From: a virus
IMG/VR virus record: IMGVR_UViG_3300012929_000015
Span: 1-41,289 of that record
DNA: 41,289 bases
Strand: one strand, 5' to 3'
Positions 1 through 41,289 of this stretch are shown in pieces (position 1 is the first letter of the stretch; the number at the start of each line of letters is the position of its first letter). A model generated the notes under the pieces. The model ran no database searches, was not told where the DNA came from, and saw nothing but the letters and a program-made list of their open reading frames with translations. Made by a program: the position numbers and the translations under genes.

Positions 1-123
1 AGAAAAAGAAGTAAGGCAACAGGAAATGAATCGAAAGATTCTTGTGGCTATGGAGGATCTAAATAAAGCTGAAATTAAAGGTTTCATCGTCGCCCGCGAC
101 CAAGCGGCGGGGATTGCAGATGG
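1..123. repeat. terminal direct repeat (left copy), circle overlap
   Basis: The first 123 bases are identical to 41167-41289. The gene open at the right edge continues in the same frame at the left edge, so this reads as the overlap left by assembling a circular or circularly permuted molecule, not as two biological copies. Removing one copy gives a unit of about 41,166 bp. Confidence 0.95.
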
Positions 124-211
124 TTATGCCCAGTTTAGATATTCGGCTGACACAATGGTCGAAGCTGAGAATATGGCAAGAGAAATTCGCGCCATGGAAC
201 TCCCCAAATGA
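1..211 (+). CDS. hypothetical protein, 3' part of junction-spanning gene
   Basis: This is the end of the gene that begins at 41030; joined across the circle it encodes about 115 aa. The first in-window ATG (26) is internal. The visible part contains the segment VARDQAAGIA and ends with IRAMELPK, both shared with the next gene (208-561), so the two are tandem paralogues. The stop overlaps the next ATG as ATGA. Function unknown. Confidence 0.85.
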   Translation, partial: EKEVRQQEMNRKILVAMEDLNKAEIKGFIVARDQAAGIADGYAQFRYSADTMVEAENMAREIRAMELPK

Positions 212-561
212 CCCCAACTGAACGTGCTGAGAAGATTGCTTTTCAATTTAGCGGAAGAGATTTTAAAGTTATGGACGAAGGTCGAATTCGGGAGTTATTG
301 ATAGATAAGATCGCTTTCCAAATAGCCGAAGCGGAGCGGGAGGCTGTTAAAAAATGGTTTGGGAAAACAGCAGACGCCTGGCCTGATTTTTGTTTTGGGT
401 TTGACAAAGGTTTCACAGCCGCCCGCGACCAAGCTGCGGGGATCGCGGAGATAAGTTATTCGTGCCCGGATAAGCCGGAGATTTGCAATGACCATTGTTG
501 TTTGGAAGGTGCCGGAGATGAGATCGCCAAACACATCCGCGCCATGGAGCCGCCCAAATGA
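208..561 (+). CDS. hypothetical protein, paralogue of the junction-spanning gene
   Basis: 117 aa. It starts MTPTERAEKI like the upstream paralogue, has a variable middle, then the shared segment AARDQAAGIA and the shared ending IRAMEPPK. The ATGA overlaps on both sides suggest translational coupling in the early rightward operon. The conserved ends and divergent middle suggest duplication followed by exchange or rapid divergence of the centre. No function is recognised. Confidence 0.85.
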   Translation: MTPTERAEKIAFQFSGRDFKVMDEGRIRELLIDKIAFQIAEAEREAVKKWFGKTADAWPDFCFGFDKGFTAARDQAAGIAEISYSCPDKPEICNDHCCLEGAGDEIAKHIRAMEPPK

Positions 562-692
562 AATGCTCTTATGATCCAGAAATTTTAAAAGGGCAACCGA
601 TTGGGATGTTTCACTGTCCGGAATGCGGTGAAATGGTTGTGGCCGGAATGCCCCATCCTGACTATGATCTGGAGCCGCCGAAGTCCCATTAA
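558..692 (+). CDS. small phage protein with CPxCG motif
   Basis: 44 aa, starting at the ATG that overlaps the preceding stop (ATGA). It contains HCPECGEMVVAG followed by PHPDYD, a combination I recall from short conserved phage proteins of unknown role. A single CxxC pair plus nearby His could bind one metal, probably in a dimer. Confidence 0.8.
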   Translation: MKCSYDPEILKGQPIGMFHCPECGEMVVAGMPHPDYDLEPPKSH

Positions 693-696
693 ATTT

Positions 697-1038
697 ATGA
701 CTGACCAAGAAATCAACGAAGCCGTCGCGCGGAAACTGGGATGGACTAAGAAATCTTTTGAAGGGCGCAAAGGATTTTGGTTTAAGCCGAATTACAATTT
801 ACCAAACAATATTCCCTACTACTGTAATTCCATCGAGGCGGCGTGGGAGGTTGTGGAATGGATTAGAATTAATTTTCCTGAAGAAATATTGCGTCTTGAA
901 TGCGTTGGCAATGAATGGGAATTTGGACCAACAATGATGTGTGGCGATGAAGAGTTTATATCAGATACAACAAATGGAAGAGCCGACACCGCTCCCATGG
1001 CCATCTGCTTGGCGTTTTTAAAATTGGAGGATAAATGA
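697..1038 (+). CDS. phage ABA-sandwich-like protein
   Basis: 113 aa. The longer open frame begins at 601, but its first part is a shadow of the 558-692 gene; the ATG at 697 begins MTDQEINEAVARKLGW, typical of small phage proteins of this type. It carries the SIEAAWEVVE helix and the ending APMAICLAFLKLE, both recalled from the phage ABA-sandwich family. Role unknown. The stop overlaps the next gene's start. Confidence 0.75.
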   Translation: MTDQEINEAVARKLGWTKKSFEGRKGFWFKPNYNLPNNIPYYCNSIEAAWEVVEWIRINFPEEILRLECVGNEWEFGPTMMCGDEEFISDTTNGRADTAPMAICLAFLKLEDK

Positions 1039-1268
1039 AATGTAAGCACCCAGGACATTGCAAAAAGCATCCTGTTCCTTGCTGTGACCAATGTGGAGTT
1101 CCGATGTCGGAGATAATTACAGCGCGAGCATTACATTCTTCTGATGATGATGATGATGATTGCTCCTACTGCGGCCATGGTCTTTCTCGTCATATACATT
1201 CATCTGGATTTTTCGGATTAATAAGATATCGTGGATGTACGGTATCCTTTTGCGGATGTGATGCATAA
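1035..1268 (+). CDS. Cys/His-rich small protein with Asp run
   Basis: 77 aa with about ten cysteines and several His. CKHPGHCKKH and CCDQCG lie near the N-terminus and CSYCGHGLSRH in the middle, which looks like two zinc-binding knuckles. A run of six Asp codons (GAT repeat, about 1142-1160) separates them. The start overlaps the preceding stop as ATGA. Function unknown. Confidence 0.7.
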   Translation: MKCKHPGHCKKHPVPCCDQCGVPMSEIITARALHSSDDDDDDCSYCGHGLSRHIHSSGFFGLIRYRGCTVSFCGCDA

Positions 1269-1313
1269 ATTTGGCCTTGCCCGTAAAGTCGCGTTAGATC
1301 CGGGATCGTTACA

Positions 1314-1421
1314 ATGAGGCTCTGCCAGGCGCTCGTAACGTCTGCGGTGAAATCAGGATTCAAGCTGGCATTGTGGCAGAACAGCCAGATTTTCCTGAAC
1401 CAAGGCCAAGTGAATGTTTAA
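1314..1421 (+). CDS. possible 35-aa protein
   Basis: A short open frame beginning MRLCQALVTSAV. It overlaps by ATGA an 18-codon frame at 1261-1317 (MHKFGLARKV) and its stop overlaps the start of the 1414 frame. The unbroken chain of overlaps is the only support; the protein is not recognised and there is no clear ribosome binding site. Confidence 0.3.
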   Translation: MRLCQALVTSAVKSGFKLALWQNSQIFLNQGQVNV

Positions 1422-1560
1422 CGTCCAGGTTTCCATGGATCAACACATAAGAGCTTTTGAGTGGCTGGAAGATCGTTTCGGAAATACACTTTTTCTTTTT
1501 GGTATAGATGAAGGTTCATGCATGATTGAGCAGGTAACAGCCCAAAAGGAAATTCTATGA
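1414..1560 (+). CDS. small hypothetical protein (48 aa)
   Basis: Begins MFNVQVSMDQHIRAFEWLED and ends with TGA overlapping the next ATG (ATGA at 1557). The sequence is protein-like (amphipathic helix, then FLFGIDEG) and fills the gap between the 1035 and 1557 genes. Start could instead be the internal ATG of SMDQH. Function unknown. Confidence 0.55.
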   Translation: MFNVQVSMDQHIRAFEWLEDRFGNTLFLFGIDEGSCMIEQVTAQKEIL

Positions 1561-1790
1561 CGCCAGAAGACGCCATCAAACTTTTAGAAAATATAAAATC
1601 CTATATAAATCATTTTCGTAGAGAAGAAATATCTAAGATCCAAGGCGCTATCTGGGAATGGAAATCTTTTTTCCCGATAGTTTCCGAAATTGAAGCGCAT
1701 CCTGTTTTGGATAAATCAACTGTGATGGAAAGAATAGCTGTAAAGGTTAATAAATCCGCTGCCAAAAAGAAAAAATCCAAGAAAAAGTAA
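1557..1790 (+). CDS. small basic protein, Lys-rich tail
   Basis: 77 aa: a helical N-terminal part beginning MTPEDAIKLLENIK and a C-terminal tail of about 12 mostly Lys/Ser residues, suggesting nucleic-acid contact. It is the last gene before the late promoter, and its TAA stop lies inside the operator palindrome at 1789-1801. Function unknown. Confidence 0.65.
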   Translation: MTPEDAIKLLENIKSYINHFRREEISKIQGAIWEWKSFFPIVSEIEAHPVLDKSTVMERIAVKVNKSAAKKKKSKKK

Positions 1791-1801
1791 GTGCAGCACT
1801 T
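1789..1801. promoter_or_regulatory. operator palindrome O1 (AAGTG-CAG-CACTT)
   Basis: Perfect 5+5 palindrome with a 3-bp centre. It overlaps the first bases of the predicted -35 box (TTGACG, 1800-1805) of the late promoter. The same pattern occurs at five other sites in the window, four of them at predicted promoters. Confidence 0.65.
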
Positions 1802-1828
1802 GACGAAATAGCCAATCTGATATAGAGT
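1800..1828 (+). promoter_or_regulatory. predicted late promoter (sigma70-like)
   Basis: TTGACG, a 17-bp spacer, then TAGAGT; a shifted alternative -10 is TATAGA at 1821-1826. It lies upstream of the terminase and all structural genes in a 166-bp gap without a gene, and the -35 overlaps operator O1, so a repressor bound there would block polymerase. Confidence 0.5.
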
Positions 1829-1956
1829 TGTTGCGTTGCAGGGAGCCAAGCTCACGATTCCATGGGCTGCCCCCTGCTTTTTATTTGTCCCATTTTGCTT
1901 GCACTCCCTGCGAGCGATTCCCCCTTGTCCCTTCCGGGCACCGGGGACTTTTTTTT

Positions 1957-2493
1957 ATGAGCGATTATCCGGACGCTCACGAAGTCAAAGCTCTTGCCCG
2001 CCAAGAAGGCAATCCCGTCCTCGTTGTTGGGAACCGCGTCTATGATGCTTCCCAGCTCATCCCCGATGTTGTGCATTTCACCCGCCAGCAATATTTATTC
2101 CTCGTCAACTACCGGCTTGGCGTTGCGCTGAAAGACGCAGCCGCCAAGGCCGGCATGGAAGAAGAGCAGGCCGAAAAGTTTCTGGAACGCCCCAAGACGA
2201 TCTCTTGGCTTAAAGACCGGGCGATGAAATCTCATATCCGTCAAGAATGGCATGAGTCTGATCTGTGGTGGCAGATAGGTCATGAATGCCTGGAAGGCAC
2301 GCGGCATTTATCAAAAGATCAGCAGGTGGTTTACCTGGAATTCGGGAAAAGGGTTTGTCCGGAACAAAAAGCGCAGATTGAAAGCCAAAAGGGAGTCACG
2401 ATTAACTTCAATTTTGGGCCGGAGGCTGTTCAGGAAGCCTTCCGGCGGCAGGCGGCGATTGAAACCGAGATTGCTAAGGGAGAAGCAGCGTGA
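1957..2493 (+). CDS. terminase small subunit-like protein
   Basis: 178 aa, starting at MSDYPDAHEVKAL; the open frame extends upstream to 1828, but that part is low-complexity and lacks a ribosome site. An HTH-like helical stretch occurs around residues 45-80 (FLVNYRLGVALKDAAAKAG), followed by charged helices and a short C-terminal tail (TINFNFGPEAVQEAFRR) of the sort that contacts the large subunit. Position immediately before the large terminase supports a DNA-recognition role in packaging. The identification rests mainly on context. Confidence 0.6.
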   Translation: MSDYPDAHEVKALARQEGNPVLVVGNRVYDASQLIPDVVHFTRQQYLFLVNYRLGVALKDAAAKAGMEEEQAEKFLERPKTISWLKDRAMKSHIRQEWHESDLWWQIGHECLEGTRHLSKDQQVVYLEFGKRVCPEQKAQIESQKGVTINFNFGPEAVQEAFRRQAAIETEIAKGEAA

Positions 2494-2627
2494 CGATCCC
2501 TGTTGTTTGTTCCATTTGCAGTCACATGGCGCATATGCGGCGCCTAGAGTTTGCCTGGGCCACGATTTGCGACATATGCCATACAGCCGAGATCAAATAC
2601 GACGATATCAAGCTGGGGAAAAATTGA
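2490..2627 (+). CDS. zinc-knuckle microprotein
   Basis: 45 aa starting with GTG that overlaps the terminase small subunit stop (GTGA), ending where the next ATG begins (TGATG). Two knuckles are visible: CSICSHM at residues 7-13 and CDICH at 27-31, a four-Cys zinc ribbon plus His. A larger frame covering this interval is a shadow. Role unknown; a similar microprotein sits at 16503. Confidence 0.7.
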   Translation: MTIPVVCSICSHMAHMRRLEFAWATICDICHTAEIKYDDIKLGKN

Positions 2628-3121
2628 TGGCGATGCCTGACTCGGATCGAATTGCCAAGATTTTGGCTAAAGTTCCTGGCCGGCACGCTCCCGCCTATGA
2701 ACCGGGCCTAGAATCTCCTACCGGGCAGCGCATTTTGCAAAATCTCGCCGTTGCAGCCGGTGGATATGGCATGGGAAATCTAGGCGGCTCGATTGCAACC
2801 GCTTTAGCGCAAAAAGCGGCGCCTGCCCTTGGCGCGTTGGGCGAAGCGGGAGCTGTTTTTCCGGAAGGAACCCCGCCTTCGCAGCTCCCAGAGATCCCAT
2901 CCGGCGCCAAAACAGGTGATCCTCACGCTCTTTTTGCCTACCAACAAAAACTCGGCCCGGAATTCCCGGCGGAAGATTATTACAACCTCTTCGGAGATAA
3001 AGATGCGCTCTTAAAGATGACGGAAGGCAACCATGGGTTTGGCAGTAGCGTAACGGCAGATACGGTTAAGAAATATGGCATTCCCATCATCGGCAAACAA
3101 GCCCAGAGGGTTTTTCATTGA
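2627..3121 (+). CDS. hypothetical protein between terminase subunits
   Basis: 164 aa starting MAMPDSDRIAKILAKV at the ATG overlapping the preceding stop. Residues 45-75 are Ala/Gly-rich and mildly hydrophobic; the rest contains several Pro-rich turns and acidic residues. It ends immediately before the large terminase (TTG start). No family recognised; it could be a virion component or a terminase accessory protein. Confidence 0.65.
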   Translation: MAMPDSDRIAKILAKVPGRHAPAYEPGLESPTGQRILQNLAVAAGGYGMGNLGGSIATALAQKAAPALGALGEAGAVFPEGTPPSQLPEIPSGAKTGDPHALFAYQQKLGPEFPAEDYYNLFGDKDALLKMTEGNHGFGSSVTADTVKKYGIPIIGKQAQRVFH

Positions 3122-4602
3122 GCGTATCCGACATCATCTCCGATAAAGAAGTAAAAGAGGCTTGCAAAAAGTCCCTCCATTTTCTTTGCACGCAGTTTTT
3201 AAAGTACCAAGACTGGGATTTAGTCCACGATGACACCGAAAAATTCCTCGCACGCCCTTCCATGAAAAAAGCCCTTCTTCTTCCCCGCGATCACCTGAAA
3301 ACGAGCATGGTTACGATTGGCAAGTCCATTCAATACATCTTGAACAACCCAAACATTCGGATCTTGATCGCTAATCAGATTTGGGATTTCTCGCGCAAGA
3401 TTCTCTCTGAAATTAAGGGTCATTTTGAAGATAAATCAGATTTGCCGAAACTTTTCGGCAATTTCATCTCCAATCATTGGACGGCAGATTCCGTCATCAT
3501 CAAACAGCGGACGAGATCCCTAAAAGAGCCCACAATCATGACTACCGGCGTTGAAGCTGAAAATACCGGCGGCCATTACGACATTATTTTTCTAGACGAT
3601 TTGATGGGCCACCAGAATTGCCAAACTCCCGAGCAGCGCGAGAAGGCTAAGCGTTTTCGCCGGTCGATGATTGCGCTTTTGGAACCAGGGGGTCAGATCA
3701 TTGATATCGGTACGCGCTGGCATAACGACGATACGTTCTCGGAGATATTCGAGAAGGAAATGGACTATTACGACGTGATGGTGCGGCAGATTGTGGAAAA
3801 TGGGAAGCTCATCTTTCCAAAAAAATTTAACAAACAGTTTGATCCGGTGAAAAAAAATTGGATGCATGTGGATTATCCTTGTCTTGATTATGTGACGCAC
3901 TTAAAGAAGTCCATGACCACGGCAGAATTTTCCGCGCAGTACATGAATCAGCCGGTAGACGAAGAAAACCAGTTATTTAAGCCCGGCTATTTTAAAACAT
4001 ATGATCACCGTCCGGAACGTCTTTTTGTGTCAATGACAATTGACCCGGCTATCTCGCAGAAGAATGCCGCTGACTATTTTGCCATCAATGTCTCGGGAAT
4101 GGACGAGAACTACCGGATCTATGTGCTAGACACCATCAAAGGCCATTGGCGCGTCTCAGAATCAATCGACAACATTTTCACCACCTATCAAAAGTGGCAT
4201 CCGTCGGTGATTGGCCTGGAAACGGTAGCTTATCAAAAAGCCTTAAAGTCCTGGCTTGAAGAGAAGATGCGGGAACATGGAATATTTTTTCCCATCACTG
4301 AGCTGCGGCGCTCGACAAACCAAACCAAAGAATTCCGCATCGAAGCGCTTGAACCTTTTTACCGCGACGGCATGATCTATCACGCCCCGTGGATGAAATC
4401 CCTAGAAGAAGAACTGCTTCAGTTTCCAAAAGGCAAGCACGATGATGAAATTGACGCGCTGGCTTCTCAGCTTGAATTGTTGATGCCGGGGGATTCTCAG
4501 GCGGCAGATGGCGTTCCGGTGGGGTCTTGGGAAGAAGCCTATCAGAATGCCAGAAAATCTAACCAACCCTGGCGCGACTTTTTCCATGAAACGTTGTCTT
4601 AA
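3118..4602 (+). CDS. terL: terminase large subunit
   Basis: 494 aa, TTG start overlapping the preceding TGA. It is the ATPase-nuclease that drives DNA into the prohead. A Walker A-like segment PRDHLKTS lies at about residues 56-63 and a Walker B segment IIFLDDL near 155-161. The C-terminal RNase H-like nuclease shows the three acidic positions expected: D in MTIDPAIS (about 309), E in GLETVAYQK (about 368) and HDDEIDAL (about 442-446). Length fits the family. Headful (pac) packaging is likely given the circularly permuted assembly, but that is inference. Confidence 0.9.
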   Translation: MSVSDIISDKEVKEACKKSLHFLCTQFLKYQDWDLVHDDTEKFLARPSMKKALLLPRDHLKTSMVTIGKSIQYILNNPNIRILIANQIWDFSRKILSEIKGHFEDKSDLPKLFGNFISNHWTADSVIIKQRTRSLKEPTIMTTGVEAENTGGHYDIIFLDDLMGHQNCQTPEQREKAKRFRRSMIALLEPGGQIIDIGTRWHNDDTFSEIFEKEMDYYDVMVRQIVENGKLIFPKKFNKQFDPVKKNWMHVDYPCLDYVTHLKKSMTTAEFSAQYMNQPVDEENQLFKPGYFKTYDHRPERLFVSMTIDPAISQKNAADYFAINVSGMDENYRIYVLDTIKGHWRVSESIDNIFTTYQKWHPSVIGLETVAYQKALKSWLEEKMREHGIFFPITELRRSTNQTKEFRIEALEPFYRDGMIYHAPWMKSLEEELLQFPKGKHDDEIDALASQLELLMPGDSQAADGVPVGSWEEAYQNARKSNQPWRDFFHETLS

Positions 4603-4603
4603 T

Positions 4604-4750
4604 ATGAGCAAAACGAAAATGTATGAACTGAAATTTTACACAACGCCAAAAGGGCTCAAGCAAAAGAAAACCCTTGAAGTGTTTTGGTGCCAAACACATA
4701 AGACGATCCATTCTTTTCGCATTATAAAAACAGAGAGAGACAATGGTTGA
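4604..4750 (+). CDS. small basic hypothetical protein
   Basis: 48 aa starting MSKTKMYELKFYTT two bases after the terL stop, rich in Lys and with one Cys-x2-His-like patch (WCQTHKTIH). It overlaps the next gene by 8 bp. Not recognised; probably a packaging- or head-region accessory. Confidence 0.6.
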   Translation: MSKTKMYELKFYTTPKGLKQKKTLEVFWCQTHKTIHSFRIIKTERDNG

Positions 4751-5102
4751 AACAATTTATGTCCCAGAGAAAGAATTTGTTCATTACGACAAATATAGTC
4801 TGCCAACAATGAGATTTACCGATACGAGATTAGCTGACAAGGGAATTTACAATTTAAAGTTCAAGGCATATTCTATTGTCGGGAATGGTATTTCTAAAAC
4901 AATTTTTCCTCGTGAAGCAGAGAAAGAAGCATGGGAATTATTGCAAGGAATTTCTGTTGATATGCCCCCCAATGAATTTCAAGCTTCATATGCTCGAAGT
5001 TGGATAATTCAAAAGATTCACTATCAGCATTGGACTGCTAATGCCAATGAAACATACGAACAAATGGTAGGCGATGAGTGCTATGAAGGGATCAATGGCT
5101 GA
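4743..5102 (+). CDS. hypothetical protein upstream of portal
   Basis: 119 aa beginning MVETIYVPEKEFVHYDK. It appears soluble with a mixed alpha/beta composition and ends ECYEGING, overlapping the start region of the portal gene. Coupled by overlap with its neighbours, so co-transcribed with packaging genes. No function can be assigned. Confidence 0.65.
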   Translation: MVETIYVPEKEFVHYDKYSLPTMRFTDTRLADKGIYNLKFKAYSIVGNGISKTIFPREAEKEAWELLQGISVDMPPNEFQASYARSWIIQKIHYQHWTANANETYEQMVGDECYEGING

Positions 5103-6912
5103 AACAGCAGATCTATCGAAGCTTAAAGAACCGCAGCAGGTGGCGCGCTGGCATGACCGCATTGCTGTGTCTAAGCGTATGCGCGATACCGAAGCCGATA
5201 AAAACCATTGGAACGAATTTATTCGGGAATTGAAGGGCCAGTACGACGTGGTTCTAGGAAATGCCTATGTACCCCCCATCGGAGAAATCTTCGCCTATAA
5301 AGATGCGGCGGTTTCCAATCTTTATTATAAAGACCCCTTTATAGCGGTTAACCCGATGAAGGATGCCACGATCCTTTCCGCTTACATTCTTGAGGCCGGC
5401 GTAAACCATCTCTGGGGCGAGCTGGATTTAAAATCCGATATTGAGCTGGAATTGACTGATGCCATTTTGGTTGGTCATGCCTGGAACAAAGTAGGTTCTA
5501 ACGCCAAGACAGCCGGAACCGGCGAAGAGATGCGCCTTGTGGAAGATTCGATTTTTGCTAACCGCGTGTCTTGGCAGGATATGTTTATGAACGTTGGTTG
5601 TAAACGCCCGACGCGAGACAATATCTGGATTGCTCAGCGTATTTATAAACCGACTGAAGACATGAAGAAAGATTACGGAAAGGTGGCAGCCAAGTTAAAT
5701 GGCATGAGCTACCCATCCATCGACGTGAAGTACATGAAAAATGTTCTTTACAAAGAGGACTTCAATTATTCGGCCATGTACGAAATCTGGGATCAGCGTG
5801 AGCGCATGATCTATACGATTGCCGACGAACTTACTGACAAGTATCTGGAAGATCCGAAGCCCTGGCCAGACCATGTGAAAGATTTAAAACATGTTTTTCA
5901 GTTTCTGAGCTTCCATGAAATTCCAGACGAGCCCTATCCCCAATCCGACATTGCTCCTTGGGAGCCGCAGGTAAAAGAGAAGATCAAGGTTTTTACCATG
6001 ATGCTTAATCACATTAAGCGCTGGAACAGGCAGATGGTGATCAAGAAAAATACCATGACTTCCTCAGAGCTAGACAAATTTGAAAAAGGGATTGATGGTT
6101 CTATATTGATGGCTTCAACCAATGGTGATATTCAGTCCGCATTCAAGGCCCTCGACTTTGGTTCTCTTCCTCCGGACATCTATGCGATTCTGGATCGTTT
6201 GGATGCGGTGATCCGAAAAGTCAATGGGCAGCCGGAGTTTTTCCAGGGCGGCATTACAAAGACATCTACGCGCACGGAAGGCGAGCTTCAGATGGTGTCT
6301 AAGGGCGCCGATGCACGGATTGATCGCAAACAAAACCGGATTGAGATTCACTGTTCCAATATTGCAAAGGGACTCATTGCCCAGATGAAAGCAAACTTCA
6401 ATGTGCCCTATATGGCCAAAATCACTGGCAAGGAACCCCAGGAAATCATTCAGGCCTTTATTAATCAAGGCAAATACAATCCGGCGTCACAAACGATCAC
6501 ATTTACTTCTGAAGACATCAAGGGTGAGTATGACGTGGGTGTAAAGGCGGGTTCCACATTGCCGCTCGATAAACAATCACGGGATGCTACTTTGAACAAA
6601 GTTTACCAGATGTCCGTTCCGTTGGCTGCCGCCCCATCCATCCCTCCATTCATTGCTGAAATTGTCAAGGAACTTTTAAAGGATTATGAGATTAAGGGAT
6701 TAGAGGTGGCGTTCAGGCAACAGGAGCAGGAAGCGCAGCAGAAACAGCAAATGCAGGCGCAGCAGGCCGGGATTGAAGATCAAAAAGTGCAGGCGGAAAC
6801 GGCTAAGCGCAGCGCGCAGGCGCAGAATGTCCAGGTGGACACATTGATCAAAGGGATACAGGCGCAAGGCAAGGCGACTGGAATTTTAAAGCCAGAGGAA
6901 AGTCTCACATGA
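5095..6912 (+). CDS. portal protein
   Basis: About 605 aa from MAETADLSKLKE (alternative in-frame ATGs at 5074 and 5086). Order after terL and before scaffold and capsid, and length, fit a podovirus-type portal, the dodecameric ring through which DNA is packaged. The N-terminal part carries KKNTMTSSE-like and EGELQMVSKG segments often seen in portals with long helical clips. The last 80 residues are extremely Gln/Ala-rich (QQEQEAQQKQQMQAQQAG) and predicted helical, like the barrel that extends into the capsid in P22-type portals. Stop overlaps the next start. Confidence 0.8.
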   Translation: MAETADLSKLKEPQQVARWHDRIAVSKRMRDTEADKNHWNEFIRELKGQYDVVLGNAYVPPIGEIFAYKDAAVSNLYYKDPFIAVNPMKDATILSAYILEAGVNHLWGELDLKSDIELELTDAILVGHAWNKVGSNAKTAGTGEEMRLVEDSIFANRVSWQDMFMNVGCKRPTRDNIWIAQRIYKPTEDMKKDYGKVAAKLNGMSYPSIDVKYMKNVLYKEDFNYSAMYEIWDQRERMIYTIADELTDKYLEDPKPWPDHVKDLKHVFQFLSFHEIPDEPYPQSDIAPWEPQVKEKIKVFTMMLNHIKRWNRQMVIKKNTMTSSELDKFEKGIDGSILMASTNGDIQSAFKALDFGSLPPDIYAILDRLDAVIRKVNGQPEFFQGGITKTSTRTEGELQMVSKGADARIDRKQNRIEIHCSNIAKGLIAQMKANFNVPYMAKITGKEPQEIIQAFINQGKYNPASQTITFTSEDIKGEYDVGVKAGSTLPLDKQSRDATLNKVYQMSVPLAAAPSIPPFIAEIVKELLKDYEIKGLEVAFRQQEQEAQQKQQMQAQQAGIEDQKVQAETAKRSAQAQNVQVDTLIKGIQAQGKATGILKPEESLT

Positions 6913-7268
6913 TTTGCGGCGTCTGCAACGATCAATTTGCCAGTTCTGTTAAATCGGTTTGCGAAAAAGGCCAAATGATTGATTTGGGCTGCGATCGCTG
7001 TATGGGTATACAGCCAACGATTCATGACGTTTTTTTTAAGCAGCCTTATAAAAGTGAAGCGCTTGATGTGGAATTTACCAGTAAAGCCCAAAAGGCCGCC
7101 TATTTAAAAGCCAATGGTTTAAGTGAGGCTGGGGATATGAAGTTGGGGCAAAAGAGCTGGATTGAGGGAACAAGAGAATATCGCAAAAGGAATTTTGAAG
7201 ATGCGCGCCCCGCTATCCGCGAAAATTACAAGCGGTACCTGGACAATGTTCGGAGGAAACGCTCATGA
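6909..7268 (+). CDS. hypothetical protein with CxxC pairs
   Basis: 119 aa starting MICGVCNDQF by ATGA overlap with the portal. CGVC near the N-terminus and CDRC around residue 34 could form a zinc ribbon; the C-terminal half is highly charged and helical (KRNFEDARPAIRENYKRYL). Role unknown; located among head genes. Confidence 0.65.
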   Translation: MICGVCNDQFASSVKSVCEKGQMIDLGCDRCMGIQPTIHDVFFKQPYKSEALDVEFTSKAQKAAYLKANGLSEAGDMKLGQKSWIEGTREYRKRNFEDARPAIRENYKRYLDNVRRKRS

Positions 7269-7600
7269 AAAATGAAAATATGCCATTGATTCAGGCGCTA
7301 AAAGGCAAAGCCAGACCAAAACCTCCGACTACCTTTGACAAGTTCCAGCCGCCTCGCACATTCCAAATTCATCATGGGGAAGTGCCGGGGTTGCCGGGCA
7401 GGCCTGTAGGAGAGCGGATCTCGGTGCGCGTGCATGGAAAGATCCATTCGCAGAGCGCCGATGGCCATGCGATTGTGCATGTCGACCGGGTAGACGCTAA
7501 ACCGGACAGCAATGAGCGTACCAAGGAAAATTATCCCGATTTGAAAGCCAATTCAAAGTCTGGGGCCGTGAACGTCCAGACGCAGGAAAGTCATTCGTAA
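7265..7600 (+). CDS. hypothetical protein, disordered
   Basis: 111 aa with few bulky hydrophobics and many Pro, Lys, Asp and Asn, so probably mostly unstructured apart from a central stretch (GERISVRVHGKIHSQSADGH) that looks like beta strands. ATGA overlap with the preceding gene. No family recognised. Confidence 0.6.
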   Translation: MKNENMPLIQALKGKARPKPPTTFDKFQPPRTFQIHHGEVPGLPGRPVGERISVRVHGKIHSQSADGHAIVHVDRVDAKPDSNERTKENYPDLKANSKSGAVNVQTQESHS

Positions 7601-7612
7601 AGGAGAACCATT

Positions 7613-8509
7613 ATGCTCGAAACCGCAGTAGCAAGCCCGACCCCTGAAGCGCCAGCGGCGACCCCTGCTTCGCAGGAACCCGTTTCGGACTCTTCAGGAA
7701 CGGCTCCAGCTACCGGAGGCGAAGCCACAGAGACGGCACCTTCCGGAGAAAGCTTTTATAGCGGCGATGTCAATAGTCTCTCGCCTGAACTTAAGCAGGT
7801 GTATGAAAACATGCTTAAGGATTACAAAAGTAAAACGCAGGCCATTGCAGAAACCAGGAAGAAAGCTGAAGCGTTTGATCAAGTCCGTTCCCGGTCAGAT
7901 TTTAATGATTGGTGGACTGGCGCGACCCGGCAGCAGAAAGCGGACTTCAAGGAGCAGAAAGCGGAAGCGGAGCAAACCCTTGGGCAGAAGATATCGGATG
8001 ATGAGTTCAGTACGGCTTTTCAGACGAAGGATGGATTCTTAAATCTTCTGGCTAAAGTGGCGGACGATCGCCGGTCAAAGGATCAATCGAAAATTGAGAA
8101 GCTTGAACAGCAACTTTCCGTTCAGGCGGCTTCTAATTTCGTAGATTCCTTTGCCACAGAACAGGGCCAGGATGGCAAGGCCATGCGGCCTGACTTCTAC
8201 AAGTTGGATGAAGATCAGCTTATCACGGGATTTTTGTCGGTCAATCCTCCGGATCAAAAAACTCCGGAGGCTTATCGGCAAAGACTCAATGAGGCTTATG
8301 GCTGGGCTAAAGCGGTTTCGAGCAAGTATTACGAAGCCGGCAAAGCTGAAGCATTAAAGATCATCCAGCAAAAAGCGGCGGCCTCTTCGCAACCTCCGAC
8401 CAATTCTGTGAAGGGCGCTTGGACAGGCCCAGATCCTAAGAAGATTACTCCTGGCGAAGCCTTGCAAATGGCTAAAAAGGGACAGCGTATCCCACAGGTC
8501 TATGATTAA
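7613..8509 (+). CDS. scaffolding protein
   Basis: 298 aa with a strong Shine-Dalgarno (AAAGGAG) before the ATG. The N-terminus is a Pro/Ala/Thr/Ser-rich acidic disordered segment, followed by long charged helices with heptad character (KTQAIAETRKKAEAF, KIEKLEQQLSVQ) and a basic C-terminal helix (KKGQRIPQVYD). This profile and the position between portal and capsid are those of internal scaffolds that guide coat assembly and leave the head; P22 scaffold is about 303 aa. Confidence 0.8.
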   Translation: MLETAVASPTPEAPAATPASQEPVSDSSGTAPATGGEATETAPSGESFYSGDVNSLSPELKQVYENMLKDYKSKTQAIAETRKKAEAFDQVRSRSDFNDWWTGATRQQKADFKEQKAEAEQTLGQKISDDEFSTAFQTKDGFLNLLAKVADDRRSKDQSKIEKLEQQLSVQAASNFVDSFATEQGQDGKAMRPDFYKLDEDQLITGFLSVNPPDQKTPEAYRQRLNEAYGWAKAVSSKYYEAGKAEALKIIQQKAAASSQPPTNSVKGAWTGPDPKKITPGEALQMAKKGQRIPQVYD

Positions 8510-8536
8510 AGGCGCAAGCCTTTCAGGAGAACTTAG

Positions 8537-9520
8537 ATGACTCAACCCTTAACACAAAATTATGGGCCGGGAAATGTTGACGAAATTCTTACGACTTCAC
8601 TCGTTAATATGATCGCCGGCATTAGGGACAACATTTTTAAGTCTAACCCTATCTTCAAATGGTTGTACGAAGGTAAGGGCGGCGGAAAGATGCGCAAACG
8701 CGGCGGCGCCGCTTTGTCCCATGCTGAGATGTACGCGAAAAATACGACCGCAGCGGCGTATTCTCGCTACAGCACGATCGACACGACTCCCCAGGATGGC
8801 CTGACGAGAGATCAGTGGTTGTGGATTCAGTACGCAGCGACTGTTACCGTCGATGGATTCACGGAACGTGTAGCGAATGCAGGTGATTCAAAGCTGGAAG
8901 ATATCCTAGAAGCCAAAAAGATGCAGGCGGAAGAATCGCTTGCGCTTCTTTTGGAACAGGATATTTTCGGAGCGACTTCGGGTGGCCCGAATGGCATTTC
9001 GCTCCGCTCTCTTCCGGGTATTGTAGCGACTTCAGGAACTGAAGGCGGCATCAACGGAACCACGCAGAGTTGGTGGCAGGCCTGTGCGGCCACGACTTCG
9101 GGATCTTTTGCAGCCCAGGGTCGTTCGGACCTCACGAATGCTTGGAACTTAGTCAGCGTGCAGAACCCCATCGGTGGACCGGAAATGATCGTCTCGGATC
9201 AAAATTCGTTCCAATACTACGAATCGTCCCTGGTATCCCAGGAACGGTTTACCGATAACAAAATGGTCGATATCGGGATTGAGAATCTGAAGTTTAAAGC
9301 TACGCCATGGACTTGGAGCCCGCAGGCCAATTCCGGCGTGATTTATCTTCTGCATTCCAAGGGTTTGGAATTTGTCGTGAATTCGGACACTGATTTCTTA
9401 GTGACTGAGTTTGTGACCCCGACCAACCAGGATGCCCGCACATCCAAGATTCTTTTGGCTTGTGCGCTTATTTCTGGAAATCGGCGCAAATTGGCGAAAT
9501 TATCCAGCGTGACAGCCTAA
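8537..9520 (+). CDS. major capsid protein
   Basis: 327 aa, strong ribosome site (CAGGAGAAC). Gene order and length fit an HK97-fold coat protein. Features include the N-terminal NVDEILTTSLVNM and KSNPIFKWLYEGKGGGKMRKRGG, and a C-terminal region with GGPEMIVSDQNSFQYYE and SKGLEFVVNSDTDF resembling the P-domain and A-domain of phage coats. The phase with flanking scaffold and head genes makes the assignment strong although no database comparison was made. Confidence 0.85.
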   Translation: MTQPLTQNYGPGNVDEILTTSLVNMIAGIRDNIFKSNPIFKWLYEGKGGGKMRKRGGAALSHAEMYAKNTTAAAYSRYSTIDTTPQDGLTRDQWLWIQYAATVTVDGFTERVANAGDSKLEDILEAKKMQAEESLALLLEQDIFGATSGGPNGISLRSLPGIVATSGTEGGINGTTQSWWQACAATTSGSFAAQGRSDLTNAWNLVSVQNPIGGPEMIVSDQNSFQYYESSLVSQERFTDNKMVDIGIENLKFKATPWTWSPQANSGVIYLLHSKGLEFVVNSDTDFLVTEFVTPTNQDARTSKILLACALISGNRRKLAKLSSVTA

Positions 9521-9530
9521 AGGAGGCCTT

Positions 9531-9803
9531 ATGGCATTTGCGACAAGCAATATTCGTAGGGGTACCCTTGGGGATCTTAAGGTAACGGCGGGTAATTGGA
9601 CAGGTTCTACTGGTGATGCGGATGGTTCGTTTATAGTCGAAGGAGGAATTGTTTATCTGACTCAATTCAGAGCTGGCGATGGAACAACGCCAGATCAATT
9701 CATTCTTTGCTCTGTTACTGCTTCATCAACCGGAACTGTCACCATTACAGTCCCAAATCGTAAGACGGTGGCGCGTGGGTCGTTTATTGTTATTCATGCC
9801 TAG
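9531..9803 (+). CDS. small beta-rich head protein
   Basis: 90 aa, AAAGGAGG ribosome site. Alternating hydrophobic and Thr/Ser/Gly residues (GTVTITVPNRKTVARGSF) suggest a beta-sandwich, as in capsid decoration or cement proteins. Immediately follows the capsid gene. Exact role unknown. Confidence 0.7.
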   Translation: MAFATSNIRRGTLGDLKVTAGNWTGSTGDADGSFIVEGGIVYLTQFRAGDGTTPDQFILCSVTASSTGTVTITVPNRKTVARGSFIVIHA

Positions 9804-9874
9804 TGGCCGCGAAGAACTGGCGGAGATCGAATGGTCTTCCAAGTAACAGCGCACTAGCATAAAAGGAGATTTAA

Positions 9875-10333
9875 ATGCTTATTCAGCAACTTAATCGTAC
9901 AGATCCGGAAAGAATTCAGCTCATGGTTAAAAATGTCGATGGCGGCGGGTCGATTACAACCGGAATGGGTGCTGCATTTCCTATTGCGGCTGCTTCGATC
10001 GATGGAATCAGTTCCGTCCGCGTGACTCAGACTCTCGCTAGAGGGTTTGTCGGTGTGGCGGTTCAGGATATCGGGATTAATGGTTTCGGCTTGGTAACGG
10101 CATGGGGTATCGTCAATTCCGTGCAGATTTCCAACGTCGGAACGTCGATCACGATCACGGCTGGAGATATTCTGCGTCCTGGCGCGGCAGCGGGGACGTT
10201 CTTTTCCGGCATCAACAACGCGGAGACTGCCTCGACGTTGCTTTATCGCTTCGTCTATGCGGCGACCACGATTCCGGTTGACATTTCCAACCTGAATCAG
10301 TCGTTTGTCTCGGGAATTGTTCGGGCTATCTAA
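9875..10333 (+). CDS. head decoration-like protein
   Basis: 152 aa, strong ribosome site (AAAAGGAG). The sequence is Gly/Ala/Thr/Ile-rich with repeated beta strands, beginning MLIQQLNRTDPERIQLMVKN and including RPGAAAGTFFSG. Small secreted-looking beta proteins after the coat gene are usually capsid decoration proteins. The assignment is contextual. Confidence 0.65.
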   Translation: MLIQQLNRTDPERIQLMVKNVDGGGSITTGMGAAFPIAAASIDGISSVRVTQTLARGFVGVAVQDIGINGFGLVTAWGIVNSVQISNVGTSITITAGDILRPGAAAGTFFSGINNAETASTLLYRFVYAATTIPVDISNLNQSFVSGIVRAI

Positions 10334-10335
10334 TC

Positions 10336-10602
10336 ATGGCAACTAGATCAGAAGTGAAAAATGCGATTTTAAAGGGGATTGGGGTACGGCCTACATCGTA
10401 TCTGCTTCGTTGGAAGCCCTCATTGAAAAAGCCTTTTCATTTTGATCTCTTGGAAGTTTCAAGGTGTAGGACGGACGGGGAGATTGTGACACCAACGATG
10501 CCGCAATCTCTCCGGCCTCTACATGGCGGCCATTACATCAAAAGTCCAAGTTGTTTTTCGTTGCTTGATTTTTTGAAGGTTCAGTTAAGGTGGATCAGGT
10601 GA
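10336..10602 (+). CDS. uncertain ORF, possibly degenerate
   Basis: 88 codons beginning MATRSEVKNAILKG without a ribosome site. The composition drifts from protein-like to odd (many Arg, Pro, Ser, Leu). Two other frames in the same interval hold protein-like segments: GDWGTAYIVSASLEALIEKA (about 10377-10436) and DTNDAAISPASTW (about 10490-10530). The interval may be a gene broken by frameshifts or simply spacer between the head block and the sugar module. Confidence 0.3.
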   Translation: MATRSEVKNAILKGIGVRPTSYLLRWKPSLKKPFHFDLLEVSRCRTDGEIVTPTMPQSLRPLHGGHYIKSPSCFSLLDFLKVQLRWIR

Positions 10603-11030
10603 GCGAAGTTCTTAGATGGCTTGGTTTTAAAGATAAAACGGCGGAAGGGAAAATGATCTTTTGTTTTGATATTGATGGAACTATTTCCGCAAAGCCTGAC
10701 ATTTTCAAAACCATTATGAAGTCATTGGTTGACGCTGGCCATATCGTTTATCCATTAACCGGCATGGTGGCGACCGGAACAATCATGGATGCCAAACAAT
10801 TTGAAGACTTTCGTGAAAGGCAACTTTTAATGCTTGGTCTTGAAAAAGGAAAGCATTATACCGATCTTGTTATCTGCGTTGGTGAGCGTATCGAAGATTG
10901 CGGGGCTATCAAGGGTAAATTTTGTAAAGAAAAAGGTGTTTCATTCATGGTGGAAGATACCCAAATCTATCATGATGCCATTATTGGAGCATCGCCAGAA
11001 ACGCTTTGCCTGAGAATGCCTAATTTATGA
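10590..11030 (+). CDS. HAD-superfamily hydrolase-like protein
   Basis: 146 aa with a GTG start (alternative GTG at 10599 has the better ribosome site, AAGGTGG). Motif I of the haloacid-dehalogenase fold is clear: FDIDGTI, with the catalytic Asp pair at residues 27 and 29. A motif IV-like VEDTQIYHDAI lies near residue 125. HAD phosphatases often act on sugar or nucleotide phosphates, so a role in supplying or trimming a substrate for the adjacent glycosyltransferases is plausible. ATGA-coupled to the next gene. Confidence 0.7.
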   Translation: MDQVSEVLRWLGFKDKTAEGKMIFCFDIDGTISAKPDIFKTIMKSLVDAGHIVYPLTGMVATGTIMDAKQFEDFRERQLLMLGLEKGKHYTDLVICVGERIEDCGAIKGKFCKEKGVSFMVEDTQIYHDAIIGASPETLCLRMPNL

Positions 11031-11839
11031 GCGAATACGTCAAACCAGAAGTGCTGGCGAGCCAAAAAGATCCGAATGTCATCCGGGTGATCGTCGGCCT
11101 TCCACACGAGGGCATGACGGGCTGTGAAGCTTATACGAACCGGCTTTCAAATTTCAAGCATTTAGGCCACCTAGAAGAAAGAATGAAACTCCAGGATGCC
11201 AAGCCGCGTTTTGAATTTTTACAGGTGGTTATTGGCCGTATGCACGTCCATGTCGCGCGCGAAGAAATGGCGAAAAAGGCTCTTTTTGCCAATGCTGATT
11301 ATTTACTGATGATCGATGACGATATGACCTGCCCGGACGATCTTTTTGAAAAGCTTTATGCCGACGATAAAGATATTGTGGCGCCTTTAGCTTTTACGCG
11401 AAACTTCCCCCATAAACCGGTCATGTACCGGTGCGTGGAAGGCTGGGATTCCCTTAGCAATTGCGATACATTCACCAATTTTCCCATCATGAATTATCCC
11501 AAAGATAAATTGGTTCAAGTGGATGCCGTGGGCTTTGGCGCCGTGCTCATCAAAATGGAAGTCCTCCGAAAAATGCCCAACCCTTGGTTTATGAACCCCT
11601 ACAAGACTGGCGAAGACATCAATTTTTGCTATGAGGCCAGAAAATATGGGTTTACCACCTGGATGGATACGCGCGTTAAGCTCGGCCACGTAAGCCATCC
11701 CATTGTGGTGACAGAAGAATATGTGATGCGTCAACGCCAGGAATACGACATGGAAATTGAGAAGCGCTGTGGAGAATACAAAAAATATCAAGGGAACGGT
11801 GATGATTCCAAAGAACCAGTTCTTGTACTAGGAGAATAA
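11027..11839 (+). CDS. GT-A-type glycosyltransferase
   Basis: 270 aa. An acidic metal-binding motif (LMIDDDMTCPDDL, Asp cluster near residue 97) and a downstream acceptor/catalytic motif (KTGEDINFCYEARKYG) identify a nucleotide-sugar-dependent GT-A-fold enzyme. First transferase of a coupled module (ATGA with the HAD gene upstream, one base from the next ATG). The acceptor is unknown; virion protein or host surface glycan are both possible. Confidence 0.75.
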   Translation: MSEYVKPEVLASQKDPNVIRVIVGLPHEGMTGCEAYTNRLSNFKHLGHLEERMKLQDAKPRFEFLQVVIGRMHVHVAREEMAKKALFANADYLLMIDDDMTCPDDLFEKLYADDKDIVAPLAFTRNFPHKPVMYRCVEGWDSLSNCDTFTNFPIMNYPKDKLVQVDAVGFGAVLIKMEVLRKMPNPWFMNPYKTGEDINFCYEARKYGFTTWMDTRVKLGHVSHPIVVTEEYVMRQRQEYDMEIEKRCGEYKKYQGNGDDSKEPVLVLGE

Positions 11840-13123
11840 ATGAAACCGACTGCCTCAATCATCATCCCCACTTGGAATTTACCAGAATATTTTAATCCAT
11901 GCGTGGAATCTATTTCTCGGACTGGAGTTTTGGACGGTCTTTGCGAGTTAATCGTTGTCAATAATGGTCTTCAAAACATGGATTTCTTAAAAGAATGGCC
12001 CAATACTAAAGTTTTAACGCCAGGCAAAAATCTTGGGTGGGAAGGCGGTCTGGAGCTTGGTTTAAAACATGCGCAAGGCGAATTTATTTGTTTCCAGAAT
12101 GATGACACCTTGATTCCAAAAGCGACTCAGGATTTTTACAGCCAGCTTCTTTGGCCATTTCGAAACTCGAATGTGGCGGCTGTCGGCCCAGAAACAACGA
12201 TCGCGGCTGGATGGCATAGCGTCTTTAATCGACATTCCCCAAGAACGCTTTGCGATGTGACTTACTTGATCTTTTTTACGGCGATGATTCGCCGTTCTGA
12301 TCTGGATGCCGCCGGCGGTATTGATACCAGTGCGCCAGGCGGTGATGATCTGGATTTATGTATGCGTTTGCGAAAACTTGGGAAAAATATTGTTATCAAT
12401 CCAGATGCATTCATTATTCATCATGCGTTTAAAACGGGAGAACGTGTCCGGGGCGGCCCAGATAAACCCGGCGGTTGGAATTCAAAAGAAATGTCCGATA
12501 GGACAAATCGCTGGCTGATTCAAAAACATGGATTCCGATATTACATGGAAACGCTTCGCGGGTTCTCCTACAGCCATGCGGATGGTCCGGATTTGGAAGG
12601 CGAAATCGTCAGGGAGTTTGTTCGTGGCCCGAAAATTATTGAGCTAGGATGCGGGTATCGGAAAACGGTGCCCCAAGCGATTGGTGTTGATCAGGCAGCC
12701 AGGGGCGAGTCTCCGAGCCATCTTCATGAAGGGCAAAAATCGGTTGCTGACATTCAGGCGGATGTAACAGAGCCTCTTCCTCCTCAATTATTTGATTCTG
12801 ATACGGCTATCTGCCGCCATATTTTAGAACATGCTATTGATCCCGTTCGGACGCTTAAAAATTGGAATGAGGCATTAAAGATCGGCAGTCGGTTGATTAT
12901 TGCCGTCCCCAATCAGGACATCATCAATTCGATTCCTCTTAATCCCGAACACGTCCATGCCTTTACGCCAAATTCTCTTAAAAATCTGGCAGAACTTTGT
13001 GGGTTTAAACAGATCGAAACCCGCGATTCTGGCAATGGAATTAGTTTTGTGAGCTGTTTTGAAAAAATTCTGCATATGGATCTCATCGAAAACGGAAAGA
13101 TACTGGAGACCGCCAATGCTTAG
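11840..13123 (+). CDS. bifunctional family 2 glycosyltransferase/methyltransferase
   Basis: 427 aa. Residues 1-240 are a GT2 enzyme: N-terminal SIIIPTWN, central CFQNDDTLIP (DxD-like), then APGGDDLDLCMRLRKLG. Residues about 255-410 form a class I SAM methyltransferase-like domain: KIIELGCGYRK (SAM loop), ICRHILEHAIDP and a promoter-like LIIAVPNQD strand. The fusion suggests that a sugar is transferred and methylated, or that a methyl cap ends the chain. The stop overlaps the next start by 8 bp. Confidence 0.8.
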   Translation: MKPTASIIIPTWNLPEYFNPCVESISRTGVLDGLCELIVVNNGLQNMDFLKEWPNTKVLTPGKNLGWEGGLELGLKHAQGEFICFQNDDTLIPKATQDFYSQLLWPFRNSNVAAVGPETTIAAGWHSVFNRHSPRTLCDVTYLIFFTAMIRRSDLDAAGGIDTSAPGGDDLDLCMRLRKLGKNIVINPDAFIIHHAFKTGERVRGGPDKPGGWNSKEMSDRTNRWLIQKHGFRYYMETLRGFSYSHADGPDLEGEIVREFVRGPKIIELGCGYRKTVPQAIGVDQAARGESPSHLHEGQKSVADIQADVTEPLPPQLFDSDTAICRHILEHAIDPVRTLKNWNEALKIGSRLIIAVPNQDIINSIPLNPEHVHAFTPNSLKNLAELCGFKQIETRDSGNGISFVSCFEKILHMDLIENGKILETANA

Positions 13124-14126
13124 AATCGCTAATTATTTTGAAAGCCGACTTGGCCGCAACGATGGGAATCCTCTTTATGTCCAGAGTTGCTTAAAACGGA
13201 TGCAGTATCACTTGGATATTGCCGCTGGAAAACCGGCCAATCAAGATTTGTTGCCATGGTTCGGGACGCAGGATGGAAAGAAATACCAAGAAGATCCGCG
13301 CGCGGAGGCTTCCGCTAAAGAATTTTTTAAGAATCACGGCTCGCAGTTTGAAATCGACCATATTTATCCAACCGGCGATTTGTCGATGTTCGGAACCTAT
13401 GACCTGAATATTCATGTGGATTGGGGCGAGGATGGTTTGACGGGACTCTTGCCTTATGCGCCACTTGACACTCCTCATCCGATGGCCTACTGGGCTTCTG
13501 ATACCCATCTAGGATATCCCTATCGTCTAGAAATGGCGAAAAAAGCGGACTTTGTTTTCTGTGCGCAGAAAGCGGCTGTGGCCGATATGAAGCGGGATGG
13601 CGTTGCTAATCCAATCTGGCTTCCTCATGCGGTAGAACCTCTCGCCTATCCTCGCCAGGACAAGTTCACAAAGAACTTTGATGTCTGCTTCATTGGCCAC
13701 GTGAATTCGGTCAATCGTGAAAATGCTCTTGATCGACTCTTCTCGGTGTTTCCCAATTTTGATTACGGTCAGGCGCTCTTTGAAAAATGCGCGGAAAGAA
13801 TCGGAAACTCAAAGATTGGGTTCAACATCGCCATGAAAGATGACACCAACATGCGCTGTTTTGAGACGATGGCAACCGGAACGATGCTTTTAACGGATCG
13901 CATTTCCAACATTGAGGAACTCTTTGAAGACCGGAAGCATTTGGTTCTCTATGACGGCTTAGACGATATGGTTGAAAAAGCCAAATATTATCTGGCGCAT
14001 GACGATGAGCGCGAGAAGATTGCACAGGCTGGGTATAAAGAAGTGATGGCTAAGCATACGATCCAGCATCGTATCGACGTGATCCTGGGCGAATTTATGA
14101 AATCAAAGGTGCCGGCTCTTGCATAA
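13116..14126 (+). CDS. CgeB-like glycosyltransferase (GT-B fold)
   Basis: 336 aa starting MLRIANYFESRLGRNDG, with GGAG seven bases upstream. The C-terminal half has the donor-binding pattern of the glycosyltransferase family 1/CgeB type: NMRCFETMATGTMLLTD, then VLYDGLDDMVEKAKYYL and EREKIAQAGYKEV. The N-terminal half holds DWGEDGLTG and SDTHLGYPYR. Third transferase of the module; acceptor unknown. Confidence 0.75.
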   Translation: MLRIANYFESRLGRNDGNPLYVQSCLKRMQYHLDIAAGKPANQDLLPWFGTQDGKKYQEDPRAEASAKEFFKNHGSQFEIDHIYPTGDLSMFGTYDLNIHVDWGEDGLTGLLPYAPLDTPHPMAYWASDTHLGYPYRLEMAKKADFVFCAQKAAVADMKRDGVANPIWLPHAVEPLAYPRQDKFTKNFDVCFIGHVNSVNRENALDRLFSVFPNFDYGQALFEKCAERIGNSKIGFNIAMKDDTNMRCFETMATGTMLLTDRISNIEELFEDRKHLVLYDGLDDMVEKAKYYLAHDDEREKIAQAGYKEVMAKHTIQHRIDVILGEFMKSKVPALA

Positions 14127-14751
14127 CCATTTCGACAAAAATCTGGATTTAAAAGCGCTGATCCTAGAGAGACATCCGGCGCTTATCGTCGAATGCGGCG
14201 CAGGCCAAGGCGATCTGACCCGCCAAATCGCTTCCCTTCTTGATGTCTATGATTTTCGCTTTGTAGTGATCAGCGATAAGGCGGTGGAGGGACTTGACCC
14301 AAGGATTGAATGGAAAGTGGGCCTCAGCTATGAGGCCTTGGCTGATTTTAAGGATAACAGCCTTGATCTGTGCATTATCGATACAGATCACAACTATTGG
14401 ACGCTCATGAAAGAATTGTCAGCGGTGTTTTTAAAGATGCGGGAAGGTAGTTTTATCGCGCTTCATGATGTGGAAACTTTTTATCACGATACGGGCATGG
14501 CGCTTAGTTATTGGGATGGCAAACCCTATCCGAAAGAAGAAATTGAAAAACATGCCACCTTTGGAAGCCTTGGGGATGCCGTTATCGCTTTTCTTTCTTT
14601 GCAAAAACTGTATTACAAGCTTCATTCTTGGAATCACGAGAGTCATGGGGCTGCGCTTTTGGAACGAAAAACGCAAACCCATTTCAACATTGTCGTTCCT
14701 GGCCCAGAAGCTATTTTCTCAAAAAAGGAGACTGACCATGCAGGTGTTTAA
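14119..14751 (+). CDS. class I SAM-dependent methyltransferase
   Basis: 210 aa with a TTG start overlapping the preceding gene. Motif I is IVECGAGQGDL (residues about 23-33); a motif II/IV-like LCIIDTDHNYWTLM follows near residue 85, and GSFIALHDVETF near 110, the pattern of small-molecule and sugar methyltransferases of the Methyltransf_24 type. Last enzyme of the sugar module. Confidence 0.75.
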   Translation: MHNHFDKNLDLKALILERHPALIVECGAGQGDLTRQIASLLDVYDFRFVVISDKAVEGLDPRIEWKVGLSYEALADFKDNSLDLCIIDTDHNYWTLMKELSAVFLKMREGSFIALHDVETFYHDTGMALSYWDGKPYPKEEIEKHATFGSLGDAVIAFLSLQKLYYKLHSWNHESHGAALLERKTQTHFNIVVPGPEAIFSKKETDHAGV

Positions 14752-15289
14752 ATTGGTTGAAGCGGGATTCGTAGATAAGGTTGTCGGATTTGAGATGTTG
14801 CCGGAACGATTGATTAAGGGAATTCGCACGAGAGAAGTATCAGGGTTTCCGCGCGCGTGGGCGCGCTGGCTTTCTTCCGTCGGCAGCGTCCGGGACGTGT
14901 TCCGCACTGAAACATCCCGGAAACCGGACAGCACCTATCAGTACTCTTATACGGTTATCGGTAAAGAGCCTTGTTTCTTCGTCCTGGAATATAAAGACAT
15001 TAATTCCGATAAGGAAGCCTGGAAACACATTTCAGATTACATCAAACAGGTGGTTGGCCAGGAAGTGCGGCTAAAAGAGCGGATTGAGGATATGGCTAGA
15101 GCCTTGGCTCCTGACGGGAAAGCTCCTCTTGAGCTTGAGCCGGAAGACGTTCCAGTTATCCCTCTTCCAAAAGAGAAAACCGAAGAGAAAGCTGATCAGG
15201 AAATCATAAAGCATGGAGAGACAATTCTTGTGGAAGAATTTGTTCCCAAGAAACGCGGTCGGCCAAAAAAAGAGCCGGTGGAGGCTTAA
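14738..15289 (+). CDS. hypothetical protein with C-terminal AT-hook
   Basis: 183 aa, good ribosome site (AAAAAAGGAG). Residues 1-110 form a soluble domain of unknown family; residues 110-168 are acidic and disordered (LELEPEDVPVIPLPKEK); the end contains KKRGRPKKE, a canonical AT-hook with core GRP at residues 174-176. AT-hooks bind the minor groove of AT-rich DNA. In a head-gene context it may contact packaged DNA or help packaging, but it could equally be regulatory. Confidence 0.65.
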   Translation: MQVFKLVEAGFVDKVVGFEMLPERLIKGIRTREVSGFPRAWARWLSSVGSVRDVFRTETSRKPDSTYQYSYTVIGKEPCFFVLEYKDINSDKEAWKHISDYIKQVVGQEVRLKERIEDMARALAPDGKAPLELEPEDVPVIPLPKEKTEEKADQEIIKHGETILVEEFVPKKRGRPKKEPVEA

Positions 15290-15583
15290 ATGATTCAAAA
15301 CTCTGGGACGCAACTTTTAACGGCGGCGGGAGTCGTAGGGTCATCCGGAAAAGCAGTTCGTGTTTTCAATATAACCGTCGTTAGTGATGGCACGGCAGGC
15401 GTCACAACGGTTCGTAATGGGACATCATCCGGCGGTACAACCTACGACATTATTACGGGAACAGTTAGCACTGGAGTCAATCGAAACTATGGCACCCAGG
15501 GAAAAGTTTTTGCCGCCGGATGTTATATCGACGCGGATGCTCATTCTATCGGAGTGGCGGTTGATTACAGCTATGTGAGTTAA
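15290..15583 (+). CDS. small beta-structured virion protein
   Basis: 97 aa starting immediately after the preceding stop. Thr/Gly/Val-rich alternating pattern (GTSSGGTTYDIITGTVSTG) typical of beta-sandwich head or tail accessory proteins. Position just before the head-tail adaptor supports a structural role. Not identified further. Confidence 0.65.
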   Translation: MIQNSGTQLLTAAGVVGSSGKAVRVFNITVVSDGTAGVTTVRNGTSSGGTTYDIITGTVSTGVNRNYGTQGKVFAAGCYIDADAHSIGVAVDYSYVS

Positions 15584-15585
15584 GT

Positions 15586-16506
15586 ATGTCTACGTTTCTA
15601 ACATTACAGCAGGAGTTAGCTGCGCAGGTGGGGCTAGATCAGACAGTCTCGTCGCAAGCGACCTTATTAAAGCGCTGGCTCAACAATGCCCAGCAAGTAG
15701 TTCTACGCGCTTTTGAATGGCCGTTCCTGCGAAGTCCAACGCCTTTGGTCATTCAAACGGTGACAGATATTACGACTGGAACTGTGGCGACGATCGCAGG
15801 AAACACGACTATTACATTCAGCAGCGCGCCAACAGTTTCTGTCGCCAATCGATTCATTCAAACAAGCAGCGGGAACGATTGGTATAAGATCACTGCGCAT
15901 ACGGCCAATGTCACCACGGCCACTATTGAAATTGGGGCTATTTCTACGAATTCAACCGCCACCTATACGGTGCGGAAGTTTTACTATTCAACCAGTTCTT
16001 CAGTCGACAGAATTATTCAGATCTTCCAGGATACGCTGCCATATCAATTGATTGAAACCACCCCGGAATATTTCCAGTCTTTTAATCCTGGGTTTCTTTC
16101 CAGCGGCACGCCTCGTATTTATTGTATGGCGGGCATTGACTCTTCTGCCGGGGCCGGAGTGCCACAATTCCGGCTCTGGCCCAATCCTGATGCGGTATTA
16201 AATCTTCGAATCGATTATTTAACCGTTGCTACGGATATGTCCGCCGATGCCGACGTTTCTGTGATTCCGGCCAAATGGCATACCACGGTTTTAGTCGAAG
16301 GCGCCAAAGCGCAAGCCTACTCCTTCATGGACGATAACCGTTACGCAAATTCCGTGAATATTTTCAACACGATGATCGAGGAAATGAAAACGGAATATGA
16401 GATCGGCCTGCGGCGCCATCGCGTGATGACGGCGGCAGACAATCAGCCGGTCGGTGGGAACTTGGGATATATGCCATTGCCGTTTAATTATCCAAGGAAT
16501 TCGTGA
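15586..16506 (+). CDS. head-tail adaptor (P22 gp4 / T7 gp11-like)
   Basis: 306 aa. It begins with a helical segment (LQQELAAQVGLDQTVSSQ, LLKRWLNNAQQVV) typical of adaptors that sit below the portal, then a Thr-rich beta insertion around residues 55-140, then helical and strand segments ending with an acidic helix (NIFNTMIEEMKTEYE). It precedes the nozzle/stabilisation protein, as in short-tailed phages. The beta insertion makes it longer than gp4 (166 aa) or gp11 (about 196 aa). Confidence 0.65.
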   Translation: MSTFLTLQQELAAQVGLDQTVSSQATLLKRWLNNAQQVVLRAFEWPFLRSPTPLVIQTVTDITTGTVATIAGNTTITFSSAPTVSVANRFIQTSSGNDWYKITAHTANVTTATIEIGAISTNSTATYTVRKFYYSTSSSVDRIIQIFQDTLPYQLIETTPEYFQSFNPGFLSSGTPRIYCMAGIDSSAGAGVPQFRLWPNPDAVLNLRIDYLTVATDMSADADVSVIPAKWHTTVLVEGAKAQAYSFMDDNRYANSVNIFNTMIEEMKTEYEIGLRRHRVMTAADNQPVGGNLGYMPLPFNYPRNS

Positions 16507-16646
16507 GAAAAGACTCTGAACATCATTGGCGTAATGACTGCGATATTTGTCGTGATTGCGGAGCCACTTTCTACGATTTTGTAAATTTCAAAACCGTTTG
16601 TAAATGGAAATGGATTCGTACGCGTGAGAATTGGGGGATGGGTTAA
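16503..16646 (+). CDS. zinc-knuckle microprotein
   Basis: 47 aa with a GTG start overlapping the adaptor stop (GTGA) and a TAA overlapping the next ATG (TAATG). CDICRDCG near residues 13-20 plus a later Cys-Lys-Trp and two N-terminal His suggest a zinc site. It has the same type of overlap as the microprotein at 2490. Unknown role; its position inside the tail-assembly genes is unusual. Confidence 0.65.
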   Translation: MRKDSEHHWRNDCDICRDCGATFYDFVNFKTVCKWKWIRTRENWGMG

Positions 16647-18169
16647 TGGGAGCCAACGGCCCAGCGGTTGAGTTGGCGGATTTTTCCGGAGGGCTAAACA
16701 CCTTTGATCCGGAATATATTTCCCCTCTCAACCAGTCGCCTGACTTAGACAATATCGTGATTCTTGACAAAGGATTCATGAAAAGAAACGGGGATTCCGC
16801 CTGGAATTCTTCGTCGATGGTTTCTTCCTCTACAGCCGTTACGGGACTTGGTTACGTTAAGCTAAACAGCGGATCTGAATACCTCAATGCAACTGCTGGG
16901 ACTAAATTTTTTACCGATTCTGGTCTATCTGGAACGATGGCGGACGCAACAGGAGCTTTGACTATTACATCCGGTCAGAACAATATTTGGACGCCCGTTA
17001 TCTACAACAATCTCCAAATCTGGTTTGGCGGCGCGCCAGATGCGCCATTCAAATATTCTGGTACCGGAAATGCCGTTGCTTTAGGCGGCACGCCTCCTTC
17101 AGCGGCAACGGCTTTTGTTGCTAATAACAGAATTTTTGCTATTTCCATGACGGCTACGCCAAGCCGTATCCAGTGGCCTGTTTTAGGCGATCCGGAAGAT
17201 TGGGCAGGCGCTGGGTCCGGAAACGCGGATGTCAACAAATCAGACGGCGAGGCGCTTCAGTGCGGTATTGTGACTGGGCCCGACACCGCCATCCTTTTTA
17301 AAAACACGAGCACACATTTAATGGTTTTGACCAGAGCGCCGTTCCCGATTTATCAGCTTCAAAAAGGGATCGGCATTGCCGGCAGGAATGCTTACGCCTA
17401 TGCCAATGGCGTCATTTATTTTATCACGCCCGGTCTTCGCATGAAATCCACGACCGATGGGGTGAATTTCCAGACTTATCCGAACGACATCAACGATATC
17501 TGGAACACAATTAACCCGGTTCGCATTCCGTACATCCAAGGATTTTATTATCAGCCGCTTGAATGGATCATGTGGATTGTTTCTACGGGGTCCAATACGA
17601 GTAACAACTATTTGATTATTTGGGATATTCAGCGGAAATGTTTTCTTCGCTGCACGAAAGGGTTTAAGTCCAATGTGGTGAATTTGGTTCAAGGGCGCCG
17701 GCTTTTTGGCGGCCAATATGACGGCAAAATGTATGAAAAGCTCAAGAGTTCAGTTTTTAATGACGCCTCAGAAGCTTCTCCTAACATTGTGGATGCTTAT
17801 TGGCGTAGCCCATTTCGCAGTCTTAACGAAAGCATAGATACCGTCGATCAACCTCTTTATCTTAATGTTGTGGCTTTAACAGAAAGCGCTTCGACCCTTG
17901 ATGTTTCCTATGGCTTTGATTTTACGTCGCCTTCTACAACGCAAACATTCAGCTTAGCCGCAGCGGGAAGTCTTTGGGATGTTTCTTTATGGGATGTCGG
18001 GGTATGGGGCGGCCAGAATGCGACGGTTTTAACGCAATTTGTTCTTGGGCGCGGCAATCTTTTTAGTTTTCGTATGAGAAATGCCAACGCTTCGCAGGGT
18101 TTTACCGTTCAGGGATGTTCAATTCGAATGCGGGCCACTAAGGCCAGAAAGGTATTTTCGGGGATTTAA
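16646..18169 (+). CDS. packaged-DNA stabilisation/nozzle protein (P22 gp10 / T7 gp12-like)
   Basis: 507 aa from MGANGPAVELADFSGGLNTF. The N-terminus has the hallmark FSGGLN...PLNQSPDLDNIVI...GFMKRNGD arrangement of podovirus tail nozzle proteins; the rest is rich in repeated aromatic/Gly beta segments as expected for a beta-propeller. With the adaptor it would close the head and form the stub tail. Position and length fit well. Confidence 0.75.
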   Translation: MGANGPAVELADFSGGLNTFDPEYISPLNQSPDLDNIVILDKGFMKRNGDSAWNSSSMVSSSTAVTGLGYVKLNSGSEYLNATAGTKFFTDSGLSGTMADATGALTITSGQNNIWTPVIYNNLQIWFGGAPDAPFKYSGTGNAVALGGTPPSAATAFVANNRIFAISMTATPSRIQWPVLGDPEDWAGAGSGNADVNKSDGEALQCGIVTGPDTAILFKNTSTHLMVLTRAPFPIYQLQKGIGIAGRNAYAYANGVIYFITPGLRMKSTTDGVNFQTYPNDINDIWNTINPVRIPYIQGFYYQPLEWIMWIVSTGSNTSNNYLIIWDIQRKCFLRCTKGFKSNVVNLVQGRRLFGGQYDGKMYEKLKSSVFNDASEASPNIVDAYWRSPFRSLNESIDTVDQPLYLNVVALTESASTLDVSYGFDFTSPSTTQTFSLAAAGSLWDVSLWDVGVWGGQNATVLTQFVLGRGNLFSFRMRNANASQGFTVQGCSIRMRATKARKVFSGI

Positions 18170-18171
18170 TC

Positions 18172-19197
18172 ATGGCGATCAATTTTACGATTTCTTATAC
18201 GTTCACTCCCAGCACGACTATCTCCTCATCGCAGGTGAATACGAATTTCTCTGATGAAGCGGCGGTGTGGCAGGGATTAGAAGCTCTGACAAAATCCTTC
18301 GCCAAGCTGAAAGTTGATGTTGATCCTACGACGGCATTAGAAGTCGCCACAAAACAATATGTCGATCATTACAGCATATGGCGTCGGCCTGTTATTCAGT
18401 TTGGCTCAGTCACGACCGTTGCTGTGGAATCTGGCCTAGATGGGACAAGTGGCGACATTCCGATACTTTTTCCGGACGGAACTGTTCGCACGGAAACATC
18501 GACAACCCGGACTACTTTTGACATCACGCGCAATTGCGCCTTATCTGGCACGGCCCAGTCGGGTCTTCGCGCCACGCTTTCAGAAGCTACCAATACGTGG
18601 TACGCGCTTTATGCGGTAAAGGTGACAGACACGTCAACCACTTGGGTTACTGTCGGAGACACGCGGCTGCCCACGCAGGCAAACTTTGCAAATCTAAATA
18701 CCGCTTTTGCAACGAACGGATGGGTTTATCTGGGGCTCATTCGCAATGGAGATAATGCCGGAACGACCGGTGACATTCTTGATTTCCAGCAGGCAGGGAA
18801 TGTGACAACGTTTAAAAATGCTGTTGCTGGAGGAAACACAAATGATGGAAATTCGGGATATGGGACTCGGTTGGCCGGAAGTGGTTCGGCTGGGTCTTTA
18901 ACTTACAGCTATTCAGCCGGCACGGGAACGACAAATATCCCAAACAATATAACTCAAGGGGTTTATACCTGTCACACCAGCAACGTAAATAGCACGATTT
19001 CAATTTTAAACTCAGCTACGACCCGGACTCACGCCAGACAGCATGATAATAATGCATCTTCGGTAAAAATGGTCGGTCCTATTTCCATTGCGGACGGATT
19101 AAATATTACTCCGGGAGCCGGAACACCTGGCCAAGACATCTTTTTGGCTGGATTTGTGGATGGTGTTTTGGGTGTTGGATCGAATCCAATTTTGTAA
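18172..19197 (+). CDS. tail fibre/needle-type protein
   Basis: 341 aa. N-terminal segment (TISSSQVNTNFSDEAAVWQG) and VATKQYVDHYSIWRRP resemble virion-attachment parts of phage fibres; the C-terminal two thirds are Thr/Ser/Gly/Asn-rich beta repeats (GNTNDGNSGYGTRLAGSGSA) ending in an exposed Gly-rich strand. Probably the appendage attached to the nozzle; receptor unknown. Confidence 0.6.
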   Translation: MAINFTISYTFTPSTTISSSQVNTNFSDEAAVWQGLEALTKSFAKLKVDVDPTTALEVATKQYVDHYSIWRRPVIQFGSVTTVAVESGLDGTSGDIPILFPDGTVRTETSTTRTTFDITRNCALSGTAQSGLRATLSEATNTWYALYAVKVTDTSTTWVTVGDTRLPTQANFANLNTAFATNGWVYLGLIRNGDNAGTTGDILDFQQAGNVTTFKNAVAGGNTNDGNSGYGTRLAGSGSAGSLTYSYSAGTGTTNIPNNITQGVYTCHTSNVNSTISILNSATTRTHARQHDNNASSVKMVGPISIADGLNITPGAGTPGQDIFLAGFVDGVLGVGSNPIL

Positions 19198-19206
19198 GGA
19201 GGCTGT

Positions 19207-19488
19207 ATGCTCGGCGCATTAATTAAGCAGGGTTCGGATGTTGTCGATAAGCAGGTATTTGGCGGAGATGATGAGGCTAGTCAGGCTTTGATCGAGGACT
19301 ACCAAGAGGCTCATCCGGACTTGACCATTGAAATTCATCGGGACTCAGATCCGGATTGGCCGGAAGCTTTTGATCAAATTCAAATAACGCCAAAACAGAC
19401 AACGGCGCAGACAGCCTGGCTAACGGCAAAAGGAAGCGGCGCGATAAGCGCTTTGATGTTCATTGCCAAGTATTTGGGGCTGGAATAA
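19207..19488 (+). CDS. hypothetical protein
   Basis: 93 aa, ribosome site AAGGAGG. Acidic N-terminal half (DDEASQALIEDYQEAHPDL), C-terminal Ala/Gly-rich hydrophobic segment (GSGAISALMFIAKYLGLE) that could insert in a membrane or pack in a virion helix bundle. The stop overlaps the next ATG. Not recognised. Confidence 0.6.
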   Translation: MLGALIKQGSDVVDKQVFGGDDEASQALIEDYQEAHPDLTIEIHRDSDPDWPEAFDQIQITPKQTTAQTAWLTAKGSGAISALMFIAKYLGLE

Positions 19489-19685
19489 TGGATACCCAAG
19501 ACATAAAAGCTCCGATTTTGACGCGGCCCATTATTTTGGGCGATTTAACATTAGCCAGTCCGACAACGCAAACGACGATTGGCGCCAATGGCGCGGCAAC
19601 GGCGTTAACTGCTAATCCAGTCGGATACATCACGGTTATGGTTGGAAATTCGGCCATGCAGATTCCATATTACAACGTCGCATGA
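19488..19685 (+). CDS. small hypothetical virion protein
   Basis: 65 aa, beginning at the TAATG overlap. Beta-prone with many Thr and Ala (LASPTTQTTIGANGAATAL), ending MQIPYYNVA. Looks like a small structural protein of the tail/ejection block. Confidence 0.6.
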   Translation: MDTQDIKAPILTRPIILGDLTLASPTTQTTIGANGAATALTANPVGYITVMVGNSAMQIPYYNVA

Positions 19686-20197
19686 TAACTGTTGAGACAT
19701 CGAGCCCTTATTTGACATTGATCGAATCTGATCATCCAGAATTCGGTCTTTGGAAATCTATTCCTAAAGGACTGGCTCCCCAGATCGAAAATGCGGTGCG
19801 GGATTTTATTGTTTCGTCTCACTTGCCGGCAGGCGTTGATCCTGAAGGATTCTTTCGGCAGACGCTCCAATCGATCGCCGCCGCATCCTATCTCAACCAG
19901 GGCGGGGAGCTATGGCTAGGTGTTGCACGTGGAACATTGTGGACCTATATCTTAGCCCACGTTGGAAACGATTACGATAGCCGTTTGGCTTATACGGTCA
20001 CGCAGGCTTGGGTGAAAAGGGATCAAAGAGGCCAAAAGTGGGTAAAAGACGCCTGGGAACAGGTACGGCAACGGGCTAAAGATTGTTTTTGTAAGCATTT
20101 TGTGGTTCTTTCTAGTCGAGGCCACACAAAAGCCTACTGCCGGTTTTTGGGAAAGGGATTTCATCCCTATGCTGAGATTTTGAAGGAGGAACTTTAG
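19682..20197 (+). CDS. hypothetical protein before ejection genes
   Basis: 171 aa by ATGA overlap. Mixed alpha/beta composition; segments GELWLGVARGTLWTYILAHV and CKHFVVLSSRGHTKAYCRFL recall the degenerate acetyltransferase-like proteins that precede internal virion proteins in some podoviruses (T7 gp13 position). No CoA-binding motif is certain, so this is only a suggestion from context. Confidence 0.55.
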   Translation: MITVETSSPYLTLIESDHPEFGLWKSIPKGLAPQIENAVRDFIVSSHLPAGVDPEGFFRQTLQSIAAASYLNQGGELWLGVARGTLWTYILAHVGNDYDSRLAYTVTQAWVKRDQRGQKWVKDAWEQVRQRAKDCFCKHFVVLSSRGHTKAYCRFLGKGFHPYAEILKEEL

Positions 20198-20198
20198 T

Positions 20199-20885
20199 AT
20201 GGGCGGAAAAACTAGTGTTATAAATCCCGTTGGAAAAAACTTTTTAGGAACGGGAGGTTCGGTGGTAGGGCGTGCTTTGGGTGCCGCTGCCACTGGAGGA
20301 TTATCAGAATTTGGCCAATCAAATCCATTTGGTATTCCAGGAAACCCTATCGCCGGAGTGTTTGGAAATGGGCCAAGTTCTTCAGGTAGTCCTGTGGCAT
20401 ATAATTTTGGGATTAATCCAAATCAAAGTGCCGCAGACCAGGCGGACATTAATAGTCTCGGGAAACAGCAATATCAAGATACAACGAACAAGATAGAAGA
20501 TACGGGCACGGCGGAAACACAGCGCGCAAAAGATCTTTTTGCACAGACGCTCCCGGATATTGCTGAAAATGCCCAAGCCGCACATCTTTATGATTCGACA
20601 GGTTACGGCCAGGAAGTGGCGCGGCAACAGTCGAACATTGCCTCTCAGGTAGCGGAAAAAGAAGCCCAGCAAAAATTGCAAGCACTTCAGGGCCTTCAGG
20701 GGTTCCAAACGGGCGCACTCCAGCGCGGCCAAAGTTTGGAAGATTTTGTCAATCAGGCGAATGTGGCTAAATCAATTGGAGCGCAGGTTGCCCCTCAGCC
20801 ACCGACAGGAAAGCAAAATTTTGGAACGGTTGCTCAGGGTGTTGGCGCCCTCACGCCATTGGCGAAAGTAGCGACGGGGAAATAA
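20199..20885 (+). CDS. ejection/internal virion protein
   Basis: 228 aa. N-terminal Gly/Ala-rich hydrophobic region (GGSVVGRALGAAATGGLSEF) followed by a long polar helical region with many Gln (KEAQQKLQALQGLQGFQ). This pattern and position match the small internal virion proteins that are ejected with DNA to extend the short tail through the envelope. Confidence 0.6.
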   Translation: MGGKTSVINPVGKNFLGTGGSVVGRALGAAATGGLSEFGQSNPFGIPGNPIAGVFGNGPSSSGSPVAYNFGINPNQSAADQADINSLGKQQYQDTTNKIEDTGTAETQRAKDLFAQTLPDIAENAQAAHLYDSTGYGQEVARQQSNIASQVAEKEAQQKLQALQGLQGFQTGALQRGQSLEDFVNQANVAKSIGAQVAPQPPTGKQNFGTVAQGVGALTPLAKVATGK

Positions 20886-20886
20886 T

Positions 20887-22197
20887 ATGCCAGATTTCAG
20901 ACTACAAAATAATTTTCCGATCGCTGAAGTCATCAATGCGGCCCAGCAGAACGCCAAACTACAATTGCAAGCGCGCACGCAAGGACAGCAGTCTCTTATT
21001 GAAGGGCTTCAAAGTATAGGCCAGGTTGGTCAATCTCTCTTTGATACACGTAAGCGTGTAGCTCAGTCCCTGGCGCTTGGAAAGCAATTTGATATCCCAG
21101 ATGATGTGGCCAGAACCATGGACCCGGAACAGATCCTAAAGGTTGGGCAGATCAAGAAAAACAATTTGGATATGGCAAGTCTTATTCAGGGAGTAATGGC
21201 CATGCAGAAAAATGCTCCCGCCAATGGTGCGAATGCGGGGATGAAAGCTGCTGCTGGGACCGCTGCGCCGGCAGCTTCTGCTGGGCCAATCCTTGCCTCC
21301 AATGTTACAGCAACGCCCATGGACACCCCGTCATTGCCTCCTGGATTGCCTGCATCAACAACCGGGCAAATGCAGGTTCCAATAAGCGCTCCTCCTTCAG
21401 CGCCTACGTCTTCAAAACCATCAAAGACTATGAATCCAGCAACTTTTTCGGCAATGTTGAAACTTCATAGTGCAATGGCTCCACAGTCTGTCATGTCTAA
21501 TGAAGATGCTTTAGCGGCTGGGTCAATTCCACATGGCACGAAAATTATCCATACGGCGTCTGATGGTAAACCGAAAGCTGTTACTTATATGGGAAACACT
21601 CCCGACGGAAAACCTCTTCTTTTAGCAGGGGACGGAACTATTTCAATTGGAAAAGTTCCTGGCGATGCTTCCGTGCTTCCAAAAAGCTCAACCCAACCGA
21701 CGGCGGCTACTAGAACGACTTCGGAATTTGCCCGAACCATTATTCCTCATATTGACACGATGCGGGATCTTGTTAATCAGGCTGACGAAAAAGGCTTTAT
21801 TGGGCCTGCGGCTGGCCGCATTTATGGCAATTTCCTTGCCGGCAAAGTGGGAACTACGGGGAACCAAGAGGCAGATCGTTTGCTTGGAAGACTGCGCGCA
21901 ACAGATTCGTTGCTTAAAACAGGGGCCATGAAGGTTCACTTTGGCTCACGCGGCGGCACGCAAATGTATGACCATTTCTCAGATATGCTGAATTCCGGGA
22001 AACAAAGCAAGGCTGTCTTAAATGGGGCCCTAGATGGTATTCAGGATTTTATGCAAGGATACGCTAATCCGCCTTCTCCCTCTGCGCCAGCTCCGTTACC
22101 CGCTGCATCTTCTGCGCCTGCCGGATGGTCTTCTGATAATGAGCAGCGGCTCCAGATGCTTCTAGAGAAACAAAAAAATGGCTCTCTCCGAAGCTGA
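20887..22197 (+). CDS. ejection/internal virion protein
   Basis: 436 aa. Helical Gln/Ala-rich N-terminus (QQNAKLQLQARTQGQQSL), a central Pro/Ala/Ser/Thr low-complexity region (residues about 115-180), then an alpha-helical domain (IIPHIDTMRDLVNQADEKG...LLGRLRATDSLLKTG) of the type found in phage DNA-injection proteins. It overlaps the next gene by 20 bp. Role inferred from gene order. Confidence 0.6.
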   Translation: MPDFRLQNNFPIAEVINAAQQNAKLQLQARTQGQQSLIEGLQSIGQVGQSLFDTRKRVAQSLALGKQFDIPDDVARTMDPEQILKVGQIKKNNLDMASLIQGVMAMQKNAPANGANAGMKAAAGTAAPAASAGPILASNVTATPMDTPSLPPGLPASTTGQMQVPISAPPSAPTSSKPSKTMNPATFSAMLKLHSAMAPQSVMSNEDALAAGSIPHGTKIIHTASDGKPKAVTYMGNTPDGKPLLLAGDGTISIGKVPGDASVLPKSSTQPTAATRTTSEFARTIIPHIDTMRDLVNQADEKGFIGPAAGRIYGNFLAGKVGTTGNQEADRLLGRLRATDSLLKTGAMKVHFGSRGGTQMYDHFSDMLNSGKQSKAVLNGALDGIQDFMQGYANPPSPSAPAPLPAASSAPAGWSSDNEQRLQMLLEKQKNGSLRS

Positions 22198-23326
22198 AGA
22201 GTTGGAACTTTTACAGCTCCAGAAATCAAAAGCGATGGCCACTCAGCCATCCGCAGAGAATAGCAATCAATCAATCAATATGCCTGTAGCCAAGTTCGCT
22301 GCCAAGCAAGCCTTAAACCTTCTTCCCCAGGCTCATCCAATAGAAAATCTTCCCACTATTGGCGGCGCGACTGGCTTAGCGTTGGCCGGTCCCGCCGGAA
22401 TGGCTGCCGGCACGGGAGTAGGAAAAATCGCCCAAAACATGATTGGAATTGCTCAAGGAGACCCCAATGCTCCGACAACAGCGATGGGCGCGGCATTGCC
22501 AGCGATGGGGCAGGCTGCCCTGGCCGGTATTGCCCAGGAACCAAAAGTTCTAAATGATATTCCTGGTGTTCCGCAAGTCTCCGCCATGGCATCAAATTTG
22601 TTTTCTAAGTTTGGGAAAGGACTGGCTAGAGCTACAGAAACAGCGACTGGCGTAAAAGCTAAAGATATAACGCAAGCGGCCAAACAGGGACTTTCTACTT
22701 ACTTTGATCCATCGATGCAAAAAGCCCAACAGGTTTTCGGAGAAGCGCTTGGCCCTGAAGGCGCAAAAGCTTTAAAGGTTCCGGTTGAAGATGTTTTTGA
22801 TTCGGCTCTTACGAACGCCAGAGCGACTGCCAAAGATATTGGATCTAAAGTCGAGGCCGGACAGGCGGTTTCTTCAATTGATGCTTTAAAAGCTAGGCAA
22901 GCCACAGACCGGATAATCTCTTCTACTCCAGTAACAGATAAGCTTACAAGGCGCTCTCTCTATGACTGGCGATCCAAATTCGATGATATTATTGCCAATC
23001 AAAATGGAGCCTTAGAGGATGCTTCTTCACAATATCGTAAAGCTGTTATTAGAGACAAAATCTTAAATTTGACGCGCTTAAATAAGAGCGGCGAGCCTTC
23101 AGCATTTCTCCCAATGCTTGCCGGCCATGCTATGGGAAATGGCATCCCTAATGGTGTTGCTATGCTTGCCGGGACATCCCCTCTTGTAGCGGGCTTAGCT
23201 GCTACGGCAGGAGGATCTGCTCTTAAAGGATTAAACAGCATCGCTAAAAATCCAGCCGCGCGCCAAGCCCTTCTTCAAATTCTGCAACGAATCCAGCAAA
23301 ACCCGCCATCCACTGGGAATCCCTGA
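22178..23326 (+). CDS. ejection/internal virion protein
   Basis: 382 aa. Ala/Gly-rich hydrophobic segments (GGATGLALAGPAGMAAGTG near residue 65 and HAMGNGIPNGVAMLAGTS near residue 310) flank long helices. Amphipathic glycine-rich segments are typical of injected proteins that cross the envelope. Third member of the ejection cluster. Stop overlaps the next ATG. Confidence 0.6.
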   Translation: MALSEAEELELLQLQKSKAMATQPSAENSNQSINMPVAKFAAKQALNLLPQAHPIENLPTIGGATGLALAGPAGMAAGTGVGKIAQNMIGIAQGDPNAPTTAMGAALPAMGQAALAGIAQEPKVLNDIPGVPQVSAMASNLFSKFGKGLARATETATGVKAKDITQAAKQGLSTYFDPSMQKAQQVFGEALGPEGAKALKVPVEDVFDSALTNARATAKDIGSKVEAGQAVSSIDALKARQATDRIISSTPVTDKLTRRSLYDWRSKFDDIIANQNGALEDASSQYRKAVIRDKILNLTRLNKSGEPSAFLPMLAGHAMGNGIPNGVAMLAGTSPLVAGLAATAGGSALKGLNSIAKNPAARQALLQILQRIQQNPPSTGNP

Positions 23327-23604
23327 TGTCTTTTATCTCAACCTATAATGCCGTTTCTGTCGGATCGACAGCGACCTTAATTATGGCAGCCAATAACGAA
23401 CGTAAAGGTTGCGTTATTTTCAACAATGGGACAAATACAATTTATCTCGGGATGGATTCTGCTGTCACGTCTAGTACCGGCCTTCCTATTTTAGCCAACG
23501 CCACCTTTAGCAATTCAAATCTGCAAGCGCTTTGGCGAGGAGCGATTTATGCCATCACGGCTTCCAGCACCTCCGATGTCCGCTTTTGGGAATGGGGATT
23601 ATAA
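23326..23604 (+). CDS. small beta-rich tail protein
   Basis: 92 aa. Segments NNERKGCVIFNNGTNTIYLG and AIYAITASSTSDVRFWEWGL are typical of small phage structural proteins with a beta-barrel or knob fold. The TAA overlaps the next ATG (TAATG). Likely tail tip or fibre accessory. Confidence 0.65.
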   Translation: MSFISTYNAVSVGSTATLIMAANNERKGCVIFNNGTNTIYLGMDSAVTSSTGLPILANATFSNSNLQALWRGAIYAITASSTSDVRFWEWGL

Positions 23605-24311
23605 TGTGCGTTGAAATATCTCCCCCTATCGTCATAATTTCTCCTGCCGGCAATGCTGTCGGCACGACCCGCCAGGTTTTAGCAGGAACAGGCCTGACAG
23701 GAGGCGGCGCGCTTTCGTCAGATGTCACCTTAAACTTATCCTCTTCCCTTCCGAATCCTTCCGGTATCGGTGTGACCCCTTCCGGCAATGGCGCGCTACA
23801 AGTAAAAATCGGAAACCAGACAACAGCCATCGCAAAAGTGGGCGGCGTTATCTTCGATCATTTTGTTGATGTCAACAATTCCGGCACCAACGAAACAGAT
23901 CTTTATTCAGATAGCATGCCGGCCAATGTGCTCAACGTCAATGGCGATAAATTAGAAATCCAGTATGGCGGAACTTTCTCTGGAGCGGCGAGCGCTACTC
24001 AGGAGCTTCGCGCTTATTTCGGCGGAACGCTTATCTTCGATTCCGGCGCCCTCTCCATTGGCGTAGCGACTGATAGCTGGAATCTTTATGTCACGATCAT
24101 TCGGGACAGCTCATCGTCGATCCGCTGCTCCTCTTCATTAACAACGAATTTTGCCACACTTTCCGCCTATGCAAAATATACCGCCGTAACGGGCCTGACG
24201 CTTTCAAATGCCAATATTTTAAAGATCACCGGGCAGGCTGGAGGGATTGGCGGGGCGAGCAATCAGATTACGGCTTCAGAAGGATATGTTGAATGGAAAA
24301 GTGCGGCATAA
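23604..24311 (+). CDS. tail tip/fibre protein
   Basis: 235 aa from MCVEISPPIVIISPAG; a longer frame starting at 23532 overlaps the upstream gene and is rejected. The N-terminus has the fibre-like QVLAGTGLTGGGALSSDVTL motif common in appendage proteins; the C-terminal part looks like a compact beta-sandwich, a likely receptor-binding or distal knob domain. Confidence 0.65.
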   Translation: MCVEISPPIVIISPAGNAVGTTRQVLAGTGLTGGGALSSDVTLNLSSSLPNPSGIGVTPSGNGALQVKIGNQTTAIAKVGGVIFDHFVDVNNSGTNETDLYSDSMPANVLNVNGDKLEIQYGGTFSGAASATQELRAYFGGTLIFDSGALSIGVATDSWNLYVTIIRDSSSSIRCSSSLTTNFATLSAYAKYTAVTGLTLSNANILKITGQAGGIGGASNQITASEGYVEWKSAA

Positions 24312-24320
24312 GGAGTCTCC

Positions 24321-24743
24321 ATGCTACCCAACCAACGTTGGACCTATTTTACTGATGATGAAGTAAGGGGGCTTAATGAAGAATACGTTGCCAAGCTCGA
24401 TATGGCCAGAGCCAAAACAATCCAGCTTGATCCGGACGGAAAAGGCGCCGCGCTCATCATTACCTCTGGGCTTCGTACACCTGAGAAGAATCAATCCGTC
24501 ATCGGAGCTGTTTCAGACTCCGCTCATCTTAAGGGTTTGGCAACGGATTTGCTCGTTTCTAATTCCCACGAAGTCTGGCTCATCATCGCTGCGTTAATAT
24601 CCGTAGGAATCACGCGCATCGGAATTTACGTGAACGCAAATAATGAGCCAACGCATGTCCACAATGACGTCGATCCGGATAAAGTCCCGGAAGTCATTTG
24701 GGTTAAACGCGAAGGCCAACCGGCCACGGTGGTTAGCGCATGA
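24321..24743 (+). CDS. endolysin, M15-family peptidase
   Basis: 140 aa, no signal peptide. Zinc peptidase of the M15 type that cleaves peptidoglycan peptides: SGLRT at residues 49-53, the SxHxxGxAxD motif as SAHLKGLATD with H69 and D76, and the C-terminal metal/catalytic pair THVH (H112, H114). Length matches single-domain phage endolysins. It lies just before membrane proteins, as in lysis cassettes, and overlaps the next gene by ATGA. Confidence 0.88.
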   Translation: MLPNQRWTYFTDDEVRGLNEEYVAKLDMARAKTIQLDPDGKGAALIITSGLRTPEKNQSVIGAVSDSAHLKGLATDLLVSNSHEVWLIIAALISVGITRIGIYVNANNEPTHVHNDVDPDKVPEVIWVKREGQPATVVSA

Positions 24744-25036
24744 ACTGGCTAAAACTCATCCCCGCATTTTTTAAAACAAAAGGTATTCTCGAAGAAGAAG
24801 TAAAGGAGGCTCGAATGCCAACAGCATCAGGTAAGCCAGGATGGAAAACGACTGAATTTTGGATGCATCTTGTATCCCAGGCCAGTGTTCTTTGGGGTGC
24901 CGTGCATGGGTTTATTCCTCAGCCGTGGGCAGCCGGCATTTCAATGGCCGGAAGTTCTATTTATACAATCGCTGCAACGGCGCGCAAAGCGGTTGCGGAT
25001 ATTCAAGCCGTCAAAGCAGGAACTGCCGCATCTTAA
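24740..25036 (+). CDS. holin-like membrane protein
   Basis: 98 aa. A charged N-terminus is followed by two hydrophobic stretches, roughly residues 42-60 (EFWMHLVSQASVLWGAVHGF) and 64-83 (WAAGISMAGSSIYTIAATA), then a short C-terminus. Coupled to the endolysin by ATGA. Topology and place suggest a holin that permeabilises the inner membrane; no family is certain. Confidence 0.6.
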   Translation: MNWLKLIPAFFKTKGILEEEVKEARMPTASGKPGWKTTEFWMHLVSQASVLWGAVHGFIPQPWAAGISMAGSSIYTIAATARKAVADIQAVKAGTAAS

Positions 25037-25060
25037 TAGGTTATCTCATGGGTACACAAA

Positions 25061-25378
25061 ATGACAAAAGTCGATATGAGGGAATATGTTGCCAATTTGG
25101 AAGAATGCATAGACCGTTCCCTAAAATTATGGAAAAAACTTGTCAACATAGAGAACGGGGAAGTTGTTCATTTATCCTGGCAATTTGAACAGACCATTCT
25201 TATCATCGATGTTTTTTGGAAAGACGGGGATGAGGGAATCAATTTGCAGATTCTCCATCCCCGTCAGAGGTATCAATATGAATGGACCGGGCTGACGCCC
25301 GTAAGCCTGGATAACTTAGTGGACCGGGTAGGCAACATCGCCCAGAAAATTATGTACCGCCGCCCTGATGAACGATGA
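25061..25378 (+). CDS. hypothetical protein in lysis region
   Basis: 105 aa beginning MTKVDMREYVANLEEC, with no membrane segment. Middle beta-like stretch (QTILIIDVFWKDGDEGI) and a C-terminal helix. It overlaps the next gene by 11 bp. Unknown; may regulate lysis. Confidence 0.6.
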   Translation: MTKVDMREYVANLEECIDRSLKLWKKLVNIENGEVVHLSWQFEQTILIIDVFWKDGDEGINLQILHPRQRYQYEWTGLTPVSLDNLVDRVGNIAQKIMYRRPDER

Positions 25379-25880
25379 GGAATGGCACTCCAAAGTCGAA
25401 GAACATCTTCTGCGCGACCTCATCGAAGATCTTCAGGAACGAGTCAAAGAACATGACAGTATTCTTAAGGGTGAAAAAAGAAGCGCCGGCCTCTTAGCGG
25501 AATACGTCCGGCATGATGAGCTTCTGCGAAGAATGTATGCCGTCATCTGGCAAGATCCTACAGGTCAAAAAGGACTTCTTCATGATGTCGATGCGCTCAT
25601 GGGAAGGCAAAAGGATCGCCAAACCGATAAACAATCACGGTGGCAATTCTGGACAGCGGTAACGGTTGCCCTGATCACCTCTGCCGCCGTTCTTGTGACG
25701 AATTGGGATGCAATAAAAAAGAGTTTTCCAAGAGATCATCCGGCAGAGCTAGAACAAAAGATCGAACGCGCGAGGCATCCTAAATCAACAAAGAAGATAT
25801 ATCGGTACCGCATTCATTCGGCAACGGAAAAAGCAGAAACAAACATGCCCCCAAATCAGGAATCATCCGCTCCCGAGTAG
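25368..25880 (+). CDS. coiled-coil membrane protein of lysis region
   Basis: 170 aa. An N-terminal charged helical region (residues 1-90, LIEDLQERVKEHDSILKG) precedes one membrane segment (about residues 92-112, FWTAVTVALITSAAVLVTNW) and a basic, Pro-containing tail. This is the reverse of a classical inner-membrane spanin, which anchors at its N-terminus, so it may be a regulator or a pinholin-like partner. A second frame rich in Cys/His runs through its 3' end (25784-25999). Confidence 0.65.
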   Translation: MNDEEWHSKVEEHLLRDLIEDLQERVKEHDSILKGEKRSAGLLAEYVRHDELLRRMYAVIWQDPTGQKGLLHDVDALMGRQKDRQTDKQSRWQFWTAVTVALITSAAVLVTNWDAIKKSFPRDHPAELEQKIERARHPKSTKKIYRYRIHSATEKAETNMPPNQESSAPE

Positions 25881-25999
25881 GCCATCCCTGCCTTAATTGC
25901 CCGCACCTGCATATCGATCATTCGATGTATGCGCCCAGGCTCTGCCATTTTGACGAAGATTGTAAGTGTATCGGGCTGAAGCTTAAACTTCCAGGATAG
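25784..25999 (+). other. open Cys/His-rich frame without start codon
   Basis: This frame runs between a TAA at 25781 and a TAG at 25997-25999. From about 25884 its translation is strikingly protein-like: GHPCLNCPHLHIDHSMYAP, then RLCHFDEDCKC, a plausible zinc-binding domain. It lies in the -1 frame relative to the 170-aa membrane protein and contains no ATG, GTG or TTG. Expression would need a rare start, a -1 frameshift (no canonical slippery heptamer seen) or an assembly error. It overlaps the end of the leftward gene at 25983 by 17 bases. Confidence 0.4.
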
Positions 26000-26285
26000 T
26001 TACCGGGTAAAGAGCTTCGACAATCTTTTTTTTGCTTTTGTACTCAGCCGTGGCGTAACCTTTGACATCCACAAAGCGTACTTCGTCCGGCTTCCAAAAT
26101 TCCTGGAAATCACAAACATAGCGTCCTCCGCCTGGCAGATGAAATGGAACCTGCCGCAAGAAGAACAACAGATCACCGGACTTTTGTGCCATAAGCAACT
26201 GTTGATAATAATTGGCTTCTTTTTTGGAGTGGAATGAGATACCATCGGCTTCCGTCCTTTGGGCGTGGAATTTATGCCTTAACAT
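25983..26285 (-). CDS. DUF1064-type PD-(D/E)XK nuclease
   Basis: 100 aa. The family pattern is clear: DGISFHSKKEANYYQQL (Glu at residue 23), GRYVCDFQEFW (Asp 59) and FVDVKGYATAEY (Asp 73, Lys 75), i.e. E...D...DxK. Such small phage nucleases are proposed to be Holliday-junction or recombination endonucleases. Last gene of the leftward recombination operon. Confidence 0.8.
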   Translation of the reverse strand: MLRHKFHAQRTEADGISFHSKKEANYYQQLLMAQKSGDLLFFLRQVPFHLPGGGRYVCDFQEFWKPDEVRFVDVKGYATAEYKSKKKIVEALYPVTILEV

Positions 26286-26479
26286 TCTTTTATCTTTTCA
26301 TAGGCGCTTGTATCGATTAAGGGTAAATCAAGACTCGCCATGGAAGTACTTCCAATAACCCCATTCGGAAAAATGACTTTCGCATTATCATCGTCTGCCT
26401 TTTCTAAAAATGTCACTTGGACATCGCTAGGCGCCAAGATATATTTTTCCCCTCTTAATGGTTTTTTTCTCATCAACAT
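26279..26479 (-). CDS. small hypothetical protein
   Basis: 66 aa, overlapping its neighbours at both ends. It contains RGEKYILAPSDVQVTFLEKA, compatible with a small beta-barrel. No function recognised; co-expressed with ssDNA-binding-like and nuclease genes. Confidence 0.6.
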   Translation of the reverse strand: MLMRKKPLRGEKYILAPSDVQVTFLEKADDDNAKVIFPNGVIGSTSMASLDLPLIDTSAYEKIKEC

Positions 26480-26925
26480 TAGAATGGAAGTTCATTGCTG
26501 ATCAAATGGAGCATCAATCCTATTGGAACGGGTTTAGCTGTCATGCGCGGAGTCACCATATATTTTTTGTTCTGAGACGAACCGGATGCTTCCACCTTAA
26601 GATCGACATCTAATAGAGACTTACCTTCTTCCTTCAAAGTTATGGCCAGCGATTTTAATTGTTTAGCAATCATCGATCCAAATTCCCAAATGAGCACTTT
26701 TTGGGTATTGTGATCGTAGATATTCACAAGAAATCGTTGCTTGGCATCATGGCCAGCCGCGCATTCGCCACATCCCGGCCCATCACAATTAGTAGCTTCT
26801 TTGGCAAAACCATGGATGATTCTTTCCATGGGTTCTTCGCTGTAAAGCCGAACGTCATGAGGCTCCCCTGAATCGACTTTCAAATATTTTCCACCAGATT
26901 TAATTTTTAGATCAGCAAAACTCAT
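26479..26925 (-). CDS. ssDNA-binding-like protein with zinc site
   Basis: 148 aa. Begins SFADLKIKSGGKYLKVDSG, then a C-x4-C-x2-C-x3-H cluster (CDGPGCGECAAGH, residues 47-59), then QRFLVNIYDH and a strand-rich region with long loops. This arrangement (OB-like strands with an inserted zinc cluster) matches small T4 gp32-like ssDNA-binding proteins I recall in phages. Its operon partners, two PD-(D/E)XK nucleases, support a recombination or replication role. Family membership is unproven. Confidence 0.6.
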   Translation of the reverse strand: MSFADLKIKSGGKYLKVDSGEPHDVRLYSEEPMERIIHGFAKEATNCDGPGCGECAAGHDAKQRFLVNIYDHNTQKVLIWEFGSMIAKQLKSLAITLKEEGKSLLDVDLKVEASGSSQNKKYMVTPRMTAKPVPIGLMLHLISNELPF

Positions 26926-26926
26926 A

Positions 26927-27754
26927 TTATTCTCCTTTTTGCATAGTGATCATTGAAGGAATTTGAAATGTTTCCGGCTCTTCGCCTTGATGCCGGTCCA
27001 TCCACACGTCGGAGATGCGGCGATATTGGTTATAGTAATTTTGGATTTCTTCCCTGGAACAGTACATGGTTTTCAAACCCGCAATGCCAGTTTTCATAGT
27101 CGATCCCGTATGGGTCACAAGCCCCCCAATGACTTTCACGCCATGCTTCTTTTCGTACATAATCACATAGGGCGCAATTTGCAGCCATACATCATCTCCC
27201 ACAAATGAGCCTGTCTTTAAGTCGTTGATATAAATCCCAGGCGAAAGATGGAGAGGCTTGGAGCCACTGATCAAGTAATCGCCGCCTTTGACTTGAAAGA
27301 TACTGTCGATTGTTCCCGCGTCTCCCATTTCGAGATCGTAAACGGTTTCTTCCACCCCCAGCACTTCCGGCCCCAGACGCTTGAACTGCTCGGCCAATTT
27401 GCAGATAGCCCACATTTCCTCCTGCGTTCGTAAGATCGCAATTCTTTTGTGTTTAGCTTCCAGCTCCGCAAGTCCTTCTTTGGTATAGATGGGTTTTTGC
27501 CAAGGATCAAAAACAACACATCCGCTTTCAAGAGACACCGCATAAGCCCAATGGATGCGCGTGCCTTTTTGCGCGGCGTCATACATCCGGAAATCCGCCT
27601 CGCGGTTTCCTAAGTCGCCACGCCAACGGGCAAGCTGCGGTTTATCAATAACCCCAAGTTTGGTGGTTACGCTCGGAATAAACCGCGCCTGCCCGTCTAC
27701 CGTCACTTTGTAATAGTGCGCGTTGAACCATTCAATGAGAACAACATCGCTCAC
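26927..27754 (-). CDS. RecB/Cas4-like PD-(D/E)XK nuclease
   Basis: 275 aa. All family motifs are visible: KGTRIHWA with GTxxH (His 68), Glu in VEETVYD (135-136), Asp in AGTIDSIF (150), INDLKTGS with D178-x-K180, and the QxxxY motif LQIAPYVIMY (Q192, Y196). These form a single-domain exonuclease of the type used in phage end-processing and recombination. It precedes the ssDNA-binding-like gene in the same operon, like an exo/annealing pair. Confidence 0.88.
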   Translation of the reverse strand: MSDVVLIEWFNAHYYKVTVDGQARFIPSVTTKLGVIDKPQLARWRGDLGNREADFRMYDAAQKGTRIHWAYAVSLESGCVVFDPWQKPIYTKEGLAELEAKHKRIAILRTQEEMWAICKLAEQFKRLGPEVLGVEETVYDLEMGDAGTIDSIFQVKGGDYLISGSKPLHLSPGIYINDLKTGSFVGDDVWLQIAPYVIMYEKKHGVKVIGGLVTHTGSTMKTGIAGLKTMYCSREEIQNYYNQYRRISDVWMDRHQGEEPETFQIPSMITMQKGE

Positions 27755-28227
27755 CCTTCGTTCTCCTTAATCAGATCCATAATCGAAACGTCATTATCCC
27801 ACTGAGCAATGAAGAATCGATTCGGCGTTCCGGTTATCCGGCCAAAAAGAAGTGGGTCTTTTACATCTTTAATATAGGCTACTTCATACGTATCAAAACA
27901 CTTCCGGGCCTGTGCCACCTCTAGGGCCATAAGCACTTCTTCGGGGGGAGCTTTTTGATAATCCTGAATCGGTACGAAGTCAAGAACCTGATACCACATA
28001 TTATTTCTGTCATCCATATTCTTTCCAGTTTTTTCACGAAGGACCGCATTGAATTGATGAACATTGGCCGGCGTCACGAACTTGTAATGCTCATAAGCTA
28101 ATGCCAGCTTTCTCTTTTTTTCTGTGATGACGGTGAGTTCTTCTGCCGCTCGGTTAAACCCAAGCTTCCCTAAACGTTCCGCCACTTTCCCTTTGATCAC
28201 AACTTCGCATCCTTCAGTAGTAGCCAT
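27751..28227 (-). CDS. hypothetical protein of recombination operon
   Basis: 158 aa, ATGA overlap with the nuclease. N-terminal helical region with many charged residues, central DRNNMWYQVLDFVPI, C-terminal strand-like end. No motif recognised. Operon position suggests an accessory of replication or recombination. Confidence 0.65.
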   Translation of the reverse strand: MATTEGCEVVIKGKVAERLGKLGFNRAAEELTVITEKKRKLALAYEHYKFVTPANVHQFNAVLREKTGKNMDDRNNMWYQVLDFVPIQDYQKAPPEEVLMALEVAQARKCFDTYEVAYIKDVKDPLLFGRITGTPNRFFIAQWDNDVSIMDLIKENEG

Positions 28228-28229
28228 TT

Positions 28230-28469
28230 TTATTGCCTCCCTTGATTTGTTTGGTTTCCCATCGCATTGCCATAAATCATTGACACGGAGGGCATACCCG
28301 CTAATCCATTTTGACCCATAACATTAAATTGATTTGGACCCCAGACATTGGGCATATTTTGAACTAACCCAAGTCCTCCACATATATAAATATTGGAGGC
28401 CTTAACCTCTAAGTCTTCGACTGACCGGTCACCGCTTTCTAAATACTCCAAAAGATCTTTAGGCTTCAT
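28230..28469 (-). CDS. small hypothetical protein
   Basis: 79 aa from MKPKDLLEYLESGDRSVEDL; the larger frame that starts at 28613 is rejected because its first part is a shadow of the Cys-rich gene at 28459. A GGAGGG ribosome site precedes the ATG. The C-terminal half is rich in Asn, Gly and Met (NMPNVWGPNQFNVMGQNG) and probably flexible. Function unknown. Confidence 0.6.
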   Translation of the reverse strand: MKPKDLLEYLESGDRSVEDLEVKASNIYICGGLGLVQNMPNVWGPNQFNVMGQNGLAGMPSVSMIYGNAMGNQTNQGRQ

Positions 28470-28605
28470 AAATAGCTCCCTCCTTTTCGACTTGTTCAAG
28501 AATTTTTTCGCAGGTTCCGCAAGTATCTTCTTCCCCCCACGTACAATAAGGATGACCGTGACAAATGAAAGTAGAACGACAATGTTCGCAGGTGTGATAT
28601 TCCAT
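28459..28605 (-). CDS. zinc-ribbon microprotein
   Basis: 48 aa starting MEYHTCEHCRSTFICHG, with CEHC, C-H, C and CGTC clusters (Cys at 6, 9, 15, 21, 29, 32; His at 4, 8, 16, 18), enough for two zinc ions. It overlaps the next gene by 11 bp. It lies in a different frame from a longer open frame with poor coding character. Role unknown. Confidence 0.65.
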   Translation of the reverse strand: MEYHTCEHCRSTFICHGHPYCTWGEEDTCGTCEKILEQVEKEGAIYEA

Positions 28606-28612
28606 AAATACA

Positions 28613-28822
28613 TTAATGGCCTAGTGAGGCTGCCCAGATTTTGAGCTTATTTTGCGGATAGCGTCGGGACTTTCCAATCTTGATGCTCGGCAACGGATTT
28701 TGTTTTCGGATGGTCAGCATATAAATGGACGTAGCGGAGATCCGCAGAAAGTCAGCAACCTCTTGCTTGGTCAGGTATCGGCTATCGTCTAGAACAGCGG
28801 CAGGCTTTACGCTTTTTTCCAT
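28613..28822 (-). CDS. HTH/excisionase-like DNA-binding protein
   Basis: 69 aa. Contains the helix-turn-helix_17/excisionase pattern: LTKQEVADFLRISATSIYML, followed by PLPSIKIGKSRRYPQNKLKIW, the wing of MerR/Xis-type proteins. GAGGGGGAG precedes the start. First gene of the leftward operon, downstream of a double-operator promoter, so it may be the directionality factor for the integrase at 31365 or an early regulator. Confidence 0.78.
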   Translation of the reverse strand: MEKSVKPAAVLDDSRYLTKQEVADFLRISATSIYMLTIRKQNPLPSIKIGKSRRYPQNKLKIWAASLGH

Positions 28823-28837
28823 GTCTTACTCCCCCTC

Positions 28838-28867
28838 TTGACATAAAATTGATGAATAACGTATCTT
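28838..28867 (+). promoter_or_regulatory. predicted rightward promoter of RHH operon
   Basis: TTGACA (28838-28843), 18-bp spacer, TATCTT (28862-28867). Predicted start about 28873, inside operator O2. It lies between divergent genes and points toward the RHH gene at 29019. Confidence 0.55.
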
Positions 28868-28879
28868 AGTGATGCACCT
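28867..28879. promoter_or_regulatory. operator O2 (TAGTG-ATG-CACCT)
   Basis: Imperfect copy of the AAGTG-N3-CACTT palindrome, touching the -10 box and the predicted start of the rightward promoter. Confidence 0.5.
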
Positions 28880-28934
28880 TGATTCATGGCGAATAAGTTC
28901 GTTATGTTTGCCTGAACTTCAAGGTCATTCGTTT

Positions 28935-28947
28935 AGGTGCTGCACCA
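28935..28947. promoter_or_regulatory. operator O3 (AGGTG-CTG-CACCA)
   Basis: Variant of the palindrome, beside the -10 and covering the predicted start of the leftward promoter (28947-28976). Its centre is 22 bp (two helical turns) from the centre of O4, suited to cooperative binding. Confidence 0.55.
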
Positions 28948-28976
28948 AAATAGTAAAAGTGTTGCACTGAGGTCAA
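28947..28976 (-). promoter_or_regulatory. predicted leftward promoter of recombination operon
   Basis: On the minus strand: TTGACC (28971-28976), 18-bp spacer containing operator O4, TATTTT (28947-28952). The same design, TTGACC-18 with the operator in the spacer, occurs at 37336-37365. Confidence 0.6.
28957..28969. promoter_or_regulatory. operator O4 (AAGTG-TTG-CACTG)
   Basis: Nearly perfect palindrome placed between the -35 and -10 boxes of the leftward promoter, so binding would exclude polymerase. Confidence 0.6.
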
Positions 28977-29018
28977 GAAGTATTTTTTACCGTCGGGAGC
29001 GGGGAAAAAGGAGAAGGT

Positions 29019-29303
29019 ATGCCAACAAAATTGAAACGTTATTCAGTAAGTTTTCCCGACGAAATTTTGCCTTTATTGCAGGCGGATTGCCGCAGGAACG
29101 GTACGAAGGTGGGAACAAAAATCTTGTCTATCTTAGCGGAACATTATCAGGCGGCGATTAGCCAGCCGATGATTTTCGGTCAGGATCAGCCACTTGCAAA
29201 ACAATCACGGGCCGCACGTCCCCTCGTCTTTCGGGCGCCTGCTCGGCCAACGCTTGAGCGTGACGAAGCTCATCGTGCGTCGAACGATCAAGGAAAAAGT
29301 TAA
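29019..29303 (+). CDS. ribbon-helix-helix DNA-binding protein
   Basis: 94 aa, AAGGAGAAGG ribosome site. Residues 3-46 have the RHH pattern: a basic beta strand (KLKRYSVSFP), helix A (DEILPLLQADCRRNG) and helix B (GTKILSILAEHYQ). RHH dimers bind short palindromes, so this is a candidate for the protein that recognises AAGTG-N3-CACTT and may repress its own promoter. The tail after residue 46 is Arg/Ala/Pro-rich and overlaps a possible opposite-strand gene, so the real C-terminus is less certain. Confidence 0.75.
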   Translation: MPTKLKRYSVSFPDEILPLLQADCRRNGTKVGTKILSILAEHYQAAISQPMIFGQDQPLAKQSRAARPLVFRAPARPTLERDEAHRASNDQGKS

Positions 29304-29460
29304 GCTTTTTATTGCCTTGCTGAATATAATATTCAAAATATTCCGCTACTTTTCGCACCATAATAATAGGTCCTGTTTTTATTTTCATAGGCCATTTTAT
29401 ACCAGTCTTTCGGCCCATATGCAATGGGCCCTTTGGCTCATAGTGAATCATGCAACCCAA
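29158..29460 (-). CDS. possible antisense gene
   Basis: Up to 100 aa; better starts may be MGRKTGIKW or MKIKTGPII inside the frame. The C-terminal 70 residues are protein-like (EYYIQQGNKKLNFFLDRSTH) and include a long amphipathic helix. It overlaps the RHH gene tail head-on by about 145 bp, and no convincing ribosome site is present. Either this frame or the RHH tail is real, or both. Confidence 0.3.
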   Translation of the reverse strand: MGCMIHYEPKGPLHMGRKTGIKWPMKIKTGPIIMVRKVAEYFEYYIQQGNKKLNFFLDRSTHDELRHAQALAEQAPERRGDVRPVIVLQVADPDRKSSAG

Positions 29461-29479
29461 TAACGAATGGAGGCGACTT

Positions 29480-29656
29480 ATGATTAAGGCCTATATTGGC
29501 GACAGTGTTTATGCGGAGTTTGATGGGTATTCTATAATTCTCACAACCGAAAACAATAAGGCTGGCGATCCGAGCAACCGGATCGTTTTGGAGCCGCAAG
29601 TTTTTGAATCTCTGCTGCTATGGCGAACGCGCATCAAAGAGATACCGGAGAATTAA
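29480..29656 (+). CDS. conserved small phage protein
   Basis: 58 aa from MIKAYIGDSVYAEFDGYS, with GGAGG seven bases upstream; the frame extends to 29450 but this start is better. The sequence (YIGDSVYAEFDGY, LTTENN, DPSNRIVLEP) is one I recall from many phages and mobile elements, with unknown role. In the short rightward operon. Confidence 0.75.
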   Translation: MIKAYIGDSVYAEFDGYSIILTTENNKAGDPSNRIVLEPQVFESLLLWRTRIKEIPEN

Positions 29657-29657
29657 T

Positions 29658-29741
29658 GTGGGCTGGATGCATAATGTTTGTGATGAATGTTTGTGCGGCT
29701 TAGTCATGAAGCTGGATGGAGAATTACGGAGGAATGAATAG
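29658..29741 (+). CDS. possible 27-aa CxxC microprotein
   Basis: GTG start with GGAG seven bases upstream; contains MHNVCDECLCGLVMKLDGEL and ends directly before the next ATG (TAG then ATG). The CDEC-LC cluster and tight packing between genes favour a real gene despite its size. Confidence 0.4.
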   Translation: MGWMHNVCDECLCGLVMKLDGELRRNE

Positions 29742-29930
29742 ATGGCAGATTTTTGTCGGCAAGCATCCATTGAGTTATTTGGAAAGGATTTTGGGGATTT
29801 TAAAAATCTCTGCAAGTCTCCAATGAAGGTCACTGTTCTTTGTGAAGATTGTGGAATTTCCGATATTGATCATCTGGGCATTTGTCTTGGAGGTCAATTA
29901 TGCAATCATGAAATTCGGAGGGATGGCTGA
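29742..29930 (+). CDS. Cys-rich small protein overlapping tRNA
   Basis: 62 aa from MADFCRQASIELFGKDFGDF, ribosome site GGAGG. Cys at CEDCG and C-L-C near the end suggest metal binding. Its last 14 bases lie inside the tRNA gene, so RNA processing would cut the message; the C-terminal residues (EIRRDG) may be incidental. Confidence 0.55.
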   Translation: MADFCRQASIELFGKDFGDFKNLCKSPMKVTVLCEDCGISDIDHLGICLGGQLCNHEIRRDG

Positions 29931-30002
29931 GCGGTTTAAAGCGCCTGCCTTGAAAGCAGGAAAACCTAATTGGGTTTCGGGGGTTCGAATCCCTCTCCCT
30001 CC
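29917..30002 (+). tRNA. tRNA-Ser (anticodon UGA)
   Basis: Complete cloverleaf of 86 nt: acceptor GGAGGGA (29917-29923) pairs with TCCCTCC (29996-30002); anticodon stem CCTGC/GCAGG encloses loop CTTGAAA with anticodon TGA; a long variable arm (AACC...GGTT) is typical of class II Ser tRNAs; T-arm GGGGG-TTCGAAT-CCCTC. CCA is not encoded, and the next base is T rather than the usual G discriminator. It reads UCA codons; either a translation aid or related to integration. Confidence 0.93.
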
Positions 30003-30119
30003 TATTTTTGAATGTAGCTTCTAGGGATAATCAGACATTCACAGCGTTTCTGAACTTCCCAGCCCTGTGCCAACACACCTCAATTTTTCACTGTATAACG
30101 GTGCAAGTAGCCATTCAGG
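30003..30119. other. non-coding gap after tRNA
   Basis: 117 bp between the tRNA end and the convergent gene at 30120. I see no open frame with a start or ribosome site and no strong terminator. Because integrases often use tRNA 3' ends, this is one place an attachment core could lie, but no core can be shown from one genome. Confidence 0.4.
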
Positions 30120-30560
30120 CTATGCACTTACTTCCGCAATTAATTTGTCACCCGTTGCGATTGTCTCGTCCTCTTTTTCGGTTCTATCCTTCCTCATGCG
30201 AAGTTGGTGCACCGCCTTTTTAAGCTGATAAATCAGCTTGTCGTGATAATTTACTGCACGCACGACAAAAACAGCATTGTCTGGGTCTTGGAAGTGCCCA
30301 ATATAGCTATCCATATAGTAAGGCACGCCATTTCTCATATATTCCGATGCGATAAATGTTGAATGCTCCGTATAAGCGACGGTTTGGTCCTTGTTGAGTT
30401 CTTTTATCTGTAAACTCACTTTCCAAGGGCCGGGTGTCCTGTATTGCGTTTCGGGCTCCTTTTCTTTATTCGGGATATTCAATGCCGGCACCATAGCGAA
30501 CCCTCCAAACGTAACGCTCGGCTTAGATCTAAAAAGTGTTTTCCACCACTGGTTTTTCAT
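30120..30560 (-). CDS. TPGPW/VRAVN-family phage protein
   Basis: 146 aa. A short N-terminal extension, then TPGPWKVSLQIKEL and near the end DNAVFVVRAVNYHDKLIYQL. This is the widespread phage family with a TPxPW start and a NAAFIVRAVNxH signature; four copies exist in this window. The function is not known. Last gene of the long leftward operon. Confidence 0.7.
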   Translation of the reverse strand: MKNQWWKTLFRSKPSVTFGGFAMVPALNIPNKEKEPETQYRTPGPWKVSLQIKELNKDQTVAYTEHSTFIASEYMRNGVPYYMDSYIGHFQDPDNAVFVVRAVNYHDKLIYQLKKAVHQLRMRKDRTEKEDETIATGDKLIAEVSA

Positions 30561-30575
30561 TTTTCCTTCTCCCTC

Positions 30576-30869
30576 CTAACGATTTACTAATCTTTTGCCT
30601 TTGATAATAGTTACAGGACTTTTCAGCACATCCAATAACATTCGAGCCAAGCTGCATTCGAGATCTTCCATTGATTCAAATCCTCCGAGAATAGGATCTT
30701 TAGTCCATCCGTCTGGAATAAGTTTTCTTTTTTTCTTTGAATAATAAACCTCATGGATATCGTACCAATGCAGGATTTTTGGATTGCCATCCTTGATCGG
30801 ATTTCGCTTTGTCTTTCGTATGGCCCTATAATTCCATGACATTTCAACGTCTTTTGATTTATCGCCCAT
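30576..30869 (-). CDS. conserved phage protein (WNYRAIR family)
   Basis: 97 aa; the likely core starts at MSWNYRAIRKT (an internal ATG). Segments YDIHEVYYS, DGWTKDPI and MEDLECSLARMLLDVLKSP match a small protein family I recall in many phages and prophages, of unknown role. It overlaps the upstream membrane protein by 11 bp. Confidence 0.7.
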   Translation of the reverse strand: MGDKSKDVEMSWNYRAIRKTKRNPIKDGNPKILHWYDIHEVYYSKKKRKLIPDGWTKDPILGGFESMEDLECSLARMLLDVLKSPVTIIKGKRLVNR

Positions 30870-30996
30870 CAGTAGCCATCGGATCTGGATGATAATGTCT
30901 ATTTACATAAACCATACCCCCAAGTAGGAAAGCTGCGATTACTAACGGAAGAACAATCCAATGAAGAATAAACCGCACGATATATTTCCAGTCCAT
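30859..30996 (-). CDS. small single-pass membrane protein
   Basis: 45 aa, perfect ribosome site (AGGAGG). MDWKYIVRFILHWIV opens a hydrophobic segment through about residue 31 (LPLVIAAFLLGGMVYV), followed by a short polar tail (NRHYHPDP). Too short for the usual ORF cutoffs. Function unknown; may act at the host membrane during lysogeny. Confidence 0.65.
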   Translation of the reverse strand: MDWKYIVRFILHWIVLPLVIAAFLLGGMVYVNRHYHPDPMATDGR

Positions 30997-31022
30997 TTAA
31001 TCCTCCTGACTAGTTTCTAGGG

Positions 31023-31187
31023 CTATACGCATTCAACCGGCATTAGTTTTGGGTCATCCGGAAAAAACATCTTTTCTCCGCACTTGCAAGCAGCCAAGTG
31101 CCCAGGTATCCAAACAGGCTTAGGCGTGTTCTTTTTAGGGCATTCCCCGCTGCCGCGCTCTATATAGATCCACACATGCGCATGCAT
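31023..31187 (-). CDS. zinc-ribbon small protein
   Basis: 54 aa from MHAHVWIYIERGSGECPKK; the frame extends to 31244, but the extra part covers the regulatory sites. Cys at ECP and CKCG plus a C-terminal ECV could form one zinc site. The gene has its own predicted promoter with two kinds of binding site in its leader. Confidence 0.6.
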   Translation of the reverse strand: MHAHVWIYIERGSGECPKKNTPKPVWIPGHLAACKCGEKMFFPDDPKLMPVECV

Positions 31188-31200
31188 AACCCTAACCCCT

Positions 31201-31213
31201 AGGTGCAACACCC
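31201..31213. promoter_or_regulatory. operator O5 (AGGTG-CAA-CACCC)
   Basis: Variant of the AAGTG-N3-CACTT palindrome, 14 bases upstream of the 31187 start and directly adjacent to the tandem GTTGCAA pair at 31214. Confidence 0.45.
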
Positions 31214-31231
31214 GTTGCAAAATGGTTGCAA
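31214..31231. repeat. tandem site GTTGCAA-N4-GTTGCAA (copy 1)
   Basis: Two direct copies of GTTGCAA with an 11-bp period (one helical turn). The same arrangement occurs at 31414 and, in the opposite orientation, at 38454. It is a candidate protein-binding site, for example an integrase arm site or a regulator site. Confidence 0.45.
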
Positions 31232-31242
31232 ATGCCACCCGC

Positions 31243-31248
31243 ATTATA
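31243..31248 (-). promoter_or_regulatory. possible promoter -10 of gene 31187
   Basis: A perfect TATAAT on the minus strand, 56 bp upstream of the ATG at 31187. The -35 region is weak, so an activator or extended contacts would be needed. Predicted start about 31236. Confidence 0.35.
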
Positions 31249-31375
31249 GCGAATAATACCGAATCATGCCGATTGACTCACCGTCGAGGAACGCTATCCA
31301 AGTACAACACTCATCGGTTTTGGAGACGAATGTGCTACCGTAACACTTTTCCCCCAAATTGATTCTACTTTTCAA
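31244..31375 (-). CDS. possible 43-aa protein downstream of integrase
   Basis: TTG start overlapping the integrase 3' end by 11 bases. The sequence, CYGSTFVSKTDECCTWIAFL then DGESIGMIRYYSL, is protein-like with three Cys. Ribosome site weak. Not recognised. Confidence 0.4.
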   Translation of the reverse strand: MKSRINLGEKCYGSTFVSKTDECCTWIAFLDGESIGMIRYYSL

Positions 31376-32498
31376 CGTAATTCTCAGATGAATTTTCCAG
31401 AATTTTTTCAGCCGTTGCAAACTGGTTGCAAACCGTAAACGACCCTTTGGTCCGTTTCTGGGCGGCAAGGTCTGTAAGTTCGAGATGCCCGTAGTGTTTC
31501 TCCGTCACATCATTAGAAGAATGTCCCATCGCACGAGAGACCAAATAAAGAGGATGTCCATGGGAAAGTCTATGGCAAGCGAATGTGTGCCGCCATAAAT
31601 GGATCGCCTCGCCCTTTTCCAGGCGCAGCCCTACAGCCTCACAGATGGCCTTAAAATGCTCCAGGATATAGGAATAGCTCCAGCGGGGCATAAGGAAGTC
31701 TTCAGGGCCCTTCCCGGCCATCCTGCGCTTAAACAGGCCCATCACAATATGGCCTGGGTCCCAATCCGCAGAATCAAACGGGACATGCCTGCTTTTGTTG
31801 TTCTTTGGGTGAGGGATGAAAATATTTTTCATGATAAGGTCAATGTGTTTAATGCGGATCTTGCGCATCTCTCCGATTCTCATTCCAAGCTCGACGCCCA
31901 AAAGATAATAATCAAAAATGTCCGGCTCTGCTTGGACGGCTGGAGTGAGAATCTTTTCTTCCGCCGGGTAGATAAATCGAGTTCGGCTCAATGGCACTTG
32001 TATTTTATCGACAAAGGCCACAGGGTTTTCGCCCTTGTACATGCGCTTAAACTTAAGCCGTTCATAGATCGCATGAATGAGCGCGCGATAATGGTTGCGC
32101 GTGTGCGGGCCCACATGATAATGGCGCTTGCTCATCGCATTCCTGAGTTCCTGAAGTTTACCAAGAAACTCATCGATCATCTCAGGTTCAATAGCGCGGA
32201 TAAGCTGCTTATCAAAATAGTCCATGGTGAGATTTAGCATTCCGATATCACCCTTGCCGCTGCGCTTTTCAGGGAGACGATTTTTCTTCCACCATTCCCC
32301 CGCTTGCCGGAATGTCATCTCCCCCGCGTAATCATCGGGATGCAGATTTTGCGTGATGGCTTTATTCATCGCCAAGCGCTCGCCTTCTTCCGCCTGTGCC
32401 TTAGTCCTATATCCACCTTCGCAAAAGGAATGCCCTTTGTACATAAAGCGATAAAAATAGTTAGCCTCTTCGTCGCCACCTCGCCGCTTAATTGACAT
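31365..32498 (-). CDS. int: tyrosine-family integrase
   Basis: 377 aa. An N-terminal arm-binding-like domain (residues 1-55), a core-binding helical domain (about 60-160) and a catalytic domain. The catalytic set is complete: Arg 207 in GMRIGEM, Lys 235 in NNKSRHVP, His 300 and Arg 303 in HLWRHTFACH, His 326 in AMGHSS, Tyr 336 in EKHYGHL. It would integrate and, with a directionality factor, excise the phage genome, so the phage is temperate. The start overlaps the upstream gene by 11 bp. Confidence 0.95.
   Translation of the reverse strand: MSIKRRGGDEEANYFYRFMYKGHSFCEGGYRTKAQAEEGERLAMNKAITQNLHPDDYAGEMTFRQAGEWWKKNRLPEKRSGKGDIGMLNLTMDYFDKQLIRAIEPEMIDEFLGKLQELRNAMSKRHYHVGPHTRNHYRALIHAIYERLKFKRMYKGENPVAFVDKIQVPLSRTRFIYPAEEKILTPAVQAEPDIFDYYLLGVELGMRIGEMRKIRIKHIDLIMKNIFIPHPKNNKSRHVPFDSADWDPGHIVMGLFKRRMAGKGPEDFLMPRWSYSYILEHFKAICEAVGLRLEKGEAIHLWRHTFACHRLSHGHPLYLVSRAMGHSSNDVTEKHYGHLELTDLAAQKRTKGSFTVCNQFATAEKILENSSENYVEK
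31414..31431. repeat. tandem site GTTGCAA-N4-GTTGCAA (copy 2)
   Basis: Inside the 3' end of int, exactly 200 bp from copy 1 in the same orientation. An attachment region often lies next to int, so these two pairs could flank it; that is inference. Confidence 0.4.
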
Positions 32499-32745
32499 GA
32501 CGTGGACTCCTTTTCAATTCGCATTGCTCGCATTTACAGGTGCGGGCATCATAGGCAGCGGGGTTTTCCAAGAGAAATCTTCTGCGCGCTTGCGCGTACG
32601 TTTCCAGTGGCCCGCGAATGGGAATATGATGCTCCCGTTCCAGATGCATGACGAAATCCGTTTCCGTCAGGAAAAAACGGTCAAAGTCTTCCGGCACCTT
32701 TTTACTTCGTGACAAACAAATTCTGCACGCCATTTTATCGGCCAT
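32488..32745 (-). CDS. zinc-finger-like small protein
   Basis: 85 aa. An N-terminal CRICL pair with a downstream H-x4-H (HLEREHHIPIRG) resembles a C2H2-type finger; a second CKCEQC cluster lies near the C-terminus. Immediately upstream of int with overlap. Possibly DNA-binding; a role with the integrase is conceivable but unproven. Confidence 0.65.
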   Translation of the reverse strand: MADKMACRICLSRSKKVPEDFDRFFLTETDFVMHLEREHHIPIRGPLETYAQARRRFLLENPAAYDARTCKCEQCELKRSPRHVN

Positions 32746-32754
32746 GATTCCTCC

Positions 32755-33069
32755 TTATGAATTTAGAAGAACTTTTCCGGTTTTCCTTTCAATGGTTCTG
32801 ATCGTCGGCATCCACAGAATTTTGGATTCCTTCAGCATCGTGAATTTCGTTTGGTTAAAATGGACTTTGGCTAAGTTCTGGATTTTGTTATTCGTTCGAT
32901 CGCCATCCATATGAAACACTCTGTCTCCTGGCTCCAATGGCCCGCGCGAGATCTCCCACACTCGGCGTGACTCGGCAATCATTCCATCGCCTGTTTTAAT
33001 GACGATATACCCATTCCGGTATTGCACTTTTGTCCCTACTGGATACGATCTTCCTGACCAATGCGACAT
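32755..33069 (-). CDS. HNH-like endonuclease, possibly degenerate
   Basis: 104 aa. The core RVWEISRGPLEPGDRVFHMD and GDRTNNKIQNLAKV matches HNH_3-type domains (H-x-DG...NN...NL). The first His of HNH, normally just before Arg-x-Val/Leu, is replaced (sequence SRRVWE). It may be a free-standing homing-type nuclease that has lost activity, or a DNA-binding relict. Confidence 0.65.
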   Translation of the reverse strand: MSHWSGRSYPVGTKVQYRNGYIVIKTGDGMIAESRRVWEISRGPLEPGDRVFHMDGDRTNNKIQNLAKVHFNQTKFTMLKESKILWMPTIRTIERKTGKVLLNS

Positions 33070-33081
33070 GTATTTGCCCCC

Positions 33082-33750
33082 CTAGAGCGCAGCTTCAATT
33101 TGTTTTATTTGATCTGTTATTTTTCCTATGTTTCGATTCATATTCTTGATAGATGCTCCACTTATAGGATAACGAGCTAGGATATCTATTGAAGATATTC
33201 CATATTTGCGATAAGCTAAATAAATAATGGCATTACGTATCCTGCTTTGGTAGTATGGAATTCTCCCCTTCCTCATAATAGATTCTATAGTAATATCGAA
33301 TACCTTCACGACCGTAGCCTCAATGTGTTCAAGCGTGACATTTTTTTGGCTTGTGTCATTCGTTTGGGTAGCCCGGACAGTGGCGAGAGAGCGGCTTTCT
33401 CTTACAGGCTTTCTATTGTAGCTATGCGGAACGCAGATAAATAGTTTCCGGTTGCTTGAATAAGTAAGATGCCATCCGACAGTTGCTTTTCTTAATGTCG
33501 CATTGATGGCCATGCAAAGGCCGCGCCTCTGGTCTTCAGGAACTTCTTTACCATTCGGCAATCCAAAAGCAAAGGCTTTGCGGTCCCCTCCCTCCTGGTT
33601 CCGGCGTTCTATCTCAGGCAGAATAGTGAGCAAGCGCTCCTTGACCTCCGTATAATTGCCGTCCCCGGCGATGACAGCATTGATTGCTTCATGCAGCGGA
33701 ATCTCTTGAAATTCAAATGCAATTTCTTTAGGCATTTTCGTTTTTTCCAT
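33082..33750 (-). CDS. protein with DnaA domain IV-like DNA-binding region
   Basis: 222 aa. The N-terminal 120 residues are of unknown type. Residues about 140-215 resemble the DnaA C-terminal domain: a helix after TLEHIEATVVKVFDIT, then YQSRIRNAIIYLAYRKYGIS (cf. the R-x2-A-x2-L pattern), then SSIDILARYPISGASIKNMN and a final helix. That domain binds DnaA boxes and oriC. There is no AAA+ ATPase. It could be a replication initiator, an anti-initiator or a transcription factor. Confidence 0.6.
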   Translation of the reverse strand: MEKTKMPKEIAFEFQEIPLHEAINAVIAGDGNYTEVKERLLTILPEIERRNQEGGDRKAFAFGLPNGKEVPEDQRRGLCMAINATLRKATVGWHLTYSSNRKLFICVPHSYNRKPVRESRSLATVRATQTNDTSQKNVTLEHIEATVVKVFDITIESIMRKGRIPYYQSRIRNAIIYLAYRKYGISSIDILARYPISGASIKNMNRNIGKITDQIKQIEAAL

Positions 33751-33768
33751 TTTAGGTTTTTATCCTTT

Positions 33769-33933
33769 TTATTGTTTGGGCGTTGTTTTGGATGACTCCT
33801 GATTTTCCTCAGAAAACTTTTGCCACCGGTAACTCTTGCAAGCCGGACAAGCTTTCGGCGTCTTCACCCGGCTTTTCCATAGATAGGCGCAGCGCTGGCA
33901 GACAAAAGGCACGATGACTTTTTTAATGGGCAT
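33769..33933 (-). CDS. zinc-ribbon protein
   Basis: 54 aa from MPIKKVIVPFVCQRCAYLW, with AGGAGG upstream; a start at 33966 is also possible but the ribosome site favours this one. Two pairs, CQRC and CPAC, form a classical zinc ribbon. A Ser/Thr/Lys-rich tail follows. Function unknown. Confidence 0.65.
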   Translation of the reverse strand: MPIKKVIVPFVCQRCAYLWKSRVKTPKACPACKSYRWQKFSEENQESSKTTPKQ

Positions 33934-33981
33934 AACTTGCACTCCTCCTGCATTCATTGATTCCATAGATCCCCCGTACGC

Positions 33982-34404
33982 TTACTTCAAAAGTGCTTCG
34001 ACATCTAAATCTAAAAGACTTCCGCCACTATTATGGATATGGATGATCTGTCCGTCGAGCGCAAAATAGCTCGCGCCATTTGGAACATCATGAATTTCCG
34101 TCCATGCTGTAGTGGGCGCGACCCCTTGATTACGGAAAAAAACTTGCACGGTATCGCCGCATCCCAGATCAAAGCCGGGGATCACAACATCTTTAATGCT
34201 GTTATCAGCGATCGTCGAAACGCTGGAGAATGCAACGGTTCCCCCTTGGCAATTGGTCACGGGAGGCGGCGGAGTCGTGGGCGGAGGATTGGGCTGTGTC
34301 GGCGGATTAGTCGGGCCCGCCACGTCGACAGGCACCGGCGGCTCGGGTTTCTTTTGACATCCGGCACTTAAAACCATCACGCTTAAAAGAAGTAATTTTT
34401 TCAT
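33982..34404 (-). CDS. lipoprotein with Pro-rich stalk
   Basis: 140 aa. Signal peptide MKKLLLLSVMVLSAGC with lipobox Cys at 16 (accepted lipobox variant, Ser at -3). Residues 20-50 are Pro/Thr-rich (PPTQPNPPPTTPPPPV), a likely stalk, then a small beta-rich domain with one more Cys pair. Gln at +2 suggests outer-membrane sorting. Within a lysogeny-type operon such surface lipoproteins often block superinfection; that role is inferred. Confidence 0.75.
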   Translation of the reverse strand: MKKLLLLSVMVLSAGCQKKPEPPVPVDVAGPTNPPTQPNPPPTTPPPPVTNCQGGTVAFSSVSTIADNSIKDVVIPGFDLGCGDTVQVFFRNQGVAPTTAWTEIHDVPNGASYFALDGQIIHIHNSGGSLLDLDVEALLK

Positions 34405-34422
34405 GGCACGCCCCTTAGTCCA

Positions 34423-34695
34423 TCAATGGCTTGAGCTATCAAAAAAATCATCTAGCGATTGGTCAACATTCCCGGCTTTGGTTTTGCGGTATTCCTTTTT
34501 CGTAATATGCACTTTTTTTACAAGCTTTTTTTCGCTCAGCTCTCTTAGATAGGTTTCCTTCCTGAGCTGGACGGTCAGATCAAGGCTAATCGCAAGTCCC
34601 CGAATAATACCGTCGATGTAATCGGTACGCAGCTCTTTTCTCCATTGGCCGCTCGCCTCACGCAAGCGCACTTTTAATTCCCAATCGCTGATCAT
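34423..34695 (-). CDS. small basic helical protein
   Basis: 90 aa, start directly adjacent to the preceding stop. Highly charged and helical, with KLVKKVHITKKEYRKTKAG near the end and an acidic C-terminus (SLDDFFDSSSH). Possible nucleic-acid or protein-binding factor; not recognised. Confidence 0.6.
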   Translation of the reverse strand: MISDWELKVRLREASGQWRKELRTDYIDGIIRGLAISLDLTVQLRKETYLRELSEKKLVKKVHITKKEYRKTKAGNVDQSLDDFFDSSSH

Positions 34696-34818
34696 TTAAA
34701 ACTGCTCCTGGCAAGCGTTAAAACCGGCGCGGTAAGCGGCTCGGGCTTTAGCATGCCGGCCAAATAGGAACCCCGTTCCAAATGCCAGCAGCACAGAAAA
34801 AATAACGATCGTTTTCAT
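34696..34818 (-). CDS. small membrane protein
   Basis: 40 aa from MKTIVIFSVLLAFGTG, one hydrophobic segment to about residue 19, then a basic tail (GRHAKARAAYRAGF). Overlaps the upstream gene by 4 bp. Unknown role at the membrane. Confidence 0.55.
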   Translation of the reverse strand: MKTIVIFSVLLAFGTGFLFGRHAKARAAYRAGFNACQEQF

Positions 34819-34970
34819 TGGGCAGTCTCCTTTTTTTTGTTTTTAATGTAATGGCGGATATTTTCTCGGGTAGCTTGGTTCCTAAGTTCATGTAGCCATT
34901 CTTTTTCTTCCTGCGAGAGATGACGCAAGTCTAAAGACAAAATGCGCTCCAGGATTTCCAACCGTGTCAT
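34815..34970 (-). CDS. small helical protein
   Basis: 51 aa from MTRLEILERILSLDLRHLS, coupled to the upstream gene by ATGA; the upstream extension in frame is a shadow. Charged helix ending NKKKETAQ. Unknown. Confidence 0.6.
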   Translation of the reverse strand: MTRLEILERILSLDLRHLSQEEKEWLHELRNQATRENIRHYIKNKKKETAQ

Positions 34971-35338
34971 TGTAGGCCTTCCGCTTTGGCGAAAGCTTCC
35001 GCGAAAGGGCAACCACTCTCATCAATTGAACAGCAATTCGATCTTGCATGAAGGACTCGCAGGGCAGCTAGTAATTCCTCATGAGCATTGACGGCCCGGA
35101 CGATGAAGGCAGCGTCTTCATTCTGTCTTTTGCTTTTTGGCAAACCTAGCGAAGCTATATATCCCCATTGATTTGCGATACATATTTCATTGTTTCCATC
35201 TCTTACTACGCTCCACGGCGTCGCCATGTGTTGGGTTTTTAAATTTCTTCCACAATTAAGGCAAGTCCCATTCGATGTAATTTCGTTTTCAGAATTACAT
35301 CCTGCACAGTCGTATAAGATCGTTGATTTCTTTTTCAT
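34967..35338 (-). CDS. zinc ribbon fused to VRAVN-family domain
   Basis: 123 aa from MKKKSTILYDCAGC; GGGGGA ribosome site. An N-terminal four-Cys ribbon (CAGC...CLNC) is followed by a TPW-type segment (ATPWSVVRDG) and DAAFIVRAVNAHEELLAAL, the same family as 30120, 36004 and 36299. A further CC and C near the end. The fusion is informative: the family domain works with a zinc-binding partner. Confidence 0.7.
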   Translation of the reverse strand: MKKKSTILYDCAGCNSENEITSNGTCLNCGRNLKTQHMATPWSVVRDGNNEICIANQWGYIASLGLPKSKRQNEDAAFIVRAVNAHEELLAALRVLHARSNCCSIDESGCPFAEAFAKAEGLQ

Positions 35339-35339
35339 C

Positions 35340-35582
35340 TTAAATCCCCCTTTTATTCCCATATTCATGGCAGCGTAAATCGATCCAGAGGTCCCGGAAC
35401 GGCGAGTCTTCAAAATCAAGCTTGCGTTTAAACGTGGACGCTTGATCGCACATTTTGGGGCAGATGACGGCTAAGCTAAAGCCATTTAAGCGGGCGAGGT
35501 AGGCAATCTCGTCCGGCGCCCGCCCTTGCAGGTAGCGATAATTGCGCCTGAGCCAGGCGTTAAATTCCTGGGATTCGGTCAT
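35340..35582 (-). CDS. small hypothetical protein
   Basis: 80 aa from MTESQEFNAWLRRNYRYLQG; the frame extends upstream but this start has AAGGAAG. Aromatic/Arg-rich, with one C-x3-C (CPKMC). Not recognised. Confidence 0.6.
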   Translation of the reverse strand: MTESQEFNAWLRRNYRYLQGRAPDEIAYLARLNGFSLAVICPKMCDQASTFKRKLDFEDSPFRDLWIDLRCHEYGNKRGI

Positions 35583-35619
35583 GGCTAGGCGACTTCCTTT
35601 TTTTGGAAGGTTTTCACGG

Positions 35620-35874
35620 CTAGACCCTCCGTCCAATGACAGCACCGCCCAGGTATTTTGAAACTCCGCTCTTATTTCTGACAGCCCCGCTAACCGCTCG
35701 GGCTACCCCTAAAGGGTCAATTATGACTTCAATGACGACCTCTTCAATTCCTGTCTTAATCCATCTGCTTGATTTTGCTTTATGCTCATAGGGCGTACCT
35801 TGTTGCCAAATTTCTTCTTTCTCCTCATAGTGGCCTACTTCTTTTTCGAATGTGAATTTTCCAAGGTTCATCAT
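35620..35874 (-). CDS. small hypothetical protein
   Basis: 84 aa from MMNLGKFTFEKEVGHYEEKE (ATG at 35874, or 35871). ATGA overlap with the upstream gene. Beta-prone centre (EEVVIEVIIDPLGVARAV). Unknown. Confidence 0.6.
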   Translation of the reverse strand: MMNLGKFTFEKEVGHYEEKEEIWQQGTPYEHKAKSSRWIKTGIEEVVIEVIIDPLGVARAVSGAVRNKSGVSKYLGGAVIGRRV

Positions 35875-36017
35875 GGGTAGGCCACCTCTTTTAAATAGTC
35901 CATACAGCATTGGTTCGCGTTCTTATTTTTGAAGTCTGTTTTCAAGTCATCGGCGAAACCTTCACAGCCGCATTCAGGGCAGGAGTAGAATGATTCGAGC
36001 ATGTCATCGTTCATCAT
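35871..36017 (-). CDS. zinc-knuckle microprotein
   Basis: 48 aa from MMNDDMLESFYSCPECGCEG; Cys at 13, 16, 18 and a CC at 37-38 give one possible zinc site. The two-ATG start overlaps the upstream gene by 14 bp. Not recognised. Confidence 0.6.
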   Translation of the reverse strand: MMNDDMLESFYSCPECGCEGFADDLKTDFKNKNANQCCMDYLKEVAYP

Positions 36018-36297
36018 GGCTGCCCTCCGCTTTAGAAATGGATTCTAATGCCATTTTCCATGCTTCATGATCCTGAGAAAGTCCCATTGCCTCAAAATAA
36101 AGACATGCTCGCTTTAGCGATTTAATTAACATCTCATGAGAATTTACTGCTCTGACAATGAAGGCCGCATTAGCTAATGATGTTTGGTCTGGAATCTTAT
36201 TTCTAATTCCATTGTGACAATTTGCAATCCAGGGTCCATTAAAAATGGTGCCTCTATCGTTCATTCGCCAAGGCGTGGGTGTGTGCTGAGATTTCAT
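36004..36297 (-). CDS. TPTPW/VRAVN-family phage protein
   Basis: 97 aa. Short, canonical member: TPTPWRMNDRGTIFNGPWIA, then ANAAFIVRAVNSHEMLIKSL. GGAAGG ribosome site. Paralogue of the next gene and of 30120 and 34967. Confidence 0.7.
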   Translation of the reverse strand: MKSQHTPTPWRMNDRGTIFNGPWIANCHNGIRNKIPDQTSLANAAFIVRAVNSHEMLIKSLKRACLYFEAMGLSQDHEAWKMALESISKAEGSHDER

Positions 36298-36298
36298 A

Positions 36299-36742
36299 TT
36301 ACTTGCCTTCCACTTTGGCGATGACTGCTAGATATTCCGCTCTCGTCTTATCCAATAATCCATTTAATTTATTTGGGCGCGCATGACATTCATCGTCTAG
36401 CTGAATTAATAATTTTGCAGCTTTTAATAATGCCTCATGAGCATTCACCGCACGAACGATGTATTCGGCATTAGCCTTAGGATCAGTACGTAAGGAAGAT
36501 CTAACGCTCGTTACTAAATGCCAGCCATCCAAAGACCGGATATCCGAATTTTCTCTAGGATCAATTTCCCATGGTGTTGGGGAATGTTCTGGTTGTGTGA
36601 TTAATGCACAATTTCCAAAGTGTCCAAGTTGTTTGTTATTTTGGACATCGTAGGTACACGCCGATGGCGTGTGGCCTGCAACACATTTGCAAACTGTAGC
36701 TTGATCCCCAGCGATTTCCCGGCAATCTTGTGTGTGTTCCAT
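36299..36742 (-). CDS. VRAVN-family protein with Cys-rich N-terminal extension
   Basis: 147 aa. Residues 1-50 are Cys/His-rich (DCREIAGDQATVCKCVAGHT, CTYDVQN) and likely metal-binding, then SPTPWEIDPRENS and NAEYIVRAVNAHEALLKAAK. Same domain pairing as 34967, reached independently or by recombination. Confidence 0.7.
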   Translation of the reverse strand: MEHTQDCREIAGDQATVCKCVAGHTPSACTYDVQNNKQLGHFGNCALITQPEHSPTPWEIDPRENSDIRSLDGWHLVTSVRSSLRTDPKANAEYIVRAVNAHEALLKAAKLLIQLDDECHARPNKLNGLLDKTRAEYLAVIAKVEGK

Positions 36743-36743
36743 A

Positions 36744-36893
36744 TTAGGCCACCCCTTTTACATCAAGAGTATCTTTATCTATTGGAAGTCCGCATTCAAT
36801 ACAGAGAACATTTTGACCACGAATTTCACCTGGGTTAGGCTCATGCATTCCATGTTCTAAATCCATAACACCTAAGCAATATTTATTTTTCAT
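36744..36893 (-). CDS. small CIEC-containing protein
   Basis: 49 aa from MKNKYCLGVMDLEHGMHEPN, with CIECG near residue 31. GAGGTGG ribosome site. Packed between genes. Not recognised. Confidence 0.6.
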   Translation of the reverse strand: MKNKYCLGVMDLEHGMHEPNPGEIRGQNVLCIECGLPIDKDTLDVKGVA

Positions 36894-36894
36894 G

Positions 36895-37098
36895 TTAAGC
36901 CACCTCTTTTTCAACGAATGTTCTTACAAAATGACCGATAATAAACTCGCCGCCACACTCACAAGAGATCGTAGAATCTTGTGGTCTATTCCAATAATCC
37001 GCCGCATTAGCTGAACATTCATTTCCGCAATCTTGACAGAGAAGAATATCCCGAATTCCCTTTTGACCAATTTGATCTTGAAGATCTGAATATTTCAT
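36895..37098 (-). CDS. zinc-ribbon protein
   Basis: 67 aa from MKYSDLQDQIGQKGIRDILL, AAGGAG upstream. CQDCGNEC and CECGG form a four-Cys ribbon. The upstream extension in frame is a shadow of the first operon gene. Function unknown. Confidence 0.65.
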   Translation of the reverse strand: MKYSDLQDQIGQKGIRDILLCQDCGNECSANAADYWNRPQDSTISCECGGEFIIGHFVRTFVEKEVA

Positions 37099-37099
37099 A

Positions 37100-37312
37100 T
37101 TAGTGGGCTCCTTTTTCATCATCATTCCCGAATTTAATCGGAGCTTCAATTTCAGTTAAGGCATCGACGAGCAAGTGCTTAATGCGGATCACCCGTTCTT
37201 CCGCGCTGATCTCATCGTCTAAGATGACGGTGATTCGAAGAATCTCGCGGATCAAATTCATCAGCTCTTTTCTGTTCATACTTAAGTCTATCATAATATT
37301 ATTATTATTCAA
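37100..37312 (-). CDS. first gene of long leftward operon
   Basis: 70 aa with several possible starts (the internal MNRKELMNLIREILRITV is another). Amphipathic helices and acidic residues (ILDDEISAEERVIRI). No ribosome site is obvious. It follows the promoter at 37336-37365. Confidence 0.55.
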   Translation of the reverse strand: MNNNNIMIDLSMNRKELMNLIREILRITVILDDEISAEERVIRIKHLLVDALTEIEAPIKFGNDDEKGAH

Positions 37313-37335
37313 GGTTTAAGTAGGTGATGGAAAAG

Positions 37336-37365
37336 ATTTTACAAGTGTTGCACTTAGGCGGTCAA
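37336..37365 (-). promoter_or_regulatory. predicted promoter of long leftward operon
   Basis: On the minus strand: TTGACC (37360-37365), 18-bp spacer with operator O6 inside, TAAAAT (37336-37341). Same architecture as the promoter at 28947-28976. Confidence 0.65.
37343..37355. promoter_or_regulatory. operator O6 (AAGTG-TTG-CACTT)
   Basis: Perfect palindrome located between the -35 and -10 boxes, so binding would block the long leftward operon. Confidence 0.65.
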
Positions 37366-37557
37366 TAGCGATATATAAGGAATAACCACGATGCTGCTGT
37401 AAAAGCCTTAAAAACAGGCATTGGAGCATTAAGGCTCATTTAAACCTGCTTTATTGATGAATAACACCGTTGTATTGCTTATTACGAGCTATGCTGAAGC
37501 ATCACAATGCATGATGAACATGTTTTAGGGGTCTTAAATCGCATCCTAGCGCATAAT

Positions 37558-37585
37558 TTGACAAATGGTTTAAATGAGCTATTGT
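37558..37585 (+). promoter_or_regulatory. predicted rightward promoter into structured region
   Basis: TTGACA (37558-37563), 16-bp spacer, TATTGT (37580-37585). The predicted start, about 37592, coincides with the first base of the interleaved inverted repeat. A 7-bp inverted pair, GCGCATA (37549-37555) and TATGCGC (37591-37597), flanks it. Confidence 0.5.
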
Positions 37586-37593
37586 TTTTGTAT

Positions 37594-37685
37594 GCGCGAT
37601 CTGATACAAAAGAACTGTAGCCCCTTTTATGGCCTGCGAAATCAATTCTTTTGTATTGATCGCGCCGCAGGCCATTGAAGGGGTT
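37594..37685 (+). ncRNA. candidate structured RNA with interleaved inverted repeats
   Basis: Two long inverted repeats are interleaved in the order A-B-A'-B'. A (37594-37614) matches A' (37646-37665) with one bulge; B (37619-37638) matches B' (37666-37685) with three mismatches. A' and B' touch. Both stems cannot form fully at once (loops of 4 and 7 nt cannot span 20-bp helices), so they look like alternative folds. A short hairpin with a T run (AAGGG/CCCTT then TTT, 37678-37694) follows and could terminate. Not a family I recognise. Confidence 0.45.
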
Positions 37686-37858
37686 TCCCTTTTTCCAACC
37701 TGCCGGTTTTAAACGTTTAACCGAAATCAAAAAGTCGAATGTATCAGCGCGTAAGCTTGTAGCCCTTCACCTGAAAATCCTGGGGCTAATGGTATCCAAA
37801 AGGTTATAGAGAACCTGCATCACCCTACGATTGGGACCGGGGAATTGCTTAAAGCTTT

Positions 37859-38032
37859 ATGATGATGGCGATAGCAGCGCTTGAACAAAGCCTTCTCAGG
37901 GAGGAAAGAAAATTGTTAAAATGTACTTTGCTCGTACGCGCGCGCCCGCATAGAGCTAAACGTGCTCTTGACAGAATAAGGGGTAAAGAGCTACTTTTGC
38001 TTTCGCCAACGGCTTTCCGGTTTTTGATGTAA
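37859..38032 (+). CDS. weak 57-aa ORF
   Basis: Begins MMMAIAALEQSLLREERKLL, then basic residues and LLLLSPTAFRFLM. No ribosome site at the ATGs; a TTG at about codon 19 has GGAGG upstream and could be the start of a shorter protein. Composition is only moderately protein-like. Confidence 0.25.
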   Translation: MMMAIAALEQSLLREERKLLKCTLLVRARPHRAKRALDRIRGKELLLLSPTAFRFLM

Positions 38033-38043
38033 ATGGGAGAGGT

Positions 38044-38307
38044 ATGGATGAACAGTTTGTTACCCACAGATATATTCCTAATTGCGCAAAAGGGTCACAC
38101 AATTGGAAGCTCGTCTTCAAGACGCATCATAACAATTTATCTTGGGTGAAAGTGTGTAGGCGCTGCGATACGGTTAAATCGGTCATTGGCTCGTTTGATA
38201 ATGATGGACAATGGATTAAACGGAAGCAATTGGATTATGGCAATGGGCCAGGCGAACGGACGGGCGATAGCCCGGACGGAAGCAGGGCCAATGAAGGCGC
38301 CGACTGA
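38044..38307 (+). CDS. small zinc-binding protein, repeat-extended C-terminus
   Basis: 87 aa, GGGAGAGG ribosome site. The first 65 residues look real: NCAKGSHNW, then SWVKVCRRCDTVKSVIGSF. The last 20 (GPGERTGDSPDGSRANEGAD) are encoded by the first ACGGA/GATA hairpin unit and may be an insertion-derived tail. Confidence 0.6.
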   Translation: MDEQFVTHRYIPNCAKGSHNWKLVFKTHHNNLSWVKVCRRCDTVKSVIGSFDNDGQWIKRKQLDYGNGPGERTGDSPDGSRANEGAD

Positions 38308-38337
38308 CCGGCGACGGAGCGCGATAGCGCGAACGGA
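38254..38337. repeat. twin GATA-loop hairpins flanked by ACGGA
   Basis: Unit 1 (38254-38280): ACGGA, stem CGGGC-GATA-GCCCG, ACGGA. Unit 2 (38313-38337): ACGGA, stem GCGC-GATA-GCGC, ACGGA. The stems differ in sequence yet remain perfectly paired, with the same loop and flanks, which suggests that structure is being conserved. Confidence 0.5.
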
Positions 38338-38380
38338 GCATGGTCTAAGGTTATGGTAAGGGTTAGAGCAGGGGGATTGG

Positions 38381-38527
38381 ATGCACCGTAAGGATGCAGA
38401 AGTCTGTCCCGATTCTCCACTTCATCGATCTATCGACGGAGATAAGACGGTGATTGCAACCCATTTGCAACAGAGCCTATCCACCGTCAATGACCATCAG
38501 TCTACAAGACCGCTTGCCAGCACATGA
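38381..38527 (+). CDS. small hypothetical protein
   Basis: 48 aa from MHRKDAEVCPDSPLHRSIDG, GGGGGA upstream, ATGA overlap with the next ORF. The tandem GTTGCAA site (opposite strand) lies inside it. Support is mostly the coupled overlaps. Confidence 0.45.
   Translation: MHRKDAEVCPDSPLHRSIDGDKTVIATHLQQSLSTVNDHQSTRPLAST
38454..38471. repeat. tandem site TTGCAAC-N4-TTGCAAC (copy 3, inverted)
   Basis: Reverse-orientation copy of the tandem GTTGCAA-N4-GTTGCAA pair seen at 31214 and 31414, with the same 11-bp period. Confidence 0.4.
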
Positions 38528-38730
38528 TCGCAACGATGCGAAATAAAGCGTCAAATAAATCAATAGGATCATTAAGAAAGAATGCTTTGGGTTCTGGAAA
38601 ACAAAAGGGCCAAGGGGGGCGGCATAATTATAATAAGACCCCCTCCCCGACTCCCTCTATTTCTCATCCCCCAGCCAAGCACGCATCCTTTTTTTTAGCG
38701 GCGCAGCCATCCCCCCATTCTCCACTATGA
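38524..38730 (+). CDS. low-complexity small protein
   Basis: 68 aa, overlapping both neighbours by ATGA. Basic N-terminal half, Pro/Ser/His-rich C-terminal half (TPSPTPSISHPPAKH). The overlaps favour a real gene; the composition does not reveal a function. A GGGGG/CCCCC inverted pair (about 38616-38645) lies inside. Confidence 0.4.
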   Translation: MIATMRNKASNKSIGSLRKNALGSGKQKGQGGRHNYNKTPSPTPSISHPPAKHASFFLAAQPSPHSPL

Positions 38731-38891
38731 CCTGCCTTCATTGCCAGGAGGACAAGATGATTTTAGACCTGTTGGTCGGCAAGCGCAGGTCAGCCAATCT
38801 TGATGGGAGCGTAGAAGCGTCCCTGACCTATTGCCAAAGGCACAGGACGCGTTTAAAAGAAACTTTAAGGGTAATCCATGGAAACAGCTAA
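38727..38891 (+). CDS. small Cys-containing protein
   Basis: 54 aa from MTCLHCQEDKMILDLLVGKR, with CLHC at the start and YCQRHR later, a possible zinc site. ATGA overlap upstream and 14-bp overlap downstream. Not recognised. Confidence 0.65.
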   Translation: MTCLHCQEDKMILDLLVGKRRSANLDGSVEASLTYCQRHRTRLKETLRVIHGNS

Positions 38892-39060
38892 GCAGATGCG
38901 TCCTATGCCCCAGCAGCTTTTCTGTAGCCACCACTGGAGCACTTTCTTTGAAGTTTTTAATGAGCATGAGCGCCGGTTTAAGACTTGCCGTAGTTTATGT
39001 CAGCATACCTGGTATGAAGATGACCCCGAACCGCGTGTTGTGCTGGCGACTTTAGAATGA
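38878..39060 (+). CDS. small Cys/His-rich protein
   Basis: 60 aa from METAKQMRPMPQQLFCSHHW, TAAGGG upstream. C-x-H-H near residue 16 and CRSLCQHTW form a likely C2H2-like zinc site. ATGA overlap with the lipoprotein gene. Function unknown. Confidence 0.65.
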   Translation: METAKQMRPMPQQLFCSHHWSTFFEVFNEHERRFKTCRSLCQHTWYEDDPEPRVVLATLE

Positions 39061-39215
39061 AAGTCAATTGGGCCGGCGTCTTTTGGACCATGCTTTTTGT
39101 AGTGATGCTGATGGTCAGCGTTCTTTATTTAACCGGATGCGCGCACCAGGAGCGCACTGTTTTTGACAATGGCGATATCTTGGTGCCGGCCAAGGGTTGG
39201 TGGGAAAACCAATGA
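39057..39215 (+). CDS. small lipoprotein
   Basis: 52 aa. Signal MKVNWAGVFWTMLFVVMLMV then SVLYLTGCAHQ: canonical lipobox LTGC with Cys 28. The mature part is 25 aa. Early-operon position argues against a lysis spanin; it may alter the envelope or exclude other phages. Confidence 0.7.
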   Translation: MKVNWAGVFWTMLFVVMLMVSVLYLTGCAHQERTVFDNGDILVPAKGWWENQ

Positions 39216-39412
39216 TTGATGAGGGTTTATATTGGCGGATTCATAATTTGAAGATGAAGATCAAGCGCTTGCAGATGGTTTATGACGAAGAAATGAAGAA
39301 ATACGATGAACGTATTGCATCGGGGGAAAAAGTGCAGAGGGGATGGCCGGAACATCCGGGCGCTGAAGCGGTGCCGTGGGAAGGCCAAGCAGAAGCTCAG
39401 AATGCGGAATAA
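39212..39412 (+). CDS. small helical protein
   Basis: 66 aa from MIDEGLYWRIHNLKMKIKRL by ATGA overlap. N-terminal coiled coil, C-terminal Pro/Gly/Ala-rich tail (WPEHPGAEAVPWEGQAEAQN). Not recognised. Confidence 0.6.
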   Translation: MIDEGLYWRIHNLKMKIKRLQMVYDEEMKKYDERIASGEKVQRGWPEHPGAEAVPWEGQAEAQNAE

Positions 39413-39461
39413 ATCCAAATGCTAAAAATAAAATGGCAATGGCCGGAGTTTTGGTGGGTGG

Positions 39462-39668
39462 ATGGAAATGAAAGATAGTCTCGGGATTGAGATGGATACG
39501 CTTTGGCATTTAGAAGCGGCTCATGATGCGATGTTGAACTACCAGGAAAAGCATCACATTGAAATCAATAATGAAAATTTGGACTGGTTTGATATTATGG
39601 CGTTTTTGGCGGCGGCTAGAAGACTATTGAAAGAGGATGAGGATTCTATGTCCCGCTCCCATGACTGA
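39462..39668 (+). CDS. small helical protein
   Basis: 68 aa (start at 39462 or 39468). The segment DTLWHLEAAHDAMLNYQEKH and the acidic centre suggest an all-helical fold. A 19-codon frame at 39419-39478 precedes it. Overlaps the next gene by 8 bp. Unknown. Confidence 0.55.
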   Translation: MEMKDSLGIEMDTLWHLEAAHDAMLNYQEKHHIEINNENLDWFDIMAFLAAARRLLKEDEDSMSRSHD

Positions 39669-39774
39669 GCTTGTTTGCCTTGACTGTGGCCGTGTCTTAA
39701 CAATTAACTATGGCCTTCCCAACTGGCCGATGTGCACAAAATGCGCACTGGCCGACCGGTTTGCGGAGGATTGA
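39661..39774 (+). CDS. zinc-ribbon microprotein
   Basis: 37 aa from MTELVCLDCGRVLTINYGLP, with CLDC and CTKC pairs (residues 6, 9 and 25, 28), a complete treble-clef-like ribbon. TGATG overlap with the regulator gene. Role unknown; co-translation suggests a function linked to the regulator. Confidence 0.65.
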   Translation: MTELVCLDCGRVLTINYGLPNWPMCTKCALADRFAED

Positions 39775-40187
39775 TGCCAAAGGGACTGCTTAGCCGCGAA
39801 CTTAAATCCCGCTCCTTCCGGAAGAAGTTTGAATTAAGCCAAGTGACCCTCCAGCTTGAATTCGATATTCTTTCAGAGCTGGAGCGCAGGAAATGGTCTT
39901 ATGCGCATCTGGCAAAATTGCTGGGAACATCAAAAGGCAACATCAGCCGGGATTTTCATGGCGGCCTTATTCATTGCACACTCTCACGCTTAAAACGTTA
40001 TGCGGATGCTTTAGACCTGATCTGTGATTTTAGTTTGAGGAAAGGTTTTTTGTCCGAAAACCGGAGACTAAAAGAGGCATTAGAATTTTATTATCAAGAT
40101 GATCTTCGTTCTGTTGAACAGGGAATTCTGGAGTCAGCCGATTTGCGCCCGGCTAAAAAAGCTCTTTCTGAGGTATTCGATGTCTAG
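39774..40187 (+). CDS. HTH (XRE-type) transcriptional regulator
   Basis: 137 aa from MPKGLLSRELKSRSFRKKFE; the frame begins at 39732 but the ATG after GGAGG is preferred. The helix-turn-helix is clear: SYAHLAKLLGTSKGNISRDF then RLKRYADALDLICDFSL. Such proteins serve as repressors or antitoxins in phages. With no LexA-like repressor in the window, it is a second candidate for the operator-binding protein. Confidence 0.75.
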   Translation: MPKGLLSRELKSRSFRKKFELSQVTLQLEFDILSELERRKWSYAHLAKLLGTSKGNISRDFHGGLIHCTLSRLKRYADALDLICDFSLRKGFLSENRRLKEALEFYYQDDLRSVEQGILESADLRPAKKALSEVFDV

Positions 40188-40284
40188 TGAATGCGGACAT
40201 GGACAACTAAAACGATCCTGTACTAGAGGAATGCTTATCTGCGAAGAAGGAGGACTAGTATGGTTTTCACCAATAAAGATTTGA
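40180..40284 (+). CDS. small CGHGQLKRSC-type protein
   Basis: 34 aa starting MSSECGHGQLKRSCTRGMLI. The ECGHGQLKRSC segment is one I recall from short phage proteins, usually followed by a second CxxC; here the partner is one Cys (LICEE), so the copy looks truncated. Overlaps both neighbours. Confidence 0.5.
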   Translation: MSSECGHGQLKRSCTRGMLICEEGGLVWFSPIKI

Positions 40285-40469
40285 AACGATTGAAGAAATG
40301 TCTGGAGGAAGGTCCTGCGCCAACATATTGGTCTCAAAATGATTCGCAAAAGATTTTGGCCCTTCTTTACAGGCTTGAGGTGGCTGAACATATTATCGCG
40401 AATGAGCAAAGAGGCGAACCATATGCTCCGGGGTTACATGAAGCATGGTTCAAGGCCTGTGGATTATGA
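40260..40469 (+). CDS. small hypothetical protein
   Basis: 69 aa, AAGGAGG ribosome site. MVFTNKDLKRLKKCLEEGPA and an amphipathic helix around ILALLYRLEVAEHIIA. Not recognised; ATGA overlap downstream. Confidence 0.65.
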   Translation: MVFTNKDLKRLKKCLEEGPAPTYWSQNDSQKILALLYRLEVAEHIIANEQRGEPYAPGLHEAWFKACGL

Positions 40470-40702
40470 CCAATCCCAATGATCCGGCGTTTAGCGATGA
40501 AATTATTCCTATTGCAATTCCAGGACCAAACCCCTATGTGACTACGTATAAAGAAAAAAGATGCTTAGGTCTTTCTAAGCGCGAATACTTTGCGGCGATG
40601 GCGATGCAAGGAATATTAGCGAATGGGCAACTTTCTTTTAGAGATTTTGAGACGAATTGTCTTTTATATGCCGACGCCCTCATTGCGGAGCTGAATAAAT
40701 GA
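40466..40702 (+). CDS. conserved small phage protein (GLSKREYFAAMAMQ)
   Basis: 78 aa from MTNPNDPAFSDEIIP; the 40445 start is rejected in favour of the ATGA overlap. The segment GLSKREYFAAMAMQGILAN and YADALIAELNK is a widespread phage/prophage family of unknown function. Confidence 0.75.
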   Translation: MTNPNDPAFSDEIIPIAIPGPNPYVTTYKEKRCLGLSKREYFAAMAMQGILANGQLSFRDFETNCLLYADALIAELNK

Positions 40703-40893
40703 GCGATTTGCAAAATCCGCAAACTCATCCAAGGTGTGAATGTCACGATTGTGTTCAGCAAAGAGTCCGAGAGCAGAATCCATTCAGGACCTATTTTGAT
40801 CCTCATGAGAATAAGCCCTGTGGTGCTGCATGTTGCCAGCCGGGTTATGCGGGCTATTGTTTTTGTGATCATGGGAGGGTGGTGATATCATGA
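40699..40893 (+). CDS. Cys-rich small protein
   Basis: 64 aa with CECHDC, CGAACC and CFCDHG, eleven Cys/His in clusters, so likely two zinc sites. ATGA-coupled on both sides. Unknown role. Confidence 0.65.
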   Translation: MSDLQNPQTHPRCECHDCVQQRVREQNPFRTYFDPHENKPCGAACCQPGYAGYCFCDHGRVVIS

Positions 40894-41033
40894 CCCCGAC
40901 CGCCCGGCTTAAGAAATTAGTCGCTAGACAGGCGAAGGACGATGGCCTTTGGTTTGTGGCTCAGTATATTACGGAAGCCTATTTACAAAAAGCTCTTCGA
41001 CTATTGCATGAAGCGATTGAGAGGTTGCCATGA
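40890..41033 (+). CDS. conserved small phage protein
   Basis: 47 aa from MTPTARLKKLVARQAKDDGL, with GLWFVAQYITEAYLQKALRL and LLHEAIERL, a pattern I recall from many small phage proteins. ATGA overlap at both ends. Role unknown. Confidence 0.7.
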   Translation: MTPTARLKKLVARQAKDDGLWFVAQYITEAYLQKALRLLHEAIERLP

Positions 41034-41289
41034 CCCCCACTGAACGTGCTGAGAAGATTCTGAAAGTTTTGTTGGCTTTTTATATTGATCGAGAAGGAGA
41101 ACTTTTAGATGAAGAATGTGCTATAGGGCATATCACCGCCCAAATAGCAGAAGCGCAGCGGGACATAGAAAAAGAAGTAAGGCAACAGGAAATGAATCGA
41201 AAGATTCTTGTGGCTATGGAGGATCTAAATAAAGCTGAAATTAAAGGTTTCATCGTCGCCCGCGACCAAGCGGCGGGGATTGCAGATGG
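41030..41289 (+). CDS. hypothetical protein, 5' part of junction-spanning gene
   Basis: Starts MTPTERAEKILKVLLAF and runs off the window; across the circle it continues to 211 (about 115 aa). Near-identical first 28 bases to the paralogue at 208 (one base differs in the fourth codon region). See 1-211. Confidence 0.85.
   Translation, partial: MTPTERAEKILKVLLAFYIDREGELLDEECAIGHITAQIAEAQRDIEKEVRQQEMNRKILVAMEDLNKAEIKGFIVARDQAAGIAD
41167..41289. repeat. terminal direct repeat (right copy)
   Basis: Exact copy of bases 1-123; the circle overlap described at the left end. Confidence 0.95.

Follow-up and report, generated by a model that had tools for sequence, protein, structure and literature searches.

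To our knowledge, RNA immunity of the C4/CI type is known from a few enterobacterial elements and their sequence relatives. In phage P4, the CI RNA brings about premature termination by pairing with seqA upstream and seqC downstream (PMC4825925), and in P1 the C4 RNA acts in trans as a repressor of Ant synthesis (PMC8546580). When we gave our detector of interleaved stems the immI region of phage P1 as annotated, its top crossing pair joined a1b1 (locus 556-576) to the C4 antisense (681-700); the stem crossed is the one that closes C4 (643-660/701-718), and no base separates the antisense from the 3' stem strand. In P4 (reverse-complement locus coordinates), seqA (2949-2964) pairs with 3177-3192, a segment that abuts or overlaps 3184-3200, the 3' half of the CI stem. 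An identical layout is found in the control region of an uncultured phage, and we lean, with moderate confidence, towards reading it as a C4/CI-type self-targeting antisense immunity RNA, encoded in the leader with which an early operon of the phage begins.

The element lies in the divergent control region of a probably complete phage genome

The stretch of DNA analysed here (the window) is an IMG/VR virus record of 41,289 bases. Since a 123-base repeat stands in identical form at both of its ends (1-123 and 41167-41289), the window is probably a complete, circularly assembled genome. Its rightward block encodes terminase, portal, capsid and amidase and its leftward block integrase, an SSB-like protein and an exonuclease; the tyrosine integrase suggests that the phage integrates. 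Terminase alignments yielded 31 viral contigs and one close contig, from a Gallionella sp. MAG (L046, JANYHX010000317.1, prophage-like; terminase, 70%), which is the only close relative from a named genome. This match points to Gallionellaceae as possible hosts, and 399 genomes from the order of that MAG gave no other match.

Several further features of the window were recorded. A small protein family, phrog_1273 ('HTPTPW...FIVRAVNAHEELL'), has paralogues at 30120-30560, 34967-35419, 36004-36297 and 36299-36742, all on the minus strand, and homologues in the early regions of contigs G008, G013, G015, G022 and L060. Inside the early region of the window lies a tRNA-Ser(TGA) (29917-30003, +), possibly phage-borne or an attachment-site relic. 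Two similar GATA-loop hairpins (GGGCGATAGCCC, GCGCGATAGCGC) with ACGGA-type repeats on their flanks occupy 38250-38340 (+), and a 44-nt imperfect direct repeat (86%) is found at 77-120 and 406-449, among the small ORFs that open the rightward block.

The element sits in a divergent control region, flanked by leftward genes that begin at 37312 and rightward ones that begin at 37913/38044 (Table 1). The original prediction placed it in a gene-free gap of 731 bp; the length (37313-38043) is correct, but the description is slightly overstated, as the right end holds an ORF of 39 aa that is preceded by a good ribosome-binding site. The 87-aa ORF that follows displays 30% identity to an ORF adjoining the control region of G009. 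Operator-like dyads are seen in the spacers of both divergent promoters and suggest that protein repression may act on top of the RNA element.

Table 1. Features of the control region and of the candidate RNA element, in window coordinates
Feature	Position	Strand	Basis or remark
Divergent leftward promoter, TTGACC-18-TAAAAT	37336-37365	-	promoter scan
Dyad AAGTGTTGCACTT in spacer of leftward promoter	37343-37355		read from sequence
Inverse copy GGCTCATTTAAACC of operator-like element	37433-37446	.	120 nt apart from the 37567-37580 copy
Sigma70-like promoter, TTGACA-16-TATTGT (10/12)	37558-37585	+	predicted start at about 37592, at A
Operator-like element GGTTTAAATGAGCT in spacer of rightward promoter	37567-37580	.	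14-nt inverted repeat; putative operator
A, proposed target/antiterminator segment, 5' end of predicted transcript	37594-37614	+	counterpart of P1 a1b1 / P4 seqA
B, 5' strand of closing stem of C4-like hairpin	37619-37638	+	stem detection
C4-like hairpin RNA, 67 nt	37619-37685	+	RNA folding; MFE -36.6 kcal/mol
A', proposed antisense segment, complementary to A, flush 5' of B'	37646-37665	+	stem detection
B', 3' strand of closing stem	37666-37685	+	stem detection
Alternative hairpin C, predicted once A:A' has formed	37667-37703	+	prefix folding
Interrupted T tract TTTCCCTTTTT after B', terminator-like tail	37684-37694	+	
Small gene that may open the rightward operon, 39 aa, TTG start	37913-38032	+	ORF with SD AGGGAGG at 37898-37904
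First listed ORF of rightward operon, 87 aa, no assigned function	38044-38307	+	

Two exceptional stems cross and exclude each other

Stem detection recovered the two inverted repeats of the original prediction at exactly the positions given there, with A' abutting B'. Taken singly, no other stem in the whole 41-kb window scores as high as A:A' and B:B' (42.0 and 41.5). As a crossing pair they reach 41.5, whereas 40 first-order Markov genomes gave 29 at most and the next-best crossing pair in the window 28.5; none of 300 local 500-nt shuffles attained 41.5, and folding of the element region gave a z of -5.3. A:A' comprises 8 + 11 bp around a 2-nt/1-nt bulge. In B:B', 18 of the 20 positions pair well, the rest being G-U or one U-U, and the stem contains a perfect 10-bp core, ATGGCCTGCG. 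The 67-nt RNA holds an additional inner hairpin (37641-37646/37655-37660, AUCAAU/AUUGAU).

Because A' ends where B' begins, with zero nucleotides at the junction, the full A:A' and the full B:B' stems are predicted to exclude each other, and a simultaneous pseudoknot of both was rejected as sterically excluded wherever this junction (L3) is 0. The two states are nearly isoenergetic when 37592-37700 is folded (-38.6 kcal/mol with A:A', -38.8 with B:B'). Along the promoter strand, with prefixes folded at every fourth length and minimum energies standing in for real co-transcriptional folding, A:A' was the minimum until 37681 and B:B' from 37685; with longer prefixes A:A' together with hairpin C took over from 37701 and B:B' was back from 37753. 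The competition between stems that had been anticipated is thus borne out by energies, prefix folding and the junction. A third possible partner of A, A'' (37739-37753), is weakly significant (7/400 shuffles) and was not relied on, and reading the element on the minus strand was discarded, both promoter and T tract being absent from that side.

The sigma70-like promoter that had been proposed is present; on its own the call carries little weight, because six promoter-like sites were found around the element against 3.5 expected, although its alignment with A recurs in relatives, as set out below. Downstream, the short hairpin and T run noted at 37678-37694 do exist but did not pass a terminator scan, which called no terminator at the element. 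With its interrupted T tract and a loop of 27 nt, B:B' of the window is not a textbook terminator.

The layout recurs at promoters of related phages in unrelated sequences

Searches at the DNA level found no homologue of the element in phages and only chance-level matches in plasmids. Likewise, the integrase, the HTH protein, the 87-aa ORF and the exact element pattern, used as queries, recovered no sequence relatives in viral contigs. Because no terminase relative shares DNA with the element, we applied the topology detector to 35 contigs (605 kb, both strands). A first scan required a sigma70 promoter with a predicted start within 6 nt of A and returned, at a score of at least 25, the window (41.5), G005 (28.5), G022 (26.5, with an identical copy in G023) and G015 (25.0). 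A second scan set no condition on the promoter and asked instead that B' be followed by a T-rich tract. Its list held G005, G015 and G022/G023 but not the window, whose T tract is interrupted. By chance, 0.25 matches of at least 25 were expected per Markov set in the first scan and no Markov match of at least 24 arose in four sets in the second, counts that serve as a guide and not as formal probabilities, the cut-offs having been set after the first relatives were seen. A weaker fifth instance, in G021 (22.5), passes both scans; its promoter is better read as TTGACA-17-CATAAT than as the scan's choice, B' is followed by TTCTTTTTAAAGGGAGGTAAGAAATG, and a U-run, an SD and an ATG come in turn downstream. 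Out of 300 local shuffles each, the observed score was reached by none for the window, G005 and G015, by one for G022 and by two for G021.

The five instances have unrelated sequences and a common plan of promoter, A, B, A', B' and T-rich tract, and the promoter/A spacing of the window recurs in G005, G015, G022/G023 and G021. The T tract lies at or within 2 nt of the stem in G021, G022 and G015, is weaker in G005 and interrupted in the window. L3 is 0 nt in the window, G005 and G022, 8 nt in G021 and 14 nt in G015; a flush junction occurs in about 10% of random crossing pairs (9/93). In all five, the prefix ending at A' folds as A:A', and the minimum flips to B:B' at the completed B' in the window, G005 and G021, whereas it remains A:A' in G015 and G022. 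A:A' of G022 falls into two parts of about 11 and 9 bp with a bulge between them, which recalls a1 and b1. As for the genes downstream, the G021 element lies upstream of RecT-like and NinG-like genes, the G005 element upstream of a replication initiation gene, and the G022/G023 element would drive an operon pointing away from the terminase. The alignable covariation in homologues that the original prediction had looked to is absent, there being no shared sequence, but the A-B-A'-B' order is found at the same promoter position in four independent relatives.

Other candidates were set aside. The L046 candidate (A at 1453, span of 131 nt, 11 nt from the predicted start) fails on span and on start, a G004 candidate at 25088 (score 20) is at background level, and a 25-nt match of 37708-37732 in G027 was dismissed since the sequence there looks coding. 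No convincing element was found in the control regions of G008, G009 and G013, though early regions are present. An 8-bp perfect dyad, AGCCTATTgacaAATAGGCT, was also noted in G015, where it covers the -35 box from which the element would be transcribed (L036, 1931-1950).

A proposed self-targeting antisense switch and its alternatives

From layout and folding we infer that the element is transcribed, terminates through B:B', acts in trans and has a role in immunity. Transcription would start at A. With A' made before B', A:A' would form first and, as A' abuts B', would block B:B', and polymerase would read through into the operon. RNA from earlier transcripts, either the B-A'-B' hairpin or a free A tail, would occupy A or A' in trans; with A:A' prevented, B:B' and the U-rich tail would cause a stop about 90-105 nt from the start. 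The terminated product would be more of the same RNA, and the immune (lysogenic) state would sustain itself, while in a naive cell an infecting genome would read through. Target and antisense, lying on one transcript, would change together, and immunity specificity could drift freely. Such coupled evolution would give complete sequence turnover under a constant layout, and would explain why the relatives keep the layout without the sequence.

What weighs most against this reading is that no convincing second target was found. Both C4 and CI possess two, and the best candidate downstream in the window (a2b2/seqC-like, 37828-37847) reached p = 0.09 and others p = 0.04-0.6, compared with p = 0.015 for the P1 control. 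The element may be a simpler form with one target, or a purely cis-acting attenuator. Speaking against an antisense, too, are the predicted persistence of A:A' in G015 and G022 after B' has been made, the interrupted T tract and long B:B' loop of the window, the failure to match Rfam C4 or to find an icd/ant-like gene, and the several relatives whose early regions gave no such element.

An attenuator working in cis only, in which a protein, a ligand or the speed of transcription would decide between an A:A' antiterminator and a B:B' terminator, is the main competitor, and we judge it unlikely but worth keeping in view. It would account for the exclusivity, the folding order and the T tracts without any RNA in trans, and it has the failure to find a second target of the C4/CI type in its favour. 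A leader that binds a ligand or protein should, however, keep some sequence, and the five instances keep architecture only; moreover, the layout, including the flush antisense, is that of two known antisense RNAs that act in trans.

We regard as improbable that the element is a Put-like or pseudoknot RNA acting in cis on RNA polymerase, which would then resist downstream terminators. The putL of HK022 is a structured RNA of about 70 nt with an early promoter just upstream (PMC9378689), and a structured RNA of some 70-90 nt would similarly open an early phage transcript here; the loops of G015 (23, 1 and 14 nt) would even permit a true H-type pseudoknot. Put RNAs, in contrast, have a common sequence and two stem-loops, where the elements have crossing, exclusive stems and no common sequence, and no Rfam or sequence match to put was obtained. 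Where L3 is 0, as in the window, G005 and G022, there is no room for both full stems at once, and a T tract directly after the element suggests stopping and not anti-stopping.

RNA-based control of replication or copy number, in the manner of a plasmid or an extrachromosomal prophage, could be imagined from the position of the G005 element upstream of its replication initiation gene, but seems decidedly improbable given that the tyrosine integrase of the window suggests integration and that the downstream genes of the relatives differ and are not all replication genes. Finally, chance or a DNA-level feature without RNA function (nested operators, an inversion remnant) has operator-like repeats nearby in its favour and is very improbable, as the Markov genomes, both scans and the local shuffles argue strongly against chance and DNA operators give no reason to expect that sequences without relation to each other should combine T tracts with repeats where transcription is predicted to start.

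Under the antisense immunity reading, versions in unrelated sequence at early-operon promoters of related uncultured phages suggest a fast-changing RNA immunity switch. A wider extrapolation, which we offer tentatively and with more doubt than confidence, is that there exists a widespread, Rfam-invisible class of immunity switches, in which a leader of about 90 nt serves as target, as antisense and as terminator, the terminated RNA itself enforces further termination, two crossing stems are all that is required, specificity changes without limit as target and antisense are neighbours, immunity groups evolve by RNA drift, and members can be found by topology alone and not by sequence. If the element of the window works as proposed, RNA-based superinfection immunity would be commoner than Rfam-style searches can show, and a simple topological scan, for a promoter at which stems cross and a T tract behind them, could find such switches. 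The element would also offer a minimal RNA switch that can be tested directly and whose specificity can be exchanged.

Comparison with known systems

In attenuation of the plasmid pT181 type, an antisense RNA acts on the nascent leader and frees the terminator from the antiterminator. Antisense binding would have the same effect here. The pT181-type antisense, however, is transcribed from the other strand, whereas here a single transcript of one strand carries both target and antisense.

The Rfam C4 models recognise P1 as well as P4, whereas neither the window nor its relatives match RF01695 or RF03163 at gathering or relaxed thresholds (E<=5-10), the relaxed matches being to eukaryotic/viral or plainly chance models only. 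Nor is there an icd/ant-like gene in the window, where the downstream genes have no assigned functions. Because an Rfam match, a convincing second target and an icd/ant gene are all lacking, we do not file the element as a C4 RNA; it is C4-like at the level of layout. It differs from the C4 RNA of P1/P7 (RF01695; c4-a1b1, RF03163) in the distance from target to hairpin (4-23 nt in the instances described here, 66 in C4), in the T tract that follows the hairpin, and, for P1 C4, in having a C-rich 5' and a G-rich 3' stem strand, the reverse of P1. Compared with P4 CI, it shows no sequence or Rfam similarity and no demonstrated counterpart of seqC.

The layout of C4 and CI is now seen at early promoters of uncultured phages, without common sequence. 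As in P1/P7 C4, target, 5' stem, antisense and 3' stem follow in order on one transcript, an antisense of about 20 nt runs directly into the 3' stem strand (L3 is 0 both in P1 and in the window), the hairpin is of comparable size (67 nt against 77), and the promoter carries a repressor operator or operator-like site. As in P4 CI, an upstream target pairs with a segment that abuts or overlaps the 3' stem strand, and an early-operon leader would be under premature-termination control (PMC4825925). The original prediction of a switching leader, attenuator or novel small RNA had the class right but overlooked this layout, and the antisense-immunity reading modelled on P1 C4 and P4 CI appears both more specific and better supported than that of a generic attenuator.
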